From Anaerolineae bacterium (GTDB lineage: Bacteria; Chloroflexota; Anaerolineae; Aggregatilineales; Phototrophicaceae), in NCBI GenBank assembly GCA_022843745.1, contig JALHNB010000015.1, positions 62,001-126,000 of the forward strand: a DNA stretch of 64,000 nt. The letters run 5' to 3'. The notes under the pieces were generated by a model that saw only the letters and a program-made list of their open reading frames with translations, searched no databases and was not told where the DNA came from. The translations under genes and the position numbers were made by a program. This document shows positions 1 through 64,000 of this stretch, piece after piece; within the stretch, counting starts at the first letter, position 1; each line of letters begins with the position of its first letter.

Positions 1-720
1 GCGCGGGAAAACTTCCATGCCGTGATCGCTCAAACGCATGGAGTGTTCACCACTCATAAAATCAGACCCTCTGAATTTGATGATACAAACGCTGCGCGTC
101 TCATGGTCATGTTCGAGGCGGATAATGCCGTCGCTCATGTACTGTAAATCGTCGTCGGGCTGTGCCAAACTGTCTTCCGAGGTAAAAACCACTGTTGCGC
201 CACTATCGACCAGGAAGCGCAGAAAAGAGTGCGTCTGGCGGCGGAATTGCAGATCATCGCTGGAAAGATAGCGGAAATGCGTCATGGCATCGATAAAAAC
301 GCGAACGGGCTTTAATTCTTCAACCTGAGCCGTGATGCGCTCTGTGGTCGGCTCACGCTCAACATCGGCTGGGGAGAAAATGTCATAACTCTGAACCTGG
401 GAGAAAAAGTCCGGGGAGGGGGCAAGATCGAGAAAATCCACGCCGTCGAGATCAAAACCGATGCTGGCTGCATTTTTGCGAATCTGATCTTCGGTTTCGC
501 CCATCGTGAGAAATAAGGCACGCTCACCTTTGGCAACACCCGCCGTCAGAAAATGTAAACCCAGGATGGTTTTGCCACTGCCTGGGTTGCCATGCAGCAA
601 ATACGCGCGTTGGGGAACCAACCCACCATGTAAAATTTCATCCAGCCCAGTAATGCCCGTTTCCATACGTCCACTCAGGCCTGAGTTGAGATTTTCATGC
701 TTGCTATCGAGTTGAGTCAT
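1..720 (-). CDS. KaiC/RAD55-like RecA-superfamily ATPase (C-terminus cut by window edge)
   Basis: Reading the minus strand from an ATG at 720 gives 240 open codons that run off the window start, so the protein is partial. Residues 44-51 are a Walker A motif (GNPGSGKT), preceded by TGITGLDEIL, the usual N-terminal lead-in of KaiC-like and RAD55 ATPases. A Walker B-like strand ends in VFIDAMTHF near residue 144. Single-domain KaiC-like proteins of this size are usually signalling ATPases and not true clock proteins. No kaiA or kaiB is nearby. The gene is divergent from the PfkB kinase. Family assignment is firm; the cellular role is unknown. Confidence 0.85.
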   Translation of the reverse strand, partial: MTQLDSKHENLNSGLSGRMETGITGLDEILHGGLVPQRAYLLHGNPGSGKTILGLHFLTAGVAKGERALFLTMGETEDQIRKNAASIGFDLDGVDFLDLAPSPDFFSQVQSYDIFSPADVEREPTTERITAQVEELKPVRVFIDAMTHFRYLSSDDLQFRRQTHSFLRFLVDSGATVVFTSEDSLAQPDDDLQYMSDGIIRLEHDHETRSVCIIKFRGSDFMSGEHSMRLSDHGMEVFPR

Positions 721-835
721 TATCCCAGTTCCATTAAATTGAGGATTAAGATTGCGAGTTTATTTTACCCTAAACATCAAGAGTTTAAAATTATTACACA
801 AAAGGTTCCAAAACAATCAAATGAGGATTTATGAC

Positions 836-1783
836 ATGAAAAAAATACTGGTGGTTGGCGGGGTGTCGATTGATACGATTATTCATCTGGACAGGCTGCC
901 AGAAGGCGTGCCACAGACGCTTTTCGCGAAAGCCACGCATCAGGCGGTTGGCTCGACAGGCGCGGGGAAAGCGCTGAATCTCAACCGACTCGGATTCGAG
1001 GTGACACTGCACGCGATGATCGGCGATGATGCGCCGGGGAGGTTGATTCGCGAAAATTTTGAGCGCGAAAATCTGCGCTTCCTTTATGATGTCGATCCGA
1101 AAGGCACGGAGCAGCATGTGAACCTGATGGACGGGGAGGGCGGACGGATTTCGATTTACACGAACGCGGGAACTTTTGAGCCGGAAGTCGATCTGGTACG
1201 GCTGGAAAGTCTGATCGCGGAAACGGATATTCTGGTCGTCAATATCCTCAATTACTGCCGACAAATTCTGCCGCTGGCGAAACGACGCCACAAGGAAATC
1301 TGGTGCGATATTCACGATTATGACGGCAAAAATCCGTATCATCAGGATTTTATCGAGGCGGCGGATTACCTGTTCATGAGTGCCGACGCGATGCCGGATT
1401 ATCGCGATTTTATGCGGCGAATGATCGAGGCGGGCAAAAAACTCGTTGTCTGCACAAGGGGAAAGGAGGGGGCGGTATTAGCGACCCCTCCCCATTCGCA
1501 AGCTCATGGAGAGGGGAGCAATACGGCGTTCGAGCAATCACCCCGTAACAATTTTATCGAGATGGCTGCGATTCGGAGCTATCCGGTAGTAGATACGAAT
1601 GGGGCGGGGGACAGCTTTTTCGCGGGGTATCTGTATGGATACGAGCAGGGATATGCAGCGGAGAAATGTTCGCAACTGGCGACGATTGCGGGTGGGTTGT
1701 GCGTCTCGTCGCGCGAACTGGTGCATCCGGCAATGAGCACGGCGAAATTGGAGGCGGAATATCGTGTACATTATGAAGAGTAG
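836..1783 (+). CDS. PfkB-family carbohydrate kinase with an in-frame palindromic repeat
   Basis: This 315-residue protein belongs to the ribokinase/PfkB family, which phosphorylates sugars or nucleosides with ATP. The C-terminal signature VVDTNGAGDSFFAGY holds the catalytic Asp and anion hole, and the N-terminus (ILVVGGVSIDTII) matches the family. I chose the ATG at 836 because AGGA lies 8 bases upstream and the family homology starts there; in-frame starts at 752 and 821 add sequence unlike the family. Residues about 217-228 (TPPHSQAHGEGS) are encoded by a family A repeat identical in layout to intergenic copies, placed just before the conserved DTNGAGD block. The substrate cannot be told. 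Confidence 0.88.
   Translation: MKKILVVGGVSIDTIIHLDRLPEGVPQTLFAKATHQAVGSTGAGKALNLNRLGFEVTLHAMIGDDAPGRLIRENFERENLRFLYDVDPKGTEQHVNLMDGEGGRISIYTNAGTFEPEVDLVRLESLIAETDILVVNILNYCRQILPLAKRRHKEIWCDIHDYDGKNPYHQDFIEAADYLFMSADAMPDYRDFMRRMIEAGKKLVVCTRGKEGAVLATPPHSQAHGEGSNTAFEQSPRNNFIEMAAIRSYPVVDTNGAGDSFFAGYLYGYEQGYAAEKCSQLATIAGGLCVSSRELVHPAMSTAKLEAEYRVHYEE
1484..1518 (+). repeat. Family A palindromic repeat inside the PfkB gene
   Basis: The stretch begins ACCCCTCCCCATTCGC and ends ATGGAGAGGGGAG. It differs from the intergenic copy at 26976-27022 mainly by a shorter left part and one T fewer. The arms form an imperfect hairpin. It keeps the reading frame and adds about 12 residues to the kinase. Confidence 0.85.
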
Positions 1784-1858
1784 TGGGATAGGAGAGGTGT
1801 TACATCGGTCACGATGATTCGTACCCCTACGAAAGCCGTGTACCTTTTACAGAGCGCT

Positions 1859-2959
1859 TCACGGACGCTCCGGCAGGATGAGATCGGGTTGATAGGCGCT
1901 GGGATGTTGCGAGAGGATGGCGAGGAACTGCTCGATGCGCTCCGGCGGCATGTCCTCGGCCTGAATATCGCGGGAGATGGCAGTCCCCGCCTGCGAATCC
2001 TTTTCAAAAACAGGCAGCGCCTTTTCCAGCGCCGAAGCAGGCAAGCGACAGTAATCAAAGATCGCTTTCAAGCTCGCTTCACGCTGGGCATTAAGAATTT
2101 CGTAGCGGACGGTGTGAAACGGCACGCCGCGCTCGTAACTCGCCATGTAGCGATCCATATAACTCGCCCAGCCGGGGCCGAGTAAATCGGTGAGGTAAAT
2201 TCTGTCGGCCTGAGCATCGGTATACGGTTCAATATAAGACGGTTCGAGGCCGGTCAGACCTCTCCACAGCCTCAAGGCCTCTTCGCGGGGAAGCTGAGGG
2301 GAAAAGCCCAAGCGCTGGATAAAGTGAGAAACCGACTGCGCCCACGAGAGGGCATTGCGGTACATGAAAATATTACGCGATGTCGGAAAGGCCGCATCAA
2401 ACCAATGGCTGATGCCGATGGCGTGGCTGCGAAATTTGATGGCTGCCGATGGTTTTCCGGCGCAGAGCAGGAGCGTACAGGATTTGAGTACCTGAATCAG
2501 TTCGGCCTCGCGAGATTTTTGGTCGCGGAGATAGCTCATATTCGTGAAAATATCCGGCTCGGACAGCGAGTAAACCTCATCAAGCTGGCTGAAGGCTTTG
2601 CTCAAAAGGGTCGAGCCGCAGCGCCCAATTGAAAAAATCAGGATTAGTGTGTCAGGCGGTTTTATCGCTTCTGTCATGTGAGACAAGGCGGCATATGGCA
2701 CTGTCATGGCTCGTTGGGCATGATCAAACTGCGCGTTGTAGACGAAAGCGGCTTTTGAGAGATCGACTTCGGGCGGGGTGTTCACGAAAAGGACGCGGCG
2801 ATTCGCGTCATCGAGGCAATAAGGCGACCATCCCGGCTCGTCAATGAGCAACTGCGGGGAAGCGGGTTGGCCTTCGACAAGTGTGAATTGGTCAGGTGCG
2901 GAAATGGCTGCCGCAAAGGGTCGGTGTCGATCACGGATTGTAAAAAGTGTCGTGTCCAT
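1859..2959 (-). CDS. Sulfotransferase-family protein
   Basis: The 366-residue product carries LILIFSIGRCGSTLLSKAF near residues 104-122. This resembles the 5'-phosphosulfate-binding loop of PAPS-dependent sulfotransferases (hydrophobic strand, then GxxxSxSTLL-like loop). A later MYRNALSWAQSVSHF resembles the 3'-phosphate-binding region. Such enzymes move sulfate from PAPS to hydroxyl or amino groups on small molecules or glycans. No PAPS synthesis genes are nearby. The ATG start at 2959 is the only strong candidate. It converges with the PfkB gene across 75 bases. The acceptor is unknown, and related bacterial proteins are often annotated only by fold. Confidence 0.75.
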   Translation of the reverse strand: MDTTLFTIRDRHRPFAAAISAPDQFTLVEGQPASPQLLIDEPGWSPYCLDDANRRVLFVNTPPEVDLSKAAFVYNAQFDHAQRAMTVPYAALSHMTEAIKPPDTLILIFSIGRCGSTLLSKAFSQLDEVYSLSEPDIFTNMSYLRDQKSREAELIQVLKSCTLLLCAGKPSAAIKFRSHAIGISHWFDAAFPTSRNIFMYRNALSWAQSVSHFIQRLGFSPQLPREEALRLWRGLTGLEPSYIEPYTDAQADRIYLTDLLGPGWASYMDRYMASYERGVPFHTVRYEILNAQREASLKAIFDYCRLPASALEKALPVFEKDSQAGTAISRDIQAEDMPPERIEQFLAILSQHPSAYQPDLILPERP

Positions 2960-3028
2960 AATGATATAATCAGCAGAACTATTTTGAGATTATCATTTTT
3001 AGTATAAGCAATTCGAGTGGCAGGGCAA

Positions 3029-3073
3029 CCTCACCCCCAGCCCGCTTCGCGTCCAATGGCTTGGAGAGGGGAG
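3029..3073 (+). repeat. Family A repeat (variant)
   Basis: CCTCACCCCCAGCCCGCTTC at the left and TTGGAGAGGGGAG at the right, with a diverged middle. It lies between the divergent sulfotransferase and TPR-like genes. Confidence 0.75.
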
Positions 3074-3144
3074 TAAAAAAACAAAGGTGTCCGGAGGCGG
3101 AAATTGAATTTTCAGTATCAGCAATTATGTAGAAAGAAACGCAC

Positions 3145-4413
3145 TTGAACATCAATGAACTACCCCGTGACCCGGCGCGTATTCTGGAAGCGATGCGCCA
3201 GCAAGAAGAGTCGCCAAAAATTGCGCGGCTGGCGCTGCTGTGTCTGTGGCTGGCGGGGCAGAGCGATGACCCGCGCAAAAATTCGGCTGGCCCCGGCGGT
3301 GCAAAGCCGCTGGAACATCTGTGGCTGATGCTGGAGAGAGTTCAGATAGAGAAAGATGCGTCAACATCATTTCCCTCCTATCTGGCGCACCTCATGAGCT
3401 ATTACCCACCACCGAGAAAAGCAGCACCCAAGCGGCAGTCGATTTCTGAGGCTGAAGCGCGGCGGCAGACAGACGCGGTATTTAAGGAAGCGCGGGCGGC
3501 GACGACTACGATTAAGCGTCATGCTGTGATCTGCGAGGGGCTTATCCGGCTGGCGGAGCAGGGCAATCCTTACCTTCAACCGTTGATCGAGCATCTGGTA
3601 CAGCATATCGCGCCGCAGGAAAAAGAGTATCAGTATGATAACGCGCTGGAAGCATTGATGCGGGCGGGCGAGATCGACAGGGCGTTGAAAATTCTGAACA
3701 CGCTGAAAATTTCGCCTCGTATGGACTCTTTCCGCCGTATCCGCTGCGCCAGAATCCTGATCGCGCTGGGGCAGACGGAGAAAGCGCAGGAAACGTTGAA
3801 GCGGCTGTGGGTGCAGCCGGGTCAACTCGCTGAAGATGTGGTGAAAGGCATGTCCATCGCGGAATGTTATGCCTACCTGGGGGATGCGCAAACCGCGCGG
3901 GAACTTGCGCCAAAGGACTCGATTAATCTTGAATATCTGATTGCGTGGCAGCAGTATTGCAGCGGGCAGGCGGTGGATATTTCGCCGATTCTGGCGCTGG
4001 TGAAATCGACGCTCGTCACGGAAATGGAGCCGCCGAAAGTACGGGCGGCTGCCCAGATCGACGCGCTGAGTTTTCTGCTGAAGGTCGAGCAATATGAGGC
4101 TGGCTTTCAAATGCTGCCGGATATTCAGGCGACGCTGCTGGCGATTCCGCTGTGGGGCAAGCTCGAATATCGCGCTGGCAACGCGGCTGAAGCGCTTTTG
4201 CCTTACGCAGATCAATTTGAAACGGCGATTTACGTATTCACGCGCGACCTCATGATTCAGAAGGCGATGGAAGATGGCAAAAATGGCGGCATCTGGCCGA
4301 TGGTTCAGGTGGTCAGCGGCCTGGGTCGGTTGATCGTGCATTGGGCAGGGGAGAATGAGGTTCATGGTCTGATCGATTTTCTCAAGGCGTGGCATAATCA
4401 GGCTGTGGAGTAA
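3145..4413 (+). CDS. TPR-like helical-repeat protein, function unknown
   Basis: This 422-residue protein reads as almost entirely alpha-helical, with repeated A-L-x-x-A-x-x-x-G patterns such as ALEALMRAGEIDRALKIL and CYAYLGDAQTAREL. These are typical of tetratricopeptide-type repeats that mediate protein contacts. The start used is TTG at 3145 after a weak AGAAAG; the next in-frame ATG is at 3187-3193. No signal peptide or membrane segment is visible, so it is probably cytoplasmic. No catalytic motif was recognised. The gene stands alone, followed by a family A repeat. Confidence 0.75.
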   Translation: MNINELPRDPARILEAMRQQEESPKIARLALLCLWLAGQSDDPRKNSAGPGGAKPLEHLWLMLERVQIEKDASTSFPSYLAHLMSYYPPPRKAAPKRQSISEAEARRQTDAVFKEARAATTTIKRHAVICEGLIRLAEQGNPYLQPLIEHLVQHIAPQEKEYQYDNALEALMRAGEIDRALKILNTLKISPRMDSFRRIRCARILIALGQTEKAQETLKRLWVQPGQLAEDVVKGMSIAECYAYLGDAQTARELAPKDSINLEYLIAWQQYCSGQAVDISPILALVKSTLVTEMEPPKVRAAAQIDALSFLLKVEQYEAGFQMLPDIQATLLAIPLWGKLEYRAGNAAEALLPYADQFETAIYVFTRDLMIQKAMEDGKNGGIWPMVQVVSGLGRLIVHWAGENEVHGLIDFLKAWHNQAVE

Positions 4414-4453
4414 GTATATTTTGGCAGGGGCGCGTGGATATGATAGGGTCTTA

Positions 4454-4492
4454 CCTCACCCCTAAATCCCCTCTCCGCAAGCGAGAGAGGGG
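4454..4492 (+). repeat. Family A repeat
   Basis: CCTCACCCCTAAATCCCCTC at the left, then GCAAGCGAGAGAGGGG. The core CCCTCTC-N-GAGAGGG hairpin is clear. It is followed directly by the compound repeat C at 4498-4604. Confidence 0.8.
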
Positions 4493-4497
4493 ACTTA

Positions 4498-4604
4498 AAA
4501 GCCTGTGCGGTTTTCTGTGACCTGAGCAAAAGATCGTGAAAGGCTGGAAAAGTTATCAGGCTATCATGTGGAAGTATCACAGCGGTACGACCCTACAACG
4601 CAAA
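4498..4604 (+). repeat. Compound repeat C, copy 1
   Basis: This stretch resembles 8949-9058. Shared parts include AGATCG-AAAAGG, AAAAGTTA, CTATC-TGTGGA-GTATCAC and CCCTAC. In both places it directly follows a family A copy, which suggests the two modules move or decay together. Confidence 0.55.
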
Positions 4605-4618
4605 CAAGGATATCAATA

Positions 4619-5845
4619 ATGATCTATAGCAAAACTCTCGGCATTTTCGGGCGTGTTCGACCCGTTTTTTATTGGCTCACAATTCTTGTTTTAATGGCCG
4701 CCATGCCAGCATTAGCGCAAGAGGATGACTGCCCGATCATCGTCCAGACGGCGTTGGCGGAGGCTGGCGACGTATGCAGCGACACAGCGCGTAACCAGAT
4801 TTGCTACGGGAATATTCAGCTTGAGGCGGTGGCGCGAGAAAGTGTGCCGGAACTCACGTTCAGCGAGCCGGGGGATATTATCAACGCGGGAGACGTGCAA
4901 TCGCTGCAACTCAGTCCTTTAGTCGATGACAACTGGGGAATCGCGCTGATGAAACTTCAGGCAAATCTGCCGAATACGCTGCCGGGACAGAATGTGACAT
5001 TCGTGCTGTTCGGCGATGTGGAAGTCACGAATGCGGACTCAGACACGAACGCGGAAGATACACCGCCGCTGCAAGCCTTTTATTTCAAAACAGGATTGAA
5101 CGATGCGCCGTGCGATGCCGCGCCGGACAGCGGACTCATGCTGCAAACGCCGGATGGTGTGGGCAAAGTCAATTTTAATGTCAACGAAGTTGAAATCACG
5201 CTTGGCTCGACAGCTTATCTGCAAGCGCAGCCGGAAGGTGATATGACGGTCAGCGTCCTCGAAGGCGAGGTCACGATTGCGGCGTTTGGCGTAACGGTGA
5301 CGATCCCGGCGGGAAGCAAAGCCACTGTGCCGATGAATGATCAAATGCAAGCATCCGGGCCGCCGGAAGATTCTGAGCCGTATGATCCGAGCGAACTGGC
5401 TGCGCTGCCGATTAGCCTGCTGGAACTACCCGTCACGATTGACCCGGAAGCCACGCCGGAAGCAACAGCCGAAGCAGGCGGCGCAATCCCGGAAGCGGGG
5501 CAGTGGGTGTGGACGACAGGGACAGCGACTGAGGAAAATTGCATGGCTGGTCTGGGCGAAATGATCGCTACACAGTTCACGCCACGCGCACCGTTCGATC
5601 TCCCCGGCGGCGAATTTGACCTGTCGACGCTGCTCACGGCGGCTTATGAAGGCCGATCACAGGCAGGGGCGGTTTACAGCGAACCAGAGCCGGGATTACA
5701 GGCTGTCGATTTTCCGAGTCCAAACGGCAACGGGCGTTATGAAGTCCGCGTGATTTCATCGACGCGGCTGGAAGGGTTGATGATTATGAGCGGCGAGGGC
5801 TGCGTCGTGACGATTCCATTTGAGGTGACGCGGGAAGGGGAGTAA
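4619..5845 (+). CDS. Secreted FecR-like protein, tandem paralogue 1
   Basis: The 408-residue protein has a signal peptide ending near PALAQ-EDDC and is therefore exported. The ATG at 4619 has AAGGA 8 bases upstream. A FecR-like beta segment is seen in the middle (VSVLEGEVTIAAFGVTV, then IPAGSKATVPM), a fold usually found in periplasmic or surface sensors and in cell-wall associated proteins. It is followed by a short ATPEATAEA linker and a diverged C-terminal beta domain. The N-terminal two thirds are nearly identical to the next gene, including long runs of DNA identity. No TonB receptor or sigma factor is nearby, so classic FecR signalling is unlikely. Confidence 0.72.
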   Translation: MIYSKTLGIFGRVRPVFYWLTILVLMAAMPALAQEDDCPIIVQTALAEAGDVCSDTARNQICYGNIQLEAVARESVPELTFSEPGDIINAGDVQSLQLSPLVDDNWGIALMKLQANLPNTLPGQNVTFVLFGDVEVTNADSDTNAEDTPPLQAFYFKTGLNDAPCDAAPDSGLMLQTPDGVGKVNFNVNEVEITLGSTAYLQAQPEGDMTVSVLEGEVTIAAFGVTVTIPAGSKATVPMNDQMQASGPPEDSEPYDPSELAALPISLLELPVTIDPEATPEATAEAGGAIPEAGQWVWTTGTATEENCMAGLGEMIATQFTPRAPFDLPGGEFDLSTLLTAAYEGRSQAGAVYSEPEPGLQAVDFPSPNGNGRYEVRVISSTRLEGLMIMSGEGCVVTIPFEVTREGE

Positions 5846-5906
5846 AGCACAGAAACTGTAGCGGGAATAAAATATAGAGACGGGTGCAGAGCGTTAGAAA
5901 ATGCAA

Positions 5907-5953
5907 CCCCTCCCCCAACCCCTCCCCATTTCGCAAGCTCATGGAGAGGGGAG
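5907..5953 (+). repeat. Family A repeat
   Basis: A full-length copy with the doubled left arm (CCCCTCCCCCAACCCCTCC) and right arm ATGGAGAGGGGAG. It lies between the two FecR-like paralogues, 46 bases before the second start codon. It stays open in the frame of the second gene but is upstream of its real start. Confidence 0.85.
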
Positions 5954-5999
5954 CAAGAGAGGCTACAGTAATTTTCAAACAGGTTCGAAAGGGATCAGA

Positions 6000-7187
6000 A
6001 TGAAGACACTCATTTTCACTATCGCATTACTTTTGATCGTCAGTGGATCCACATTGGCGCAAGAGGATGACTGTCCGACCATTGTGCGAACGGCGCTGGA
6101 CGAAACGGAAAATGTTTGCAGCGAGACAGCGCGTAACCAGATTTGCTATGGGAATATTCAGCTTGAGGCGATTGCGCGAGAAAATGTGCCACCACTCACG
6201 TTTAGCCAACCGGGAGACATTATCAACGCCGGGGATGTGCAATCGCTGCAACTCAGTCCGTTAGTCGATGACAACTGGGGAATCGCGCTGATGAAACTTC
6301 AGGCGAATCTGCCGAATACGCTGCCGGGGCAGAATGTGCTGTTCGTGCTGTTCGGCGATGTGGAAGTCACGAATGCGAACGCAGACACAGAAGATACAAC
6401 AGACTCAGAAGAAGTGCCGCCGTTACAGGCGTTTTATTTCAAGACCGGGCTGAATGATGCGCCGTGTGATGCCGCGCCGGACAGCGGACTGATGCTGCAA
6501 ACGCCGGAGGGTGTGGGCGAGATTAATTTTAACGTCAACGAAGTCGAAATCACGCTTGGCTCGACGGCGTATCTGCAAGCGCAGCCGGAAGGGGATATGA
6601 CGGTCAGCGTCCTCGAAGGTGAAGTCACGATTGCGGCGTTCGGCGTGACGGTGACGATCCCGGCGGGAAGCAGCGCGACTGTGCCGATGAACGACCAGAT
6701 GCAGGCATCCGGGCCGCCAGAAGATTCTGAGCCATATGATCCGAGCGACCTGGCTGCACTGCCGGTTGGCCTGCTGGAAATACCGATCACGATTGAGGCG
6801 ACTGCCGAAGCAGGTGGGGGTTTAGTGCCAGCGGCGGGTACATGGACGTGGGTTAATGGGGTGTCAACAGAATCAGGTTGCCCAGCGGGGATGGGGACGC
6901 TCATGTCTGCGCGCTTCACACCTGCGCCCTTCACGCTCTCAGGCGGCGAGTTCGGCATCGAAATACTCATGACGACGGCCTTTCCAATGGGCGGCAGCCC
7001 ACCCTCAAATGCTATATCTACTGAGCCAGAGCCGGGCCACTATATTTTCGAGTTTAACGACGGATCGGGCGATGCGCGTTATGAAGTGCGTGTTATTTCG
7101 CCGGATCAAATCCAAGGGGAGATGGGTTACAGCAGTCAAGGCTGCGCGATTACGATCCCGTTTGAGGTGACACGGGCCGGAAGCTAA
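6000..7187 (+). CDS. Secreted FecR-like protein, tandem paralogue 2
   Basis: This 395-residue product is the sister of the preceding gene. It has a signal peptide ending STLAQ-EDDC, the same Cys-containing N-terminal region, the same VSVLEGEVTIAAFG FecR-like segment and IPAGSSATVPM. The C-terminal 110 residues (from about the VPAAGTWTWVNG segment) align only loosely with paralogue 1. The ATG at 6000 has AAAGGG 6 bases upstream; the open frame back to 5901 only crosses the repeat. The duplication looks recent in the shared part. Function is unknown. Confidence 0.72.
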   Translation: MKTLIFTIALLLIVSGSTLAQEDDCPTIVRTALDETENVCSETARNQICYGNIQLEAIARENVPPLTFSQPGDIINAGDVQSLQLSPLVDDNWGIALMKLQANLPNTLPGQNVLFVLFGDVEVTNANADTEDTTDSEEVPPLQAFYFKTGLNDAPCDAAPDSGLMLQTPEGVGEINFNVNEVEITLGSTAYLQAQPEGDMTVSVLEGEVTIAAFGVTVTIPAGSSATVPMNDQMQASGPPEDSEPYDPSDLAALPVGLLEIPITIEATAEAGGGLVPAAGTWTWVNGVSTESGCPAGMGTLMSARFTPAPFTLSGGEFGIEILMTTAFPMGGSPPSNAISTEPEPGHYIFEFNDGSGDARYEVRVISPDQIQGEMGYSSQGCAITIPFEVTRAGS

Positions 7188-7359
7188 ACTTATACTGGTC
7201 CATATAATCCACGAAGTCAGAAGATCACAAAGTCACAAAAACACTCAAAATATAGCCAGGATGGATGGTCAGCAATGGAATAAGCGACCACACCATCCTG
7301 CGGTATATTTAAACGCTTCACAGCATCATTTAGTCATTACATCGCAGAGGACTACATCC

Positions 7360-8853
7360 ATGACCATACAGAAAATTATCGCTGACCGCGAGACGATTCA
7401 AATCCAGGGCGTAGGCGCGGCGGGGTCACTTGCGGCGTATGAGTATCAGCCGTTGGAAGCGATCACGGAGGGCGACGAACCAGCGGGGACAACAACCAGC
7501 GACGGCATCCGTTTTTCGATCACCATGCCGCGCTTTTACAACGGACGTGACCGCCTGTACTCGCGCTTCAAGGTGCGGCTGGGCAAGGTAATTCTCCCTG
7601 GCATCAGCTACGTGACCGATCTGGTCGGGATCGCGGCGTATGATTACCCGTTCCCGCAGGCGCATACGATTAAGGGGTTGCAGGTGCATGATGTCGAGGA
7701 CGCGATTCAGCTTGGAGTCGCCCACGCCGCGCTGAATCTGAATCAGCCGAGCGTGATGCTGCCACAGGCCAGCGAATCGACGATCACCTACGAGATGGAC
7801 GGGCAGAAATTCTATTTTGACCGCGCCTATTTTGAAGCGTTTGACGAGCGCGTGAAGGAACTTTCGAGTCATGGCATCACGATTTATCTGATCCTGCTTA
7901 ACAGCGCAGGGTGGGGCGGCCTGAAACTTCAGGCAGAAATGGCAAACGTGCTGATCCACCCAAATTATGATCCCGAAGGCTTTATCAGTGCGTTCAACGT
8001 CGTTACCGAGGCGGGACTGGCGCACTATAAGGCGTTTGTCGAATTTGTCGCCGAACGCTACTCGCGCGACGATCAAAAATATGGGCGGGTCAGCGGCTAT
8101 ATCATTGGCAACGAGGTCGATGCGGCCTGGGTATGGTCGAACGCGGGCGAGAAAACGGTTGAAGCGTTCATGGAGGAATACGCGGTTGCGGTGCGGACGG
8201 CGTTTTACGCGGCACGTAAGCAGTACAGCGAGGCGCGGGTTTATATCACGCTGACGCATCACTGGACGCTGCCGCATACCGAGAATCAGATGCGCACGTA
8301 TGCCGGACGGGACATCATCGAGATCATGAATCGCATGAGCATCGAGGAGGGCAATTTTGACTGGTCGGTTGCCTATCACCCGTACCCGCAGGACTTGCGG
8401 ATTCCGAGCTTCTGGAATGACGACAAGGCTTTTGACACGCTGGATACGCCGCTGATTACGTTCAAAAATATCGAGGTGTTGACACGCTATATGCAGCAGG
8501 CGCATCTGCTGTATGAGGGTAAACTCCGGCACATTATTCTGTCGGAGCAGGGTTTAAACTCCGAGGAAACGGACGAAAGCGAACGCATCCAGGCGGCGGC
8601 CTATGCGCTGGCGTATTGGAAAATCGCGAAGACGAACGGCATCGAGGCGTTTATTTATCACGCGCATGTCGATCATCGCGACGAATTTGGGTTGAATCTG
8701 GGCATCCGGCGGCGTAATAAAGACAGCGAGAGTCCTAACGAGCCGGGTGAGCCGAAGCCGATTCACGCCGTTTTCAAGGGAATCGACGGCGATAATGCGG
8801 AAGCGCTGTTTGAGGACGCGAAAAAGGTCATCGGCGAGGGGAATTGGAAGTAG
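7360..8853 (+). CDS. TIM-barrel glycosidase-like protein (DUF5722-like)
   Basis: The 497-residue protein has features of clan A-like (beta/alpha)8 hydrolases. The segment YIIGNEVDAAWVW ends a strand with an Asn-Glu pair (candidate acid/base), and HIILSEQGLNS supplies a second strand-end Glu (candidate nucleophile). It also contains HHWTLPH and YHAHVDHRDEFGLNLGIR. From memory this pattern fits the DUF5722 family, usually found in exported or cell-associated proteins of gut and soil bacteria; here no signal peptide is seen. The ATG at 7360 is preceded by GCAGAGGA. The substrate is unknown. An alternative is another GH5-like family. Confidence 0.65.
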   Translation: MTIQKIIADRETIQIQGVGAAGSLAAYEYQPLEAITEGDEPAGTTTSDGIRFSITMPRFYNGRDRLYSRFKVRLGKVILPGISYVTDLVGIAAYDYPFPQAHTIKGLQVHDVEDAIQLGVAHAALNLNQPSVMLPQASESTITYEMDGQKFYFDRAYFEAFDERVKELSSHGITIYLILLNSAGWGGLKLQAEMANVLIHPNYDPEGFISAFNVVTEAGLAHYKAFVEFVAERYSRDDQKYGRVSGYIIGNEVDAAWVWSNAGEKTVEAFMEEYAVAVRTAFYAARKQYSEARVYITLTHHWTLPHTENQMRTYAGRDIIEIMNRMSIEEGNFDWSVAYHPYPQDLRIPSFWNDDKAFDTLDTPLITFKNIEVLTRYMQQAHLLYEGKLRHIILSEQGLNSEETDESERIQAAAYALAYWKIAKTNGIEAFIYHAHVDHRDEFGLNLGIRRRNKDSESPNEPGEPKPIHAVFKGIDGDNAEALFEDAKKVIGEGNWK

Positions 8854-8869
8854 GGGAGGGCGGATTTTA

Positions 8870-8948
8870 CCCCTCCCCCACCCCCTTTCAAAGGTAGGTA
8901 TTTCATGCAACCCTCACCCCCGACCCCTCTCCCACAAGGGGCGAGGGG
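8870..8948 (+). repeat. Two family A modules in tandem
   Basis: An incomplete left-arm module (CCCCTCCCCCACCCCCTTTC), the linker GGTAGGTATTTCATGCAA, then a full CCTCACCCCCGACCCCTCTC...GGGGCGAGGGG hairpin. The same linker recurs at 30600-30686 and, altered, at 37688-37751. Confidence 0.8.
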
Positions 8949-9058
8949 CTTTAAAGGCCTTTTTCAAACCTTTATGAACCTTATGAGAGATCGCAAAAGG
9001 GTTAGAAAAAAGTTACCACACTATCGTGTGGAGGTATCACCGCTGTGCCCCCTACGAA
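8949..9058 (+). repeat. Compound repeat C, copy 2
   Basis: Matches 4498-4604 at AGATCGCAAAAGGGTTAG, AAAAGTTACC, CTATCGTGTGGAGGTATCAC and CCCCTACG. It sits between the TIM-barrel gene and the convergent HD-domain gene and encodes nothing visible. Confidence 0.55.
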
Positions 9059-9127
9059 ATCCGTCCTCTGATTTATTTGTGGGAGAGCAATAAGTGGACT
9101 GGAAGAGGCAGTATTTGGGCTATATTC

Positions 9128-9922
9128 CTAATCAATAATCTTTTGCACCATTGCAAAGGCTGCCAGAGTTTCGGCGCGGTCATGTTGATTGGCTTTGGAG
9201 TCAAAGAATGTCCAGGCATGGTTGTCAACCAGCATCATGATTTTTAGCAGCGGGAACAGATCGGCGTCAATATAATCGCGAATCTCGGCTGTGTTGAGCG
9301 GCGCTGCCTGCGGCCATTCGCTCACCACATCAATCGACATGTGGAACAAGACAGTTTTGATGACCAGCGCGGCATCAACGCTAAAAATTTTATCAATGCC
9401 CTCCATAATAGCGGGCAATCTGGAATTATCGTGAATATCTTCGCCCGTTTTGGGATGTTTTGTAATCGAACTGGCGGTTAGAGAAGCCCATGCGTCGATA
9501 CTTTCAGGGTTGTTGACCGTAAAACCGAGATGCGGCAGCGCCTTTCCGGTCAGGGCGGCGGAGACAAAGCCGTGAATGTGGTCGCGTTTGCCGGGATAGG
9601 GTTTTTTTGCAAGATCGTGAAACAGCACGATCCATTTCATCAATGCCTGCTGGTGGGGTGTGGCGTGTTGATATTCCGGGCAGAGCGTGAGCGCCGTCAG
9701 AACGCTCGTTACATGGATCAGCGTTTGAGCATTGGCGTATGATGCCATTTCCTTCCAACCCGGCAGGGTCAACTCGACCTTATCCATCATGGCAGGTGAA
9801 AAGAATGCGTGTACTTTCTCTGCCATCTGAGGCCAGGAAGTTAACGTTCCACTTTCATATTCTCGTCTCAGTTCATCGATAAAAGGCATCAGTTCGGGAA
9901 GGCGCGATTCAACTTTTAGCAT
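9128..9922 (-). CDS. HD-domain phosphohydrolase-like protein
   Basis: The 264-residue protein has a helix with His (TLIHVTSVLTALTLC), then IVLFHDLAKKPYPGKRDHIHG. This gives the H...HD pattern of the metal-dependent HD superfamily, followed by further His and Asp residues (DHIHG, and later FHMSIDVV). HD proteins hydrolyse phosphate esters, often of nucleotides, or keep only the fold. The ATG at 9922 gives a cytoplasmic start; a GTG farther out at 9991 would add 23 residues including a poorly conserved stretch. It is monocistronic, convergent with the TIM-barrel gene and divergent from the next one. Confidence 0.65.
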   Translation of the reverse strand: MLKVESRLPELMPFIDELRREYESGTLTSWPQMAEKVHAFFSPAMMDKVELTLPGWKEMASYANAQTLIHVTSVLTALTLCPEYQHATPHQQALMKWIVLFHDLAKKPYPGKRDHIHGFVSAALTGKALPHLGFTVNNPESIDAWASLTASSITKHPKTGEDIHDNSRLPAIMEGIDKIFSVDAALVIKTVLFHMSIDVVSEWPQAAPLNTAEIRDYIDADLFPLLKIMMLVDNHAWTFFDSKANQHDRAETLAAFAMVQKIID

Positions 9923-10050
9923 AGCATTACCCACACACACATTGTTATTGCTTACAACAAAAGTGATGATTACCCTACGATAGTCACCCACGAAAGTATC
10001 GCGCGATTCAATTTCGACTACAATTACGATAAAAGGTTTCAGGAGGGATT

Positions 10051-11265
10051 ATGCGTGTAAAAATTATTCTTGCCGTTTTTGTGCTCGTCACCGGGCTTGC
10101 CGCTGTGACGATGCCACTCGGCGCACAGGATCAAATTAATTACATCAGCCAGCCGGACGAACTGACTGTTTTTTTGAACGATGTAGTGTTTGTGCATGAT
10201 GATCTTCGCGTACCGCTGGATGTGGAAACGCGCATCGTTCTGCCCGCGCAGATCGTGCAGGACACGCTGATTCTGCGCGATGAGGCCGGACGCTTGCCGT
10301 TGTATTCAATTAACCGCCAGACGGGGCAGGTCATTTTGACCATTGGCGGCGCATCGGACGGCGCGACGGGTGATGTGCGGAATCTGACGCTGGAATATAT
10401 TACGCTCGGCGGCATCCGCTGGCAGCCTCGCTATGATCTGCATCTGGCAGCCGATAATGTCGAGTCTGTGGCCTTTGATTTTTTCGCCGAAATTCAGAAT
10501 GATGCTTTTACGCTGAACGACACTCAGATTAATCTGGTCGCGGGGCGGGTGGACGTGAGCGGGCAGACACCGCTCGATGTTCTGATGAACAGCAATATGA
10601 CACAGGGTTTTTCGGATATGCTGGCTACCGCAACACCCTCGTTTAATGCACCGCCACCATCCTCACCGCCGGTTACGAGCAGCACCGAAGGCGCGGTGAC
10701 GACGCAATCCGTTTATGAAATCCCGCCGCTTACGTCACAACCAGGAGAGACGGTTTATGCCGAACTGCTGGAAACGATCTTTCCGTCGCGGCGCGTGCTG
10801 GTGTGGAATGCCGCTACGGATGCGCAGGGGATCGTTGTTTTTAAAGTTCGCAACACTTCGGAAATCGCGCTGGCGGAGGGCATCGTGCGCTCGTATCAGG
10901 ATGGCCTGTTCGCCGGAAGCGATGAGATCGAATACACGCCGCCGGGTGGGGAGGGCAGCGTCACGGTTGGCCCACTGCGGGATGTGCGCGTCCGGCGCGA
11001 AGTTTCGCAAATAGCCGTCCCCGCGCAAAACCCGAACGATGGTGATGGGATCGAAATCCAATGGCAGGTTACGCTCATATTGACGAATCTGATTGCCAGC
11101 GAACAGGAAATCGAGGTTGTCGATACCTTCGCGGAAGGCGCTCTGAACCTGGAACTTGGATCGCCAGAGCCGGAGCGTCAGGGTGGGAATACGCTGCGCT
11201 GGCTGCTGACACTGCCGCCGGGGGAGGAAATCCGGCTGACGTATGTGTACCGGACACCGTATTAA
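10051..11265 (+). CDS. Secreted DUF4139-like protein
   Basis: A 404-residue exported protein with signal peptide ending near MPLGAQ. The middle contains LEYITLGGIRWQPRYDLHL, followed by AEIQNDAFTLNDTQINLVAGRVD. This is the hallmark of DUF4139-type domains (a W.P.Y.l strand, then mixed polar strands with a conserved L.aG). A proline/serine-rich linker follows (FNAPPPSSPPVTSS). The C-terminal half is a beta-rich domain ending in VYRTPY. The ATG has AGGAGGG 4-5 bases upstream, a strong ribosome site. Function of the family is unknown, probably cell-surface. Confidence 0.7.
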   Translation: MRVKIILAVFVLVTGLAAVTMPLGAQDQINYISQPDELTVFLNDVVFVHDDLRVPLDVETRIVLPAQIVQDTLILRDEAGRLPLYSINRQTGQVILTIGGASDGATGDVRNLTLEYITLGGIRWQPRYDLHLAADNVESVAFDFFAEIQNDAFTLNDTQINLVAGRVDVSGQTPLDVLMNSNMTQGFSDMLATATPSFNAPPPSSPPVTSSTEGAVTTQSVYEIPPLTSQPGETVYAELLETIFPSRRVLVWNAATDAQGIVVFKVRNTSEIALAEGIVRSYQDGLFAGSDEIEYTPPGGEGSVTVGPLRDVRVRREVSQIAVPAQNPNDGDGIEIQWQVTLILTNLIASEQEIEVVDTFAEGALNLELGSPEPERQGGNTLRWLLTLPPGEEIRLTYVYRTPY

Positions 11266-11421
11266 GCGGGTCAGCTTGTCAGCTTTTTAGGACTGAGGAC
11301 TGAGGATACAGGACTGAGTAAAAAAAATGCTGAGTGCCGAGTAAAAGACAATTTTAAAAGTCAGCACACGATACTCAGGACTTGGTACTCTACTCAATCC
11401 TCAGCACTCAGTCCTGCATCA
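11266..11421. repeat. Intergenic block of GGACTGAG/CTCAGTCC repeats
   Basis: The stretch holds GGACTGAGGACTGAGGA and GGACTGAGTA, followed by the inverse orders (ACTCAATCCTCAGCACTCAG, TCCTG). Copies in both orientations could pair into stem-loops at the convergent ends of the DUF4139-like gene and glnB/K. A run of eight A residues near 11322 would give a T-tract on the minus strand, so it may also end the PII transcript. Confidence 0.5.
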
Positions 11422-11823
11422 CTACTTCGCTGGTACTGTATTTTTTCCATTACGCGGGACGGAATCAATGTCGCCGGGGTACATGAGCGCATCGTGGCCG
11501 CGTTCGCCGCTGCTGATGCGGATCACATCCTCGACGGGATAGATGAAGATAATGCCGTCGCCCGTGCCGCCTGTTTTCGCGGCTTCAATAATGGTCTTGA
11601 CGGTTCGCTCAACATTGTGGTCGCTGAGGACGATGTTGACCTGAAGCTTGGGCAGCATATCGACCATATAGGTGCCGGTGCGCCCAGCCAGCGAAATACC
11701 ACCCTGTCGCCCGTGTCCCTTCACTTCGATGACGTTCATGCCGACGATGCCGATATTACGCAGCGCTTCTTTCACGTCGTTGAGCTTTTCTTCGCGAATA
11801 ATCGCTTCAATTTTTTTAGTCAT
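11422..11823 (-). CDS. glnK: PII nitrogen regulatory protein (GlnB/GlnK family)
   Basis: The 133-residue protein is a PII signal transducer, which binds ATP/ADP and 2-oxoglutarate and gates AmtB. It begins MTKKIEAIIREEKL and holds VEVKGHGRQ-like T-loop entry, the Tyr equivalent to E. coli Tyr51 (in GTYMVDMLPK), and the nucleotide loop GGTGDGIIFIYPVEDV. The T-loop tip (GGISLAGRTG) differs from the usual KGHTELYRGAE. The C-terminus runs about 20 residues past the usual end after SSGERG. It is downstream of amtB on the same strand, the standard amtB-glnK pairing. AGGTGA lies 6 bases before the ATG. Confidence 0.93.
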   Translation of the reverse strand: MTKKIEAIIREEKLNDVKEALRNIGIVGMNVIEVKGHGRQGGISLAGRTGTYMVDMLPKLQVNIVLSDHNVERTVKTIIEAAKTGGTGDGIIFIYPVEDVIRISSGERGHDALMYPGDIDSVPRNGKNTVPAK

Positions 11824-11862
11824 TTTTTGTCACCTGAATTTTAAGTTTGTCTTCGGATATTA

Positions 11863-11900
11863 CCCCTCACCCCAACCCCTCTCCCACAAGGGGCGAGGGG
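11863..11900 (+). repeat. Family A repeat between amtB and glnK
   Basis: CCCCTCACCCCAACCCCTCTC then ACAAGGGGCGAGGGG. It is in the 145-base space between amtB and glnK on the sense-opposite strand; in the mRNA it would form a GC-rich hairpin that could affect the amtB:glnK expression ratio. Confidence 0.8.
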
Positions 11901-11968
11901 CTTAAATGCAATTATGGTGAGTATAAGCATAATATGGTTAATCACTAACGGCTAACGCTAACTGCTAT

Positions 11969-13189
11969 TTACGTGTAAGCGCGTTCACCATGTTCGCTGA
12001 TGTCGAGGCCGACTTCCTCTTCGTTGTGGTTCACCCGCAGGCCAATCGTTTTATTAATCACTGTCGCGAGGCCATAGGTCACAAGCATGGAGAAAATCAC
12101 CACGATCACGACGGAAACAGCCTGGATGATAAACTGATTGGGATTGCCGTAGAAAAGGCCATCCGCGCCTGCTTCATTGACCGTTTTTGTGGCAAATAAT
12201 CCGGTTGCCAACGCGCCCCACAAACCGCCCATGCCGTGACACGCCCAGACATCGAGCGACTCATCCAGCGATGATTTCTGGCGGAACTTGATTGCGTAAT
12301 AGCTGATCGGCGCAGCCACACCGCCAATGACAATCGCAGCCATCGGGGTGACGAAACCCGCAGCAGGGGTGATCGCGACCAGGCCGACGACCATGCCTGT
12401 GACAATACCTAGCACACTTGGCTTGTTATCGCGCCAGCTTAAGAACATCCACACTAAACCGGATGCAGCAGCAGCGGTATTGGTCGTGACGACGGCGTTG
12501 ACTGCGAGGCCGTTCGCTCCCAATGCGCTGCCGCCGTTAAAGCCGAACCAGCCCATCCAAAGCAAGCCCGCACCCAGAATCGTATAAGGAATATTTGAGG
12601 GTTCAATCGAAACTTTGCCGTAGCCTTTGCGTGTGCCGATCACTCTGGCGAAAGCTAATGCCGAAAAACCCGCCGTGATATGCACGACAGCGCCGCCTGC
12701 GAAATCCAGCGCACCCATTGAACGCAAAATGCCGCCCATGCCCCAGACCCAATGGGCTACCGGATCATAGACGAGGGTCGCCCACAAAAGCGTAAAAACC
12801 AGGAAACCTTTAAAGCGCACACGTTCTACAAATGCGCCCGTGATGAGGGCAGGGGTGATAATCGCGAACATCATCTGATAGGCCGCGAAGGCCAGATGCG
12901 GAATCGTTGGCGCATAATCCGCATTGGGAACTGCGCCAACTCCGGTGAGGCCGAGGTAATCCAGCCCACCGACGATGCCACCGATATCTGAGCCGAACGC
13001 CAGCGTATAGCCCACGACGACCCATTGGATGCTTATCAAACCCATCGTAATAACACTCAGATTTAAGGTTGAAAGAATATTTTTCTTGCGAACCATCCCA
13101 CCATAAAAAAATGCCAGCGCAGGTGTCATCATCAGCACCAGCGCCGTCGCCGTAAGTATCCAGGCGGTATCCCCAGTATCAATCTCCAT
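11969..13189 (-). CDS. amtB: Ammonium transporter Amt
   Basis: A 406-residue membrane protein of the Amt/Mep/Rh family that conducts ammonium. It shows about eleven hydrophobic segments, LAFFYGGMVRKKN early on, DPVAHWVWGMGG, the first pore His in GGAVVHITAG, and the second in CHGMGGLWGAL. The C-terminal cytoplasmic tail (NHNEEEVGLDISEHGERAY) is the conserved region that responds to PII. The ATG at 13189 is preceded by TAGGAGGAAAA. It is followed by glnK, so the two probably form one nitrogen-regulated unit. Confidence 0.96.
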   Translation of the reverse strand: MEIDTGDTAWILTATALVLMMTPALAFFYGGMVRKKNILSTLNLSVITMGLISIQWVVVGYTLAFGSDIGGIVGGLDYLGLTGVGAVPNADYAPTIPHLAFAAYQMMFAIITPALITGAFVERVRFKGFLVFTLLWATLVYDPVAHWVWGMGGILRSMGALDFAGGAVVHITAGFSALAFARVIGTRKGYGKVSIEPSNIPYTILGAGLLWMGWFGFNGGSALGANGLAVNAVVTTNTAAAASGLVWMFLSWRDNKPSVLGIVTGMVVGLVAITPAAGFVTPMAAIVIGGVAAPISYYAIKFRQKSSLDESLDVWACHGMGGLWGALATGLFATKTVNEAGADGLFYGNPNQFIIQAVSVVIVVIFSMLVTYGLATVINKTIGLRVNHNEEEVGLDISEHGERAYT

Positions 13190-13466
13190 TTTTCCTCCTA
13201 GCCATAAGGTGTATGTGCGGAATCTTATGAAAAGTAGACAACTGATACTTCGTTATAACCGCTAAATTTTTATGCCATTCTTTGTAAATATATGCCAATA
13301 AGCCGACATAAAGGGGGTCATTAGTGAGGTTATCGGGAATAAATCAGTAAAATGGACAAATAAAATCAACATTCTGTCTCAATAAAATATTAGCTAAAGA
13401 AGCTAAATTTATATCGCTTTTTATTGGCGTTTATCGCTATCTTTGGGTTGTGAGGCAAAATTATCG
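13190..13466. promoter_or_regulatory. AT-rich region upstream of amtB
   Basis: About 280 bases of AT-rich sequence without an ORF separate amtB from the terminator of the P-domain gene. This must hold the amtB promoter on the minus strand. I see no clear sigma-54 or NtrC-type site and no certain -35/-10 pair. Confidence 0.4.
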
Positions 13467-13482
13467 ACAATTGTGAATCAAA

Positions 13483-13504
13483 AAAGCCGTCGCGAAACGG
13501 CTTT
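13483..13504 (-). terminator. Rho-independent terminator of the P-domain protein gene
   Basis: Stem AAAGCCGT/ACGGCTTT with a 6-base loop. On the minus strand it is followed by TTTTTTGATTC. It ends the gene at 13600. The 38 bases at 13467-13504 recur exactly at 15102-15139. Confidence 0.85.
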
Positions 13505-13599
13505 CTATCAATTTTCGCAGTTTAGCAGAAGCCAACGTAAAAATTGAGATAAAAGGCCAGGACATTTCCCGGCCTTCATTATTGACGTGCGGGCTGCGA

Positions 13600-14697
13600 T
13601 CAGCCGCCTTTTGTTTCGCTGCTCGATCCGCTGCCCGTGTAGATACCTTCGGGAATTCCACCATATTCGGCAGCACCACCGCGTTGATACCACTTCCATG
13701 AACTGCCATGTACGTGGATTTGCATGTGGTCGTCTACCAGAGTATCTGGCTGCGGTGGGTTGGTGCTGTAAATGTTCACCTGATACACGTCACCGTCATT
13801 GCTGTGGAGGTAGTAGAGCCACACGCTCCAATTTCCAGCAAGGTCATTCGTCACTTCTATTGGTGTCTGATCCGGTGAGAAGGTCAACGGATTGAGGATG
13901 GCGATTTCCGGGCAGCGCGGCGCACCGTCAGCCATGTAGACGCAGTTGCCGTAGACATTGAACATGCCATCTTTTTGCACGAAGCCAGCGACTTCGACAC
14001 CGACACGGTTATACCAATCAATGTCGCAAGCATCGCCCATCCCCGTACCCCAGCCATCTTCCTGGCTCGAATTGGAAACGTTGGAACAGTTGTCATCACT
14101 ATTTGAGATGCCATCGCCGTCATAATCGGTGTTGGGAACAGAAACCACTACGGGTTCTTCTGGGTCGGTAGGTGGGTCAACAGGGGCATCCGTGCATGTA
14201 TAAGACGTGCCATTGATGACGAGCGACCAAGCATTCAGATTACCACTATCTTCAGCTACTGTGTCAGATATTGTAAATGTCCAGTTACCCTGCGCATTCT
14301 GTGTATCAAAGCTGCTCAAGGGCTGGTTCGGCGTGTAGGATGGGCCTGTCGGCGGGTTGGCGGCCTGGACAGAGCCATTGGGTGATTCGTCATCCAGTGT
14401 GGTGATGATATTGTCGCCCGAACCACCCGGACCATCAAACAGCGAGATCGTCGTACTGGCAGGTGAGGTGAGCGAGGCAGTCAGATCGTTAACATAGGTA
14501 TGGCTGATGTCGAGCACAACATCCACATCAGTAATAACAATTGAAGTATAGATCGTGATGACATTGGTTAAGTTAGAACCACCATCAGGAATTGCGATGC
14601 TACAGCTAGTAGCTGCGTTGATGGCAGGCGGCAAAATCGCCACCATAGTCAGCAAAACGACAAAAATGACAGGTAAGGCTTTCAGAATACGTTTCAT
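13600..14697 (-). CDS. Secreted protein with P-domain-like and Ca-binding repeat regions
   Basis: The 365-residue product has a signal peptide (hydrophobic VIFVVLLTMVAILPPAINA). Residues about 32-170 resemble the proprotein convertase P-domain: a beta-sandwich with DLTASLTSPASTTISLFDGPG and NWTFTISDTVAEDSGNLNAWSL. Near residue 195 the segment DYDGDGISNSDDNC is a thrombospondin type-3/EF-like calcium loop, and DGWGTGMGDACD is a second. A C-terminal beta domain follows. P-domains normally accompany subtilisin proteases; no protease domain is present here, so this may be an adhesive or structural surface protein. AAGGGAAAACT precedes the ATG. Confidence 0.75.
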   Translation of the reverse strand: MKRILKALPVIFVVLLTMVAILPPAINAATSCSIAIPDGGSNLTNVITIYTSIVITDVDVVLDISHTYVNDLTASLTSPASTTISLFDGPGGSGDNIITTLDDESPNGSVQAANPPTGPSYTPNQPLSSFDTQNAQGNWTFTISDTVAEDSGNLNAWSLVINGTSYTCTDAPVDPPTDPEEPVVVSVPNTDYDGDGISNSDDNCSNVSNSSQEDGWGTGMGDACDIDWYNRVGVEVAGFVQKDGMFNVYGNCVYMADGAPRCPEIAILNPLTFSPDQTPIEVTNDLAGNWSVWLYYLHSNDGDVYQVNIYSTNPPQPDTLVDDHMQIHVHGSSWKWYQRGGAAEYGGIPEGIYTGSGSSSETKGG

Positions 14698-15000
14698 AGT
14701 TTTCCCTTGTTGAAACTTGTGGGATACAGGCGCACAAATCGTTTTTGAGGTCTTTGCTGACGGGAGAATTGTCGGGGCATTGAGATCAATTAAATTTATA
14801 CCCTTAGATTAATCGATTTACATTTATTATGAGCGTTGAGATAAGTTGCCCATGTTACTTATATGACATTCATCACATCCTATCCAGGACGAATGTCATA
14901 TCAAGCATACGAGACGCTTCGTGTGCCGAGAGACCGCTGAGAAAACCTGATCCCACACTAAAATTGAGTCGGCATTAAACGTCTTAAGGCTATCGAGGGA
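14698..15000. promoter_or_regulatory. Upstream region of the P-domain gene with an 11-bp inverted repeat
   Basis: No ORF is seen here. The arms ATATGACATTC (14861-14871) and GAATGTCATAT (14891-14901) are perfect inverted copies 19 bases apart. The left arm also overlaps TATGA-N6-TCACA (14862-14877), one base off the CRP/FNR consensus. The location about 165-200 bases upstream of the start suits an operator. Confidence 0.45.
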
Positions 15001-15117
15001 AATGAGCAAATTCGACCAGAAATTATTATCACGCCAGTTTAAGAACATCCATATTATTCGCGCTTATAACAATCCATTGATCGTAAAGGCTAAAATTGTC
15101 AACAATTGTGAATCAAA

Positions 15118-15139
15118 AAAGCCGTCGCGAAACGGCTTT
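15118..15139 (-). terminator. Rho-independent terminator of the PhyH gene
   Basis: Stem AAAGCCGT/ACGGCTTT, loop CGCGAA, and a T-run on the minus strand. It is identical to the terminator at 13483-13504, including 16 upstream bases, so it was copied as a unit. Confidence 0.82.
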
Positions 15140-15214
15140 TTCGATTTAGCAGGAAAATTTGGCGAAGCACCGAAGCAGTGCCACGAGTGCGCCGCCATTA
15201 GTTACAGGTACGAA

Positions 15215-16075
15215 TTAGCCGCGTGCTGGCTCGGTCATGGTCAATTTGGCTTTGCGCGTTTCTTCCTTCAGATGATCCTGATTGTCCAACGACTGCTGAA
15301 GATGAATCATGCGTTCCGGCGAGGCCGTGCGCAGCATCTTTTCACTATAAACTTCGTCAATCCAGAAACGTGCGCCGCCAGCGATCAGATTTTTCAGGTA
15401 GCCAATCTGATCCGGCTTGTAATGCTCGGTGCAGTTGATGGTAAACATGCGCCGATGCTGACCGCCGCCCCAGGCGCTGTGCTTGGTCGCGAAATTGAAA
15501 ACGCCAATATCGCCGGGTTGAGTTTCCAGCGCAACCGCCGGAACCTGGCTGCCACTGATACCCCAGGCCTCTTCCGGGTTACGGGCTTTCTTCTGCAAAT
15601 CTTCGGCATAGGCATCACCAAATTTGTGGCTGCCGGGGATCACACGCAGCGCACCTGTATCACGGGTGAGGGGATCGAGGTAGAACGCCATTTTGAAATA
15701 TTTAATCGCAGGCGTGCCGATTGAGCCGCCTTCCCAGTCCAGATCAGAGTGCCAGCGGGTATCGCCGACATAAAAATTGCCGTCACTGCCGACGTAGTTG
15801 AAATCGTCACCGAGCAGGCTGCTGAAAATGCCGTTGATGCGGGGGTCATCCAGCAGGGAGCAGAGATATTCGCTCTGGTCAATGAACGGCACGATGACCG
15901 AGCGCCGATCCCCTTTATGCGCGATGCCGTCCATCCCGCCGCCGCGCTCATCCCAGATGGCATGGAAGGCTTTGGTGATTTCATCGATCCGATCCTTGAG
16001 CAGGCCTGGGAACATCAGGTAGCCGAAGGTGTCCATATAATTCATTTGCTGTTGGGTTAAGTAAACTTTTTCCAT
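15215..16075 (-). CDS. Phytanoyl-CoA dioxygenase (PhyH) family protein
   Basis: A 286-residue Fe(II)/2-oxoglutarate-dependent oxygenase of the PhyH family. RWHSDLDWEGG supplies the metal-binding His-x-Asp, and the region ATKHSAWGGGQHRRMFTINC supplies the distal His and the Arg that binds 2-oxoglutarate. VIPGSHKFGDAY is the common PhyH strand after the HxD. The family hydroxylates varied small molecules, and the substrate is not predictable here. GGGAG lies 8 bases before the ATG at 16075. The gene stands alone with its own terminator. Confidence 0.85.
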   Translation of the reverse strand: MEKVYLTQQQMNYMDTFGYLMFPGLLKDRIDEITKAFHAIWDERGGGMDGIAHKGDRRSVIVPFIDQSEYLCSLLDDPRINGIFSSLLGDDFNYVGSDGNFYVGDTRWHSDLDWEGGSIGTPAIKYFKMAFYLDPLTRDTGALRVIPGSHKFGDAYAEDLQKKARNPEEAWGISGSQVPAVALETQPGDIGVFNFATKHSAWGGGQHRRMFTINCTEHYKPDQIGYLKNLIAGGARFWIDEVYSEKMLRTASPERMIHLQQSLDNQDHLKEETRKAKLTMTEPARG

Positions 16076-16184
16076 GATGGGGTCTCCCGAAATTTTCTAC
16101 TTAAAAGCTAACTATACTATGGTAGATCGGATCGGTAAAAAAGGGGTATAGCCAGATGGAAAAGCTGTGAGCCAATGGTCAGGG

Positions 16185-17858
16185 TCAATTTTCAATCCTC
16201 ATGTCGTTTACTCGGATGGAATATATGGCAAGATTGTAAAGTGGGGGAGGTGGATCCCAGAAATTACTGTTGTAGCCGATTTGCACCTGAAAAATTCCAT
16301 CGCCTTGATATTCAAATTCGCCAAGCCAATAACTACTTTCCTGAATGCCGAGATTGACAACGGATACCACTTTCTGGGTTTGAAGATTGTAGAGGCTTAA
16401 ATCTGCTACACTGCCGTATTCATTGATCTGTTCTCCCCATACAATCACCCATCCATTGTCGATTTCGCGTCCAACACGACCTGCTATTGAGTTCACAGCT
16501 TGATCTTCCAGGTGAACAACTTGAGTTGAATTGTAAGCGACAAGCGCCAACCATCCCGCACTTACTTCGCTAACTGATGGCTCCCAGATCGGAGCCATAT
16601 CACCAATTCGGGCAGGTGTTTCGAACACCCGCTTTCCGTTGTCCAAATCCAGAATAACGAGTTGTGAATTGGCAGCATTGGAGCTGAAGCCAAGTACGCC
16701 TGGCAAGACATCGATTACATCATTATCATTGAGGATCAGCGCCCCATAACGCTCATCTTCAGAAATCCACATAATGTTTTCAACTTCGCCTGTATATAAC
16801 GTGGTTTGTTCGCCAGTCATGCCATCTACACGGACAACCGCTGCCTGCTTCCCATCATTTTGGAGAATTCGGTAATACTGGCGATTGCCTGCGTTAGAGA
16901 ACTCAGAAAAGCAGAAGGTATCCAGTTTATAGGAGACTTCATTTTCCGTTTCAAGGTTAAGCACACTGATTGCGCAGGAGCTAGTTTCATCGATTTCCGA
17001 AGCTGTACGAACTTCTATTCGAAGTGGATCAGTGCGATAAAAGCCGTTATTCGGAATTTCAAAAATACGCTGCCGAGTTAAATCAACAATGTAGTTGGCT
17101 TCCGTAGAACTGTCTCTACTGTAGCTCGTATTCAATCGATAAATCTGGTTTTTGACAAGTGAGTTAATCATTACTCGAACGCCGCGATCAAATTCACCCA
17201 TGCGCGTTATCTGATGCGTGGATTTATCCATTGCAAATAATGCCGCCGGGTCATCGTCTCCCATGTGGGCGCTCAAAAATAAATAGGGGATGTCTGAGGC
17301 TGTATCGTGTATCTGCCAATTCTCATAACGTTCGGGCAGCAGAAACGACAGGTCTTTCGCGTCGAGATTGCAGATGTAGTGCTGCTCATTTTGCTCAATG
17401 ACAATCCAGCGAATTCGAGATAATTTTTCCACCAGCATTTGAAATGGTTGTGTGCCGCAATAGGTGTCAATAGTCTTTGGGAATTGGTTCTGTGGGTAGT
17501 GAGTATATATACCTGTAGTTAGGTCTAGCTTTGAAATACTATCAAAATCGAAGGTGTTGGTACGACTTACTCCAACGTAAGCCTGATCACCAGCCCAGAA
17601 AAACATCGAATAGTAGAGAGAGTCATCCGGCCAGGGGTAAATTCGACCATCGCTGCGGATAACAGCCCGGTAATCCGATTCGCTGCTGATATACTCGATA
17701 CGCCGAATGACTGTGCTGTCCATCTCTATATTGATGATTTCGACATCGGGTCCAAAGAGAGTCTCTGGATTCTCCGGCGGCCAGATGATCGGCTCCTGCG
17801 CCCGCGTCAAGCCACTGATGAATAATGCTAAGAGAACCAAAAAACGAGATTTTTTCAT
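16185..17858 (-). CDS. Secreted beta-propeller-like protein, function unknown
   Basis: The 557-residue protein starts MKKSRFLVLLALFISG and has a signal peptide ending near TRAQ. The body is beta-rich with repeated patterns such as WISEDERYGALILND, RVDGMTGEQTTLYTGEV and LDLDNGKRVFETP, like WD40/TolB-type blades that read out stored values. No catalytic motif was recognised. I chose the ATG at 17858; an ATG seven codons earlier (17879) is also open. The codon use is more AT-rich than that of its neighbours, which hints at a different origin. It is convergent with nothing close and divergent from phzF. Confidence 0.6.
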   Translation of the reverse strand: MKKSRFLVLLALFISGLTRAQEPIIWPPENPETLFGPDVEIINIEMDSTVIRRIEYISSESDYRAVIRSDGRIYPWPDDSLYYSMFFWAGDQAYVGVSRTNTFDFDSISKLDLTTGIYTHYPQNQFPKTIDTYCGTQPFQMLVEKLSRIRWIVIEQNEQHYICNLDAKDLSFLLPERYENWQIHDTASDIPYLFLSAHMGDDDPAALFAMDKSTHQITRMGEFDRGVRVMINSLVKNQIYRLNTSYSRDSSTEANYIVDLTRQRIFEIPNNGFYRTDPLRIEVRTASEIDETSSCAISVLNLETENEVSYKLDTFCFSEFSNAGNRQYYRILQNDGKQAAVVRVDGMTGEQTTLYTGEVENIMWISEDERYGALILNDNDVIDVLPGVLGFSSNAANSQLVILDLDNGKRVFETPARIGDMAPIWEPSVSEVSAGWLALVAYNSTQVVHLEDQAVNSIAGRVGREIDNGWVIVWGEQINEYGSVADLSLYNLQTQKVVSVVNLGIQESSYWLGEFEYQGDGIFQVQIGYNSNFWDPPPPLYNLAIYSIRVNDMRIEN

Positions 17859-17991
17859 GATGCCCGACTCGGTTATCAAATACTTTAAATAGACTCTAGC
17901 ATAAATATGGACTCATCCTCCTATATTCCCGCAGCCGAAATTTGCTTACAATGCGAAATTATCATGTGTAATTAAGCAAAAAGGGATCACT

Positions 17992-18885
17992 ATGGTACGC
18001 AAACTACATTATCATCGGGTCGATGTTTTCACCAACGAAGCGTTTGGCGGCAACCCGCTGGCGGTGTTCCTGAATGGGCGCGGGCTTTCCACCGAACTGA
18101 TGCAGCGTATCGCCAAAGAGATGAATCTCTCCGAAACGACATTCGTGCTGCCGCCGGAAGACCCCGCGAACCACTGGAAACTGCGCATTTTCACGCCAGC
18201 GCGTGAACTGCCGATGGCGGGGCATCCGACCGTTGGCACGTCGTTTGTGCTGGCACGTGAACACATGGTCACACCGACGGAAGCTGACCCGGTGATCCGG
18301 TTGGAAGAAGGAGTCGGGCTGATTCCGGTGAAATTTTCGTTCAAAAATGGGGCGGTGTCGCTGATCCAGATGCAGCAGCGTGCGCCGATTTTTTCGCCGG
18401 AGTTCACAGATCGCCAGCTTGCGGCGGATGTCCTGTCGCTGAGTGTGGATGATCTCGCCGATTATCCGGTGCAGGAGGTGTCGTGCGGTGTGCCGTTCCT
18501 GTTTATCCCGCTGAAAAATATGCACGCTATCCAGACGCTTAAATTCCGCACCGACATCTGGGAACGAGCGCTCAAAAATTATGGCGAAATTTTTGTATTC
18601 ACCCGCGAAACGACATACCCGGAATCGACGGTTCATTCGCGGATGTTCGCGCCGTCGATGGGGATCGCGGAAGACCCGGCGACAGGTGGGGCAAGCGGGC
18701 CACTCGGCAGCTATCTGGTACGCTACGGGATCGCCAGCAGCGGGCATATCATCAGCGAGCAGGGCTTTGAGATGGGGAGGCCGAGCTACATTCACATCGA
18801 GATTCGACAGTCGGGCGACGAGATTAATTTCGTCGGCGTCGGTGGCGAGTCGGTTTATATGGGCGAGGGGTTTTTGGAGATTTAG
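17992..18885 (+). CDS. PhzF-family isomerase/epimerase-like protein
   Basis: The 297-residue protein has the two-domain diaminopimelate epimerase-like fold of PhzF. The N-terminus YHRVDVFTNEAFGGNPLAV is diagnostic. The catalytic Glu sits in MNLSETTFVLP, followed by FTPARELPMAGHPTVGTSFV, and the second half carries MFAPSMGIAEDPATGGASGPLGSYLVRYG. AAAGGGATCACT precedes the ATG. No other phenazine genes are nearby, so it is a general PhzF-like enzyme whose substrate is unknown. Confidence 0.93.
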   Translation: MVRKLHYHRVDVFTNEAFGGNPLAVFLNGRGLSTELMQRIAKEMNLSETTFVLPPEDPANHWKLRIFTPARELPMAGHPTVGTSFVLAREHMVTPTEADPVIRLEEGVGLIPVKFSFKNGAVSLIQMQQRAPIFSPEFTDRQLAADVLSLSVDDLADYPVQEVSCGVPFLFIPLKNMHAIQTLKFRTDIWERALKNYGEIFVFTRETTYPESTVHSRMFAPSMGIAEDPATGGASGPLGSYLVRYGIASSGHIISEQGFEMGRPSYIHIEIRQSGDEINFVGVGGESVYMGEGFLEI

Positions 18886-18947
18886 GTGTCCGCGAACACC
18901 TTTAGCGAGATTCGATATAATGGGCTTAAGTTATACGAGGTAAAGCG

Positions 18948-19487
18948 ATGGTACTGCAAACTAAACCCATGACAATTGACGAATTCAGCGCGTTCGTCCA
19001 TTTGCCGGAACATTCTGAGCAGACATTTGAGTTAATTAACGGGGAGATTATCGAAGTGTCACCAGGGCGAACCAGCAATTCTGAGCTTCGGGATATTCTC
19101 GCATTTGAAGTGCGGCTATTTTGCCGTGAACACGACCTACCGTGTCATACCAGCGGTGGCGATGGAGCGTTCGATATTCAAGGGCATGTTGTCGCCCCAG
19201 ACTTTGCCTATAAACACACACCGATGAGTGATGAATATCCTGACCCCATTGCACCCGAGTGGGCTATTGAGGTCATTTCACCGACAGATAAAGCGCCTGA
19301 GATTCGCGCGAAAAGACAAATTTATATTCAGGCGGGAATTTTGTATGGAGAACTCTATCCGAAATTACAGAGCATTGATGTGTATGCGCCGGGGCAACCA
19401 CCACGCACTTTGGGCATCAGCGACACGCTGGATGGTGGAGATGTACTGCCGGGGTTTACGCTGGCGGTGAAGGCGCTATTTGAGTAG
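18948..19487 (+). CDS. Uma2-family (DUF820) PD-(D/E)XK-like protein
   Basis: A 179-residue member of the Uma2 family, which has a restriction-endonuclease-like fold and is heavily multiplied in Cyanobacteria and Chloroflexota. It contains FELINGEIIEVSPG, VVAPDFAY (the conserved Pro-Asp), and PEWAIEVISPTD with the Glu-x-Ile/Val core, then the C-terminal LPGFTLAVKALF. The function of the family is unclear. A decayed C-terminal fragment of another copy lies at 36613-36693. Confidence 0.88.
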   Translation: MVLQTKPMTIDEFSAFVHLPEHSEQTFELINGEIIEVSPGRTSNSELRDILAFEVRLFCREHDLPCHTSGGDGAFDIQGHVVAPDFAYKHTPMSDEYPDPIAPEWAIEVISPTDKAPEIRAKRQIYIQAGILYGELYPKLQSIDVYAPGQPPRTLGISDTLDGGDVLPGFTLAVKALFE

Positions 19488-19555
19488 CGATCAGCAATCA
19501 GCTTTTTAATGAATGCTCAGAGTGGCAAGATTGTAAAAGGTACGAGGGAATTAGC

Positions 19556-19814
19556 ATGGGCGATAAAGATGTGGTCGATAGTCCAGTCGATGAAGTGCTT
19601 GATTTTCTGCTGTCTCAGCCGACACCAGAGCAAATCATTGCCCTACGCGCTTCCGAGACTGCCCAAGAGCGCTTACGGTATCTGCTGGATGGGAATCCGC
19701 AACAATACGCTGAATGATGCCGAGCGTACCGAACTGGAAGTGTATATTCAGTTCGATAATCTTGTAGCGCGGCTGAAGGCACGAGCGCGGTTAAAGCTGA
19801 CTGAAAAGGTCTGA
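19556..19814 (+). pseudogene. Small gene with a one-base frameshift, before the HNH gene
   Basis: From the ATG at 19556 (GAGGGA upstream) the frame reads VDEVLDFLLSQPTPEQIIAL...RYLLDGN and then stops at 19715-19717 after 53 codons. The reading one frame over resumes at once with RNNTLNDAERTELEVYIQFD...LKARARLKL and ends at 19814, one base before the HNH start. Deleting one C of the CC at 19697-19698 joins the two into an 85-residue protein that matches a common small acidic protein found upstream of HNH genes in Chloroflexota and Cyanobacteria (from memory). It is either a sequencing error or a real decay. Confidence 0.7.
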
Positions 19815-19815
19815 C

Positions 19816-20232
19816 GTGACGACGTATATCTCGGAGGCATTGCGACGGCAGGTGATTGAACGCGCAAAAGAGCGCTGCGAATACTGCCGAGTCCATGAGG
19901 ATGATCGCTTGTTCGCACATGAAATTGATCACATCTACGCCGAAAATCATGGCGGTGAAACCCAGGTCGATAATCTATGCCTTGCTTGCAGTGAATGTAA
20001 TCGTTTCAAGAGCAGTGATATTTGCTCACTCGATCCACTTACGAACGAGATTGTCGCACTCTATCATCCACGTGCTGACCAATGGAAAGATCATTTCCGT
20101 GTGCTGGAGGGTATTATTGAACCGCTGACCCCAAATGGACGTGTCACCGTCCGACTTTTATACCTCAACAAGCCTGAAACTATTGATCGGCGACGATTGC
20201 TGATTGAATCGGGTCGTTATCCGATGGACTAA
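19816..20232 (+). CDS. HNH endonuclease
   Basis: The 138-residue protein has CEYCRVHEDDRLFAHEIDHIYAENHGG, then NLCLACSECNRFKSSDI. This gives two CxxC zinc-binding pairs around the HxxDHI...N..H HNH core, the beta-beta-alpha metal finger of nicking or restriction nucleases. It starts at GTG 19816, right after the frameshifted small gene, and is translationally linked to it. The pair resembles standalone HNH modules common in Cyanobacteria and Chloroflexota. The biological target is unknown. Confidence 0.9.
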   Translation: MTTYISEALRRQVIERAKERCEYCRVHEDDRLFAHEIDHIYAENHGGETQVDNLCLACSECNRFKSSDICSLDPLTNEIVALYHPRADQWKDHFRVLEGIIEPLTPNGRVTVRLLYLNKPETIDRRRLLIESGRYPMD

Positions 20233-20266
20233 TCCCCTCACACATGAAAAAGGGTAGAAATATTCG

Positions 20267-21169
20267 ATGCGAAACCGATATGCGCTGATTTCGGACATAC
20301 ATGGCAATACGATTGCGCTGGACGCTGTTCTGAATGCGGTGAAAGAGCAGGTCGATGGGTATTGGATACTCGGCGATCTGTGCGCCATTGGCTATGATCC
20401 GGTGGGGGTACTTGAACGCCTGGACGCTTTACCCAACGCGCTTTTTGTTCGCGGGAATGCAGATCGCTATCTGGTAACGGGTGAGCGTCCTAATCCGACA
20501 TTTGATGCGGCGGCGAAAAATCCGGCGCTCATCCCGACGTTGGCGGAAGTCGCGGGCAATTTCGCCTGGACGCAGGGGTATCTGGAAGCGCGTGGCTGGC
20601 TCGATTGGCTGAAAAAAATGCCGCTGGAGCAACGCCTGACCCTGCCGGATGGAACGCGAGTCCTGCTGGTTCACGCCGCGCCGGGGACTGATGATGGGCA
20701 TGGGTTGAATCTCGCGCTGACCGACGAGGAGTTGCAGGCGGAAATTGACGGGTGTGAGGCGGATTTGGTGTGCGTCGGGCATTTTCACATGCCGATGGAT
20801 CGAAAATTGACCCCCTCACCCCCAGCCACTCTCCCGCAAGGGGCGAGGGGAGAAAATACAGAGCGCAAGGGAGGATTCACAAATAATGTTATCCGAGTCA
20901 TTAATCCGGGGAGTGTGAGCAATCCGGTGGGGCAGGACTTGCGGGCAGCGTATGCGATTTTGACGGCTGATGAGCGCGGCTATAAAGTTGAATATTATCG
21001 TGTTGAGTATGATCGGCAGGCGGCGATTGAAGCGACACAGCGGTGCAGCAATCCTGGCAGGGATTTTATGGTGAGGGCGCTGCGGGGCGAAATTCGCGCA
21101 TCGTGGATGGCACGGTGGGATGGGGTGACGCATCTGCCGAGGGTCAGCGAGAAATTCAAATCGGATTGA
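20267..21169 (+). CDS. Calcineurin-like metallophosphoesterase with in-frame palindromic insert
   Basis: The 300-residue enzyme has the metallophosphoesterase blocks in order: ALISDIHGNTIAL (D-x-H), LGDLCAIGYDP (GD), RGNADRYL (GN), LLVHAAPGTDD (H) and CVGHFHMPMDR (GHxH). The family hydrolyses phosphodiesters or phosphomonoesters with two metal ions. Residues about 182-195 (LTPSPPATLPQGARG) are encoded by a family A repeat, placed after the GHFH loop and before VINPGSVSNPVG, where the family normally has a short beta-hairpin. The insert is expected on the surface. No promoter or operon partner is evident. A partial second copy lies at 22459-22563. Confidence 0.88.
   Translation: MRNRYALISDIHGNTIALDAVLNAVKEQVDGYWILGDLCAIGYDPVGVLERLDALPNALFVRGNADRYLVTGERPNPTFDAAAKNPALIPTLAEVAGNFAWTQGYLEARGWLDWLKKMPLEQRLTLPDGTRVLLVHAAPGTDDGHGLNLALTDEELQAEIDGCEADLVCVGHFHMPMDRKLTPSPPATLPQGARGENTERKGGFTNNVIRVINPGSVSNPVGQDLRAAYAILTADERGYKVEYYRVEYDRQAAIEATQRCSNPGRDFMVRALRGEIRASWMARWDGVTHLPRVSEKFKSD
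20811..20852 (+). repeat. Family A repeat inside the metallophosphoesterase gene
   Basis: CCCCCTCACCCCCAGCCACTC then GCAAGGGGCGAGGGGAG, a clear copy of the CCTCACCCCC...GGGGCGAGGGG subtype seen at 8910-8948 and 11863-11900. Its length keeps the reading frame. A flanking stretch of about 13 more codons (20853-20890) also seems foreign. Confidence 0.85.
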
Positions 21170-21415
21170 ACCACAGTCCCACAGGGAGGCTTCGCTCAGG
21201 CACAGAGGACACAGAGAGTTTTTTTAACGCAAAGAGGGCGAACGTTGAGATTCGACAGTCCCCAAACATCGTAATAAATTTGCGATAAGAAAATAAATCA
21301 AGGTAATATTAATTTACTTACCCCAAATAAATTCCATATTGAAGGCGACTCGGTTTGCCACCTTCGCACAAGAAAATCCTTATCCATAGCCACAACAGAT
21401 TGGAGAGTGGAAACA
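21170..21415. repeat. Intergenic region with CACAGAGGACACAGAG repeat
   Basis: Just after the phosphoesterase stop there is AACCACAG-TCCCACAGGG and GGCACAGAGGACACAGAGAG. A related AACCACAGAGACACAGAGG follows the relic at 22564. The rest, rich in AT, must contain the dehydrogenase promoter. No ORF was seen. Confidence 0.5.
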
Positions 21416-22435
21416 ATGCCACAATTACGCTTATTGGTCCTCGATGACTATGAAGGTATATTGGCGACTGCTCCAGCTATAGATCGCTTGCGTCAGCTTT
21501 CAGATGTGACGATCTTCCATCACGCTCTGACTGTTGATAACTATCACGAACTAAGCGGATACGATGTCCTTCTTACGCTACGTGAACGGACAAAGATGGA
21601 TCAGGAATTCTTCAGGTCATGTAGTGATGTCCAACTCATCTTGCAGACAGGAGGTCACGCTTATCACCTTGATGCCAATGCTGCCACGAAGCAAGGAATT
21701 GTCGTTGCGCTTGGACGAGGCGCCACACAACCGATGATCGTCGTGCCAGAATTGGCTTTTGGATTGATGCTCGGTCTTGTTCGACAGATTTACTCGTTAA
21801 CCACAGAAATGCACAATGGCAGATGGTCGGAAGCTATTGGAGGATCATTGGCCGGGCGTACTTTAGGGATATTGGGTTATGGTCGGCACGGTAAACCTGT
21901 CGCCCGACTGGCACAAGCCTTCAATATGAAAGTGATCGCATGGGATCGTACTGGTAATGCTCCTAAAGCAGATGAGTATGGCGTTGAACGCTTTGATCTG
22001 GATACCTTGTTGGGGATGTCCGATATTGTATCCATCCATCTCAGGCTATCGGATGATTCACGCGGCCTGCTGAACCGAGAAAAGCTGTGGAAGATGAAGC
22101 GGGGCGCAATCCTCATTAATACAGCACGCGGTGCGATTGTTGATGAGGATGCTCTGGCTGATGCACTCCACGAAAAGCATCTATCCGGTGCGGGACTCGA
22201 TGTATTCGAAGTCGAGCCGTTGCCATCGGACAGCCCCTTGCGAACACTTCCTAATGTCCTTTTGACACCCCATATAGGCTGGAAAGTGAATACCGTCTTA
22301 CATGAGTTTGTCGCCATTGCCGCTGATCAGCTAGAAGCATGGCTCGATAATCGTCTGCCTTCTGCGCAGATACTGAATCCATCAGCAATGGCTGTTGACC
22401 GTCCTCGCGCTGGCGGAATATGTCGCGATTTATGA
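21416..22435 (+). CDS. D-2-hydroxyacid dehydrogenase (NAD-binding) family protein
   Basis: A 339-residue enzyme of the D-isomer 2-hydroxyacid dehydrogenase family, which reduces 2-oxoacids or oxidises phosphoglycerate-like substrates. It contains the Rossmann motif RTLGILGYGRHGKPVA, the downstream acid region IAWDRT, the block MKRGAILINTARGAIVDEDAL, the catalytic Glu in GAGLDVFEVEPLP, and the His in LTPHIGW. I chose the ATG at 21416, with GGAG about 10 bases upstream. The last 14 residues (MAVDRPRAGGICRDL) run into a relic region and are probably not native. It has no operon partner. Confidence 0.85.
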   Translation: MPQLRLLVLDDYEGILATAPAIDRLRQLSDVTIFHHALTVDNYHELSGYDVLLTLRERTKMDQEFFRSCSDVQLILQTGGHAYHLDANAATKQGIVVALGRGATQPMIVVPELAFGLMLGLVRQIYSLTTEMHNGRWSEAIGGSLAGRTLGILGYGRHGKPVARLAQAFNMKVIAWDRTGNAPKADEYGVERFDLDTLLGMSDIVSIHLRLSDDSRGLLNREKLWKMKRGAILINTARGAIVDEDALADALHEKHLSGAGLDVFEVEPLPSDSPLRTLPNVLLTPHIGWKVNTVLHEFVAIAADQLEAWLDNRLPSAQILNPSAMAVDRPRAGGICRDL

Positions 22436-22438
22436 AGC

Positions 22439-22563
22439 TGTGCCGAAGTCCGCGTGGGATATTGGCGGCTGATGAGCAGGGTTATCATGTCGAACATTTT
22501 CGCGCGTCGTGGATGAAGCGGTGGGATGGGGCGGCACATTTGCCCATAACTCAGTCAAATTGA
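22439..22563 (+). pseudogene. Relic of a second metallophosphoesterase C-terminus
   Basis: Codons from 22459 read ILAADEQGYHVEHF then RASWMKRWDGAAHLP up to the stop at 22561-22563. This matches the C-terminus of the phosphoesterase at 20267-21169 (ILTADERGYKVEYY ... RASWMARWDGVTHLP) with about 30 internal residues lost. The AACCACAG repeat follows in both. The 20 bases before it (GCCGAAGTCCGCGTGGGATA) recur with changes at 25477-25500. Confidence 0.8.
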
Positions 22564-22680
22564 ACCACAGAGACACAGAGGACACAGAGAAGAAAGTCAA
22601 AATAACAAATTTGCAGAGGAAGCATTTCCTAAGATATTATTCGGTTGTTCACCAACACGTAAAATATCATTGGAGATGCT

Positions 22681-25461
22681 ATGCGCCTGTTCATCAGTTA
22701 TGCCCACGTAAATCGCTCTAAAGTTGATGAACTCGAAAAGTTGCTGGAAAAAGCTGGTAACGAGGTCTGGTTTGACCATGAACTTATCGGCGGCGATAAC
22801 TGGTGGCAGAGCATTCTTAGCGAAATTGAGCAATCTGATGTGTTTGTTTTCGCGCTTTCTCCGCAATCCACAGGCTCGGCTGCCTGCCGCGCAGAATTTC
22901 AATATGCGCTTGATTTAAATAAGCCTATTCTGCCGATCTTGCTCAAGGAATCTGAACTACCCGTCGGCAAGTTGACAGAAACGCAGTACGTTGATGCACG
23001 TAGACTCAACAGCAACGATACAGTTATGGCGATTACACGAAGCCTGCTCAATCTTCAGAAGCAAATTTTTAACGGCGCATATGCCAAGCCGGATGGAGTA
23101 CCACGACCTGCCTTTCCGTTCGAGGCCGATCCCCTGAAAGATGTGCGCGAACAGGTTCGAAATCTGCAAGGCACACCGGAAGAAGACATTGTTCGTATCA
23201 TTTTTCGGCTCAAACAAGTGGGGCGTTTGAGCGACAAGTCGGTGCGTGAGACACGAATGCTGCTGGAAACGATTATGACCGCGCCGCATGTCCCGCACAG
23301 CGTTGCGATGGAAGCGAAGGACGCTTTAAAAAGTCTGCCACAGACAGGGAAACTCCCTACGTGGATTTATGCAGCAGGTGGGATTGCCGGGATCTTTGTG
23401 GTTATTGTCGCTATTCTGGCGATCAGTAATCCGCAAATTCTAGTTGGGTCTGTGCCAACAAGCACGCCAACTGAGTTTCCAACCTCTACACTTAATCCGA
23501 CAGAAACACCTACTCCAACGATCACGTTTACGCCGTCGCCGACAGAGCGATTTATTCCAACACCAGCGAATGGGCGGAGTGTCATTACGGCAGATAACGC
23601 CGCTCAGGTGGAACGGTTGGAGTGGCTGGGGCGGGGGGTGCCTTACTATGTAAGCTGGTCACCTGACGGTAAAACGCTGGCGGTTGGTACAACTATTGGT
23701 ATTTGGTTATATGAGCGTGACAACCTTGATGCGCCACCACGTTTGTTAGAAGGTCATACCAGTGGGATTAGGGGAATAGATTTTAGCCCAGACAGTAAGA
23801 TTTTGGCTTCAGTTTCGCCTGATGGAACATTGCGACTATGGGATGTTACCACTAACAAGTTAATCGGCGAACCTATTACTCCATTTAATGGTTGGGCGCT
23901 AGATGTGGCGTTTAGTCCTACTGGCAAATTACTTTCAGTGGGTGGCTGTTGGGGGTTCAAACTATACGATGTTACGAATCCAGCCGAACCGATAGAGAGT
24001 CGATCTCAAGATGTCGGTGTTGACTGCGTAGGTGCAGTGGCATTTAGCAGAGATGGATCACACGTTGGATATACCACTAAACAAGATGACAGTGCTGACC
24101 CATTTGTTGAGGTAATGGATGTAAATACGGGCGAAACCCTCCCATTAGGCACACACGAGGGAGATATACTTTCTCTCGCATTTAACCCTGACGGGAGCAT
24201 TCTGGCATCCGGAGGAGATGATAGATTAATTCGATTATGGAATACAGAAAACGGTGAATTAATCGAAACATTAGAAGGTCATTCAAGCAGGATCAGGTCA
24301 TTAAGATTTACATCTGATGGTGAGCAACTAATCTCAGCTAGTGGTGACAGGCAAATATTAGTTTGGGATGTTGCAAGCGGTACGCAAATTGGTGATCCTT
24401 TGGAAGGCAGTATTGTAGGTGGTGTAAGTATTGCACTTAGTCCAGATGGCACTCAGTTTGTTTCAGCAGGAAATGATGGAACACTGCGTTTTTGGAATGT
24501 CATCGAACGTAAAACCGTTGAAGAATACCTCAATCTATTTACAACATGGGGTAAAGGTGTCACCTTCGCTTATGATGGAAAAGTTGCTGTTGCATATAAT
24601 GATGGTAGCGTACATTTATGGGACATGAGTACCCAATCCGATAGTAGTATCGGAAAACATGAATCCGGCGGAAATACACCTATCGTCATCAGCCCGACTG
24701 ATCCAAACCTTTTAGCATCTGGTGGTAGAGATGATAAAGTGCGAGTATATAATCTCACAATGGGCGAAGAAATCAAAGTATTTGAGCGCGATGATGGCGG
24801 CAATAGCATTAATGGAAATGTATACGGGTTAGCTTTCAGCCCAGATGGGACACGAATTGCTGCCGCTATGGGCGGTAATGATGATGTGGTGCGGCTTTGG
24901 AACGTTACAGATAGTAAAGAAGAGATATTAAGAGAAGCTCATGATGATGTCCTGAGCGTTGCATTCAGTCCCAATGGTAGCCTTTTGGCATCAGGACACA
25001 AAGATGGTGCCGTTATTATATGGGATTTACAAACAAATGAATCACGTTTTATCCTCTTAGAGCATACTGCCCCTGTACAAACTGTAATCTTCAGCCCAGA
25101 TGGGCAATACTTATTTTCTGGAAGTGATGACAAGAGTATTCGCATCTGGGATGTTGAAGCAGGTCGTTCTGGTGGCAAAACCCTGAACAATCCAACAGAT
25201 ATAGTAAAAAGTCTGGCCTTCAGTCCAGATGGAAAGTTATTGGCTGCGGCGGTGCAGTTTGCGTCAGAAATTCTACTCTGGGATACAACGAACATGGCTG
25301 AACCGGTGCTGCTCAATACAAATATTTCACCTGTATTTGCCAGTGTGTATTCACTCTCGTTCAGCGCTGACGGAACACTTTTGGCAGCAAGTGGTGATCC
25401 AGGAGCAATTAGCATCTGGGGCGTTTGCAGCGTGGAAGTGGGCGACGAGTGCGATAGTTAA
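22681..25461 (+). CDS. TIR domain-transmembrane-WD40 protein
   Basis: This 926-residue protein starts with a TIR domain (residues about 1-115): RLFISYAHVNRSKVDEL, then VWFDHELIGGDNWW, and ALSPQSTGSAACRAEFQYAL, where Glu72 is at the position of the catalytic Glu of NAD-cleaving TIRs. A helical segment follows, a membrane helix at about 227-250 (WIYAAGGIAGIFVVIVAIL), a Thr/Pro linker (TPTEFPTSTLNPTETPTPT), then fourteen WD40-type repeats recognisable by SPDGxxLASG, enough for two seven-bladed propellers. GGAG precedes the ATG by 6 bases. The order suggests an intracellular TIR and an external propeller sensor, or the reverse. No NB-ARC or nuclease partner is nearby. Codon use is AT-richer than in the flanks. 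Confidence 0.9.
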   Translation: MRLFISYAHVNRSKVDELEKLLEKAGNEVWFDHELIGGDNWWQSILSEIEQSDVFVFALSPQSTGSAACRAEFQYALDLNKPILPILLKESELPVGKLTETQYVDARRLNSNDTVMAITRSLLNLQKQIFNGAYAKPDGVPRPAFPFEADPLKDVREQVRNLQGTPEEDIVRIIFRLKQVGRLSDKSVRETRMLLETIMTAPHVPHSVAMEAKDALKSLPQTGKLPTWIYAAGGIAGIFVVIVAILAISNPQILVGSVPTSTPTEFPTSTLNPTETPTPTITFTPSPTERFIPTPANGRSVITADNAAQVERLEWLGRGVPYYVSWSPDGKTLAVGTTIGIWLYERDNLDAPPRLLEGHTSGIRGIDFSPDSKILASVSPDGTLRLWDVTTNKLIGEPITPFNGWALDVAFSPTGKLLSVGGCWGFKLYDVTNPAEPIESRSQDVGVDCVGAVAFSRDGSHVGYTTKQDDSADPFVEVMDVNTGETLPLGTHEGDILSLAFNPDGSILASGGDDRLIRLWNTENGELIETLEGHSSRIRSLRFTSDGEQLISASGDRQILVWDVASGTQIGDPLEGSIVGGVSIALSPDGTQFVSAGNDGTLRFWNVIERKTVEEYLNLFTTWGKGVTFAYDGKVAVAYNDGSVHLWDMSTQSDSSIGKHESGGNTPIVISPTDPNLLASGGRDDKVRVYNLTMGEEIKVFERDDGGNSINGNVYGLAFSPDGTRIAAAMGGNDDVVRLWNVTDSKEEILREAHDDVLSVAFSPNGSLLASGHKDGAVIIWDLQTNESRFILLEHTAPVQTVIFSPDGQYLFSGSDDKSIRIWDVEAGRSGGKTLNNPTDIVKSLAFSPDGKLLAAAVQFASEILLWDTTNMAEPVLLNTNISPVFASVYSLSFSADGTLLAASGDPGAISIWGVCSVEVGDECDS

Positions 25462-25473
25462 AAAATTATGATT

Positions 25474-25542
25474 CTGCGCCGGAGTCCGCCTGGGGGATAT
25501 TGGCAGGGATGCACATAGGCAGATGAGCGAAAACAGGGTAAG
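25474..25542 (+). repeat. Relic resembling the sequence before the phosphoesterase remnant
   Basis: TGCGCCGGAGTCCGCCTGGG and the following GGATATTGGC match 22439-22467, and CAGATGAGCGAAAACAGGGT loosely matches GCTGATGAGCAGGGT. It follows the TIR gene stop by a few bases, so the TIR gene lies between two related remnants. Confidence 0.5.
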
Positions 25543-25587
25543 TTCTTAGCATCTTTATCGAGACGCTCAATTCTCATCGGAGGAAAA

Positions 25588-26970
25588 ATGGCATCGGCAC
25601 AACCCGCAATTGACCATGCTCACGCGAATCATGATTCGTACATGGAAGGCTACAAAGAACTGCTGCGCATCCCATCCATCAGCACTGACCCGGCATTCAA
25701 GGCCGAAGTCGAACGCTGCGCCGAATGGGTTAAGACGGAAATGGAGCGAATTGGCTTCAATAACTGCCAGGTGCTGCCCACCGCAGGCCACCCCGTCGTT
25801 TATGGCGACTGGCTGGAAGCGGGCGCGGATAAACCGACGGTGCTAATCTACGCGCATTACGACGTGCAGCCCGTTGACCCGCTGAATCTGTGGGTGACAC
25901 CGCCGTTCGAGCCGACGCTGCGCGATGGCAAGCTGTACGCACGCGGCGCGGTGGATGACAAATCCGGCGTGTTCCTCAATCTGAAGGCGCTGGAGTCGAT
26001 TTTCGCTGTCGATGGCAAGCTGCCCGTGAACGTCAAGCTGTTTTTCGAGGGTGAGGAAGAATCCGGCTCGCCGAATATGGCTCCATTCGTTGCCGCCAAT
26101 AAAGAACTGATCCAGGCGGATTTATTGATCCTGTGCGACGGCGGATTCGACAAGGTTATGCCGACGATTGGTTACGGCGGGCGCGGAATCGTGGCGACGG
26201 AAGTGCATATCACCGGGCCGGATCACGATTTACATTCCGGCATGTACGGCGGCGTGGTGCAAAATCCGCTGCATGTGGTCGGCAAAATCGTCGGGTCGTT
26301 CCATGACGACGAGGGACAGGTCGCGATTCCAGGTTATTACGACGCGGTGCTGCCCATCGACGATAGTGAACTAACTTCACTGCAAAAAACGTGGGATGTA
26401 ATCGGCGAAAAATATCAGGCGGATTCCGGCGCGAAACATTTTTGGGGCGAAAGCATCGCGTCATTCCCAGTGCGCGTGACATCGCTGCCAACGCTGGAAG
26501 TCAACGGCATCTGGGGCGGGTATTCGGGGCCGGGGACAAAAACGGTGATCCCCTCGAAAGCCGGATTCAAGGTGACGATGCGGCTGGTGAATAACCAGAA
26601 TCCCGCCGAAATCGCAGAGTTGTTCAAAAATTACGTGTTGAGTTTTGCCAGCGACACGGCAGAGATCGAAGTCAAGATTCTGACGTATGGCTGGCCGTTC
26701 AGGGGGCTGCTGGATGGCGCGGCAGTCGAGGCGCTGCAACAGGCGCTCGAATCCACGATTGGCAAGCGGGCATTGATGGAACGCAGCGGCGGCTCGATTC
26801 CGATTGGCGGCATGTTCCAGCGCGAGTTGGGAATTCCGCTAACGAATTTTGGGCTAGGGTCGGGCGATAATATTCACTCGCCGAACGAGTACATGAACGC
26901 TGAGGATTTTGATAAGGCGATGGAAGCGATGATTCGGGTTTACTATAATCTGTCGGATTTGATGGGATAG
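25588..26970 (+). CDS. M20-family metallopeptidase (dipeptidase)
   Basis: The 460-residue enzyme is a di-zinc M20 peptidase. YAHYDVQPVDP gives the first metal His and the Asp, GRGAVDDKSG-like ARGAVDDKSGVF supplies the bridging Asp, FFEGEEESGSP the catalytic Glu pair, and ILCDGGF the third ligand. A His in HDLHSGMYGG belongs to the dimerisation lid, and the last His is in DNIHSPNEYM. The family cleaves dipeptides or acylated amino acids. GGAGGAAAA precedes the ATG. It probably acts in the cytoplasm; no signal peptide. Not in an operon. Confidence 0.94.
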   Translation: MASAQPAIDHAHANHDSYMEGYKELLRIPSISTDPAFKAEVERCAEWVKTEMERIGFNNCQVLPTAGHPVVYGDWLEAGADKPTVLIYAHYDVQPVDPLNLWVTPPFEPTLRDGKLYARGAVDDKSGVFLNLKALESIFAVDGKLPVNVKLFFEGEEESGSPNMAPFVAANKELIQADLLILCDGGFDKVMPTIGYGGRGIVATEVHITGPDHDLHSGMYGGVVQNPLHVVGKIVGSFHDDEGQVAIPGYYDAVLPIDDSELTSLQKTWDVIGEKYQADSGAKHFWGESIASFPVRVTSLPTLEVNGIWGGYSGPGTKTVIPSKAGFKVTMRLVNNQNPAEIAELFKNYVLSFASDTAEIEVKILTYGWPFRGLLDGAAVEALQQALESTIGKRALMERSGGSIPIGGMFQRELGIPLTNFGLGSGDNIHSPNEYMNAEDFDKAMEAMIRVYYNLSDLMG

Positions 26971-26975
26971 ATTTA

Positions 26976-27022
26976 CCCCTCCCCCAACCCCTCCCCATTT
27001 CGCAAGCTCATGGAGAGGGGAG
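26976..27022 (+). repeat. Family A repeat
   Basis: Full-length copy, CCCCTCCCCCAACCCCTCC with right arm ATGGAGAGGGGAG, almost identical to 5907-5953. Confidence 0.85.
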
Positions 27023-27029
27023 TCTAGTG

Positions 27030-27047
27030 GGCGCATCGCGATGCGCC
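27030..27047. repeat. Family B palindrome
   Basis: A perfect 18-bp palindrome (GGCGCATCG/CGATGCGCC), followed by ACTACGAA, a variant of the CCCCTACGAA end typical of this family. Confidence 0.75.
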
Positions 27048-27098
27048 ACTACGAAGCGCGGTTGCGATGAAAAAAGCGCTAGAGGACGTGTGGAGAAA

Positions 27099-27119
27099 GG
27101 GCGAGGCAGTGCCTCGCCC
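27099..27119. repeat. Family B palindrome
   Basis: GGGCGAGGC and GCCTCGCCC pair perfectly around AGT, followed by CCTAC. The remaining space to 27355 shows no further structure and no convincing ORF. Confidence 0.75.
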
Positions 27120-27355
27120 CTACATTAGGGCAATAGACCGCGCCGATCCGTTCGCGCAGTTTATAACCCCACCTGACCACTCAAATTTTCCATCCCCCTG
27201 ATGCCGTGCATTTTCAGCATTATATGCGCGTTTGGCAGCGATAAGACGGGCCGGGACAGCGTTCCCCCCTTTTTCACCCCCTCTGTTGACCCAGCCGAAA
27301 ACCCGCCACAAGACCCTATTTATTGATAACGAACTCGCATTAGATAGGGGAATGA

Positions 27356-28012
27356 ATGGCGAAAGAGGGCAAACGCATGACGCAAAATGTGATTGATACC
27401 GAACATGCGGTTAAAACCGAGCGCGGGACGGTGCTGAATGACCCACCTTTGGCACTATTTTTGTTCAGCGATACCCGTTTGGCAGCGGTGTGGCTGGTGA
27501 TCCGTGTGCTGCTTGGCTGGGAGTGGATCAGCGCTGGAATCAGTAAATTGGATGATCCGACGTGGATGCAAACGGGTGAAGCGCTGCGGGGATTCTGGAC
27601 ACAAGCGGTACAGATTCCAGAATCGAGCAGGCCGCCGATTGCTTTCGATTGGTATCGCGATTTTATCCAGGGGATGATCGACGCAGGATCGTATACCTGG
27701 TTCGCGAAAGTGGTCGCGATTGGCGAATTCGCAGTCGGCGTGATGCTGATTATTGGCGCGTTGGTGGGGGTGGCGGCGTTTTTGGGCGCGTTCATGAACT
27801 GGAATTACATCATGGCGGGGTCGGCCAGCAGCAACGGCCTGCTCGGACTCGGCGCGGTGCTGTTGATTCTGGCGTGGAAGACAGCTGGCTACTACGGTTT
27901 AGACCGATTTATCCTGCCAAAATTGGGCGCGACATGGCAGACGGTCACGCGGCCTGCGACGGTTTATCGCGAACGAACACCATCACCGGATGTCGTTAAG
28001 CGGCAGATGTGA
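27356..28012 (+). CDS. DoxX-family membrane protein
   Basis: A 218-residue membrane protein with four hydrophobic segments: AAVWLVIRVLLGWEWISAG, YTWFAKVVAIGEFAVGVMLIIGAL, VGVAAFLGAFMNWNYIMAG and LLGLGAVLLILAWKTAGYYG. This is the DoxX/DoxD-like layout of quinone-linked or oxidoreductase-associated membrane subunits. The chosen ATG at 27356 has AGGGG upstream; a second ATG at 27377 is also possible. No DoxA partner or dioxygenase is nearby. A clean terminator follows. Confidence 0.82.
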   Translation: MAKEGKRMTQNVIDTEHAVKTERGTVLNDPPLALFLFSDTRLAAVWLVIRVLLGWEWISAGISKLDDPTWMQTGEALRGFWTQAVQIPESSRPPIAFDWYRDFIQGMIDAGSYTWFAKVVAIGEFAVGVMLIIGALVGVAAFLGAFMNWNYIMAGSASSNGLLGLGAVLLILAWKTAGYYGLDRFILPKLGATWQTVTRPATVYRERTPSPDVVKRQM

Positions 28013-28044
28013 AATATACTCCTCACTTCAATCAAAACTATAAT

Positions 28045-28073
28045 AAAAAGGATGCTCACTTTGCATCCTTTTT
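28045..28073 (+). terminator. Rho-independent terminator of the DoxX gene
   Basis: An 11-bp perfect stem AAAAAGGATGC/GCATCCTTTTT with a 7-base loop, 33 bases after the DoxX stop. Confidence 0.88.
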
Positions 28074-28204
28074 CACTTACCCCGTAATCAACTGAAATAT
28101 GTTATTGACCCCAATTTTGATATGATAGAGTCTTTGCTTATGCGCGTTTGAAGCAGAGACAGACTACTGGAAAGCACTTCTGAGATCATTCACTGGGGCG
28201 GGGG

Positions 28205-28591
28205 ATGATGAATATCAAAGTCTCGTGGGACAACGACGATAAAAATGTCATCCGTTACGATTTTGAAGGACCATGGACATGGGCTGACTTCCGAATCGCC
28301 GCCGAGGAAGCCTTCGCTATGACACGCAGCGTGGAACACACCGTCGATACGATCTCGAATTTCTATCCTGGCGTACTGCTCCCTGCCAACGCGATGTTTC
28401 AATTCCGGCGTATTATGGAAGACGCGCCGAAAAATCGTGGTGTGAATGTGATCGTCGGTAGTTCGGCCTTCATCCGCACGATGGTGATGATGTTCAGCCG
28501 CATTAACCGCAATCTCGGCAGGCGACTGATCGTGGTCGATAAAATTGAGCAAGCGCGGGCCGTTCTTGATGAACGGCGGAAAAAGAGCTAA
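28205..28591 (+). CDS. SpoIIAA/STAS-like small protein, paralogue 1
   Basis: This 128-residue protein has the look of a single STAS/SpoIIAA-like domain: alternating strands and helices (NVIRYDFEGPWTWADFRIAAEEAF, VNVIVGSSAFIRTMVMMF, RRLIVVDKIEQARAVLDERR). It is paralogous to 36183-36584, sharing the WDN(D/E)(D/E)K start, the PW.W.DF motif, and the EQAR.VL end. STAS-like proteins often bind lipids or act as anti-anti-sigma factors, but no phosphorylatable Ser is evident and no partner kinase is adjacent. The start may be 28205 or 28208. Confidence 0.6.
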   Translation: MMNIKVSWDNDDKNVIRYDFEGPWTWADFRIAAEEAFAMTRSVEHTVDTISNFYPGVLLPANAMFQFRRIMEDAPKNRGVNVIVGSSAFIRTMVMMFSRINRNLGRRLIVVDKIEQARAVLDERRKKS

Positions 28592-28654
28592 ATTCGGAAT
28601 TATCGCGAGTTCGTATGATAATTAAGGTGTATATACGAGAAATGAGGTCATACA

Positions 28655-28939
28655 ATGACTGATAAAGATTATGCGGTTATACACATTACCCCCAAGGAAC
28701 GCACAAAAATTGAATCCTTGGCGCAAAAACGCGGATATGGTACGACAGATGCTTATCTACGCGCACTGATTGAATCCGACGCTAAAGCGCACAACGAGTC
28801 CCCGCCTTTTGAAGATGAACAAGCTGATCTTGTTGCCAGCTTTCGTCGCAGCATGAATGATGCGATAGAAGGCAAGACATTTCCTATTTCCACCCTCTGG
28901 GATGATGTGGATAAGTTTGAAAAACGATCCAGTGAATAG
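28655..28939 (+). CDS. Ribbon-helix-helix/antitoxin-like small protein
   Basis: A 94-residue acidic protein. The N-terminal half (VIHITPKERTKIESLAQKRGYGTTDAYLRALIE) resembles a ribbon-helix-helix DNA-binding fold as in ParD/CopG-type antitoxins. The acidic tail (SRMNDAIEGKTFP-like, ending FEKRSSE) could bind a toxin. No toxin gene follows; the next gene is an unrelated cyclase on the same strand. GAGG precedes the ATG by 8 bases. It could be an orphan antitoxin or a simple repressor. Confidence 0.6.
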   Translation: MTDKDYAVIHITPKERTKIESLAQKRGYGTTDAYLRALIESDAKAHNESPPFEDEQADLVASFRRSMNDAIEGKTFPISTLWDDVDKFEKRSSE

Positions 28940-29032
28940 CCCCGTTTGATCCACGAAATACCCACGATATCTTGCGCACAACACTAACTCATTGGCTAGA
29001 TTATCACGAACTTGAGACACGGAGATAACAAC

Positions 29033-29695
29033 ATGACGAAGCTTATTGACCTTAGTCACACGGTTGAAGATGGACTCATCACCTATAAAGGGCTGCCTGC
29101 ACCGATCATCTGCGATTATCTGAGCCGCGAAGACTCGCGCAAAATTTACGCGGAAGGTACGGAATTTCACATCGGCAAGATCGAGTTGGTCGCGAACACG
29201 GGGACGTATCTCGATTCGCCGTTTCATCGCTATGCCGATGGCGACGATCTTGCCGCACTCAAGCTGGAGCAACTAGCGCATCTCGACGGTGTGCTGGTGC
29301 GAGTGCCGATGGAGCAGGGGCGGGTGATTGACACGGAAGTGTTCAAAAATCTGGATGTGCGCGGAAAAGCGGTGTTGGTACATACAGGCTGGTCACGACA
29401 CTGGAAAACCGATCAATATTTTGAGGGACATTCGTTTTTGACCGAGGAGGCAGCGAATACGCTCAAGGCCGGGGGCGCGGCGCTGGTGGGAATCGACTCG
29501 TACAATATTGACGACATCACGGACATGCGCCGTCCGGTACACAGTACCCTGCTGCACGATAACATTCTGATCGTCGAGCATATGTGCAATCTCGAAGCGC
29601 TGCCGGATGATCGCGCCTTCAAATTTTATGCCGTGCCGGTGAAGATCAAGAACTTCGGGACATTTCCGGTGCGGGCGTTCGCGGCGGTTGTGTAG
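29033..29695 (+). CDS. Cyclase-family hydrolase (kynurenine formamidase-like)
   Basis: The 220-residue protein belongs to the metal-dependent cyclase family (PF04199) that includes bacterial kynurenine formamidase. It begins KLIDLSHTVEDGLITY, and the metal motif appears as NTGTYLDSPFHRYADG. The usual HxGTHxDxPxH has Tyr in place of the central His, a variant I recall in related bacterial proteins. GGAG 8 bases upstream of the ATG at 29033 fixes the start. The Tyr variant leaves the substrate unclear. It stands alone before the copper cluster. Confidence 0.85.
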   Translation: MTKLIDLSHTVEDGLITYKGLPAPIICDYLSREDSRKIYAEGTEFHIGKIELVANTGTYLDSPFHRYADGDDLAALKLEQLAHLDGVLVRVPMEQGRVIDTEVFKNLDVRGKAVLVHTGWSRHWKTDQYFEGHSFLTEEAANTLKAGGAALVGIDSYNIDDITDMRRPVHSTLLHDNILIVEHMCNLEALPDDRAFKFYAVPVKIKNFGTFPVRAFAAVV

Positions 29696-29773
29696 GACAA
29701 CTTTGACACCTCACGGCAAAATATAGCATTCAAGAATCCCGCAAATCATTTACCTGCTCATCGTCGTTATTTT

Positions 29774-29791
29774 ATGTGATGTCCGTCACAT
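29774..29791. promoter_or_regulatory. CRP/FNR-type operator upstream of the copper cluster
   Basis: TGTGA-N6-TCACA with flanking A and T (29774-29791) is a perfect CRP/FNR-family half-site pair, and it is 66 bases upstream of the start of the cupredoxin-like gene. The AT-rich CTATTATTGAATAGG near 29819-29833 could hold the -10. CRP/FNR proteins in Chloroflexota may respond to redox or cAMP; the regulator itself is not in this window. Confidence 0.65.
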
Positions 29792-29856
29792 TTCGCTTGC
29801 TATCCCGCGCCAAGAGACCCTATTATTGAATAGGAGCATAAAAAGGGCGGGGTAAA

Positions 29857-30594
29857 TTGAAACTACGCGTGGCATTCGTATTGATTTTGAGTATCGTGAT
29901 CGTCGGTGGTGGACTCTGGATGGTCAACCAGAAGCCTGCTGAAGCGAGTACACGGATTGAGCTGCGTTCCGACCCCTATCCATTGGCAGTGGGCTGGATC
30001 ACGCTGGCTATCGCCGTCGTAGATGGTGCTGATAACCCGATTGATCATGCGCGGGTGTCGGTTTTGACCCAGATGATGCACCCCGGAATGCTGCCATTCA
30101 ACCAACAGGCTGTTCAGAACGCAAATGGTGATTATGAAGTCTCGATCAATTTGCCGATGGCCGGACAGTGGACGGTGGATGTCGCCGCCGAATTACCGGG
30201 TGAGCAAGACATTATTGAAGATCAATTTGAGGTTTACGCTTACCCCGTCCAGGTTAATTCCAGCAGTATGCTGACATCATTTCGGAGTATGAGCGAGATC
30301 GAGGCGTTAATTTCCGACCCGGCGAGCGAGCTGGCGATTGTCATTCCACAGGGTACGCAGGCGTTGATCCGCGCGGGACAGGCGGAAGATTTGATTCCAA
30401 CGGAGATTCGCTTGAACGTGAGTGGTCAGAACACGCTGGTGATCCAGAATAACGATATTGTCGATCATACGATTGGCCCATTTCTGGTGCGGTCAGGCGA
30501 GGTGGTGCGGCAGAAGTTCTCAAGCCCAAGTGTTTATCAGGGCGTTTGCAGCCTGAATGTGGCTGAAGCGATCAGCATTATTGTCGAGGCGTGA
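29857..30594 (+). CDS. FixH/cupredoxin-like exported protein (copper cluster)
   Basis: The 245-residue protein has an N-terminal membrane anchor or signal (LRVAFVLILSIVIVGGGLWMV). The next domain (RSDPYPLAVGWITLAIAVVDGADNPID, QMMHPGMLPFN, NLPMAGQWTVDVAAEL) resembles the FixH/YtkA-like fold linked to cytochrome oxidase assembly and copper transport. The last 90 residues form a cupredoxin-like strand set (DIVDHTIGPFLV, VYQGVCSLNVAEA) with a His and a Cys but no complete copper site. The start is TTG at 29857 with GGCGGGG upstream. It is followed by SCO1 and PCu(A)C genes. Confidence 0.72.
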   Translation: MKLRVAFVLILSIVIVGGGLWMVNQKPAEASTRIELRSDPYPLAVGWITLAIAVVDGADNPIDHARVSVLTQMMHPGMLPFNQQAVQNANGDYEVSINLPMAGQWTVDVAAELPGEQDIIEDQFEVYAYPVQVNSSSMLTSFRSMSEIEALISDPASELAIVIPQGTQALIRAGQAEDLIPTEIRLNVSGQNTLVIQNNDIVDHTIGPFLVRSGEVVRQKFSSPSVYQGVCSLNVAEAISIIVEA

Positions 30595-30599
30595 ATGAA

Positions 30600-30686
30600 C
30601 CCCTCCCCCAACCCCTTTTCAAGGGTAGGTATTTCATGCAACCTCACCCCCCAGCCCCTCCGCTACGCGACAAGGGGCGAGGGAAG
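30600..30686 (+). repeat. Two family A modules in tandem
   Basis: An incomplete left arm, the linker GGTAGGTATTTCATGCAA, then CCTCACCCCCCAGCCCCTC and GGGGCGAGGGAAG. It lies between the first two copper-cluster genes. Confidence 0.8.
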
Positions 30687-30749
30687 TAGAGAGCTACGCG
30701 ATTGGCGTGGTCGTGATTGTGGGAACATCTAAGGAAGCAAGGGTCTGAA

Positions 30750-31373
30750 ATGCAAGGTAATACGATGAAATATTTGCTCATAATTCTGGTGCTGCTGGCG
30801 GGTTGCAGCGCGGCGACCAGCACGCCAGAAGCATCCCAATTATCGTATGCGGACGAACTGCGTGGGGCCGTGTTTGACCCGCCGCGCAGTATTGAGGATT
30901 TCACGTTTACATCAACCGAAGGTGACTCGTTCACCCTCAGCGATCATCAGGGGCAGGTAATCCTCATCTATTTTGGCTACCGGACATGCCCGGATTTTTG
31001 CCCGACGACATTTGCCGAATTGAAGCGCGTCTATTCCGAACTTGGCGAACCTGCGGACAAGCTCAAAATTGTCTTTGTCACGGTAGACCCGGAACGCGAC
31101 ACGATTGAAAACCTGACGATGTATACCCATGCTTTTCATAACGATTTTATCGGCCTGCGTGACGATGGCACAGACCTGGAACAGCTTATGGGTGAATTTG
31201 GCGTGGTGGCGGAAAAGCGTCAGGTAGGCGATTCGGCGCTGTCGTATCTCATCGACCACACGGCATCACTATTTCTTATCGGTAAAAATGGGCAGCTTGA
31301 GGCGCAATATCTGTATGGGACGGATTACCGCGACATTGTACATGATCTGCGGCTCATCCTGGACGCGGCGTGA
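30750..31373 (+). CDS. SCO1/SenC-family copper chaperone lipoprotein
   Basis: The 207-residue protein has a lipoprotein signal ending LLAGC. The thioredoxin-like domain holds the copper-binding pair GYRTCPDFCPTT (CxxxC) and the distal His in LIDHTASLFLI. SCO proteins deliver copper to the CuA site of cytochrome oxidase or keep its Cys reduced. The start could be 30750 (MQGNTMKY, AAGGG 6 bases upstream) or 30765 (MKYLLII). It shares a cluster with the preceding FixH-like and following PCu(A)C genes. Confidence 0.93.
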   Translation: MQGNTMKYLLIILVLLAGCSAATSTPEASQLSYADELRGAVFDPPRSIEDFTFTSTEGDSFTLSDHQGQVILIYFGYRTCPDFCPTTFAELKRVYSELGEPADKLKIVFVTVDPERDTIENLTMYTHAFHNDFIGLRDDGTDLEQLMGEFGVVAEKRQVGDSALSYLIDHTASLFLIGKNGQLEAQYLYGTDYRDIVHDLRLILDAA

Positions 31374-31381
31374 GAATGCAG

Positions 31382-31423
31382 CCCCCTATCCCCAACCCTT
31401 TCCCCGTACACGGAGAAAGGGAG
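31382..31423 (+). repeat. Family A repeat (diverged)
   Basis: CCCCCTATCCCCAACCCTTTC and CGGAGAAAGGGAG, a changed copy between the SCO1 and PCu(A)C genes. Confidence 0.65.
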
Positions 31424-31472
31424 AAATCAGAGTTCGGGGTAGTTCAAAACACATATACAAGGAAAAACCATC

Positions 31473-32402
31473 ATGAAACTCAAATTTTTATTCGCATTTT
31501 TGTTGCTCTCGGCGCTCGTTTTCGTACCATTAACGGCGGCGCAAGATGATGATGCGTGCAATGTGGCCTATTTGTTTGATGCCTGGGCGCGGGCGACACC
31601 AGAAGGCGCACCGACGGGCGCGGTCTTCGGTTTGCTGACGAATCTGAGCGCCGAAGATGACGTGCTTATCAGCGTCAGCACTGACTCGGCGGAGGCTGTC
31701 GAACTGCATGAGGTGATTATGGGCGACGGTGACGTGATGCAGATGCGCCCGGTTGAAGGTGGATTCGCAGTCAGCAAGGGCGGTTATCTCGAACTTGCTC
31801 CCGGCGGCTATCACATCATGCTCATCAACCTGACACAACCGCTGGTGGCGGGCGAAACGCTCGATCTCACACTGAATTTTGAGCATCTAGGCGAAGTGAC
31901 CATCACTGTGCCGATCCATGAGATGGCTGAAGAAGGTGGCATGGGCAGCGCGATGGAAGCAACACCGGAAGCGATGATGCCGTTGATGGATTGGCCGGAA
32001 ACCTGCGCGAAAATTCATGTTGTCGGCGCATGGGCGCGGAACAGTGTCGCCGGGATGCCGAACAGCGCGGCCTATGGGCTGCTGGTGAATCTGACGGATA
32101 CGGACGACACACTGGTGAGTGCCACGACAGCGGCGTCGGAAGTTGTTGAGCTGCACGAAATGACTATGGGCGATAACGATGTGATGCAAATGCGCCCCGT
32201 AGAAGGCGGAATCGTGATCCCAGCGGGTGGGACGGCCTGGCTCAAACCCGGTGGCCTGCATGTGATGTTAATCGGCCTGACGGAAGCATTGGAAGCGGAT
32301 GCGACGATTGACCTGACACTCACGTTTGAAAACAGCGACGCGATCACGCTCACCGTACCGATCCGCGAGCCGATGGAAGACGCAATGCCGATGGGTGGCT
32401 AA
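31473..32402 (+). CDS. Tandem two-domain PCu(A)C copper chaperone
   Basis: The 309-residue exported protein (signal peptide ending PLTAAQ) has two PCu(A)C domains. Each carries the full H(M)-x-M-x-H-x-M style set: VELHEVIMGDGDVMQMRPVEGG with GGYHIML in the first, and VELHEMTMGDNDVMQMRPVEGG with GGLHVML in the second. These bind Cu(I) in the periplasm or cell wall for cytochrome oxidase CuA maturation. The middle linker is Met/Glu-rich (EATPEAMMPLMD). The ATG is preceded by AAGGAAAAACC. It closes the copper cluster. Confidence 0.9.
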   Translation: MKLKFLFAFLLLSALVFVPLTAAQDDDACNVAYLFDAWARATPEGAPTGAVFGLLTNLSAEDDVLISVSTDSAEAVELHEVIMGDGDVMQMRPVEGGFAVSKGGYLELAPGGYHIMLINLTQPLVAGETLDLTLNFEHLGEVTITVPIHEMAEEGGMGSAMEATPEAMMPLMDWPETCAKIHVVGAWARNSVAGMPNSAAYGLLVNLTDTDDTLVSATTAASEVVELHEMTMGDNDVMQMRPVEGGIVIPAGGTAWLKPGGLHVMLIGLTEALEADATIDLTLTFENSDAITLTVPIREPMEDAMPMGG

Positions 32403-32796
32403 GTGGTTCATATCAACAGTCATCATGGGCGGGTCTGAGACCCGCCCCTACAAGAGATTCGCCAAATTTTCAGATAGGTTCTAATGTAGATTAACAAATT
32501 AGGACGGATACCGATTTAAGAGGGCACGATACATGCCACAGGCACTTCCGTTGGTCGTCGCGCCCCTACAAAAACGGGCGCGATAGTTATCCGTATTTAA
32601 TCGTTAAAACGCATCATCGTACCAAAATGCCTTAGAATTGCCGAACGATTTGTGAGATGAAGCACTAAATCGCAAAGAATGTGAGCATCAAAGAGGGATT
32701 GCAGTCAATGCGATCCTTTTTTGGTTGAGTGTTGTGAGCGGTGTTGAAGTTGGGATATAGTGAATCTCAACTTATTATCTTATCAAGGGGCTGACC
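32403..32796. repeat. Intergenic region with family B palindromes
   Basis: No ORF was seen. It holds GGGCGGGTCTGAGACCCGCCC plus CCTAC (32427-32452), a disrupted second unit starting GGGCACGATAC (about 32522) with GCGCCCCTAC near 32566 and GGGCGCGATA after it, and a terminator at 32696-32722. Confidence 0.7.
32696..32722 (+). terminator. Rho-independent terminator before ppk2
   Basis: Stem GGATTGCA/TGCGATCC (one G-U wobble), loop GTCAA, then six T residues. It reads on the plus strand 294 bases after the PCu(A)C stop; no gene ends just before it, so it may end a longer mRNA or a small RNA. Confidence 0.6.
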
Positions 32797-33645
32797 ATGA
32801 AGAAAAAGGACAAATCTCGACACTTGGATTCTGAATCCGCGCCTGAAATCGCATCTGGCAGTCTGAGTAAAAAGTTTTATGAGAAGGAGCTGGAACGGCT
32901 GCAATTCGAGCTGGTCAAATTGCAGTATTGGGTGCAGCACAAAGGGTTGAAGATTGTCATTATTTTTGAAGGTCGTGATGCAGCAGGAAAAGGTGGGGTT
33001 ATCCAGCGCATCGTTGAACCACTGAATCCGCGTGGTGTGCGGCAGGTGGCGCTTGGCAAACCTTCGGATGTGGAACGCAGCCAATGGTATTTTCAGCGCT
33101 ACGTCGCCCATTTGCCCTCGGCGGGCGAAATCGTAATTTTTGACCGCAGTTGGTACAACCGGGCGGGAGTCGAGCGCGTGATGGGGTTTTGCACCGATCA
33201 CGAATATTGGGAATTTTTGCATTCCTGCCCAGAATTCGAGCGATTGTTGGTGCGGGCAGGGATAATTGTTGTCAAATATTATCTGTCGGTGAGCGATGCC
33301 GAGCAGGAGGAGCGCTTTCAGAGCCGCGCGAAAGACCCAACCCGCCGCTGGAAACTCAGCCCGATTGATCTGGAAACGCGTAATCGCTGGGTTGAATATT
33401 CCAAAGTGAAAGACCTGATGCTGGAGCATACCGACATCTCGGAAGCCCGCTGGTATCAGATTGAGTCCGATGAAAAGGCGCGGGCGCGTCTCAACTGCAT
33501 CCGCCATCTGCTGAGTATCATCCCGTATGAGGATGTTGTGCCAAAAGAGATCGAACTCCAGCCTCGACCACCGGCTGACAAGGATTATGTTCGTCCCCCA
33601 CGAGAACGCCATATCGTCGTCCCAGATTTCTACAAGACAGACTAG
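32797..33645 (+). CDS. ppk2: Polyphosphate kinase 2 (PPK2)
   Basis: A 282-residue enzyme that moves phosphate between polyphosphate and nucleoside diphosphates. Walker A (GRDAAGKGG) lies at residues 59-67 and Walker B is FDRSWYNRAGVERVMGF. The lid and other blocks (LSVSDAEQEERF, DPTRRWKLSPID, KARARLNC) are in order. GGGG lies upstream of the ATG. It overlaps the next gene tail to tail by four bases. Confidence 0.95.
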   Translation: MKKKDKSRHLDSESAPEIASGSLSKKFYEKELERLQFELVKLQYWVQHKGLKIVIIFEGRDAAGKGGVIQRIVEPLNPRGVRQVALGKPSDVERSQWYFQRYVAHLPSAGEIVIFDRSWYNRAGVERVMGFCTDHEYWEFLHSCPEFERLLVRAGIIVVKYYLSVSDAEQEERFQSRAKDPTRRWKLSPIDLETRNRWVEYSKVKDLMLEHTDISEARWYQIESDEKARARLNCIRHLLSIIPYEDVVPKEIELQPRPPADKDYVRPPRERHIVVPDFYKTD

Positions 33646-35276
33646 GGTATGTCCACGACAAAGCGTTCCGGTACGCTCCACGCGCCCCCGACGGCACGGA
33701 CGCGCCAATACCAGATGCCGATGCCGAGCGGACTATCAACCTCATGGGAAAGGCCGTTGACCGTGCGGGCATAATGACCAGGTGTGCCGAAGTTCGGGTC
33801 GGTGTCGATCTCGATTTCGTAATCCGCTACGCCGGAGATGCGATTCCAGGTGAGGGTAGGGGTGGATGTGATGAAGTAATTTCGGAAGGGCGCAGCACCC
33901 ACAGGTGATACAACAGGCGGAAACTGATTGTGAACAAAGATGTCCTCGCTACCATTCGTATCACCCGTCACCAGATTGCTAGCGGCTGATTCGAAAGCGA
34001 TAAACTGCCCATCTCCTGAGATGGAAGCAGAATAATTTATACTGTTCGCCTGCGCCCCCGCACTGCTGACCGAAATTCGCCTGGTCATATTGGTCTGTCG
34101 GTCATGTACGAGAATATCAGCAAATGCATTATTATCACCTGGCACCAGGTTCGTCGAAATTGATCTGAAAATGACATAGCGCCCATTTCCAGAGATCGAA
34201 GGCCAGGTATTGTTTCCGTTGCCTTGTGCGCCCGCGCTGGTGACAGAGACACGCTCAATTAACCCGGTTTGCCTATCGTATACAAAAATGTCGTCTCTGT
34301 TATTGGTATCGCCCGTTATCAGATTGCTGGCTGCTGATTCAAAGGCGATCAATTGCCCATCCCCTGAGATAGAAGGTAGGTGGCTCTCATTATTTCCTTG
34401 CACTCCTGTACTGCTGACCGAGATACGTTGAGTAACGCCTGTCTGCCGATCACGCACAAAAGTGTCGGTCATAGCGTTGGTATCGCCAGTCACCAAATTC
34501 GTAGCATCGGATTCAAAGGCCACGAAACGCCCATCTGATGAGATCGACGGTTCAACACTGCGGTCATTCCCCTGCACCTCGGCGCTATCGACTGAAATAA
34601 GCTCCGTATCACCCGTCTGCCGATCACGAACGAAAATATCGTAGCTCGCGTTCGTATCGCCAGCCACCAGATTGTCAGCCAGAGAATAGAAGGCTACATA
34701 GCGCCCATCAGCAGAAATTGATGGGCTATAGCTGCTTCCATTACCTTGCGCCTCGGCACTATTGAGCGAAACACGCTCGGTAGTGTCCGTTTGCCTGTCG
34801 CGCACAAAAATATCCCGGTTAGCGCCCGTATCCCCAGATACCAGATTGCTCGCCAGAGAGTAGAAGGCGACATAGCGCCCATCGGCAGAGATTGATGGCT
34901 GGTCGGATACGGCGTTTCCCTCGACACCCGAAGAACTGACTGAGACACGCTCAGTGATCCCGGTTTGCTGATCGTACACAAAAATATCCCTGTCATTGCC
35001 GATATCATCGGGTACTAAATTGGTGGAAAGCGACTGGAAGGCCACATAGCGTCCATCAGCGGAGATTGATGGCTCATGACTGGCATCATTACCCTGTTCG
35101 CCGCTGCCGTTGATGGAGACACGAGTGGTGATTCCCAGTGGAGTAGATTGAGTCAGAGGGCCGTCGCTGCCAGACTGATTCAGAATACGTTGATCAGCAA
35201 GAGTGATGGTCGGATAAAAAATGCTGCTTAATAACAAGAAGGCGCTTAAGAGTAGCAATATGGGTGGATTGCGCAT
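33642..35276 (-). CDS. Secreted seven-repeat beta-propeller protein
   Basis: The 544-residue product has a signal peptide (ILLLLSAFLLLSSIF). Seven repeats of about 57 residues follow, each with the PSISADGRYVAF and DIFVRDRQTG.T.R(V/I)S motifs of TolB/PD40-type blades. This fits a seven-bladed propeller. The last 95 residues, from APFRNYFITST, look like a fibronectin/Ig-like beta domain. I chose the ATG at 35276; the frame is open to 35324. It is probably a surface-exposed binding protein. The repeats are nearly identical at DNA level in places. Confidence 0.8.
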   Translation of the reverse strand: MRNPPILLLLSAFLLLSSIFYPTITLADQRILNQSGSDGPLTQSTPLGITTRVSINGSGEQGNDASHEPSISADGRYVAFQSLSTNLVPDDIGNDRDIFVYDQQTGITERVSVSSSGVEGNAVSDQPSISADGRYVAFYSLASNLVSGDTGANRDIFVRDRQTDTTERVSLNSAEAQGNGSSYSPSISADGRYVAFYSLADNLVAGDTNASYDIFVRDRQTGDTELISVDSAEVQGNDRSVEPSISSDGRFVAFESDATNLVTGDTNAMTDTFVRDRQTGVTQRISVSSTGVQGNNESHLPSISGDGQLIAFESAASNLITGDTNNRDDIFVYDRQTGLIERVSVTSAGAQGNGNNTWPSISGNGRYVIFRSISTNLVPGDNNAFADILVHDRQTNMTRRISVSSAGAQANSINYSASISGDGQFIAFESAASNLVTGDTNGSEDIFVHNQFPPVVSPVGAAPFRNYFITSTPTLTWNRISGVADYEIEIDTDPNFGTPGHYARTVNGLSHEVDSPLGIGIWYWRVRAVGGAWSVPERFVVDIP

Positions 35277-35404
35277 GAGCTTATCTCTCAAAATCTTTTT
35301 ATGCTCATTATAAATCAAAATCATTAAACAAAATCTTTCGCTCCCTGTCCTTTGTGCGCTATCATCGCAGCAATTCGACTCTCACTTAATCGAGGTACAA
35401 AACC

Positions 35405-36097
35405 ATGAATATTCCACCCGCGCCGCCGGAACTCCCGAACGATGTTCTCGCTAAACGTGCGCAGCTTCCGACAAAATTCGCGCCTGTGACGCTGACCGGG
35501 CAGCACGTCCGGCTGGAACCGCTGGTTTTGGAGCGCGATCTTGAGCCGCTTTTTGCCGTCTCCAATGGGCAACCGATCACGCTGGGGGCGCGTTCGGTAG
35601 GCGTGTATGATTCTGAGGAGATCATCTGGCGCTATCTGTTCGCGGGGCCGTTCGCCAATATCGATGAATTCGCCGATCAACTGCGGGCAGGGGCGGAAGC
35701 ACCCAACGGCCTGTGCTTTTGCGTTTTCGATGTGGAAAGCGGGCATCAGGTGGGGGTGTATAACTATATGAACAATTATCCTGCACATCTCAAGGTGGAG
35801 CTTGGCGGCATCTGGTACAGCCCGATTATGCAGCGGACGAAGGCGAATCTGGAAGCGACGTATCTGACGCTGCGCCATGCGTTTGATCTCGGCTATCGGC
35901 GGCTGGAATGGAAATGTAATGCGCTTAACGAGCGTTCGCGACATTCGGCGCTGCGCATGGGATTCAAATTCGAGGGGATTCAAGAGGCGCATATGATCGT
36001 CAAAGGGCGTAACCGCGATACCGCCTGGTTTCGCATTCTGGACGGCGAATGGCCGGAGGTAAAGGCGCGGTTGGAGGGAATGCTGGGGGAGGCTTAG
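35405..36097 (+). CDS. GNAT-family N-acetyltransferase (RimJ/RimL-like)
   Basis: A 230-residue acetyltransferase-fold protein. It contains HVRLEPLVLERDLEPLF, the core strand SGHQVGVYNYMNNYPAHLKVELGGIWYSP, the acetyl-CoA helix region RTKANLEATYLTLRHAFDLGYRRLEWKCNALNERSRHSALRMGFKFEG, and the terminal INGR-like RNRDTAWFRI. RimJ/RimL-type enzymes acetylate protein N-termini or small amines. The substrate is unknown. No partner genes. Confidence 0.88.
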   Translation: MNIPPAPPELPNDVLAKRAQLPTKFAPVTLTGQHVRLEPLVLERDLEPLFAVSNGQPITLGARSVGVYDSEEIIWRYLFAGPFANIDEFADQLRAGAEAPNGLCFCVFDVESGHQVGVYNYMNNYPAHLKVELGGIWYSPIMQRTKANLEATYLTLRHAFDLGYRRLEWKCNALNERSRHSALRMGFKFEGIQEAHMIVKGRNRDTAWFRILDGEWPEVKARLEGMLGEA

Positions 36098-36182
36098 TGA
36101 AGCAGAAAAATTCAAACTCCCAAAGCCACAATAGACTTGGCTGTTACAGCCCATTATGATAACCCATATTATTGAATGATTG

Positions 36183-36584
36183 ATGAGTGGGGCAGACTTG
36201 AGTATCCGTACAGCCTGGGATAATGAAGAAAAAACATCGATTCTCGTCACCTATAAGCAGCCCTGGGATTGGAAAGATTTCGAGGCTGCTCAGGCAGAAA
36301 TCAACTCGATGATGGGCAGCACCGATCAATTGGTTAACCTGATCTTTGATGTTCGGCAGGGTGGTGCGCCACCACCGGGGGCGATGATCCGATTCCGGGC
36401 AGTCGTGCAATCGCAACACCCGAATCGGGGAGCGATTATCTTTGTCGGCGGCGCGATGATGGTTCAGACATTTTTGAATCTTATCGTCCGAATTTTCGGT
36501 AAAACAGTCAACGACCCCAATTTCGTCTTTGCAAATTCTCTCGAAGAAGCACGCAGCCTTATCGCCCTGCGCCGTAAGCGCTAA
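36183..36584 (+). CDS. SpoIIAA/STAS-like small protein, paralogue 2
   Basis: A 133-residue paralogue of the gene at 28205. Both have WDN(D/E)(E/D)K-S start, PW.W.DF, a hydrophobic GGAMMVQTFLNLIVRIF helix and the tail NSLEEARSLIALRR. The ATG at 36183 follows a TTG in the same frame. Neither has an identified partner. Two copies 8 kb apart suggest a dispersed duplication. Confidence 0.6.
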   Translation: MSGADLSIRTAWDNEEKTSILVTYKQPWDWKDFEAAQAEINSMMGSTDQLVNLIFDVRQGGAPPPGAMIRFRAVVQSQHPNRGAIIFVGGAMMVQTFLNLIVRIFGKTVNDPNFVFANSLEEARSLIALRRKR

Positions 36585-36612
36585 TCACTTTGCTTATATA
36601 ATGAAGCAAGCA

Positions 36613-36693
36613 ATGTTTGTATCATCGACGCTGGCTGGCGGGAGTATAGTGCCGGGGTTCAGGCTGGCGGTGAAGGATGTGTTTGGGGAGTAA
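36613..36693 (+). pseudogene. C-terminal relic of a Uma2 gene
   Basis: The 26 codons before the stop at 36691 read STLAGGSIVPGFRLAVKDVFGE. This matches the C-terminus of the Uma2 protein at 18948 (DTLDGGDVLPGFTLAVKALFE). The start of the gene is missing, so it is a remnant. Confidence 0.75.
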
Positions 36694-36755
36694 TTCATAG
36701 GGTGATTTGACAAGATCATACTATAATTGCAAATGTATAGTGAAAGGTGAAGTGT

Positions 36756-36971
36756 TTGGATACAGAATCTGAATCAACACTTGTAGCCGATGAGTTAGCA
36801 GAAATTGACGCTGAACTTCAAGCTATGGAGCGTGAGGCAGGAATGCGTTCAGAAGATTTATACGCGATGTGGATAGTAGATCAGGCAGAAGATACGTTTG
36901 AGAATAATGCCTGGGCTTTGCTCATTAAGGCCAAAGAGAACTTACTGAGTTACTCGATCAAGGACTGGTAA
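36756..36971 (+). CDS. Small acidic protein, unknown
   Basis: A 71-residue acidic protein (ELAEIDAELQAMEREAG ... DLYAMWIVDQAEDTFE), helical with no membrane segment. The TTG at 36756 has AAAGG 8 bases before it; a GTG at 36747 has none. The pattern resembles small antitoxin-like proteins, but no toxin follows. Real gene status is moderate. Confidence 0.45.
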   Translation: MDTESESTLVADELAEIDAELQAMEREAGMRSEDLYAMWIVDQAEDTFENNAWALLIKAKENLLSYSIKDW

Positions 36972-37003
36972 ACGAATTAAATGTCTGAAGAAATCACCAC
37001 CCT

Positions 37004-37657
37004 ATGAACGATAACTCCCAAGAAACGACCACAACCACTCCTAAAATCCGGCCAATGTGGGTACTCGGCGGCGGGATTGTCGCTATTGTGCTGGGTTTGT
37101 GTGCGCTGCTTTCGCTGGGTTTGGCTGGAGGGCTGTTCTGGTTCAGCAGCGAAACGTCATCCAACTCCGCGCAGGCAACCCGAAATGCGACTCAACGGGT
37201 TACGCAGCAGGCAGCAGTCGCGACCCCGGCGCTGGTTACGCGCACACCGCAGGCAGGCGGATTGCTGTCAACGCCGACATCATTGCCGATCACCACGCAA
37301 GGCGCGACTTCATCGCCGGAACAAGCGGTGCGCGATTATTATCTGTTCGTCAGCCAGCAGCGCTATGATGAATCGTGGCCGATGCTGACCGACAGGTTTA
37401 AGCAGAGTTTCAACTGCTGTGCGCCGAATTACGATTACAGCGGCTATGTGAGTTGGTGGGACAGTGTGGATCAGGTGCAGTTTGGTGAGATACGGACGGT
37501 TTCGCAGAGTGGAGATCGCGCAGTGGTTTACGTCGAACTTTTCTATGTCATGAACACAGGCCAACGGTCATCATCTGATGCGAATCCCTACATTCATCTG
37601 GTGTATGATTCTGCCGCCGGAACGTGGCGATTTGACGATAAGAACGCCGCGCCGTAG
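37004..37657 (+). CDS. Membrane-anchored protein with a C-terminal NTF2-like domain
   Basis: The 217-residue protein has a single membrane helix near residues 13-46 (MWVLGGGIVAIVLGLCALLSLGLAGGLFWF), a Thr/Ala-rich linker (QATRNATQRVTQQAAVATP) and a folded C-terminus (AVRDYYLFVSQQRYDESWPMLTDRFKQSF ... VYVELFYVMNTGQRS). This resembles NTF2/DUF4878-type domains, often extracytoplasmic. No specific function is known. The start ATG at 37004 has only weak upstream complementarity. Confidence 0.6.
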   Translation: MNDNSQETTTTTPKIRPMWVLGGGIVAIVLGLCALLSLGLAGGLFWFSSETSSNSAQATRNATQRVTQQAAVATPALVTRTPQAGGLLSTPTSLPITTQGATSSPEQAVRDYYLFVSQQRYDESWPMLTDRFKQSFNCCAPNYDYSGYVSWWDSVDQVQFGEIRTVSQSGDRAVVYVELFYVMNTGQRSSSDANPYIHLVYDSAAGTWRFDDKNAAP

Positions 37658-37687
37658 AATAAAAATTAACGCCTCATCCGATCCATT

Positions 37688-37751
37688 CACAAGGGTAGGG
37701 TTTTAAATGCAACCTCACCCCCGGCCCCTCTCCGCAAGCGAGAGAGGGGAG
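37688..37751 (+). repeat. Family A repeat with leader module
   Basis: CACAAGGGTAGGG and a short TTTTAAATGCAA leader, then CCTCACCCCCGGCCCCTCTC...GCGAGAGAGGGGAG. The leader resembles those at 8890 and 30617. Confidence 0.8.
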
Positions 37752-37796
37752 AAAATGCAGAAGACTCTGCCAATGACAGACTGCAAATTTTCAGCG

Positions 37797-38501
37797 TTAC
37801 AGCACACCTAATTTGCGGGCGAAGGCGCGAATCGTTTCCGCTGTATTTTGCGTGATGGGGTTGCCATGTCCGAAGCAGATGACAGCGGCGTCCAGTTCCG
37901 CAATGCGCCGCATCGAACGGTCATTTTCCGCCATCTCTACCGTCAGGAAGCTAAAGGGGCGCTGCATGCCCCAGGCAAAGCGCATGATGACATCCCCACA
38001 GAACAGAATACGCTGCACGGGCTGCCAGAATGCCAGATGACCGGGTGCGTGTCCTGGCGTGGCGATGACCTGAAGCCCACCCATCACCTCATTCAAAATT
38101 TCGCCATCACCAATTTCGCGATCCACAGCGATTGACGTGAGCGTCGTGCTTGGCGGGCGGACTCCCACGCTGGCGATGCCTGTAGTTTTATCTTTTTCTG
38201 GACGCGGAATCGGGATTTTGCCTTCGATCACCGGGCGCTCGATGGCGGATGCCCATACCTGCGCACCCGTCGCGGCTTTCAGTTCTGGCAAAGAACCAAC
38301 GTGATCCGGGTGAGCGTGGGTGATGAGAATGCGCTTTACATCGGATGGTTTTCGCCCCATCGCCTGAATCTGGCTCAGGATTTTTGCGCCAGAGGGAGCG
38401 ATGCTGGTATCGATCAGCGTTAAGCCGTCATCTTCAATCAGATAGACTCGACCAACCATCAATCCGCTAAAGGTGTGTAGCCTGGGGGCAATCTGCTGCA
38501 T
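37797..38501 (-). CDS. MBL-fold metallo-hydrolase
   Basis: A 234-residue metallo-beta-lactamase-fold protein. ITHAHPDHVGS gives the HxHxDH zinc motif, ATPGHAPGHLAF gives the next His, and LFCGDVIMRF the bridging Asp. The last His is in CFGHGNPI. The family includes lactonases, thioesterases and quorum-quenching enzymes; this short form resembles lactonase-like hydrolases but the substrate is unknown. AAGGAT precedes the ATG. It follows the toroid gene by 11 bases and is probably co-transcribed with it. Confidence 0.9.
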   Translation of the reverse strand: MQQIAPRLHTFSGLMVGRVYLIEDDGLTLIDTSIAPSGAKILSQIQAMGRKPSDVKRILITHAHPDHVGSLPELKAATGAQVWASAIERPVIEGKIPIPRPEKDKTTGIASVGVRPPSTTLTSIAVDREIGDGEILNEVMGGLQVIATPGHAPGHLAFWQPVQRILFCGDVIMRFAWGMQRPFSFLTVEMAENDRSMRRIAELDAAVICFGHGNPITQNTAETIRAFARKLGVL

Positions 38502-38512
38502 TGGCGAAATCC

Positions 38513-39466
38513 TTATTGGTAATTTGAGACGCGATCATAACTCAGCATCCCTGCCGCTTCCAAAATCACCGCCGCCTGGAGCGATACCCAGCGATCCACC
38601 TCCTGAGCGCCTGCGATGCCTCCCCAGGTACGGCTTTGAAAAGGGTTCGTGCCTTTCCAGCGACCATCGGGTTTGCGTAGAGTCGCCAGCCATTCCAGCG
38701 CCGGACGCGCGCCGGGGTGATCGAGCGCGTCCAGGTCTGCCACCACACGCAGCGTGAATAAAATATCGGCCTGATAAAACAGCGGGAAATTGAGTTTTTG
38801 CCACATCGGACTTGGGCGATTCGATGACGGGTAATCGGCCTCGGTCAGATGATAGGAATCGAGCATAAATGTCAGGCCACGCTCGATGGCTGTCTCGACG
38901 GCGGGAGAACGAACAGGCAGAGCGGCTAATCCCCACAATGTCCGTGCCGCACCCCACGAGCAAGCCAGATTCGCATTCGACCTGCAAGCACAATGCCCTT
39001 CGCCCAGATCACGAACAAGATAATCAATGATGGGCTGAAGACGTGAGTCATCCGCGCGATTACAACGAACCGCGTAATGCAGGATATTGGCCCACAAACA
39101 TGCCCAGCCCTGCGTTCCGTTGTTGATATTTTCCTGCATCGCAGCGTGCGTCGCAGTGAGCATGAAGTCGATACCCTGTTGAAGGCGGGGGTCTTGTCCA
39201 TCGGCGGCGAGTTCATCCAGCAGCATCATGCTCCAATGGGCGCTGGTGTATTTGGGCGTATAGAAGCTTTTATCACCTTGCCATGCGCCATTGTCGGCCT
39301 GTTTCGCGAGAATCGCCGGGACAGGGCCGGTTTCCAAGATAGCGCGGCGAGCGGCTTGTACGGAGTCGTCGGTTTCGGGGTGATGCAGCAGGCGCGTGAG
39401 GGTGAGATAGCGAATCGAGGGTAGTTTACTGTCCAGCAGCCAATCGACAAAATCGGGTGTTTGCAT
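38513..39466 (-). CDS. Alpha-alpha toroid (terpenoid cyclase-like) protein
   Basis: The 317-residue protein has repeated helix pairs with QW-like and W.AL motifs (NGAWQGDKSFYTPKYTSAHWSMMLLDEL, GTQGWACLWANILHYAV, SWGAARTLWGLAAL), as in the alpha-alpha barrel of prenyltransferase and squalene-cyclase relatives. The DxDD-type acid motif of true cyclases is not seen, so it is probably a noncatalytic homologue; similar proteins are often annotated hypothetical or misannotated. GAGGAG precedes the ATG. It is upstream of the MBL gene. Confidence 0.65.
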   Translation of the reverse strand: MQTPDFVDWLLDSKLPSIRYLTLTRLLHHPETDDSVQAARRAILETGPVPAILAKQADNGAWQGDKSFYTPKYTSAHWSMMLLDELAADGQDPRLQQGIDFMLTATHAAMQENINNGTQGWACLWANILHYAVRCNRADDSRLQPIIDYLVRDLGEGHCACRSNANLACSWGAARTLWGLAALPVRSPAVETAIERGLTFMLDSYHLTEADYPSSNRPSPMWQKLNFPLFYQADILFTLRVVADLDALDHPGARPALEWLATLRKPDGRWKGTNPFQSRTWGGIAGAQEVDRWVSLQAAVILEAAGMLSYDRVSNYQ

Positions 39467-39580
39467 GGTGGCTCTCCTCGAACATTGATAGCAACCTTTA
39501 CTCTATTGTACTCCTATTAGCGGTTGAACAGACCACCTATTCGCATGAAATATCTAACTTGTACGTTTCCGAAAATAAAA

Positions 39581-39601
39581 TCATCCCCATGCAGGGGATG
39601 A
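39581..39601 (-). terminator. Rho-independent terminator of the repeat-rich protein gene
   Basis: Stem TCATCCCC/GGGGATGA with a five-base loop. On the minus strand it is followed by TTTTATTTTC. It lies 41 bases after the stop of the gene at 39643. Confidence 0.75.
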
Positions 39602-39642
39602 CTCTTTTCAATCCGAAATGTTACGGTGTTTTGGGAAAGGCG

Positions 39643-40590
39643 TTAATTGCCCTTGCCGCCGTTACCATTGCCATTTCCGTTGCCATTTCCACCACCATTG
39701 CCATTTCCGCCGCCGTTACCGTTTCCTCCACCGTTACCATTGCCACCATTTCCGTTGCCATTTCCGCCGTTACCGTTTCCGCCGCCGTTGCCATTTCCGT
39801 TCCCATTACCATTGCCGTTATTGCCCTGGTTGTTGGTTGTCGCGGATTCAGATTCGGCGGTTGCTTCGTCGTTCCCACGTCCATTCATGATATGGCCGGG
39901 TGCAAGATCGGAGGGATGAACGCCAGAGTCACGCATAATTTGTCCCCAACCCTGACCGGATGCTTTCAGGTCAAGATATGATTGCGCATCGCCGCCTGTC
40001 GATTCGGCTAACAGGAAGGCACGTGCGATTTCGCCAAAGCCGAAGCCATTGCAGTGCATCCCAATCACAACGTCAATACTGACGCTAAATTCAGCCGCGA
40101 TAGCTGTCGCAACCGGGTGATTCGGGTTGCCACAAGTGATGGGTTCTTCCGTCGCTTCGGCTGTTGCTTCGGGCGTGACTTCCGGGGTCGCCTCAACCGT
40201 CGCCTCTACTGTTACTTCGGGCGTAACTTCAACTGTAGCTTCAACTGTGACTTCAGGTGTAGCCTCATCGGTTGCTTCGGCGGTTGCTTCCGGCGTAACT
40301 TCGGTTGAATCGTCAAATAATTCAAAGCTGTCTGCCTGAATAGTGACGCCATCAGGAAGTAGTCTGCCGATGATGATGACAATATCACCTTCATGCAGAA
40401 TCGCAGGCTGGAAAGCCCCGGCGGGCGCGATGATGTAGCCCGAAACCATGATGTCGCCGGAATCGGTAAAATCGACTGCGCCCGTCACCATGACGGTTTC
40501 GCCTTCCTGAGCGAAGAGAGGGAGCGCCACAGCCCCCAACAATAATACAAAGCAGATGAAGAGCATCCCTAAGCGAGTATTCAATTTCAC
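39643..40590 (-). CDS. Secreted protein with EATPEVT and GNGNGG repeats
   Basis: The exported protein (315 residues) has a signal peptide (LFICFVLLLGAVALPLFAQ), then a DUF5666-like beta segment (VMVTGAVDFTDSGDIMVSGYI, VIIIGRLLPDGVTIQAD). A 45-residue EATAEATDEATPEVTVEATVEVTPEV region follows, next a helical domain (NHPVATAIAAEFSVSIDVV, QSYLDLKASGQGWGQIMRDSGVHP) and a Gly/Asn-rich tail of about 60 residues. The start is the GTG at 40590 with AAGGAG 7 bases upstream; the 21-base extension to 40611 lacks this. Function is unknown; the tail suggests a flexible surface-binding segment. Confidence 0.72.
   Translation of the reverse strand: MKLNTRLGMLFICFVLLLGAVALPLFAQEGETVMVTGAVDFTDSGDIMVSGYIIAPAGAFQPAILHEGDIVIIIGRLLPDGVTIQADSFELFDDSTEVTPEATAEATDEATPEVTVEATVEVTPEVTVEATVEATPEVTPEATAEATEEPITCGNPNHPVATAIAAEFSVSIDVVIGMHCNGFGFGEIARAFLLAESTGGDAQSYLDLKASGQGWGQIMRDSGVHPSDLAPGHIMNGRGNDEATAESESATTNNQGNNGNGNGNGNGNGGGNGNGGNGNGNGGNGNGGGNGNGGGNGNGGGNGNGNGNGNGGKGN
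39645..39830 (-). repeat. Coding tandem repeat (Gly/Asn tail)
   Basis: Degenerate GGN/AAC-type triplets and 9-12 base units encode GNGNGG blocks at the C-terminal end. Prone to length change by slippage. Confidence 0.8.
40138..40310 (-). repeat. Coding tandem repeat (EAT/EVT linker)
   Basis: Repeats of about 12 bases encode the EATPEVTVEAT linker region. Confidence 0.75.
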
Positions 40591-40611
40591 GTTATAGCTC
40601 CTTGGATTCAA

Positions 40612-40933
40612 AAGAACAATGTCTGTTCGTTAGATACACCGTGAAACATGGTGGAATGTCGCAAATCCGTTGATGAATTTACGAATTTCACAAATAAATT
40701 AATTCGAAATCAATGGAGGGGAGAGAGGAATTTCAAGAGGGCACGATAATAGTGTTGAACTTTTTATTTCGGTAATGTCGTCAATATTGGGTGTAAGGGC
40801 ACGATGCATCGTGCCCCTACGAAATGCGTTACCGATTTATTTTGTTCACAAGCATCATCGTGCCCCTACGAAAACCATTCACAATTGCAGAGATTTGACG
40901 GAACGCTGCAATAAAGCTATCCAAGAACAGTAT
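40612..40933. repeat. Intergenic region with family B palindrome
   Basis: A perfect 20-bp palindrome GGGCACGATG/CATCGTGCCC lies at 40797-40816, followed by CCTACGAAA. A second half, ATCATCGTGCCCCTACGAAA, lies near 40854-40873, and GGGCACGATAATAG near 40738. No gene is seen. Confidence 0.7.
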
Positions 40934-41842
40934 TTATTCCGGGCGTTCACCAACCGCGTCGAGGCGTTTTTTCGCTTCGGCGTAGACATCGGCTGGCAGC
41001 GGGCCTTTCGTAGCGACGGCGACATTTTCGGCATGGTGGGCGGGGTTGACCGTGCCGACGATGGTCGTATCGCAATGCGGGTGACTGAGCGTGAAGCGCA
41101 GCAGGAAAGCCGTGCGACTCTCGCCGGATTCCAGAAGTTCGTCCAGTTTAGCCTTTTCAAATTTCGCCCAACGATCCTGACCACCGAGGCCGCTTCCTGG
41201 CTCACCACGTGCGACACCGCCGCGAATGATAATGCCTGCGCCAGCCTGCGCCGCCTGAGAGATGAGGTTTTCGTGCTGACGTTCCAGCGCGGAATAGGGA
41301 ATCTGGAACACATCAAAAACGCCCCAGCTAATATATTTGGCGAGGTGCGGCGAAGTCGATGAGCAGCCAATATGACGGACAACGCCCGATTTTTTCAGTT
41401 CCAGCAGAATATCCACCAGGCCGTTTTTCTCGGTGGTTTCGGCATCGGGGTTGTGCAACTGCAAAATATCGACATAGCTGGTACGCATTTTTTGCAGCGA
41501 ATCAGCGATGTTGCGCATGATATTTTCGCGCGTCCAGTAGTGCGGGGTTTCGTCATGGTCGCCTGCGTACTGCATACTACAGCCGCATTTAGTGGCGATG
41601 TAATATTCGCTGCGGCGTTTGGCGAGAAATTGGCCGATATACAGCTCGCTTTTGCCGTAGTCATTGGCGGTGTCGATGAAATTGATGCCGGAATCGACGA
41701 CGGCGTTGAGAATGGTATCCGCTTCCTCATCGCTGCAAGGCCGTCCGCCCCAGATGCGTTCGCCGCGTACTTCCATCGCGCCGAAACCTAGCTGCGTAAC
41801 TTCTAACCCGGTGCGACCCAATATTCTCTTTGAGAGTGCCAT
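40934..41842 (-). CDS. Aldo/keto reductase
   Basis: The 302-residue enzyme is a monomeric NADPH-dependent oxidoreductase. The catalytic tetrad is visible: Asp and Tyr in FIDTANDYGKSELYIG, Lys in YIATKCGCS, and His in DILQLHNPD. The NADP-binding end has VGTVNPAHHAENVAVA. AGGAGATATT precedes the ATG at 41842. The substrate is unknown. It is divergent from the SDR gene. Confidence 0.95.
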   Translation of the reverse strand: MALSKRILGRTGLEVTQLGFGAMEVRGERIWGGRPCSDEEADTILNAVVDSGINFIDTANDYGKSELYIGQFLAKRRSEYYIATKCGCSMQYAGDHDETPHYWTRENIMRNIADSLQKMRTSYVDILQLHNPDAETTEKNGLVDILLELKKSGVVRHIGCSSTSPHLAKYISWGVFDVFQIPYSALERQHENLISQAAQAGAGIIIRGGVARGEPGSGLGGQDRWAKFEKAKLDELLESGESRTAFLLRFTLSHPHCDTTIVGTVNPAHHAENVAVATKGPLPADVYAEAKKRLDAVGERPE

Positions 41843-42094
41843 AACAATATCTCCTGTAGTGATTGAAATTTAAAGTGATTTTGTGAGGATCATGAACTGC
41901 GGTGGTGCAAAAATCGTGAGGCAGAAGGTGGTATTTTAAGGCATAAGCGATAAGGCTGTAGGCTATCGCACATGCAATCATTCTATGCTGCAATAGAATT
42001 TATTCTAACACGTAGTCTGCAAACATGCCAAATTTTGGGGCGAATTTATGCGCGATTTTTGATGAGAATGAATGTGTCCGATACAGAAATGCAA

Positions 42095-42132
42095 CCTCAC
42101 CCCCAGCCCCTCTCCTTGCAAGGAGAGGGGAG
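42095..42132 (+). repeat. Family A repeat
   Basis: CCTCACCCCCAGCCCCTCTC and GCAAGGAGAGGGGAG. An open frame from 42072 crosses it into the SDR gene, but the true SDR start is at 42183. Confidence 0.85.
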
Positions 42133-42182
42133 TAAAACCAAAGCGGGGAGTCGGAAAGTTTAAAATGGGCAAGGAGAATGAC

Positions 42183-43007
42183 ATGGAAACCAATCTCAAG
42201 GGGAAAGTGGCGATTGTTACGGGGGCGAGTCGCGGGATCGGCAAGGGGATCGCGCTGAGTCTGGGCGCGGCGGGGGCGACGGTCTATGTGACAGGGCGCA
42301 CCGGGGAAGGACATCCGGCGAAGGTGCCGCTGGCGGGAACGGTTGAGGAAACCGCCGCTGACGTGACCAGCATGGGCGGGGTCGGGATCGCGGTGCGCTG
42401 CGACCACCGCAACGACAGCGAAACGGAAACACTGTTCGAACGGGTGAAAAATGAGCAGCAAAAATTGGACATCCTGGTCAACAGCGCATGGGCGGGCTAC
42501 GAAGGGCTGCATGATGGCAGCGATTTCCCGATGGATCAGCCATTCTGGGCGCGGCGACTGTCGTATTGGGATGATAATTTTTTCGGGGTACGGGCGGCTT
42601 ATATAACCGGAGTATTGGCAGCAAAAGTGATGGTCGAGCAGAAAAATGGGCTGATCGTCAACATTTCCAGCAAGATCAGCGAGTACGGCAGTCCAGCTTA
42701 CGGCGGCGCTAAGGTCGCGACGGATCGACTGAGCGCGGATATGGCCGAGCCGCTGCGAAAATACAACGTCGGTGTCGTGACGCTGTATCCGGGGCTGGTG
42801 CGGACGGAAGGGATTATGAAATATGCGGAGTATATGGATTTGTCGAATTCAGAATCGCCACAGTTCAGCGGGCGGGCGGTGGTGGCATTGGGCGCAGACA
42901 GCGACGTGATCGCCAAAAGTGGACAGGCTTTGTGGGTGAGCGATCTGGCAGCGGAGTATGGATTCACGGACATTGACGGCAAGGTGTATGTGCCAACGTG
43001 GAAATGA
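42183..43007 (+). CDS. Short-chain dehydrogenase/reductase
   Basis: The 274-residue enzyme has the TGASRGIGKGIA nucleotide loop, NSAWAGYEG (a variant of NNAG), and the catalytic set ISSKISEYGSPAYGGAK with Tyr-x-x-x-Lys. Overall it resembles the DHRS1-like group of SDRs. AAGGAG 9 bases before the ATG at 42183 fixes the start; the frame extends further upstream only because the family A repeat is open. Substrate unknown. Confidence 0.92.
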   Translation: METNLKGKVAIVTGASRGIGKGIALSLGAAGATVYVTGRTGEGHPAKVPLAGTVEETAADVTSMGGVGIAVRCDHRNDSETETLFERVKNEQQKLDILVNSAWAGYEGLHDGSDFPMDQPFWARRLSYWDDNFFGVRAAYITGVLAAKVMVEQKNGLIVNISSKISEYGSPAYGGAKVATDRLSADMAEPLRKYNVGVVTLYPGLVRTEGIMKYAEYMDLSNSESPQFSGRAVVALGADSDVIAKSGQALWVSDLAAEYGFTDIDGKVYVPTWK

Positions 43008-43018
43008 GTAGGGCAGGT

Positions 43019-43106
43019 CTGAGGGGGTGCTGAAAAGGTCTTGACGAGAACCCCTCCCCCGACCTTTCCTTCGGTCACCCATTTCGCAAGCTCATGGAGA
43101 GGGGAG
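43019..43106 (+). repeat. Half copy of the inverted-repeat element, with a family A module
   Basis: TGAGGGGGTGCTGAAAA followed by GAACCCCTCCCCCGACC and TTTCCTTCGGTCACCC matches the reverse complement of the right half of the element at 48368-48565, then ends in a family A right arm. Only one end is present. Confidence 0.7.
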
Positions 43107-43183
43107 AAGGGCTTAAGGGATAGAGATATATCATCTTGTGAACACAGCCTATAATGAATCAAAGGATAGTTATAGGAAATTTT

Positions 43184-44446
43184 ATGAAATCACCTTTCCA
43201 ATTTATAAAGTGGATGGCTGTTGCCTTGCTGTTGGGCTTCGTGATGCTGCATCCGGCGCAGCAAGCGCGGGCGGCGGACTTCACGGTGAATGTCGCTGAC
43301 GACGAGGACGATGGCATTTGCGACTCGGCGCATTGCAGTTTGCGCGAAGCGATTATCGCTGCCAACGACGCTGACGGGAAGGATAGGATTAATTTTGATA
43401 TTTCCGGAGCGGGCGTTCATACGATCCAACCGACGAGTGGGCTGCCGCCTGTTACTGATCCGATTATGATCGACGGCACAACGCAGCCTGATTTCACTGA
43501 CCATCCACTGATCGAAATTGACGGCAGTGCGGCGGGTGCTGGTGTTAACGGTTTGGCGATTTTTGCAGGCGGCAGCACCGTCAAGGGTCTCATCGTCAAT
43601 CGCTTCACGTTCGCGGGCATTTTTCTGGGGCTGGGCGGCGGCAATACGATTGTCGGCAACTACATCGGCACAACGGCTGACGGAAGCGAATCAGCCGCAA
43701 ATCGAGACGGCGTTTATCTGTTCCAGTCGCATGACAACGTGATCGGTGGAACGACATCGGAGGCGCGGAATGTCATTTCCGGCAATTGGGATGACGGCGT
43801 GAATCCAAATACCGCGAATGGCACGATTATTCAGGGCAACTATATTGGCACAAGCGCAGATGGGGCAGGAAAAGTAGGCAATTCCGGCGACGGCATCAAA
43901 ATCGACGCTCACTCGAACAATACTCAAGTTGGCGGCGAAGATGGCGCAAACCGCATCGCCTATAACGCAGGCCGAGGCGTTTATATGGAAGCGAATGGCG
44001 ACAATCCCAGCACCGGCAGTCATGTTTCAGAGAACGAAATTTACGACAACGGCGGCTTAGGCATTGACCTGGGCGGGGACGGTGTATCGGATATAGGCGA
44101 TGGTGATATTGGCCCGAACAACCTGCAAGATTTTCCGGTTTTGACGACTGCTGAGATCACAGACGCAGCGGTGCTGATAGAAGGCACATTAAGCAACGAT
44201 GCTGGCCTTGAGTATCGACTCGAATTTTTCACGAATGATGCTTGTGATGATTCTGGTTATGGCGAGGGGCAGATTTTTATCGGCGCGACCACTATCACGA
44301 CAGACACCAATGGCGAGGGGGTGTTTCGTGTTGAACTCATGTCAGACATTGTTGTTGGGCAGTATGTGACGGCTACGGCTACCGACGCGGACAATAACAC
44401 GTCCGAATTTTCGGCCTGTGTGGAAGCTGTAGCGGCATCAGGCTAA
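43184..44446 (+). CDS. Secreted CSLREAI-domain right-handed beta-helix protein
   Basis: The 420-residue protein has a signal peptide (FIKWMAVALLLGFVML ... RAADFTV). DDGICDSAHCSLREAIIAAND is the CSLREAI motif that often sits before a beta-helix in exported or surface proteins. Repeats like GNYIGTTADGSE and GNYIGTSADGAG are parallel-beta-helix coils, and the end is a beta domain. The ATG at 43184 has AGGA 6 bases upstream; the frame opens 30 bases earlier. It converges with a small membrane ORF. Adhesion or substrate binding is likely but unproven. Confidence 0.82.
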   Translation: MKSPFQFIKWMAVALLLGFVMLHPAQQARAADFTVNVADDEDDGICDSAHCSLREAIIAANDADGKDRINFDISGAGVHTIQPTSGLPPVTDPIMIDGTTQPDFTDHPLIEIDGSAAGAGVNGLAIFAGGSTVKGLIVNRFTFAGIFLGLGGGNTIVGNYIGTTADGSESAANRDGVYLFQSHDNVIGGTTSEARNVISGNWDDGVNPNTANGTIIQGNYIGTSADGAGKVGNSGDGIKIDAHSNNTQVGGEDGANRIAYNAGRGVYMEANGDNPSTGSHVSENEIYDNGGLGIDLGGDGVSDIGDGDIGPNNLQDFPVLTTAEITDAAVLIEGTLSNDAGLEYRLEFFTNDACDDSGYGEGQIFIGATTITTDTNGEGVFRVELMSDIVVGQYVTATATDADNNTSEFSACVEAVAASG

Positions 44447-44539
44447 GAGCGTCCGCACGATCACGACGAGTCCGATGAGAAAAGTTATGAGAAACAGTAC
44501 CCCTACCAATTGGTAGATGAAACGCTCAAACGGCAGCAT
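44438..44539 (-). CDS. Predicted 33-residue single-pass membrane peptide
   Basis: The minus-strand frame starts MLPFERFIYQ, then a hydrophobic stretch LVGVLFLITFLIGLVVIV, ending RTLLA. Its size and hydrophobic run suggest a single membrane helix. It lies 99 bases downstream of the DUF998 gene on the same strand. No convincing ribosome site is seen and its end overlaps the convergent beta-helix gene by nine bases. Real gene status is uncertain. Confidence 0.35.
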   Translation of the reverse strand: MLPFERFIYQLVGVLFLITFLIGLVVIVRTLLA

Positions 44540-44638
44540 CATTCAAGCTTTTCGGTTATTCATTACATCCTGAATAACAGTTTGGCATACTTTTGAACGA
44601 TGGGCAAGTCCGTTTGAACGGTGACAGATATCCAACGC

Positions 44639-45247
44639 CTACGATTTTTCAGCGGCCTGAGTGCCCAGAATGTAACCACCAAAGCCGATAATCCACAGCA
44701 CGATGGGGTACGCCACCCAGCGCTCGACACCGCCATCACCGAATATCGGCATGAAACGACTGGCGAAGAAAAGGCTGAACAATCCGATTGCTCCAAAGAA
44801 AGGCGCGATGTAACGAAATGGCGGTTTCAGCACGATTGAGGATGTGATCGCCGCAAAGCCGCCAGCGACAAACGCCATCAGTGCGAACAACGGATGAATC
44901 ACCGCATTGTTGCCTGGGAAAACGCCAACCCCCAAAACGCCGAGTCCTAACAGCGCCAGTGGGATCGTGACCAGGAATTTCTGATACTGCGTATGCACAA
45001 AATAGGTCGCGATCAGGATCATGCTGCCGGTGACGATCATCGTCACATTGAAAATCGTCGCTGAAGGTTGATGGATAATGCTGTCCGGCGGCCTCGTCGC
45101 GCCAAGATCGCTGATCTCGTTCTGAGCGGTTGTGTATGCAAACGGATAGAGGGACTCGCTGGTGATAATCCCCATTAAAATGACAGCACCTGACAAAAAC
45201 AGGAGTGTTCCGGCGATTGTTCGATTGAAGCTGTTACGGATGTTCAT
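44639..45247 (-). CDS. DUF998-family membrane protein
   Basis: A 202-residue protein with six hydrophobic segments (for example GTLLFLSGAVILMGIITS, FNVTMIVTGSMILIATYFV, VTIPLALLGLGVLGVGVFPG). The motifs EISDLGATRPP and VGVFPGNNAVIHPLFA are the hallmark of DUF998. It is the third gene in a likely minus-strand operon with an ABC exporter. GGGGGAG precedes the ATG at 45247; an ATG seven codons upstream is in the same frame. Function is unknown. Confidence 0.82.
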   Translation of the reverse strand: MNIRNSFNRTIAGTLLFLSGAVILMGIITSESLYPFAYTTAQNEISDLGATRPPDSIIHQPSATIFNVTMIVTGSMILIATYFVHTQYQKFLVTIPLALLGLGVLGVGVFPGNNAVIHPLFALMAFVAGGFAAITSSIVLKPPFRYIAPFFGAIGLFSLFFASRFMPIFGDGGVERWVAYPIVLWIIGFGGYILGTQAAEKS

Positions 45248-45286
45248 CTCTCCCCCTGTTACAGGCATCAGTAATGGACAAAAGCT

Positions 45287-46108
45287 CTAAATCCCGACAA
45301 ATGTCAGCACAGCCGCGATGACATACGGCGCAAATGCCAGCAGCGCGAACACAGGCCGCACATGCCGCGTCGGATTGTCCTTGTCCCAGTTGAACAGAAT
45401 GAGCGCCATGATAAAGGCCAACGCTCCGCCCGCGTAAAGCACCGCAGCCGAGGCGTATGGATTGAACGTGTAAATGCCGCCAGGAGTCCAGCCACCCAGG
45501 ATATTGACAGCATGTGTGCTGGGAAGCAGCAGGGCAACTGTGCGCAGCGCATCGGGCAGCATATGCGCCGGGAACATCAGACCGCCGATCATCATCGAGG
45601 GCAAGAAGAGCGCCTGCGCCAGAAGAATGGTCGCACGGGAACTGGGCGAGACAACGCCAATCAGCAAGCCAATTCCAGCAGAAGCAAAGGCCATCAGGAA
45701 AAACGAGAGGACAAAACTCAGCCAATTGGCAGGCAGCACGGCCTGGAACAAAAGCGGCGCGGTGAGGACGATCAACACAGCCACAACTATCGTGTGGAGA
45801 ATGGTCGTCAGCGCGGGAATAATGAGAATGGCGAGTTCGGGAATGCCGTGAATTTTATAGCTGCGGAAGATTCCCGATTCGCGCGCCGAGACGATGGGAT
45901 CGGGGAGGCCAAGCAGGGTGCTGGTCAGAATCGTGAAAAAGACCATCGCCGGAATCAGATATTCCTTAAAGCTGGGATTCAGGCTTGTCATCAGCGTTCC
46001 AGCCAGAAGGTAAAAGCCGATGGGGAAAAGATAATTGAGCAGAAGCAGCGATCTGTTGCGAACGCCTGCACGAAATTCGAACGAAAAATGATGGACAAAT
46101 GCGGTCAT
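45287..46108 (-). CDS. ABC-2-type transporter permease
   Basis: The 273-residue protein has six hydrophobic segments (LLLLNYLFPIGFYLLAGTL, TTILHTIVVAVLIVLTAPLLF, FVLSFFLMAFASAGIGLLIGVV and others) of ABC-2 exporter permeases, which move drugs, lipids or polysaccharides. Its start overlaps the end of the ATPase gene by four bases (ATGA), so the two are translationally coupled. Confidence 0.9.
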   Translation of the reverse strand: MTAFVHHFSFEFRAGVRNRSLLLLNYLFPIGFYLLAGTLMTSLNPSFKEYLIPAMVFFTILTSTLLGLPDPIVSARESGIFRSYKIHGIPELAILIIPALTTILHTIVVAVLIVLTAPLLFQAVLPANWLSFVLSFFLMAFASAGIGLLIGVVSPSSRATILLAQALFLPSMMIGGLMFPAHMLPDALRTVALLLPSTHAVNILGGWTPGGIYTFNPYASAAVLYAGGALAFIMALILFNWDKDNPTRHVRPVFALLAFAPYVIAAVLTFVGI

Positions 46109-47028
46109 GATACGACCTCCTTATGGGCCGTAATTTCCAGAAAACGATCTTCAAGCGTGGGGCGCTCCACCCGTAAATCAATCAGCGGATCGTCGTGCGC
46201 TTTGGCAAATTCCAGAAGCGCCAGGACTGTTGCGCCTGGATCGGTGGTGTAGAAAATTTCGTAACCATCTTTGGAGGATTTTTGTCGAACGGCTGGAAAA
46301 TACTCGGCTTTCGCCACACTAGAGTCCTCGGTATGGATTGATATTTTGGTCAAACCTGCTCCGGCGGCGGTCAGGTCGCGCGGTGTACCGCTGGCAACGA
46401 TTTTGCCTTGCAACAGAATGGCGACGCGGTTAGCGAGCTTTTCGACCTCAGCCATATCGTGCGACGACAAAATAATGGTCGTCCCAGCGGCCTGCAATTC
46501 GCGCAGGACATCGTGGAGTTCCGAGCGTGAAAGAACATCCAGCCCGGCAGTCGGTTCATCCAGAAAGACGACCTGCGGATTATGGGCGACAGCCAGTGCC
46601 AGCGCTAAACGCCGCTTCTGACCAATCGACAGCATGTAATACTGCGTATCGAGCTTATCGGACAAGCCGAGACGATCAAGGAGGTCATATCGTGGGGCAA
46701 CACGGTGGTAAGCACAGAAAAATTTCATCGATTCGCGCACCGAAATGCTGTCTGGCATTCCCGACATCTGCAATTGCACGCCGATCAGATTGCGCAGGCG
46801 GCGGTAATCACGCATCGGATCAACATCCATGACACGCAGCGTGCCGGAATCGGGCATTCGCAGCCCTTCGAGGCATTCGAGCGTTGTGGTTTTACCTGCG
46901 CCATTGGGACCAAGCAGGCCAAAAATTTCGCCGCGATATACCTCAAAACTGATGCTATCCACGGCGACAAAATCGCTATAGGTTTTTCGGAAATTTTGTA
47001 CGCGAACAATATCATCGCGGATCATCAT
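46105..47028 (-). CDS. ABC transporter ATP-binding protein
   Basis: A 307-residue ATPase: Walker A GLLGPNGAGKTTTLECLEG, signature MLSIGQKRRLALALA (variant of LSGGQ) and Walker B VVFLDEPTAGLD, then switch His in LSSHDMAEVEK. A C-terminal domain (ILLQGKIVASGTP onwards) is typical of ABC-2 exporters (DrrA-like). The chosen start is at 47028 with AAAGG nearby; the frame is open to 47058. It pairs with the permease downstream. Confidence 0.94.
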   Translation of the reverse strand: MMIRDDIVRVQNFRKTYSDFVAVDSISFEVYRGEIFGLLGPNGAGKTTTLECLEGLRMPDSGTLRVMDVDPMRDYRRLRNLIGVQLQMSGMPDSISVRESMKFFCAYHRVAPRYDLLDRLGLSDKLDTQYYMLSIGQKRRLALALAVAHNPQVVFLDEPTAGLDVLSRSELHDVLRELQAAGTTIILSSHDMAEVEKLANRVAILLQGKIVASGTPRDLTAAGAGLTKISIHTEDSSVAKAEYFPAVRQKSSKDGYEIFYTTDPGATVLALLEFAKAHDDPLIDLRVERPTLEDRFLEITAHKEVVS

Positions 47029-47137
47029 TTTGCCTTTTGCGAATAAAATACTATTCACTAAAAGGGTATACCGATTCGAAGCGCGACGGTAATTATCAAA
47101 TGTGATGATTCAGAGGTGATATGTGTCGTGTGCTGGG

Positions 47138-48226
47138 TTAAATCGGGAAGCAGGCGCTCACAAGCGTACCCTCACCAAGCTGACTTTCCATGCGGAGCTT
47201 GCCCTTGTGGAGTTCAACCAACCGCTTGGCAATGGCTAACCCCAGACCCACGCCCTGCTGCTCATGAAGTGTGCGCTCGAACTGCATGTACGCCCCAACA
47301 CGGTTGATGTCTTCGGCGCTCATGCCGTAACCGCAGTCGCCAATCTGGATGACAAAATCGCCTTCATCACGGAAGGTACGCACCAGAATAGACGTATTCG
47401 GTATGGAGAACTTCAGCGCATTATCCATCAATTCGACAATGATTTTGCGCAGATTATTCTCGGCAATACGCAAAGGGAATGATTCCAGCTTCAATTTGAT
47501 GTCTGTGGCACGATGATATTTTTCGGCGATTTCACGGGCGGTAGCGGCAATGATCGGAATAGGGTCATCAATCAGATAATTACGCAGCGCCTCAACCTCG
47601 TCCATATCGCCAGCAACCAGTTCCAGTTGGGCATAGATCAGATAATTTTCAGTGAGGCGTTGCAGACGGGCGCTGGCATGAATGATCGCCTGTGCATTCT
47701 GGTGAATATCGGCTGGCTGTGGATCATCCGCGTCCATCGCCAATAATTCGGCATAGCCGATAATCTGATGAAGCGGCGTGTTCAATTCATGGGGCAGGGC
47801 ATAGATAATATTTTTGCGAAGAAGCTTGAGGGTTGTGTCATACTTGTCGGCGAGAGTCGTGCGCTTATTGAGCTGTGCCTCAATCGAATCAATGAGTTCG
47901 TCGTTGCCGAAAGGCTTGGTGAGATAATCATCCGCGCCTAGCGTCATCCCCTGGCGCACATCGGCACGTTCACTCATGGCCGTCAGGAGAATGACGGGGA
48001 TCGTCATCGTCTCTGGAATTTCGCGAATCGCCTTCAGCAGATTATAGCCGTCAATTTCGGGCATCATGATGTCGGAAATAATCACATCCGGGAGGTGCTG
48101 GCGGGCAAGCTGTAGCCCGATCTGTCCATCCGATGCTGAGATCACATCAAAGTTGTGAAAACGCAGCACGGCGGCAATCGATTCACGCACTTCATATGAA
48201 TCTTCAACAAGTAGAATCGTTGGCAT
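47138..48226 (-). CDS. Response-regulator receiver-histidine kinase hybrid
   Basis: The 362-residue protein has an N-terminal receiver domain (ILLVEDSYEVRES; phospho-acceptor Asp in VIISDIMMPEIDGYN; Lys in YLTKPF), then a HisKA-type helix with His in LPHELNTPLHQIIGYAELL, and an ATPase domain (VELMDNALKFS, IGDCGYGMSAED, GVGLGLAIAKRLVELHKG). It lacks membrane segments, so it is cytoplasmic and driven by an upstream kinase. GAGG precedes the ATG. No partner is next to it. Confidence 0.93.
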   Translation of the reverse strand: MPTILLVEDSYEVRESIAAVLRFHNFDVISASDGQIGLQLARQHLPDVIISDIMMPEIDGYNLLKAIREIPETMTIPVILLTAMSERADVRQGMTLGADDYLTKPFGNDELIDSIEAQLNKRTTLADKYDTTLKLLRKNIIYALPHELNTPLHQIIGYAELLAMDADDPQPADIHQNAQAIIHASARLQRLTENYLIYAQLELVAGDMDEVEALRNYLIDDPIPIIAATAREIAEKYHRATDIKLKLESFPLRIAENNLRKIIVELMDNALKFSIPNTSILVRTFRDEGDFVIQIGDCGYGMSAEDINRVGAYMQFERTLHEQQGVGLGLAIAKRLVELHKGKLRMESQLGEGTLVSACFPI

Positions 48227-48367
48227 GGGTGCCTCAATAAGCCTAAACCGTTATCACTTCTTATTATATGGCTGATTCCCAGGACAATTTATGAAATAAT
48301 TATAAAAAGACGCGGAAAAATTAATCCTTTCGTGTTTTTGACGAGCAAGTTGATCCGCAACAGGTCT

Positions 48368-48565
48368 GAGAGGGTGTTGAAAAAGGTGTGCGAAGTTCGA
48401 GTTAGACTTCATCCCAACCCCTCCCTAAATCTCTCCCCATTTCGCAGGCTCATGGAGAGGGACTTGAAGGCAACGCGACTCCCCTCTCTACGAGCGAAGC
48501 GAAGTGGGTGACCGAAGGAAAGGCCGGGGGAGGGGTTCTGATAATGGACTTTTCAACACCCTCTC
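48368..48565. mobile_element. MITE-like element with 16-bp terminal inverted repeats
   Basis: GAGAGGGTGTTGAAAA at 48368-48383 and its perfect reverse complement at 48550-48565 bound a 198-bp noncoding element. Inside lie a family A copy facing one way (CCCAACCCCTCCC ... ATGGAGAGGG) and a second one in reverse (CCCCTCTCTACGAGC, GGGTGACCGAAGGAAAGG, GGGGGAGGGG). No transposase is encoded, as expected for a MITE. No clear target-site duplication was seen. Confidence 0.72.
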
Positions 48566-48677
48566 ATGTCACTACCACAGGGAACTACACCATCATCTCC
48601 GACACATTGGCAAAGGCGGCGTGGCAAAGTTACAATCAACGGTAATGACCCAATAAATCGACAAGGACAAACTCATC

Positions 48678-49454
48678 ATGGGGAAATTTCGGGTTGGTGT
48701 ACAACTGCACCCACAACATACAACGTATGCCTCATATGCCGAGGCCGTGCGGCAGGTTGAAGCGCTTGGCGTAGACAGTATCTGGGATTGGGATCATTTT
48801 TTTCCGCTTTCTGGCGAAAAAGACGGCCCACATTTTGAAGGCTGGACGATGCTTACGGCAATCGCGACACTGACGACACGGGCGGAGATCGGCTGTATGG
48901 TGACGTGCAACAGCTATCGCAACGCCGCACTGCTGACGCATATGGCGAAAACCGTCGATCACATCAGCAATGGGCGGCTGATTCTGGGTATCGGAGCTGG
49001 GTGGTTCGAGCGCGATTACACCGAATTTGGTTATGAGTTCGGCACCGCGCCGGATCGTCTGCGGGCGTTGGGGAAAGCGCTGCCGATTATTAAACAGCGC
49101 ATGGAAGCCGAAGTCCCCGCGCCGATTCGCAATCCGATTCCGATTCTGATCGGCGGCGGCGGCGAAAAAGTGACACTCAAGCTGACGGCGCAGTACGCGG
49201 ATAAATGGAACGGGTTCGGCCCGCCGGAGAACTATAAGCACAAAAATGAGGTGCTTGACGAGTGGTGCGAGAAACTCGGACGCAATCCGGCGGAGATCGA
49301 GCGCACGGCTTCAATTTCGAAGGACACGATCAAGGACGGGCAGATTGACGCTTTCGTCGAGGCTGGCGCGACACACATGATCGTGGGAATCGGCGAACCC
49401 TGGGATTTTAAGGCCATCGAAGACCTGGTGAAGTGGCGCGACGCGGCGCGGTGA
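48678..49454 (+). CDS. LLM-class F420-type oxidoreductase
   Basis: A 258-residue bacterial-luciferase-like TIM-barrel enzyme. VGVQLHPQHTTYASYAEAVRQVEALGVDSIWDWDHFF, LTAIATLTTRAEIGCMVTCNSYRNAALLTHMAKTVDHISNGRLILGIGAGWFERDY and the later IPILIGGGGEKV are typical of F420- or FMN-dependent oxidoreductases of this class. F420 use is inferred from the Chloroflexota context. The substrate is unknown. It stands alone after the MITE-like element. Confidence 0.92.
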   Translation: MGKFRVGVQLHPQHTTYASYAEAVRQVEALGVDSIWDWDHFFPLSGEKDGPHFEGWTMLTAIATLTTRAEIGCMVTCNSYRNAALLTHMAKTVDHISNGRLILGIGAGWFERDYTEFGYEFGTAPDRLRALGKALPIIKQRMEAEVPAPIRNPIPILIGGGGEKVTLKLTAQYADKWNGFGPPENYKHKNEVLDEWCEKLGRNPAEIERTASISKDTIKDGQIDAFVEAGATHMIVGIGEPWDFKAIEDLVKWRDAAR

Positions 49455-49460
49455 AGGCAA

Positions 49461-49499
49461 CCTCACCCCCAACCCCTCTCCGCAAGCGAGAGAGGGGAG
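49461..49499 (+). repeat. Family A repeat
   Basis: CCTCACCCCCAACCCCTCTC and GCAAGCGAGAGAGGGGAG, the same subtype as 4454-4492. Confidence 0.85.
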
Positions 49500-49559
49500 A
49501 AAAAAAGAGGCTTTTGGGGTGAGGAAACGATGTCAAAAACAAAAACCTACCCCAGAAAG

Positions 49560-49600
49560 CCCCCAGCCTCTCTCCGTTTCGCAAGTTTATGGAGAGGGGC
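49560..49600 (+). repeat. Family A repeat
   Basis: CCCCCAGCCTCTCTCCG and GCAAGTTTATGGAGAGGGGC. Second copy within 100 bases. Confidence 0.75.
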
Positions 49601-49641
49601 AAGACACGACATTTAGGGGAATATGAGGTGTTTTTGCGTAA

Positions 49642-49666
49642 GGGCAGGTCTCAGGCCTGCCCCTAC
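49642..49666. repeat. Family B palindrome
   Basis: GGGCAGG/CCTGCCC around a near-palindromic centre, followed by CCTAC. The rest of the space to 49820 shows no ORF. Confidence 0.7.
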
Positions 49667-49820
49667 AGGCCACATTTTGCAAGTTTCTCAAAAGTGTCGT
49701 GAACCGAATTCAGAGAGGGGAACAAAGGCACATCGGGAGGAATGGACATCAAAAGTAATATAGATAAAAGGACTCTCGCTCACGAGTGCGCGGGAGTTAT
49801 GTTTTGACTTCGGAGCGTTT

Positions 49821-50948
49821 TTGATCGAAACCCCACACATAAAACAAAATTTACGAACGTGCGGACGGATCGGTTGTCTGATTTTGGCGATCCCGTTTGG
49901 TCTATGCGCGACATTTTTAGCATTCGTGTCGGTTTTTTCGCCGCCGATTGAGACGGGCATTGCCCCACAGCCATTTCCTGACGGATTTATGAAAGGCATC
50001 AGCTATGAGTCGTGGTTGAATGGCGAATTCGGCAGCGCGGAATCCGATCAAACGCTGGCGGAAATTGTCGTGCCGAGTGGGGCGGAATGGATTGCACTGA
50101 TCGTCAAATGCTTTCAGGACACGACGCAATCGACAGAAATCCGCTGTATGACGGATCGCATGAGCGCAAGTGACGACGAAATGCGGCATGTGATTCATGA
50201 GGCGCATGAATTGGGCCTGAAGGTGATGCTCAAGCCGCACATTGATTTGCTCAACCTCGAAAATTCGTCGAGCGGGCGATTTAATATTGGCTTCGGCGCG
50301 GATGAAGCAGCATGGGCGGCGTGGTTCGCCAGCTACACCGAATTTATCACCCACTATGCTGAATTGGCGCAAGAACTCGGAGTCGAATATTTTGTGATCG
50401 GCACAGAGTTGGGCGGGACAACGCATCGGGCAGAGGATTGGCGTGAGGTTATCCGGCAGGTATGTGATGTGTACGACGGAAAAATCACCTACGCTGCGCT
50501 GACCTATTTTGAGCCGCTGCAAATCACCTGGTGGGATGAACTGGACGCGATTGGAATCGATGCATATTTCGCGGCATCGCTATCGAGAAATCCGACCCTC
50601 GCGCAGATGCGACTCGCGTGGCTACCGACGACGGCCTATCTGGGCTGGCTGTCGGATCGCTGGGGTAAGCCGCTGATTTTGACCGAAGTGGGCTATATGA
50701 GCGTGGACGGCACGAATATTTTGCCGGGGGACTGGTCTCTCGATGGCGAGACGGATCATCAGGAACAGGCGGATGCTTACCAAGCGCTGTTTGAGTCGTT
50801 CGTGGGAAAAGATTGGTGGGGCGGGGTGTTCTGGTGGTCACTCTCGACGAAACCTGACCAGGGCGGGGCTGATGATCGTGGCTACAGTTTTCACGATAAG
50901 CCAGCGGAGGGGATTCTGAGAGAGTGGTTTGGGGGAGGCGGGGGATAA
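49821..50948 (+). CDS. GH113-like TIM-barrel glycosidase
   Basis: A 375-residue protein with an N-terminal membrane anchor (CLILAIPFGLCATFLAFVSVF), then a (beta/alpha)8 domain. FVIGTELGGTTHRAEDW supplies the acid/base Glu on strand 4, and PLILTEVGYMSVDG supplies the nucleophile Glu on strand 7. GVFWWSLSTKPDQGG closes the active site. This layout matches GH113 beta-mannanases and relatives. The start is TTG at 49821 with CGGAG 5 bases upstream. It is probably external, anchored on the membrane. The substrate is inferred, not shown. Confidence 0.78.
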   Translation: MIETPHIKQNLRTCGRIGCLILAIPFGLCATFLAFVSVFSPPIETGIAPQPFPDGFMKGISYESWLNGEFGSAESDQTLAEIVVPSGAEWIALIVKCFQDTTQSTEIRCMTDRMSASDDEMRHVIHEAHELGLKVMLKPHIDLLNLENSSSGRFNIGFGADEAAWAAWFASYTEFITHYAELAQELGVEYFVIGTELGGTTHRAEDWREVIRQVCDVYDGKITYAALTYFEPLQITWWDELDAIGIDAYFAASLSRNPTLAQMRLAWLPTTAYLGWLSDRWGKPLILTEVGYMSVDGTNILPGDWSLDGETDHQEQADAYQALFESFVGKDWWGGVFWWSLSTKPDQGGADDRGYSFHDKPAEGILREWFGGGGG

Positions 50949-51002
50949 TTTTATAATAGCAAAATTTGAGCTATCATGATCGAAAAGATTTGGGTGTTAA
51001 CA

Positions 51003-51314
51003 ATGATAAATCCTGTACAAACCGCAATCCCGATTCCGTATGCTGAGATCGCTGCTTTCTGCGAACGACATTACATCACACATCTGTGGTTATTCGGCTC
51101 TGTACTACGCGAGGACTTTGATGCGGAAAGCGATGTGGATGTGTTGGTCAAGTTTGATCCAGACCATATTCCTGGGTGGGAGATTGTTTCCATGCAGGAT
51201 GAACTCGCATCAATTTTGGGTCGGCATGTAGACTTGGGTACGCCAGATGGGTTACGCCCCTGGCTGCAAGACAAAATTCTAGGCAGTGCAAGATTGATTT
51301 ATGAACGAGCGTGA
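51003..51314 (+). CDS. mntA: MntA-type nucleotidyltransferase antitoxin
   Basis: A 103-residue minimal nucleotidyltransferase. It has the exact GS-x10-DxD motif (GSVLREDFDAESDVDVL) and a following VDLGTPDGLRP. In HepT/MntA modules the MntA enzyme adds AMP to HepT and neutralises it. The ATG at 51003 has GGGTG upstream; an in-frame ATG at 50976 adds nine residues. It overlaps the next gene by 14 bases. Confidence 0.9.
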   Translation: MINPVQTAIPIPYAEIAAFCERHYITHLWLFGSVLREDFDAESDVDVLVKFDPDHIPGWEIVSMQDELASILGRHVDLGTPDGLRPWLQDKILGSARLIYERA

Positions 51315-51639
51315 TGAATCGCGACTGCGCGATATGCTTGTGGAAAGTCAGCGTGTTCAACGATTTGTTGCTGGTAAAACCCAGACAGAATTTGAAGGGG
51401 ATGAAGTCTTAGTTTATGCTGTACTTCATGCAATAGTTCTAATTGGAGAAGCAGCATCCCAGGTTAGCGATGAAATTCAACAAAAACACCCGGAAATCAA
51501 ATGGCGTGATATTACCGGGATGCGCAACTGGATAATTCACAATTACCGTAGAGTAAGCCTGGAAATTAGCTGGCATACTGCGAAAGTCAATACTTCTGAG
51601 TTAATCGCTCAATTAGATGCTATTTTCTCAGCCGAATAA
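51301..51639 (+). CDS. hepT: HepT-like RNase toxin
   Basis: The 112-residue protein has the HEPN motif R-x4-H-x-Y in MRNWIIHNYRRV near residue 75, the active and AMP-target site of HepT toxins (Tyr is the AMP acceptor). The helical N-terminal half (LRDMLVESQRVQRFVAGK, AIVLIGEAASQV) is also typical. It overlaps mntA by 14 bases, so both come from one mRNA. Its last 31 bases overlap the convergent HhH gene. Confidence 0.9.
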   Translation: MNERDESRLRDMLVESQRVQRFVAGKTQTEFEGDEVLVYAVLHAIVLIGEAASQVSDEIQQKHPEIKWRDITGMRNWIIHNYRRVSLEISWHTAKVNTSELIAQLDAIFSAE

Positions 51640-52490
51640 TATTTCCGGCTTTCGGCTTCGCGACCACGCACAACACGCTTGCCTTCCAGCGACCCTTTCG
51701 TCTCGGTGACGATGGTGTGCTGATTTTCCTTGCCATCGCGCTCGAAATAAACCACGACCCAATCATCTGTCTTTTCGAGCTTATGCGCCTGGGCAGTGTT
51801 CGAAAACAAGACGGTGAAATCCCAGCCTTCGCGCTTGCTGTGCATGATCGGCAGCCAGGCTTCATTGTCGGGATTAAAGCGGCGGGGCGAGATTTTTTGG
51901 AGATCGCCAGCCTTCGCACGTTTGCGATAGTCTGCGTCAATTTCCAGCAGCAAATCGACGGAAGGGGAGTTGTCTTTTTGCGATGCCTTGCCATTTGTAG
52001 GACGAGCCGGACGTTTTAACAGACTTGCCAGCGATGCCTGAACTGCTTGGACTCGGCGTTTGCCGAAGCCTTCGACGGTCTCCAGGCGACCATTATGCGC
52101 GGCTTCTTCCAACTCCGGCAGCGTGTGAATGTGCAGGCAATCGACAATGCGCTCGGCGAGTTCATGACCGATCCCCGGCACTTTCGTGAAAGCAGCTTCC
52201 GGCGGCGCATCGGATTCGAGATTTTCGAGCAGATTCGATTTGCCTGACGAAACCACTTCGCCAATAACGGCGGCTAACCCTTCGCCAATTCCCGGCAGCG
52301 TCTTCAACTCGTCCATTTTTTTGCCGGTGACAAAATCGGCAACGGGCTTATCCAGGCTGCGGATCATCTGACTGCCGGAGCGATAGGCACGCACTCGGAA
52401 GGGGTTAGTATCCTGAAATTCGAGCAGTTCGGCGATGCGTTCCAGAATATCGGCGATTTTAGCGTTGGTGGGTTTTGTCGTCGTGGTCAT
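51609..52490 (-). CDS. PolX-like N-terminal HhH domain protein
   Basis: The 293-residue protein matches the 8-kDa and helix-hairpin-helix region of family X polymerases: NAKIADILERIAELLEFQDTNPFRVRAYRSGSQMI, LKTLPGIGEGLAAVIGEVV, KVPGIGHELAERI and VEGFGKRRVQAV. The polymerase palm with its three Asp residues and the PHP domain are absent. The C-terminal 110 residues (KREGWDFTVLFSNTAQAHKLEKTDDWVVVYFER) are a separate domain. The ATG at 52490 has GGAGT 7 bases upstream. Likely a DNA-binding repair or structural protein. Confidence 0.8.
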   Translation of the reverse strand: MTTTTKPTNAKIADILERIAELLEFQDTNPFRVRAYRSGSQMIRSLDKPVADFVTGKKMDELKTLPGIGEGLAAVIGEVVSSGKSNLLENLESDAPPEAAFTKVPGIGHELAERIVDCLHIHTLPELEEAAHNGRLETVEGFGKRRVQAVQASLASLLKRPARPTNGKASQKDNSPSVDLLLEIDADYRKRAKAGDLQKISPRRFNPDNEAWLPIMHSKREGWDFTVLFSNTAQAHKLEKTDDWVVVYFERDGKENQHTIVTETKGSLEGKRVVRGREAESRKYYSAEKIASN

Positions 52491-52557
52491 GGTTTCGACT
52501 CCAGGTGAGGAAGGGGGCATTCATGTAGAGATAAATTGACTTCGCCGGAGTATCCAA

Positions 52558-52604
52558 CCCCACCCCCGACCCCTCCCCATTTCGCAAGCTCATGGAGAGG
52601 GGAG
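52558..52604 (+). repeat. Family A repeat
   Basis: CCCCACCCCCGACCCCTCC, GCAAGC, ATGGAGAGGGGAG. Confidence 0.8.
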
Positions 52605-52672
52605 GAGGAGACGCTGTCTGGCAACGTCAACACATTTTAGCTAATCTATTTGCCCTGCGTTCGTGAGGGTGT

Positions 52673-53158
52673 TTAGACGGCTTCCGTGTTAATTTCCTCG
52701 GCAAGCGCGGTGAGTTTCTTGTTGGTGTCGCCTTCTTCGTCAAGTGTCGCCTGTAAAAGATCAACAGCGATGTCGTAGCCCAAAAGCTGCGCATAGGTGC
52801 GAACCGTGCCGTAGCCAGCAATTTCATAGTGTTCGACTCGCTGTGCGGAGGCGATTAAGGCTGCGTCCAGAGCATACGACTTCTTGTTTTCTTCGATAGT
52901 TTCTGAACCTTCGGCAATGAGGCCTTTCATGGCGGGGCACGTTTCACGCTTCGGCTTTTGGTCGATGCTCTCAAAAACCTTTTCAAGTCGCTTAATATGC
53001 TCCTCAGTTTGCCCCAGGTGTTCCTGGAAAGCGTCCTGAAGGTCGGGCGAAGTCGCTGCTTTTTTCATCTTTGGCAGCGCCTTGACGATCTGATGCTCGG
53101 CATCATAGAGGTCTTTGATCTCGTGCAGAAACAATTCCTGTAAATTCTCGAACTTCAT
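52673..53158 (-). CDS. DUF892/YciE-like ferritin-fold protein
   Basis: A 161-residue four-helix protein (LQELFLHEIKDLYDAEHQIVKALPKM, LQDAFQEHLGQTEEHIKRLEKVFESI) of the YciE/YciF family (DUF892), with Glu and His residues arranged as in ferritin-like di-metal proteins. It is linked to stress response in other bacteria. AAGGA 7 bases before the ATG at 53158 fixes the start; the frame is open to 53242. Confidence 0.9.
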   Translation of the reverse strand: MKFENLQELFLHEIKDLYDAEHQIVKALPKMKKAATSPDLQDAFQEHLGQTEEHIKRLEKVFESIDQKPKRETCPAMKGLIAEGSETIEENKKSYALDAALIASAQRVEHYEIAGYGTVRTYAQLLGYDIAVDLLQATLDEEGDTNKKLTALAEEINTEAV

Positions 53159-53331
53159 AACAATATCCTTTGAACCCTCGTAAGGGAATATGATCGGTTT
53201 GTGATGCGCAATCGGCACATCATTACAACCAATATAAACCACTCACATTGATGACATATGCGCCAGGCGGGGGGTTTTGGATACCCAGATTACCCAGACC
53301 CACTAACCCGAACGCATCAACCCGAACGCAA

Positions 53332-53354
53332 AAAAGCCGTTGCGAACGGCTTTT
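53332..53354 (-). terminator. Rho-independent terminator of the cNMP-binding gene
   Basis: Stem AAAAGCCGTT/AACGGCTTTT, loop GCG; on the minus strand followed by TTTTTTGCG. It lies about 21 bases after the stop at 53376. The stem resembles that at 13483 and 15118. Confidence 0.8.
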
Positions 53355-53375
53355 GGATGCGGCGATTTCAGGAAT

Positions 53376-53735
53376 CTACTGTACGATTTTGTTCATGGCG
53401 CGGAGGCGTTCGGCCATTGTGTGCATCACCTGAAGCGCGAACGTGGGCGTTTCGTGGACGAGAAACACAAAACGGTCATGATCGACAGGCACGACCAGGC
53501 AGTCGGTTTTGGCAACCGCCGAGGCGCTGCGCGGGGCTTCATCGACCAGCGCCATCTCGCCGAAGAAGCTGTTAGCACCGACGGTTTCGATAATGTGGTC
53601 ATTATAGATGATATTGACCTCGCCCTCACGGACGGCGTACATCAATTTTCCATGTTCGCCTTCCAGGAAAATGGGCTGACCCGCTTTATACTCGACCACT
53701 TCTTTGGCATTTTTGAAATAATTAATCACAGACAT
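53376..53735 (-). CDS. Stand-alone cyclic-nucleotide-binding domain protein
   Basis: The 119-residue protein is a single cNMP-binding fold: AGQPIFLEGEHGKLMYAVREGEVNII, then FFGEMALVDEAPRSASAVA, the phosphate-binding cassette with the Arg that contacts the ligand phosphate, and a short C-terminal helix. No DNA-binding or enzymatic domain is attached. GAGGA lies 9 bases before the ATG at 53735. Such domains act as sensors for partner proteins. A class III cyclase gene is nearby (54433-57087) and could supply the ligand, though this is inference. Confidence 0.9.
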   Translation of the reverse strand: MSVINYFKNAKEVVEYKAGQPIFLEGEHGKLMYAVREGEVNIIYNDHIIETVGANSFFGEMALVDEAPRSASAVAKTDCLVVPVDHDRFVFLVHETPTFALQVMHTMAERLRAMNKIVQ

Positions 53736-53956
53736 TTTAGGTATCCTCGGCAAATCGCGCTGAATAATCGAAAGATTTTAGCCCGTGCCTAAATAAGGAA
53801 CTGTTGTGTTCCAATTAAGGGTGGTTTAAGGGTTGAGGGTTCAAGGTTAATTGACGACAATATCAGGGTTAATTGGTAAAAACATCTGCTCAGAATTAGA
53901 ACAAGTGGTCAACTTTTGTGGGATTGGGTAAAATCCGGCGACTATCGTATTTAAGG

Positions 53957-54002
53957 GAGGCCAAACATGGCACAAAAGGAGGCCAAACGTGGCACAGGTT
54001 GA
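53957..54002 (+). promoter_or_regulatory. Duplicated ribosome-binding site and 11-codon upstream ORF
   Basis: A 22-base unit (GGAGGCCAAACATGGCACAA, then GGAGGCCAAACGTGGCACA) is repeated in tandem, giving two start sites. The first ATG (53967) opens MAQKEAKRGTG and stops at 54000-54002, overlapping the GTG start (53989) of the VOC gene in another frame. Confidence 0.75.
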
Positions 54003-54372
54003 TATTGTGGGCATGGTCGTGCGCGATATGGCGGCTTCGCTGCGGTTCTATCGCTTACTTGGCCTGGATATACCCGCGCAAAGCGACGCTGAAGCGCATG
54101 TCGAATTCGTGACACCGGGCGGATTCCGAATTGCCTGGGACTCGCTGGAAATGATGAAAGGTTTTCTGCCGGATTGGGTTGAGCCAGTGGGCAATCGCTC
54201 GACGCTGGGGTTCAAGTGTGAAAACGCCGCTGAGGTGAACCGACTATATGAGCAGGTGATCCAGAACGGATACACGAGCTATAAAGAACCCTGGGATGCG
54301 TTCTGGGGGCAGCGTTATGCGATTGTGAGCGACCCGGATGGGAATCACGTCGATTTGTTTGCGGGATTGTAG
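53989..54372 (+). CDS. VOC (glyoxalase/bleomycin-resistance) family protein
   Basis: A 127-residue VOC fold: VDIVGMVVRDMAASLRFYRLLGLDIP, GFKCENAAEVNRLYEQVIQNGY, and VSDPDGNHVDLFAG at the end, with metal or ligand residues in the typical positions. It starts at GTG 53989 with AAAGGAGG 6 bases upstream, one of a duplicated pair of ribosome sites. Substrate unknown. Confidence 0.9.
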   Translation: MAQVDIVGMVVRDMAASLRFYRLLGLDIPAQSDAEAHVEFVTPGGFRIAWDSLEMMKGFLPDWVEPVGNRSTLGFKCENAAEVNRLYEQVIQNGYTSYKEPWDAFWGQRYAIVSDPDGNHVDLFAGL

Positions 54373-54396
54373 ATTGTCCGTCAATATACGTGATAA

Positions 54397-54420
54397 GGGC
54401 GCAAGGCCTTGCGCCCCTAC
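54397..54420. repeat. Family B palindrome
   Basis: A perfect 20-bp palindrome (GGGCGCAAGG/CCTTGCGCCC) followed by CCTACAAA. It lies between the convergent VOC and cyclase genes. Confidence 0.8.
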
Positions 54421-54432
54421 AAACATGCGCCC

Positions 54433-57087
54433 TTACGAGCCACCGAGGACGAAATCCAGCGCATGTTCAAGCGACATCGCGCGACCTTGAACCTGCGCTG
54501 CTGCCCAACTTTGCTCGTCGTCACGGATCGAAGCAAGTGTACGGTCATATTCTTCCTGATCGCTGGGTTCGAGTGTCAGGTCTTCAGATTCGATTAATAC
54601 ACCAATCGCCGCGCAGAGCCGCACCGCCCGATTTATCTCGCCCAAGCGCTGGAAAGCACCTGCCATGCCGATCAAAGCCGCGACGATGAGGTCGGTTTCA
54701 TCAAGGTCGCGCAGCAGGCTCAGCGTATCGAGCGAGAGATCGACGACGCGCTGATAATTGCCCATCTCGCGCTCGGCGGCGGCGATATTGAGCATGACGA
54801 CACCGATGCCGTAGGGAATATCCAACTGAGTATAAAGTTCGAGGCTTTCGTTATAGAGTTCGACAGCCTGAGTATGCTTGCCCTGTGTACGCAGCATATC
54901 GGCGAGATTATTGAGGACGCGGGCGCGACCTTCGGGGCTGCCGCTGGCACGTTCGACCTCCAGACCCTCGCGGTAAAACATCTCGGCATCGTTGTAATTG
55001 CCCAACATGCGGGCGACAGTGCCGAGGTTATCCATCAGGCGGCCATTGGCAAGCGGATGCTCCAGAAGTGCCAACGTTTCGGAAAAGTAGTGTTCTGCCC
55101 CAGCATAGTCCCTGTGAAATGACCTGATTTCACCAAGCTCGGTCAGGCAGGTAATTTCTCCGTCGAGATCGCCTACGGCCTGAAAAAGCGCGAGGCTCTG
55201 TTTCAGTAACGCTTCGGCCTTGGGGTAATCCGAGCGAAAAAATTCCAGCCGAGCTGCACCACGCAAAATTCTCGCCCGCAGCAAGTCGGGCATCTTATCC
55301 TGAACACGGAGCACCTGCCCAAGCCGTTGATGGGCTTCAGCCAGATGGCTGTGAACCAACCAGAGCCGCCAGATGACCGCCGAAATACGTCCGAGCGTTT
55401 CATATTCATTTTGTGCCAGCGACCAATCCAGCGCAGTGCGCAGATTAAAATGCGCTTCTTCCAGGTCGATATACCATGATGCCTGGGCTGCCCCGGTGAG
55501 ATAGGGATCGGCGGTTTCGAGGTAATCGCGATAATAGACCGCGTGCTGGCGCTGTGTGGCGGACAATTCACCACTCTGCGACAGGCGTTCCAGCGCATAT
55601 TCGCGCAGGACTTCGAGCATTTCGAAACGGTCATTCTCCTGGCGAAGCAGATTGGCGCTGACCAGACGATCCAGATCGAGATTCCCGGCAACAGCGTGCG
55701 CCGCTTCAGCCGTGAATCGCCCACTGAAAACAGCCAAGTGCGCGAATAATTTTTGTGCTTCTGGCGGGAGGAGGTCATAGCTCCAATCAATCGCGCCACG
55801 CATGGTTTGCTGACGTTTGGGCAGATCGCGCGGGCCAGAACTGAGCAGGGCAAGCCGGGTGGTCAACTGCGAAACGATCTCGTCCAGTGTCAGGTGACGG
55901 ATGCGGGCTGCGGCTAACTCAATCGCCAGCGGGAGGCCATCGAGACGGCGGCAGATTTCGCCCACATGGGCAGAGTCGGCGGCGGTGGGTGTGAAGTCCG
56001 GCAGGGAAGCGTGAACGCGATCCAGAAACAGCGTTACCGAAGGGAAACGATCCCAATCACTTTGCTGGCGTTCATCCGGCACAGGCAGCGGCTCTACGGC
56101 ATAGGTGTTTTCGCCGTAGATAAACAACGCCTCACGACTGGTCGCTAAAACTTTTAAGTGTGGCGCGGCGGCCAGAAGCTCATTCACGACTGGCGCGGCA
56201 TCTAAAATCTGCTCAAAATTATCGAAAACCAGCAGCATATGGCGTTCGCGCAAATAGTCCTTGAGAGTCTCAAGCAGATTATCGCCTTCGTCAACGCCTA
56301 AAGCACGCGCGATAGTGTCCGGGAATAATTCGACCTGCTGAATGGGTGCGAGGCCGACGAAAAATACGCCATGCTCATATTCGTCGCGCAGGTTTTCCGC
56401 GATTCGAAGTGACAGGCGGGTTTTACCAATACCGCCGGGGCCGAGCAGAGTCAACAGGCGTACACGGCGCAGACGCGCATCGATTTCGTTGATTTCACGC
56501 TCACGTCCGACAAACGAAGTCAGCGAGGCCGGCAGGTTGGTAGGGCGGGGAGTCAGCGATTTCAGGGGCGCGAAATTATTGGGCTGACCGGGCAGGAGCG
56601 CGTGAAATACATGCACGGGTTCACTGAGATCGCGCAGGCGATGTGTCCCCAGGTCGCGCAGTTCAACGCCCGGCGGCAGATTATCCACCAGCGCATCACG
56701 AGTCACGCCGGAGAGCAAAATCTGAGCGCCATGTCCAGCACCGAGAATACGGGCGGTACGGTTGAGCGTGGGGCCAAAATAATCATCATCGCGCTCCTCC
56801 GCCCAACCTGTATGGAGCGACATGCGAACCCGCAGCGGCACACCCTCGGTACGTAGATTTTTTTGCGCGGCAAGAGCGGCATTGAGTCCAGCCGATGGGG
56901 TGGGGAAGACGGCGCAAAAAGCATCGCCAATGGTTTTAAAAACTTCGCCACCGCAGCTTTTGACCGCTTCATAAAGGACAGCATCATGACGGGCGAGAAC
57001 GCCGGACATAACGCTGGCATCCTGCTCCCACATCCGGGTGCTGCCTTCGACATCGGTAAAGAGAAACGTGAATATGCGCTCGGTCAT
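54433..57087 (-). CDS. Class III adenylate/guanylate cyclase-NB-ARC-TPR protein
   Basis: The 884-residue protein has three parts. First, a cyclase domain (about 1-170) with metal Asp in FLFTDVEGSTRMWE, Lys and second Asp in VFKTIGDAFCAVF, and the transition-state Asn/Arg in GPTLNRTARILG; all key residues are present, so it may make cAMP or cGMP. Next an NB-ARC/AAA ATPase (FVGREREINEIDARL, LLGPGGIGKTRLS, LLVFDNF, EICRRLDGLPLAIELAAAR). Then many TPR repeats. It is a typical Chloroflexota/Actinomycetota signalling ATPase. The ATG is at 57087. Confidence 0.93.
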   Translation of the reverse strand: MTERIFTFLFTDVEGSTRMWEQDASVMSGVLARHDAVLYEAVKSCGGEVFKTIGDAFCAVFPTPSAGLNAALAAQKNLRTEGVPLRVRMSLHTGWAEERDDDYFGPTLNRTARILGAGHGAQILLSGVTRDALVDNLPPGVELRDLGTHRLRDLSEPVHVFHALLPGQPNNFAPLKSLTPRPTNLPASLTSFVGREREINEIDARLRRVRLLTLLGPGGIGKTRLSLRIAENLRDEYEHGVFFVGLAPIQQVELFPDTIARALGVDEGDNLLETLKDYLRERHMLLVFDNFEQILDAAPVVNELLAAAPHLKVLATSREALFIYGENTYAVEPLPVPDERQQSDWDRFPSVTLFLDRVHASLPDFTPTAADSAHVGEICRRLDGLPLAIELAAARIRHLTLDEIVSQLTTRLALLSSGPRDLPKRQQTMRGAIDWSYDLLPPEAQKLFAHLAVFSGRFTAEAAHAVAGNLDLDRLVSANLLRQENDRFEMLEVLREYALERLSQSGELSATQRQHAVYYRDYLETADPYLTGAAQASWYIDLEEAHFNLRTALDWSLAQNEYETLGRISAVIWRLWLVHSHLAEAHQRLGQVLRVQDKMPDLLRARILRGAARLEFFRSDYPKAEALLKQSLALFQAVGDLDGEITCLTELGEIRSFHRDYAGAEHYFSETLALLEHPLANGRLMDNLGTVARMLGNYNDAEMFYREGLEVERASGSPEGRARVLNNLADMLRTQGKHTQAVELYNESLELYTQLDIPYGIGVVMLNIAAAEREMGNYQRVVDLSLDTLSLLRDLDETDLIVAALIGMAGAFQRLGEINRAVRLCAAIGVLIESEDLTLEPSDQEEYDRTLASIRDDEQSWAAAQVQGRAMSLEHALDFVLGGS

Positions 57088-57098
57088 TGTCGTTTCAA

Positions 57099-57135
57099 GT
57101 CGTTCGTCATTAGTCGTTCGTCATTAGTCGTTAGC
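57099..57135. repeat. Tandem 14-bp GTCGTTCGTCATTA repeat
   Basis: Two and a half copies of GTCGTTCGTCATTA upstream of the cyclase gene. The unit is similar to short repeats found in many Chloroflexota intergenic regions. The rest to 57240 has no ORF. Confidence 0.55.
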
Positions 57136-57244
57136 TTTTAGTCGATAGCTAAAGACTATGAGCTAGAGACTTCGGAGTTAACCTAACGCTTTCAAGTTTA
57201 CCGCGATTTTTATCATGTCCCTGTTAAGAATAGGGGAAAAAGAA

Positions 57245-57268
57245 AAGGGCGCAAGATTTTGCGCCCTT
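57245..57268 (-). terminator. Terminator of the 57319-57792 gene, family B-like stem
   Basis: Stem AAGGGCGCAA/TTGCGCCCTT, loop GATT. On the minus strand it is followed by TTTCTTTTTC. The stem resembles family B palindromes but lacks CCTAC. Confidence 0.72.
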
Positions 57269-57318
57269 CCAAATAATACCGAGATAAACCAAATTCTAAC
57301 GTACGCAAGTTTCTGCGT

Positions 57319-57792
57319 TTAGAACAGACCTAAAAACGTTTTCGTATGAGCAACGCGCACCCAGATCGGCACGTTCTCCGGACCACTCGCGGCGTCGTAA
57401 TCCAGCTTGACACCAAGAAGTGACAGCAGGAGGAAATGCGTTGTTACAGTCGCATCGCCATCTTTCGTGATCGCCCTTGAACTCGCCGCATAAGTGTTGG
57501 GCTGTTGATCGGCAATAATCGTGAAAGTTTCCTGACTGGTGAGCCACGCCGGAGTGTGAATCCATGCAATGGCGGTCACACCCACCGGGACGTGCAGTTC
57601 GTAGTGTACTTGTTCCACATTCAAGAGGAGAGTGCTAACCTCGGCACTCAGATCCAGAATGGTGCCGTTGGAGAGGATCACAACTGGGTCGCTACGGCAG
57701 GCGACAATGCGGGCTTGTGCTACTGCCGGGACAGCGAACACAAAAATGAGAGCGAATAATAGCAGAATTCTATTTCTTCGATGCAATGTCAT
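57319..57792 (-). CDS. Small secreted protein, unknown
   Basis: The 157-residue protein has a signal peptide (ILLLFALIFVFAVPAVAQA) and a beta-rich mature part (VVILSNGTILDLSAEVSTLLLNVEQVHYELHVPVGV, FTIIADQQPNTYAA). A Cys near the mature start (ARIVACRS) could form a disulfide. No family was recognised. GGAG lies upstream of the ATG. Confidence 0.6.
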   Translation of the reverse strand: MTLHRRNRILLLFALIFVFAVPAVAQARIVACRSDPVVILSNGTILDLSAEVSTLLLNVEQVHYELHVPVGVTAIAWIHTPAWLTSQETFTIIADQQPNTYAASSRAITKDGDATVTTHFLLLSLLGVKLDYDAASGPENVPIWVRVAHTKTFLGLF

Positions 57793-58339
57793 GGTTACGG
57801 ATTCTCCAGCGCTTTCTTGCGTATACTTACAGAATAGTCGGAAGCAATTTACAATTGCCTAAAAATTTCTGTAAGGTGATAATTTTTACAAAATTGATTA
57901 ACCAATAAATTCATATTACATTACGGCAGGTTACATCAATTATTTACTAACTTTATTTTACCGAAGAATGTTGAGGAAAAAATGGCCCGAATCGCCTGGA
58001 TTATAGTCACTTTTTTCGGAAATGCGACTTAAAACAATTTTTCATAAATGAAAGTTGCAAGGTAAAGCGTTGAAACAGCGTAAAAGCTTGCAAGGACGAG
58101 TGTTTTTACTTTCTTAATTATTTACCAATTATTTCCAGCCATCGAAAACACAAAAATCAAACCGCTGATGCGGATCGAGCCGCGCGAATATCTACCCCCG
58201 GACGGCAATACTTTATTACACTGCCGCTATAACATTTCCGAATATTTCATTAAAATATTCATCACTCTAAAAATCTGATCGTATAATGAAGTTAGTAAAA
58301 CACTCCATTCAATCTGAACTCATTTAAGGGACTAGCCCT
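57793..58339. promoter_or_regulatory. Long AT-rich divergent intergenic region
   Basis: About 550 bases, AT-rich, between two divergent genes. It must contain two promoters. A 16-codon ORF (ATG 57982, GAGGA 6 bases before) reads MARIAWIIVTFFGNAT, with no homology known to me. The hairpin-like GCGTTGAAACAGCG near 58068 is weak. No tRNA or riboswitch was recognised. Confidence 0.4.
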
Positions 58340-60214
58340 GTGTCATATAATCTGGTTGTCATATTTCTGGGAGTTACGGCGGTTTTACCGGCTATTCTGG
58401 CAGCACGTGCCTGGAATCAACGCCGCACCGCTGGCATGATCGCCGTCTCGATGGCGGCTTTGATGAGCGCGATTACCGCCTGGGTGCTCATCTATTTATT
58501 GGAAGTGCGCGGCTCCGATCCCATGATGAAAGCCTTTGCATTTCAGGCAAAATTTCTCTGCATTGTAGCCATTCCCGTTATCTGGCTCGTTTTTTCGTTA
58601 TACTATAGTGGGCGCGGTGCGTGGGTCACATGGCGCACTCTGCTGCTCCTGAGCATTGTCCCGGTGATTACGACAGTTATCATATGGACGAACGATTCGC
58701 ATCATCTGATGTGGGGAAACCGCGAGATGATTCAGAATGGCGAACTTTTCGTCTTCATCAGCGAAACAAATATATGGTTCTGGGTTCACGCTGCTTACTC
58801 CTACATCCTCATTCTGGGGGGTGATTATTTACTTTTCCGCCAGTTTTCGAGTTCACCCAGCCTCTATCGTCGGCAGCTCATCGCGCTGCTGGTGGGCGTC
58901 ATAGTGCCGCTGATCGCCAATGCCGTCACCATTTTCAGCACAATCCCGCTGGATTTGACACCGTTTGGGTTCGTCGTCACCGGGGCGACGATCATGTGGG
59001 GGCTGCTGCGTTATCAACTGCTGGATTTATCGCCGATTGCTCGTAATCTGGTGATCGAAAGCATGGCAGATGGTATGATTGTGCTGGATCGGCAGGCACG
59101 GATAGTCGATCTGAATAGCGCCGCGCAAAAAATAATCGGCAAAGATTTGGCATCTGTTATCGGCAAAACGATCCACGAAGCCATCAGCAACATCCTCACG
59201 CCGCAGCCGGGATTGATGGAGCGTTACAGCTCAGAAAATACGGTTCAGGGCGAGATCGTTCTCAAAAATGGCACAACCACACTGGACGTGCGCGTTTCAC
59301 CGCTGCATGATCGCCAGGGAAAGCTGACGGGGCGTGTCGTCATGTTCCGCGACATCACCGAGCGGAAACTCGCTGAACAGCAAATCCAGGATCAATATGA
59401 AGCGCTGGTGAAAGCGAACCAGGAACTGGCGCTGGCTCGTAAACAGGCTGACCAGGCGAATGTGATGAAAAGCCAGTTTTTGGCAACCATGTCGCACGAA
59501 CTGCGCACACCGCTGACCGCGATTATGGGTTACACCGAGATTCAAGTGGCGGGCATGGCGGGCGATCTGACCCCGGAGCAGCTCAATTACCAGAACCGCG
59601 TCCTGGCAAACGCCGAACATCTGCTGGGGCTGATTAACGACGTGCTGGACTTGTCGAAAATCGAAGCAGGCCGCATGGAACTGGTTCACAGGCCGTTCAG
59701 TGTGCGAAATTGGGTGGATGAAATCGTCGCACAAAACAAGGTGTTGGCGGAAGAAAAGGGGCTGGATTTCGAAATCGAACTTGAGCCGCAGATGCCGGAA
59801 ATGGTCGTGGGCGATGCCGCGCGACTCAAGCAGATCGCTATCAACCTGGTCTCAAACGCGATCAAATTCACCGACAAGGGCGGCGTTAAAATGCAAGTGG
59901 GGCGAAATGATCTCGATACCTGGAAGCTGATCGTCAGCGATACGGGGGTTGGCATTCCGGTTCATGCGCAGGACACGATTTTTGAGGAATTCCGGCAGGT
60001 CGATAACACGTCTACAAGGCGGCACGGCGGCACCGGGTTGGGGCTGGCGATTGTGCGCAAGCTGGCGCTGATGATGGGGGGGAGCATCCGCGTCAAAAGC
60101 GAATTGGGAAAGGGCAGCACATTTACGATGATTTTGCCCTATGTGAAAGAGACTGAGGCGATGGTTGTTGTGCAGAACGCGCCAGTCGAGAATTTTTTTG
60201 CAGATCACGATTAG
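58340..60214 (+). CDS. 7TM sensor histidine kinase with PAS domain
   Basis: The 624-residue kinase has seven hydrophobic segments in its first 225 residues (VVIFLGVTAVLPAILAA, MAALMSAITAWVLIYLL and others), matching the 7TM N-terminal module of histidine kinases. A PAS domain follows (IVLDRQARIVDLNSAAQKIIG), then HisKA with the phospho-His in MSHELRTPLTAIMGYTEI, and the ATPase (NLVSNAIKFTDKGG, VSDTGVGIPVHAQDTIFEEFRQVD, GTGLGLAIVRKLALMMGG). GTG start at 58340 with AAGGGAC upstream. It begins a three-gene operon with two response regulators. Confidence 0.94.
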   Translation: MSYNLVVIFLGVTAVLPAILAARAWNQRRTAGMIAVSMAALMSAITAWVLIYLLEVRGSDPMMKAFAFQAKFLCIVAIPVIWLVFSLYYSGRGAWVTWRTLLLLSIVPVITTVIIWTNDSHHLMWGNREMIQNGELFVFISETNIWFWVHAAYSYILILGGDYLLFRQFSSSPSLYRRQLIALLVGVIVPLIANAVTIFSTIPLDLTPFGFVVTGATIMWGLLRYQLLDLSPIARNLVIESMADGMIVLDRQARIVDLNSAAQKIIGKDLASVIGKTIHEAISNILTPQPGLMERYSSENTVQGEIVLKNGTTTLDVRVSPLHDRQGKLTGRVVMFRDITERKLAEQQIQDQYEALVKANQELALARKQADQANVMKSQFLATMSHELRTPLTAIMGYTEIQVAGMAGDLTPEQLNYQNRVLANAEHLLGLINDVLDLSKIEAGRMELVHRPFSVRNWVDEIVAQNKVLAEEKGLDFEIELEPQMPEMVVGDAARLKQIAINLVSNAIKFTDKGGVKMQVGRNDLDTWKLIVSDTGVGIPVHAQDTIFEEFRQVDNTSTRRHGGTGLGLAIVRKLALMMGGSIRVKSELGKGSTFTMILPYVKETEAMVVVQNAPVENFFADHD

Positions 60215-60241
60215 CATGTTGTTTGTGCGGGAGAACAGGGA

Positions 60242-60697
60242 ATGACCACGCGAAGAATCATGAAGGATATCGTCAGCCTGGCAGCAGGCGACGTATCAAA
60301 CTGGACGGTACTCATCGTCGATGACCAGCCGGATAATCTGGCGATTGCCCAGAAAGTATTGGGCTTTGGTGGTGCGAAAACATACATTGCCGAAAACGGC
60401 GCTGTGGGCATGAAGGTGCTGGAGGAAATCACGCCTTCGTTTATACTGCTCGATCTCTCGATGCCAACCATGGATGGATGGGAGATGCTCAGGAATATTC
60501 GGGCGAAGCCGGAAACCCAGGACTTGCCGGTGATCGCGCTGACCGCGCACGCCATGTCTGGGGATCGGGAACGGGTGATGGAAGCGGGCTTTGATGGTTA
60601 CATCGCCAAGCCGTTTCGCCTGAGTACATTTATGACAGAAATTCTGCGCTGCTTTCGAGAGCTGGCGCATGTGAAGGAACAAATTGATGAGCAGTAA
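60242..60697 (+). CDS. Response regulator (receiver-only) 1
   Basis: A 151-residue single receiver domain with a short N-terminal extension. VLIVDDQPDNLAIAQKVL has the acidic pair, ILLDLSMPTMDGWEML the phospho-acceptor Asp, IALTAHAM the Thr, and YIAKPFRLSTF the Lys. It follows the kinase by 27 bases and is probably its target. No output domain is attached. Confidence 0.94.
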   Translation: MTTRRIMKDIVSLAAGDVSNWTVLIVDDQPDNLAIAQKVLGFGGAKTYIAENGAVGMKVLEEITPSFILLDLSMPTMDGWEMLRNIRAKPETQDLPVIALTAHAMSGDRERVMEAGFDGYIAKPFRLSTFMTEILRCFRELAHVKEQIDEQ

Positions 60698-61061
60698 TTG
60701 GCGCGTTCTGGTGATCGAGGATGAGTATGACAGCATCCAGATGGTTTCAAAAATTCTCAGTTTTCATGGAATCGAAGTGCATGTCGCGCATAATGGGCGC
60801 GAATCGCTCGAGATGCTGGATACCCTGAACCCGACACTGATCGTCAGCGATCTGGCGATGCCGGAGATGGATGGCTGGCAAACGCTGGCCGCGATCCGTG
60901 CAAATCCCTACACTCGGCATATCCCCGTTGTAGCCGTGACCGCTTTTCACTCGGCGGACGTAGCCGAGGAAGCCCTACGCGCCGGGTTCAATGCTTTTTT
61001 CGCGAAGCCTGTCAGCGCGAGGACGTTTGTGCAGCAGTTGCAAAAGCTGGTGGGGGAGTAA
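60687..61061 (+). CDS. Response regulator (receiver-only) 2
   Basis: A 124-residue receiver domain: VLVIEDEYDSIQMV, LIVSDLAMPEMDGWQTL (Asp), VVAVTAFHS (Thr), FFAKPVSARTF (Lys). The ATG at 60687 overlaps the end of the previous gene by 11 bases, so translation is coupled; AAGGA lies 7 bases upstream. The two receivers with one kinase suggest a phosphorelay or branch. Confidence 0.94.
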   Translation: MSSNWRVLVIEDEYDSIQMVSKILSFHGIEVHVAHNGRESLEMLDTLNPTLIVSDLAMPEMDGWQTLAAIRANPYTRHIPVVAVTAFHSADVAEEALRAGFNAFFAKPVSARTFVQQLQKLVGE

Positions 61062-61114
61062 AAACACTCACCCTAAATAGCATTGTCCGGTGCGGAGAAT
61101 GCCGCCACACTCAA

Positions 61115-61171
61115 CCCCTCCCCCCAGCCTTTCCTTCGGTCACCCATTTCGCAGGCTCATGGAGAGGGGAG
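61115..61171 (+). repeat. Family A repeat, long form
   Basis: CCCCTCCCCCCAGCC, TTTCCTTCGGTCACCCATTTC, GCAGGCTCATGGAGAGGGGAG. Includes the TCCTTCGGTCACCC module also in the MITE-like element and at 43067. Confidence 0.85.
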
Positions 61172-61231
61172 CAAGAATAATTCTCATATCCTAATTATTT
61201 GTGGGACATCGCAATAATGCAGCGACAAAGA

Positions 61232-61256
61232 GGGTTTGATACATCAAACCCCTACG
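61232..61256. repeat. Family B palindrome
   Basis: GGGTTTGAT/ATCAAACCC around AC, followed by CCTACGG. Confidence 0.72.
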
Positions 61257-61329
61257 GACACGGTAATCCGGAATTTTGAAATCGCATTGTTGCGCCCAAA
61301 CAGAATTTACGGATCGGTAATTCGTGGAA

Positions 61330-61353
61330 GGGCGCACGGCTATGCGCCCCAAC
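61330..61353. repeat. Family B palindrome
   Basis: GGGCGCA/TGCGCCC around CGGCTA, followed by CAACGAG. It lies just after the MOSC gene stop and could act as a terminator. Confidence 0.7.
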
Positions 61354-61363
61354 GAGTGCCACG

Positions 61364-62089
61364 CTATCTTAAATAAACGGGCTGGCCGACTGCCAACTCG
61401 CCCAGACGAATCACCGTCCCGTAGACACCCGCACAATTCTGGTTCAGTCGAACGACGGTTTTTAAGACAGCCGGATCGGATTGTGCAGTCTCAGGATGCA
61501 GATTGACCATCACGCAGCGTTGATCCCGGAGCGTGACCTGAACAGCGGGGCTATCGGCTGTGTCGCCAAAGATGACGGTTTTCCCGACCCATTGGTCTTC
61601 TGTGAATGGTTCACTTTGTTGGGTGTCGATGACAATATTTGGGCGGAAACGGCGAATATCCGGTGCTTCGCCGGAGTCGGTGGTTATCTTGTGGCTCGTT
61701 GCGAGAGTGAGCAACGAAACAGCGGCCTCATCGAAAATACCATGTTTGAGCTGCATTAACTCGACATCAGCCCCATAGCCACGCATGATTTCATCGCGCA
61801 ATTCGTCGCTTCTGATCGCCAGTATTTTCCCTTCTGGTGTCATGACATGCGTGGGCAAATCGTTGTTCTGAGACGTGTCCTGCCGAATCGGTTTGTAAAG
61901 GAGCAGCGCAGGAAGTTTGCTGGCGCTCAACCAGGGAAATCCGCCCTGCTCGGCGACACGGCGGAACGCAAAACGCCGATCTCCCTCAAGGCCATGCCAG
62001 CCTAATGGTATACGCTCAAACGATTCGCCCGCCATCGACTTGACGGGATAGCGATACAGTGCCTGAATATGCCCTATCTCAATATCCAT
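61364..62089 (-). CDS. MOSC-domain protein
   Basis: A 241-residue MOSC protein. The N-terminal beta-barrel (IGHIQALYRYPVKSMAGESFERIPLGWHGLEGDRRFAFRR) and the MOSC core (RFRPNIVIDTQQSEPFTEDQWVGKTVIFG, VTLRDQRCVMVNLHPETA with the conserved Cys, GVYGTVIRLGELAVGQPVYL) are in order. MOSC domains bind molybdenum cofactor and move sulfur; related mARC/YcbX proteins reduce N-hydroxylated compounds. It lies one base after the adenosine deaminase stop, so both are in one operon. Confidence 0.92.
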   Translation of the reverse strand: MDIEIGHIQALYRYPVKSMAGESFERIPLGWHGLEGDRRFAFRRVAEQGGFPWLSASKLPALLLYKPIRQDTSQNNDLPTHVMTPEGKILAIRSDELRDEIMRGYGADVELMQLKHGIFDEAAVSLLTLATSHKITTDSGEAPDIRRFRPNIVIDTQQSEPFTEDQWVGKTVIFGDTADSPAVQVTLRDQRCVMVNLHPETAQSDPAVLKTVVRLNQNCAGVYGTVIRLGELAVGQPVYLR

Positions 62090-62090
62090 G

Positions 62091-63116
62091 TTAGTTCCCT
62101 ACCTTGATCTGCTGAAATTCCGTTTGCAAGCGCTGAACCAATGCCTGTTTTTGATCGGGAGGCAAGAGAGTTGCATGGGCAGCGTTCATCACCAACTGCT
62201 GCACACGCGCAGAATCGAAGCCCCAGATTTGCGCGGCTTGCAGATATTCATTCGTGAGCGTCGTGTTGAACATGGCCGGGTCGTCGGAGTTGAGCGTGAC
62301 GTAAAGACCCGCGTCGATCAGGCGGGGGAGGGGATGGCTCGCAAAATCCGGCGCGACGTGCAGGCAAACATTGCTGGTCGGGCAGACTTCCAGCGGAATC
62401 TGTCGCGCACGAAGCTCGTCCATCAGCAAAGGCTCTTCAACACAGCGGACACCGTGACCGATCCGCACGGCATCGAGCGAACGCAGCGCTCCCCAGATGC
62501 TTTCCGCGCCAACCGTTTCACCCGCGTGAGGCACACTGGGCATTCCGGCCTTGCGAATGTAGGCAAAAGCATCGACGAATTTTTCCGGCGGATTACCGAT
62601 CTCCGGCCCGCCGAGGCCAAAGCCGACTACGCCGTTGTGCATGGCGCTGACCGCCCAATCCGCAATCGTCATGCCGACTTCGGGCGTTACGCCGCGCGGG
62701 ATGTCAATCACCCAGCCCGCCGTGATGTTATATTCCGCTTCCGCCCAAACTCGCGCACGGTTGATGGCATCAAGCTGCTCATCGAATGTCATGCCTTTCT
62801 GAGTGGCGAAATAGGGCGTGTAGGTCATTTCGGTATGAATGATATTCTGGGCGGCCTGGGCGCTCAAAAATTCGCGCGTGATAAGTTCAATGTCCTCCGG
62901 CGTGCGGATACACTCAGAAATTTGCGTATAAACTTCCACAAAATGGGCGAAATCGGTGAAGATGTACCAGCGGCGCAGTTCTTCGACGGTGTTCGCGGGA
63001 AGATCAACGCCGTGTTTTCGCGCCAACCTAAGGAGCGTTTCGGCCTCGATTGCGCCCGTGAGGTGAACGTGGAGTTCGACTTTGGGCATGGTGCGGATAA
63101 AATCGGTGAGCGTCAT
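62091..63116 (-). CDS. add: Adenosine deaminase-family amidohydrolase
   Basis: The 341-residue enzyme is an adenosine/AMP deaminase-like amidohydrolase. It has the metal HxH in KVELHVHLTGAIEAETLL, His and Glu in PSVPHAGETVG, RIGHGVRCVEEP and the Asp pair in VTLNSDDPAMFNT. It deaminates adenosine or a close analogue in purine salvage. The ATG at 63116 has AAGGAAA 9 bases upstream; the frame is open to 63137. The MOSC gene follows by one base. Confidence 0.92.
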   Translation of the reverse strand: MTLTDFIRTMPKVELHVHLTGAIEAETLLRLARKHGVDLPANTVEELRRWYIFTDFAHFVEVYTQISECIRTPEDIELITREFLSAQAAQNIIHTEMTYTPYFATQKGMTFDEQLDAINRARVWAEAEYNITAGWVIDIPRGVTPEVGMTIADWAVSAMHNGVVGFGLGGPEIGNPPEKFVDAFAYIRKAGMPSVPHAGETVGAESIWGALRSLDAVRIGHGVRCVEEPLLMDELRARQIPLEVCPTSNVCLHVAPDFASHPLPRLIDAGLYVTLNSDDPAMFNTTLTNEYLQAAQIWGFDSARVQQLVMNAAHATLLPPDQKQALVQRLQTEFQQIKVGN

Positions 63117-63151
63117 ACAGGATTTCCTTTCAGTCAACAGTCAACAGAAAT

Positions 63152-63181
63152 AAAAAAGCGCTTCCCTGGAAAAGAAAGCGC
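63152..63181 (-). terminator. Terminator after the 35-residue ORF, before add
   Basis: On the minus strand GCGCTT (63181-63176) pairs with AAGCGC (63163-63158) around a 12-base loop, followed by TTTTTTATTT. It lies 3 bases after the stop of the small ORF and about 36 bases before the add start, so it may end the small mRNA or attenuate add. Confidence 0.72.
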
Positions 63182-63183
63182 GA

Positions 63184-63291
63184 TCAGACTGTGACTGATG
63201 GGCCCTCATCTTCCAGAGAAATCTCTGAGAGAATGGGCATCCATACCGACGCTTCAGCGGTTGCCGTGAATTGATTTGCGCTATAAATCAT
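63184..63291 (-). CDS. Predicted 35-residue peptide, upstream of add
   Basis: The minus-strand ORF from ATG 63291 to TGA 63184 encodes 35 residues: N-terminal MIYSANQFTATAEASVW, C-terminal acidic EISLEDEGPSVTV. AGG lies 4-5 bases upstream of the ATG, and a terminator with six T residues follows directly. The layout (own start, own terminator, 68 bases before add) suggests a small gene. It has no Cys, no signal peptide and no membrane segment. Homology is unknown to me; a regulatory leader peptide or a peptide precursor are both possible. Confidence 0.55.
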   Translation of the reverse strand: MIYSANQFTATAEASVWMPILSEISLEDEGPSVTV

Positions 63292-63385
63292 ACTGCCTAT
63301 CGAAAATTGGGTCAACTGGCGCTAGTGTATCACCGCGTAAATATCTTACAATTTACAATGTGTATCTACCTGGAGTGAAATTAAC

Positions 63386-63979
63386 ATGGCGAAACCGGGC
63401 GAAATTCTGAACGTTCCACATTGGGGGCGAAGGCTCGAATTTAAGACGACGGCTTCCGAAACAAACGGCAAAACAATGGAAGCGGTGATCGATCTGAAGC
63501 CCAGCGCTGGGAAGGCCGCCGAGCATATCCACGAGAACACGCACGAGCGCTATACAGTTTTGACTGGGACGATGCGCGTCAAGGTGGATGGCAAATTTCG
63601 GCGCTTGAAAGCGGGGGATGTGGTCGATATTCCGCCGGGAACACCGCATATCAACCCCTGGAATAACAGCCGCGAGGATGCCAGCGTACAGTTGTGGCTT
63701 TCGCCGGAAAATGGCTACGAGGAATTTCTCGAAATCATGTATCACATCGCCAAAGTGGACAAGCTTTCGCGCAAGAAAGACCTCAATCCAGTTCAGTATG
63801 CGACGATTGGTGAGCGTGTGCCTGCGGTGGATTACCTCACGAGTATGCCGATTATCGCGCAGCAAGTGGGAGCGCCTGTTATCGCGGCGTTTGGTCGGCT
63901 GACCGATGCACTGCGGGAAAATGAGCCTGAACTGATGATGCCGCCGCAAGTCGCGGTCAGCAAAAATGGCAAAAAATAG
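63386..63979 (+). CDS. Cupin-domain protein
   Basis: A 197-residue protein with one complete cupin: AEHIHENTHERYTVLTGTMRVKVDG (motif 1, His and Glu ligands) and AGDVVDIPPGTPHINPWN (motif 2, His). The N-terminus (EILNVPHWGRRLEFKTTA) and a helical C-terminus (FLEIMYHIAKVDKLSRKKD) complete it. The metal site looks intact. Function within the cupin superfamily is not predictable. GGAG lies about 11 bases before the ATG. Another gene may begin at 63992, just before the window end. Confidence 0.9.
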   Translation: MAKPGEILNVPHWGRRLEFKTTASETNGKTMEAVIDLKPSAGKAAEHIHENTHERYTVLTGTMRVKVDGKFRRLKAGDVVDIPPGTPHINPWNNSREDASVQLWLSPENGYEEFLEIMYHIAKVDKLSRKKDLNPVQYATIGERVPAVDYLTSMPIIAQQVGAPVIAAFGRLTDALRENEPELMMPPQVAVSKNGKK

Positions 63980-64000
63980 GGATCGCGATTTATGAAAATG

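Follow-up and report, generated by a model that had tools for sequence, protein, structure and literature searches.

A metallophosphoesterase gene of this bacterium has very probably received, after the lineage split from the sampled relatives, a palindromic and G/C-rich element of the TM/BoxC/PIT type that is present in many copies; the core of the enzyme would have stayed in place and gained a loop, in a genome from which most insertions inside genes would have been purged. The host gene lies at positions 20267 to 21169 of the plus strand of the window (the whole stretch of 64,000 nucleotides analysed here) and encodes a protein of 300 residues, which passes the Pfam cut-offs for calcineurin-like metallophosphoesterases (PF12850, E 1.3e-15, 58.1 bits, cut-off 27; PF00149, E 1.5e-12, 48.8 bits, cut-off 21.5). 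Foldseek placed 3qfm (the Ap4A hydrolase SapH) and 3rqz (a Sphaerobacter phosphoesterase) at the top ranks for its model. Furthermore, residues D10, H12, D37, N64, H136, H172 and H174, which we take to be the metal ligands of the calcineurin-like fold, are common to this protein, to its 63% identical homolog from an Anaerolineae MAG (L003) and to a more distant one from a Desulfocapsa MAG (L004, 30% identity in the best segment).

The repeat core occupies positions 20812 to 20850 on the plus strand, where it reads CCCCTCACCCCCAGCCACTCTCCCGCAAGGGGCGAGGGG inside the open frame of the gene. As an earlier, preliminary description of this DNA had placed it, it lies between the GHFH motif (residues 171-174) and the NPGSVSNP segment, and it belongs to the CCTCACCCCC...GGGGCGAGGGG subtype; the same description had set it apart from a copy in a PfkB-family kinase gene, and this is right, the PfkB copy being of the CCCCTCCCCATTCGCAAGCTCATGGAGAGGGG subtype. 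Relative to L003 the net insert is 75 nt or 25 residues (residues 182-206, TPSPPATLPQGARGENTERKGGFTN, at about 20810 to 20884). Comparison with orthologues had been proposed as a check, and in that comparison the segment is absent from all 30 aligned homologs (L003 and 29 loci from relatives, the best loci of a longer match list), whose identities lie between about 29% and about 60% and which show a gap of 24-25 columns. Most of these 30 have a two-residue turn at the insert site (DG, NG, GT and similar), and the nearest ones, L003 and L006-L010, all have the short turn. The exception among the 31 fetched homologs is L004, which stands outside the alignment and carries a longer, unrelated segment between its GHSH and NCGS motifs. 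A longer and unrelated segment is seen at this site in the aligned sequence of 3rqz as well, so that length alone does not prove a recent insertion.

The last 34 nt of the insert (20851-20884, plus strand), past about AGAAAATA, contain no recognisable repeat. Their best local score against the other tails was 14, when shuffled tails gave a mean of 12.3 and a maximum of 15, and we therefore rejected the tail as a portion of a composite repeat; the insertion event was accordingly not a clean copy of the core. An AlphaFold2 model built on three sequences (pLDDT 64.6, pTM 0.69) predicts a coil with pLDDT below 50 at residues 185-206, between β-strands assigned by DSSP at residues 177-181 (20795-20809) and 209-213 (20891-20905). 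With its predicted coil joining two strands, this place resembles a permissive hairpin turn, in agreement with the hairpin that had been expected there and that would be a surface one. The RNA fold of the 101-nt region reached a z of only -1.62, and a search of Rfam at gathering thresholds returned zero matches within the window.

The repeat at 20812-20850 is not a chance resemblance. The genome of the window (G000) comprises 7.96 Mb in 117 contigs, and we sampled 1.47 Mb of it as 54 blocks, most of them picked for holding copies and a few as controls. This sample gave 278 raw matches, or 256 copies once overlaps were removed, and a third-order Markov sequence gave none; 31 matches in the reversed, uncomplemented sequence reflect some background of the loose search. 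A stricter pattern of 21 nt with up to two mismatches was found at 117 places in the whole genome vs one for the backwards pattern. With coding regions called by a home-made hexamer gene finder (84.4% of the sampled DNA), 45 of the 256 copies lie inside 28 predicted genes, three across a gene edge and 208 between genes. This corresponds to 0.216 in-gene copies per intergenic copy, when 1.81 would be expected from uniform insertion with a frame filter only, so that genes are avoided and in-gene copies amount to about 12% of the frame-filtered uniform expectation. A chimeric bin was considered as the cause of the clustered distribution of the copies and rejected, the tetranucleotide profiles of repeat-rich and repeat-poor parts correlating at 0.84-0.97. 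Several subtypes of the element occur in this genome. With regard to the terminal inverted repeats and target-site duplication of a MITE, the flanks of the copies have a CAA...AAA tendency only, and some of 17 aligned copies form part of a longer composite that has an imperfect inverted repeat, CAAGGGTAGG / CCTACCCCTGAAAG. Such CAAGGGTAGG...CCTACCCCTGAAAG composites were seen among the copies at window positions 8863-8954 and 30593-30690 and at loci L043-L058, often with a copy of another subtype at the 3' end.

Judged by its sequence, the "family A" of the preliminary description, which had not recognised it as such, is a known triplex motif of the TM/BoxC/PIT type. The reverse complement of the window core is identical at 33 of 36 positions to TM no. 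3 of Escherichia coli and can be read as a degenerate class II triplex motif of the E. coli type. TM elements, earlier named BoxC and PIT, are described as intrastrand triplex motifs of class II that are rich in G and C (Holder et al. 2015, PMC4666352), and the available text of that work reports for the 23 TMs of E. coli MG1655 that they are always intergenic, without strand bias and unlinked to mobile elements, their sites being more variable across E. coli strains than control sites. We applied an adapted version of the ITxF rule for class II motifs (a pyrimidine stem, a purine stem and a third purine block, with a stem of at least 7, at most one mismatch and a loop1 of up to 8 nt), which picks out 156 of the 256 copies and 32 of the 45 in-gene copies, when the opposite strand of the 256 gives two and 256 shuffled copies give none. 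With a 6-nt stem and one mismatch at a relaxed setting, the window copy is just short of this stem length. In addition, 129 of the 256 copies reach 85% against four of the 23 published TMs, shuffled copies staying at or below 82%. L046, a copy of the same subtype as that of the window, matches 5368 of 5426 E. coli genomes at a median of 12 places when E is permissively limited to 10; in its eight best rows identity is 82-88% and E 1e-4 to 6e-2, and the matched DNA of these eight carries no annotation. The elements of this genome appear to share with the E. coli TMs the three-block anatomy, and they share a near-identical sequence (33 of 36 positions for the window copy) and the many copies per genome. 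However, the E. coli TMs are described as always intergenic and free of strand bias in the text available (PMC4666352), whereas here 45 of 256 copies are in predicted genes and orientation tracks GC skew.

The tested copies inside genes keep the reading frame. The preliminary description had proposed to look across the genome at copies inside open reading frames, and in a test in which the best coding frame was picked independently on each side of a copy, the frame was kept in all 38 distinct copies with coding entering from both sides (39 calls within 1.47 Mb, in 27 host genes), and shifted in none. One of them, C51:13897, was called on both strands and its coding strand is therefore uncertain. 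In five SHIFT calls and one additional SAME call the upstream frame is closed by a stop before it reaches the element, and these six consequently look like gene ends. Three copies were too close to a block edge for the test, and seven of the 45 in-gene copies, for which the coding score did not pass the threshold on each of the two sides, are outside the 38. With a higher threshold, in the first 0.8 Mb, the frame was kept in 23 of 23. In a power control, which simulates fresh insertions and from which old, decayed frame-broken genes would escape, the call on the strand of the gene was right for 377 of 400 insertions in frame and, for the two kinds of shifted insertion, in 381 and 375 of 400, the rest being uncalled; simulated frame-breaking copies are thus detected as well as in-frame ones. 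Twelve of the 38 copies are not independent, since all of them are in one polyketide synthase (PKS) cluster.

Similar results were obtained in two relatives. In G012 (67 copies, 0.34 Mb) 14 distinct copies (17 calls), four of which form one tandem array, are in frame with both sides open, and the element is followed by a stop in two additional SAME calls. Of the 85 copies in 0.36 Mb of G019, two are in frame, and three SHIFT calls have an adjacent stop (two after the element and one before). No frame shift with both sides open was found among the copies examined in G012 or G019. At L151:938-1110 of G012, four head-to-tail copies with a spacing of 44-45 nt were all called in frame.

The encoded peptide itself does not seem to be what is tolerated, as the preliminary description had proposed. 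The 45 in-gene copies are distributed over phases 0, 1 and 2 as 7, 11 and 13 on the strand of the gene and as 3, 7 and 4 on the opposite strand, and with every phase used in either orientation there is no preference for one peptide; genes are also avoided overall (0.216 vs 1.81). Selection explains the keeping of the frame better than a special peptide does. Most insertions inside genes would thus be purged across the genome, and a minority of the in-frame ones would survive, several of them in turns and inter-domain linkers, the survivors being presumably the outcome of purifying selection. In the case of the phosphoesterase, a TM-type element with a net contribution of 75 nt would have entered the gene after the split from the sampled relatives and landed at a two-residue turn between two strands, beside the metal-binding GHFH motif and with this motif intact. 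As the insert consists of whole codons, has no stop in the phase used, is located at a turn and leaves GHFH in place, the core of the enzyme is probably retained and extended by a flexible loop of 25 residues, which we infer to be exposed and harmless. Of the ongoing mobility suggested earlier, these data support a gain after the sampled relatives had split off, but neither its recency nor its mechanism.

Two other histories of this gene have to be considered. The segment could be an old loop of the phosphoesterase subfamily that was lost elsewhere and that resembles the repeat by composition. The distant 3rqz and L004, with their unrelated longer segments at the insert site, would fit such an origin; however, the short turn in 30 of 30 aligned homologs, over the whole range of identities, and the identity of the DNA with TM no. 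3 of E. coli (33 of 36 positions) make it extremely improbable. It is also very unlikely, if slightly less so, that the gene is a pseudogene in decay and tolerates insertions as neutral changes, because its open reading frame is intact, the putative metal ligands are kept when compared to L003 and L004, the coding score is positive on either side of the insert and the frame is kept in all 38 tested copies.

Several other genes have received the element. The PfkB-family kinase gene of the window (821 to 1783, plus strand; PF00294, E 2.9e-25) contains its copy at 1485 to 1516 on the same strand, located by the repeat search and in frame by the frame test; here the insert has 18-19 residues and is absent in three of three aligned homologs. 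In RecD2 the insert has about 26 residues and is absent in two of three aligned homologs, the third having an unrelated longer linker; 19 of 20 relatives searched match this RecD2, and 16 of the 19 matches are split at the insert. The net lengths thus differ (25, 18-19 and about 26 residues), which argues against one fixed unit length as the cause. A Pfam scan covered 26 of the 28 host genes, leaving out two PKS genes that span sampled stretches, and three of the 26 were without match and two had only matches below the cut-off. Besides PfkB and RecD2, the hosts include a P450, an APH-type kinase, an epimerase, an ABC transporter, an FtsK-like ATPase, a glycosyltransferase, a Proton_antipo_M protein, a LuxR-type regulator, a PKD-domain protein, PKS modules, a beta-lactamase-fold protein, an AlkZ-like glycosylase, a rhamnosidase, an RNase H/Cas4-like protein, a 2-oxoacid dehydrogenase acyltransferase (E2) and an FGAM-synthase-like protein. 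The modular PKS cluster at about 8.5-37 kb of contig C57 of G000 (L112, L075 and L113) holds 12 of the 38 frame-tested copies, and the three KS-AT linkers found by motif in C57:15001-35000 all carry a copy, each of them different.

Palindromes that are read in frame inside genes are already known from other systems. RPEs are palindromes found in frame in unrelated protein genes of Rickettsia, and are predicted to be compatible with the structure of the host protein in the available part of that report (PMC10969869). In-frame insertion into protein genes is shared with the element described here, but RPEs are of about 150 bp and belong to Rickettsia (PMC10969869), when our element is of the TM type with 75 nt net. 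GTAG/CGTC REPs are short palindromes that, as summarised in PMC3733652, are mostly intergenic, with a minority in open reading frames that include DNA repair genes, and in-frame palindromes within tnpAREP genes are also mentioned in the accessible text of PMC6006769. DNA repair genes are among the hosts here too (RecD2 and the AlkZ-like glycosylase), but REPs have a GTAG/GTGG or CGTC tag, which is rare here, and no linked REP-type transposase was found. Within the literature searched, which consisted of open-licence papers, neither TM elements in frame nor a TM orientation bias were found to be described, so that in this literature the in-frame location of the TM class and its orientation are new.

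We have also shown that the orientation of the element follows GC skew. With the copies masked, orientation agrees with the sign of local GC skew in 196 of 256 copies, in 167 of 200 where |skew| is above 0.03 and in 107 of 114 where it is above 0.06 (sign-flip test over 37 contigs, p 0.00025). Local gene direction alone fits 157 of 256, and 63 of the 87 copies for which it conflicts with skew go with skew. In-gene copies track skew less (30 of 45), and the exceptions are contigs C50 (9 to 3 against), C11 (3 to 1 against) and C57 (7 to 6). In the relatives the bias is at most weak (40/67 in G012 and 49/85 in G019; 7/12 and 8/12, respectively, at high skew). As a rule the G-rich strand is the leading strand, and the bias would fit copies that insert into one strand of the replication fork or survive on it, so that the spread or the loss of copies may be coupled to the fork. 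The bias belongs to this genome, since it is at most weak in G012 and G019 and no strand bias is reported for E. coli in the text available (PMC4666352).

How this orientation arises can be explained in more than one way. Survival could be responsible if the triplex-forming G-rich strand stalls replication when it is on the lagging-strand template and the copy is then deleted, which we consider possible, if tentative. By the usual rule, when the C-rich-first strand is on the G-skewed strand, the leading-strand template is the one that bears the class II triplex strand, and in G000 the C-rich-first strand does sit on the G-skewed strand; the variation of TM sites beyond that of control sites between E. 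coli strains (PMC4666352) points in the same direction. However, the weak bias at most in G012 and G019 and its reported absence from E. coli TMs speak against it. On the other hand, the element could be a canonical REP moved by a RAYT/Y1 transposase on single-stranded DNA. The folding of 97% of the copies with at least 8 pairs and the tracking of GC skew, as for the insertion into the lagging-strand template of the IS608 kind outlined in PMC6006769, would agree with this. Nevertheless, it is unlikely: the tag was looked for near the hairpin foot of the 256 copies, and GTAG was found in one and GTGG in two on each strand, and CGTC in seven and six, so the copies do not carry the GT[AG]G tag of a canonical REP. 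The strong Y1_Tnp match of G000, on contig C101, is an IS200/IS605 transposase (TnpA) surrounded by inverted repeats unlike the element, and the sole copy found on C101 is about 1.6 kb from this gene; the second match is weak (28.9 bits, in a 1157-residue frame on C1). Furthermore, copy number and Y1 genes do not match by inspection, as G019 has 28 copies and no Y1 match and G027 has no copies and 12 matches, although G013, with 63 copies, has one good match. A RAYT gene flanked by the repeat was not found in the draft assembly of 117 contigs, which may miss genes. A RAYT/Y1 transposase is therefore not supported as the mobiliser by the repeats of the C101 IS200/IS605 or by the tables of the relatives.

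The preferred reading, a TM-type element gained by the phosphoesterase gene, has several implications. TM/BoxC/PIT elements have so far been described in E. coli as intergenic, with function and mobility undescribed, and finding them in frame in enzymes whose near homologs are without them argues for gain and gives bounded insertion sites. Their orientation relative to replication can be tested for what it indicates about their spread or loss, and a second sequence class joins the short list of palindromes turned into protein sequence. A bolder proposal, which we regard as speculative and rather unlikely as a whole, is that TM elements are true mobile DNA with spread or survival specific to one replication strand, that they are a steady source of in-frame surface loops and linkers here and in relatives, and that they entered homologous PKS linkers independently.

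Other repeats were also observed in this DNA. A second palindrome family, GTAGGGGCGCA...TGCGCCC, which starts with a REP-like GTAG, occurs at window position 54397 (minus strand) and at 104 other places in 1.47 Mb; 11 of these 105 are inside predicted genes, and the reversed-sequence control gave none. Positions 34067-35074 contain six copies of a 138-nt unit with a spacing of 174 nt, within a predicted minus-strand open reading frame (33642-35324), and positions 4710-5348 and 6052-6702 are adjacent duplicated segments with 87-88% identity. Finally, a 48-nt repeat with 96% identity is present at 13457-13504 and 15092-15139, between predicted genes and with a terminator-like palindrome at its end.
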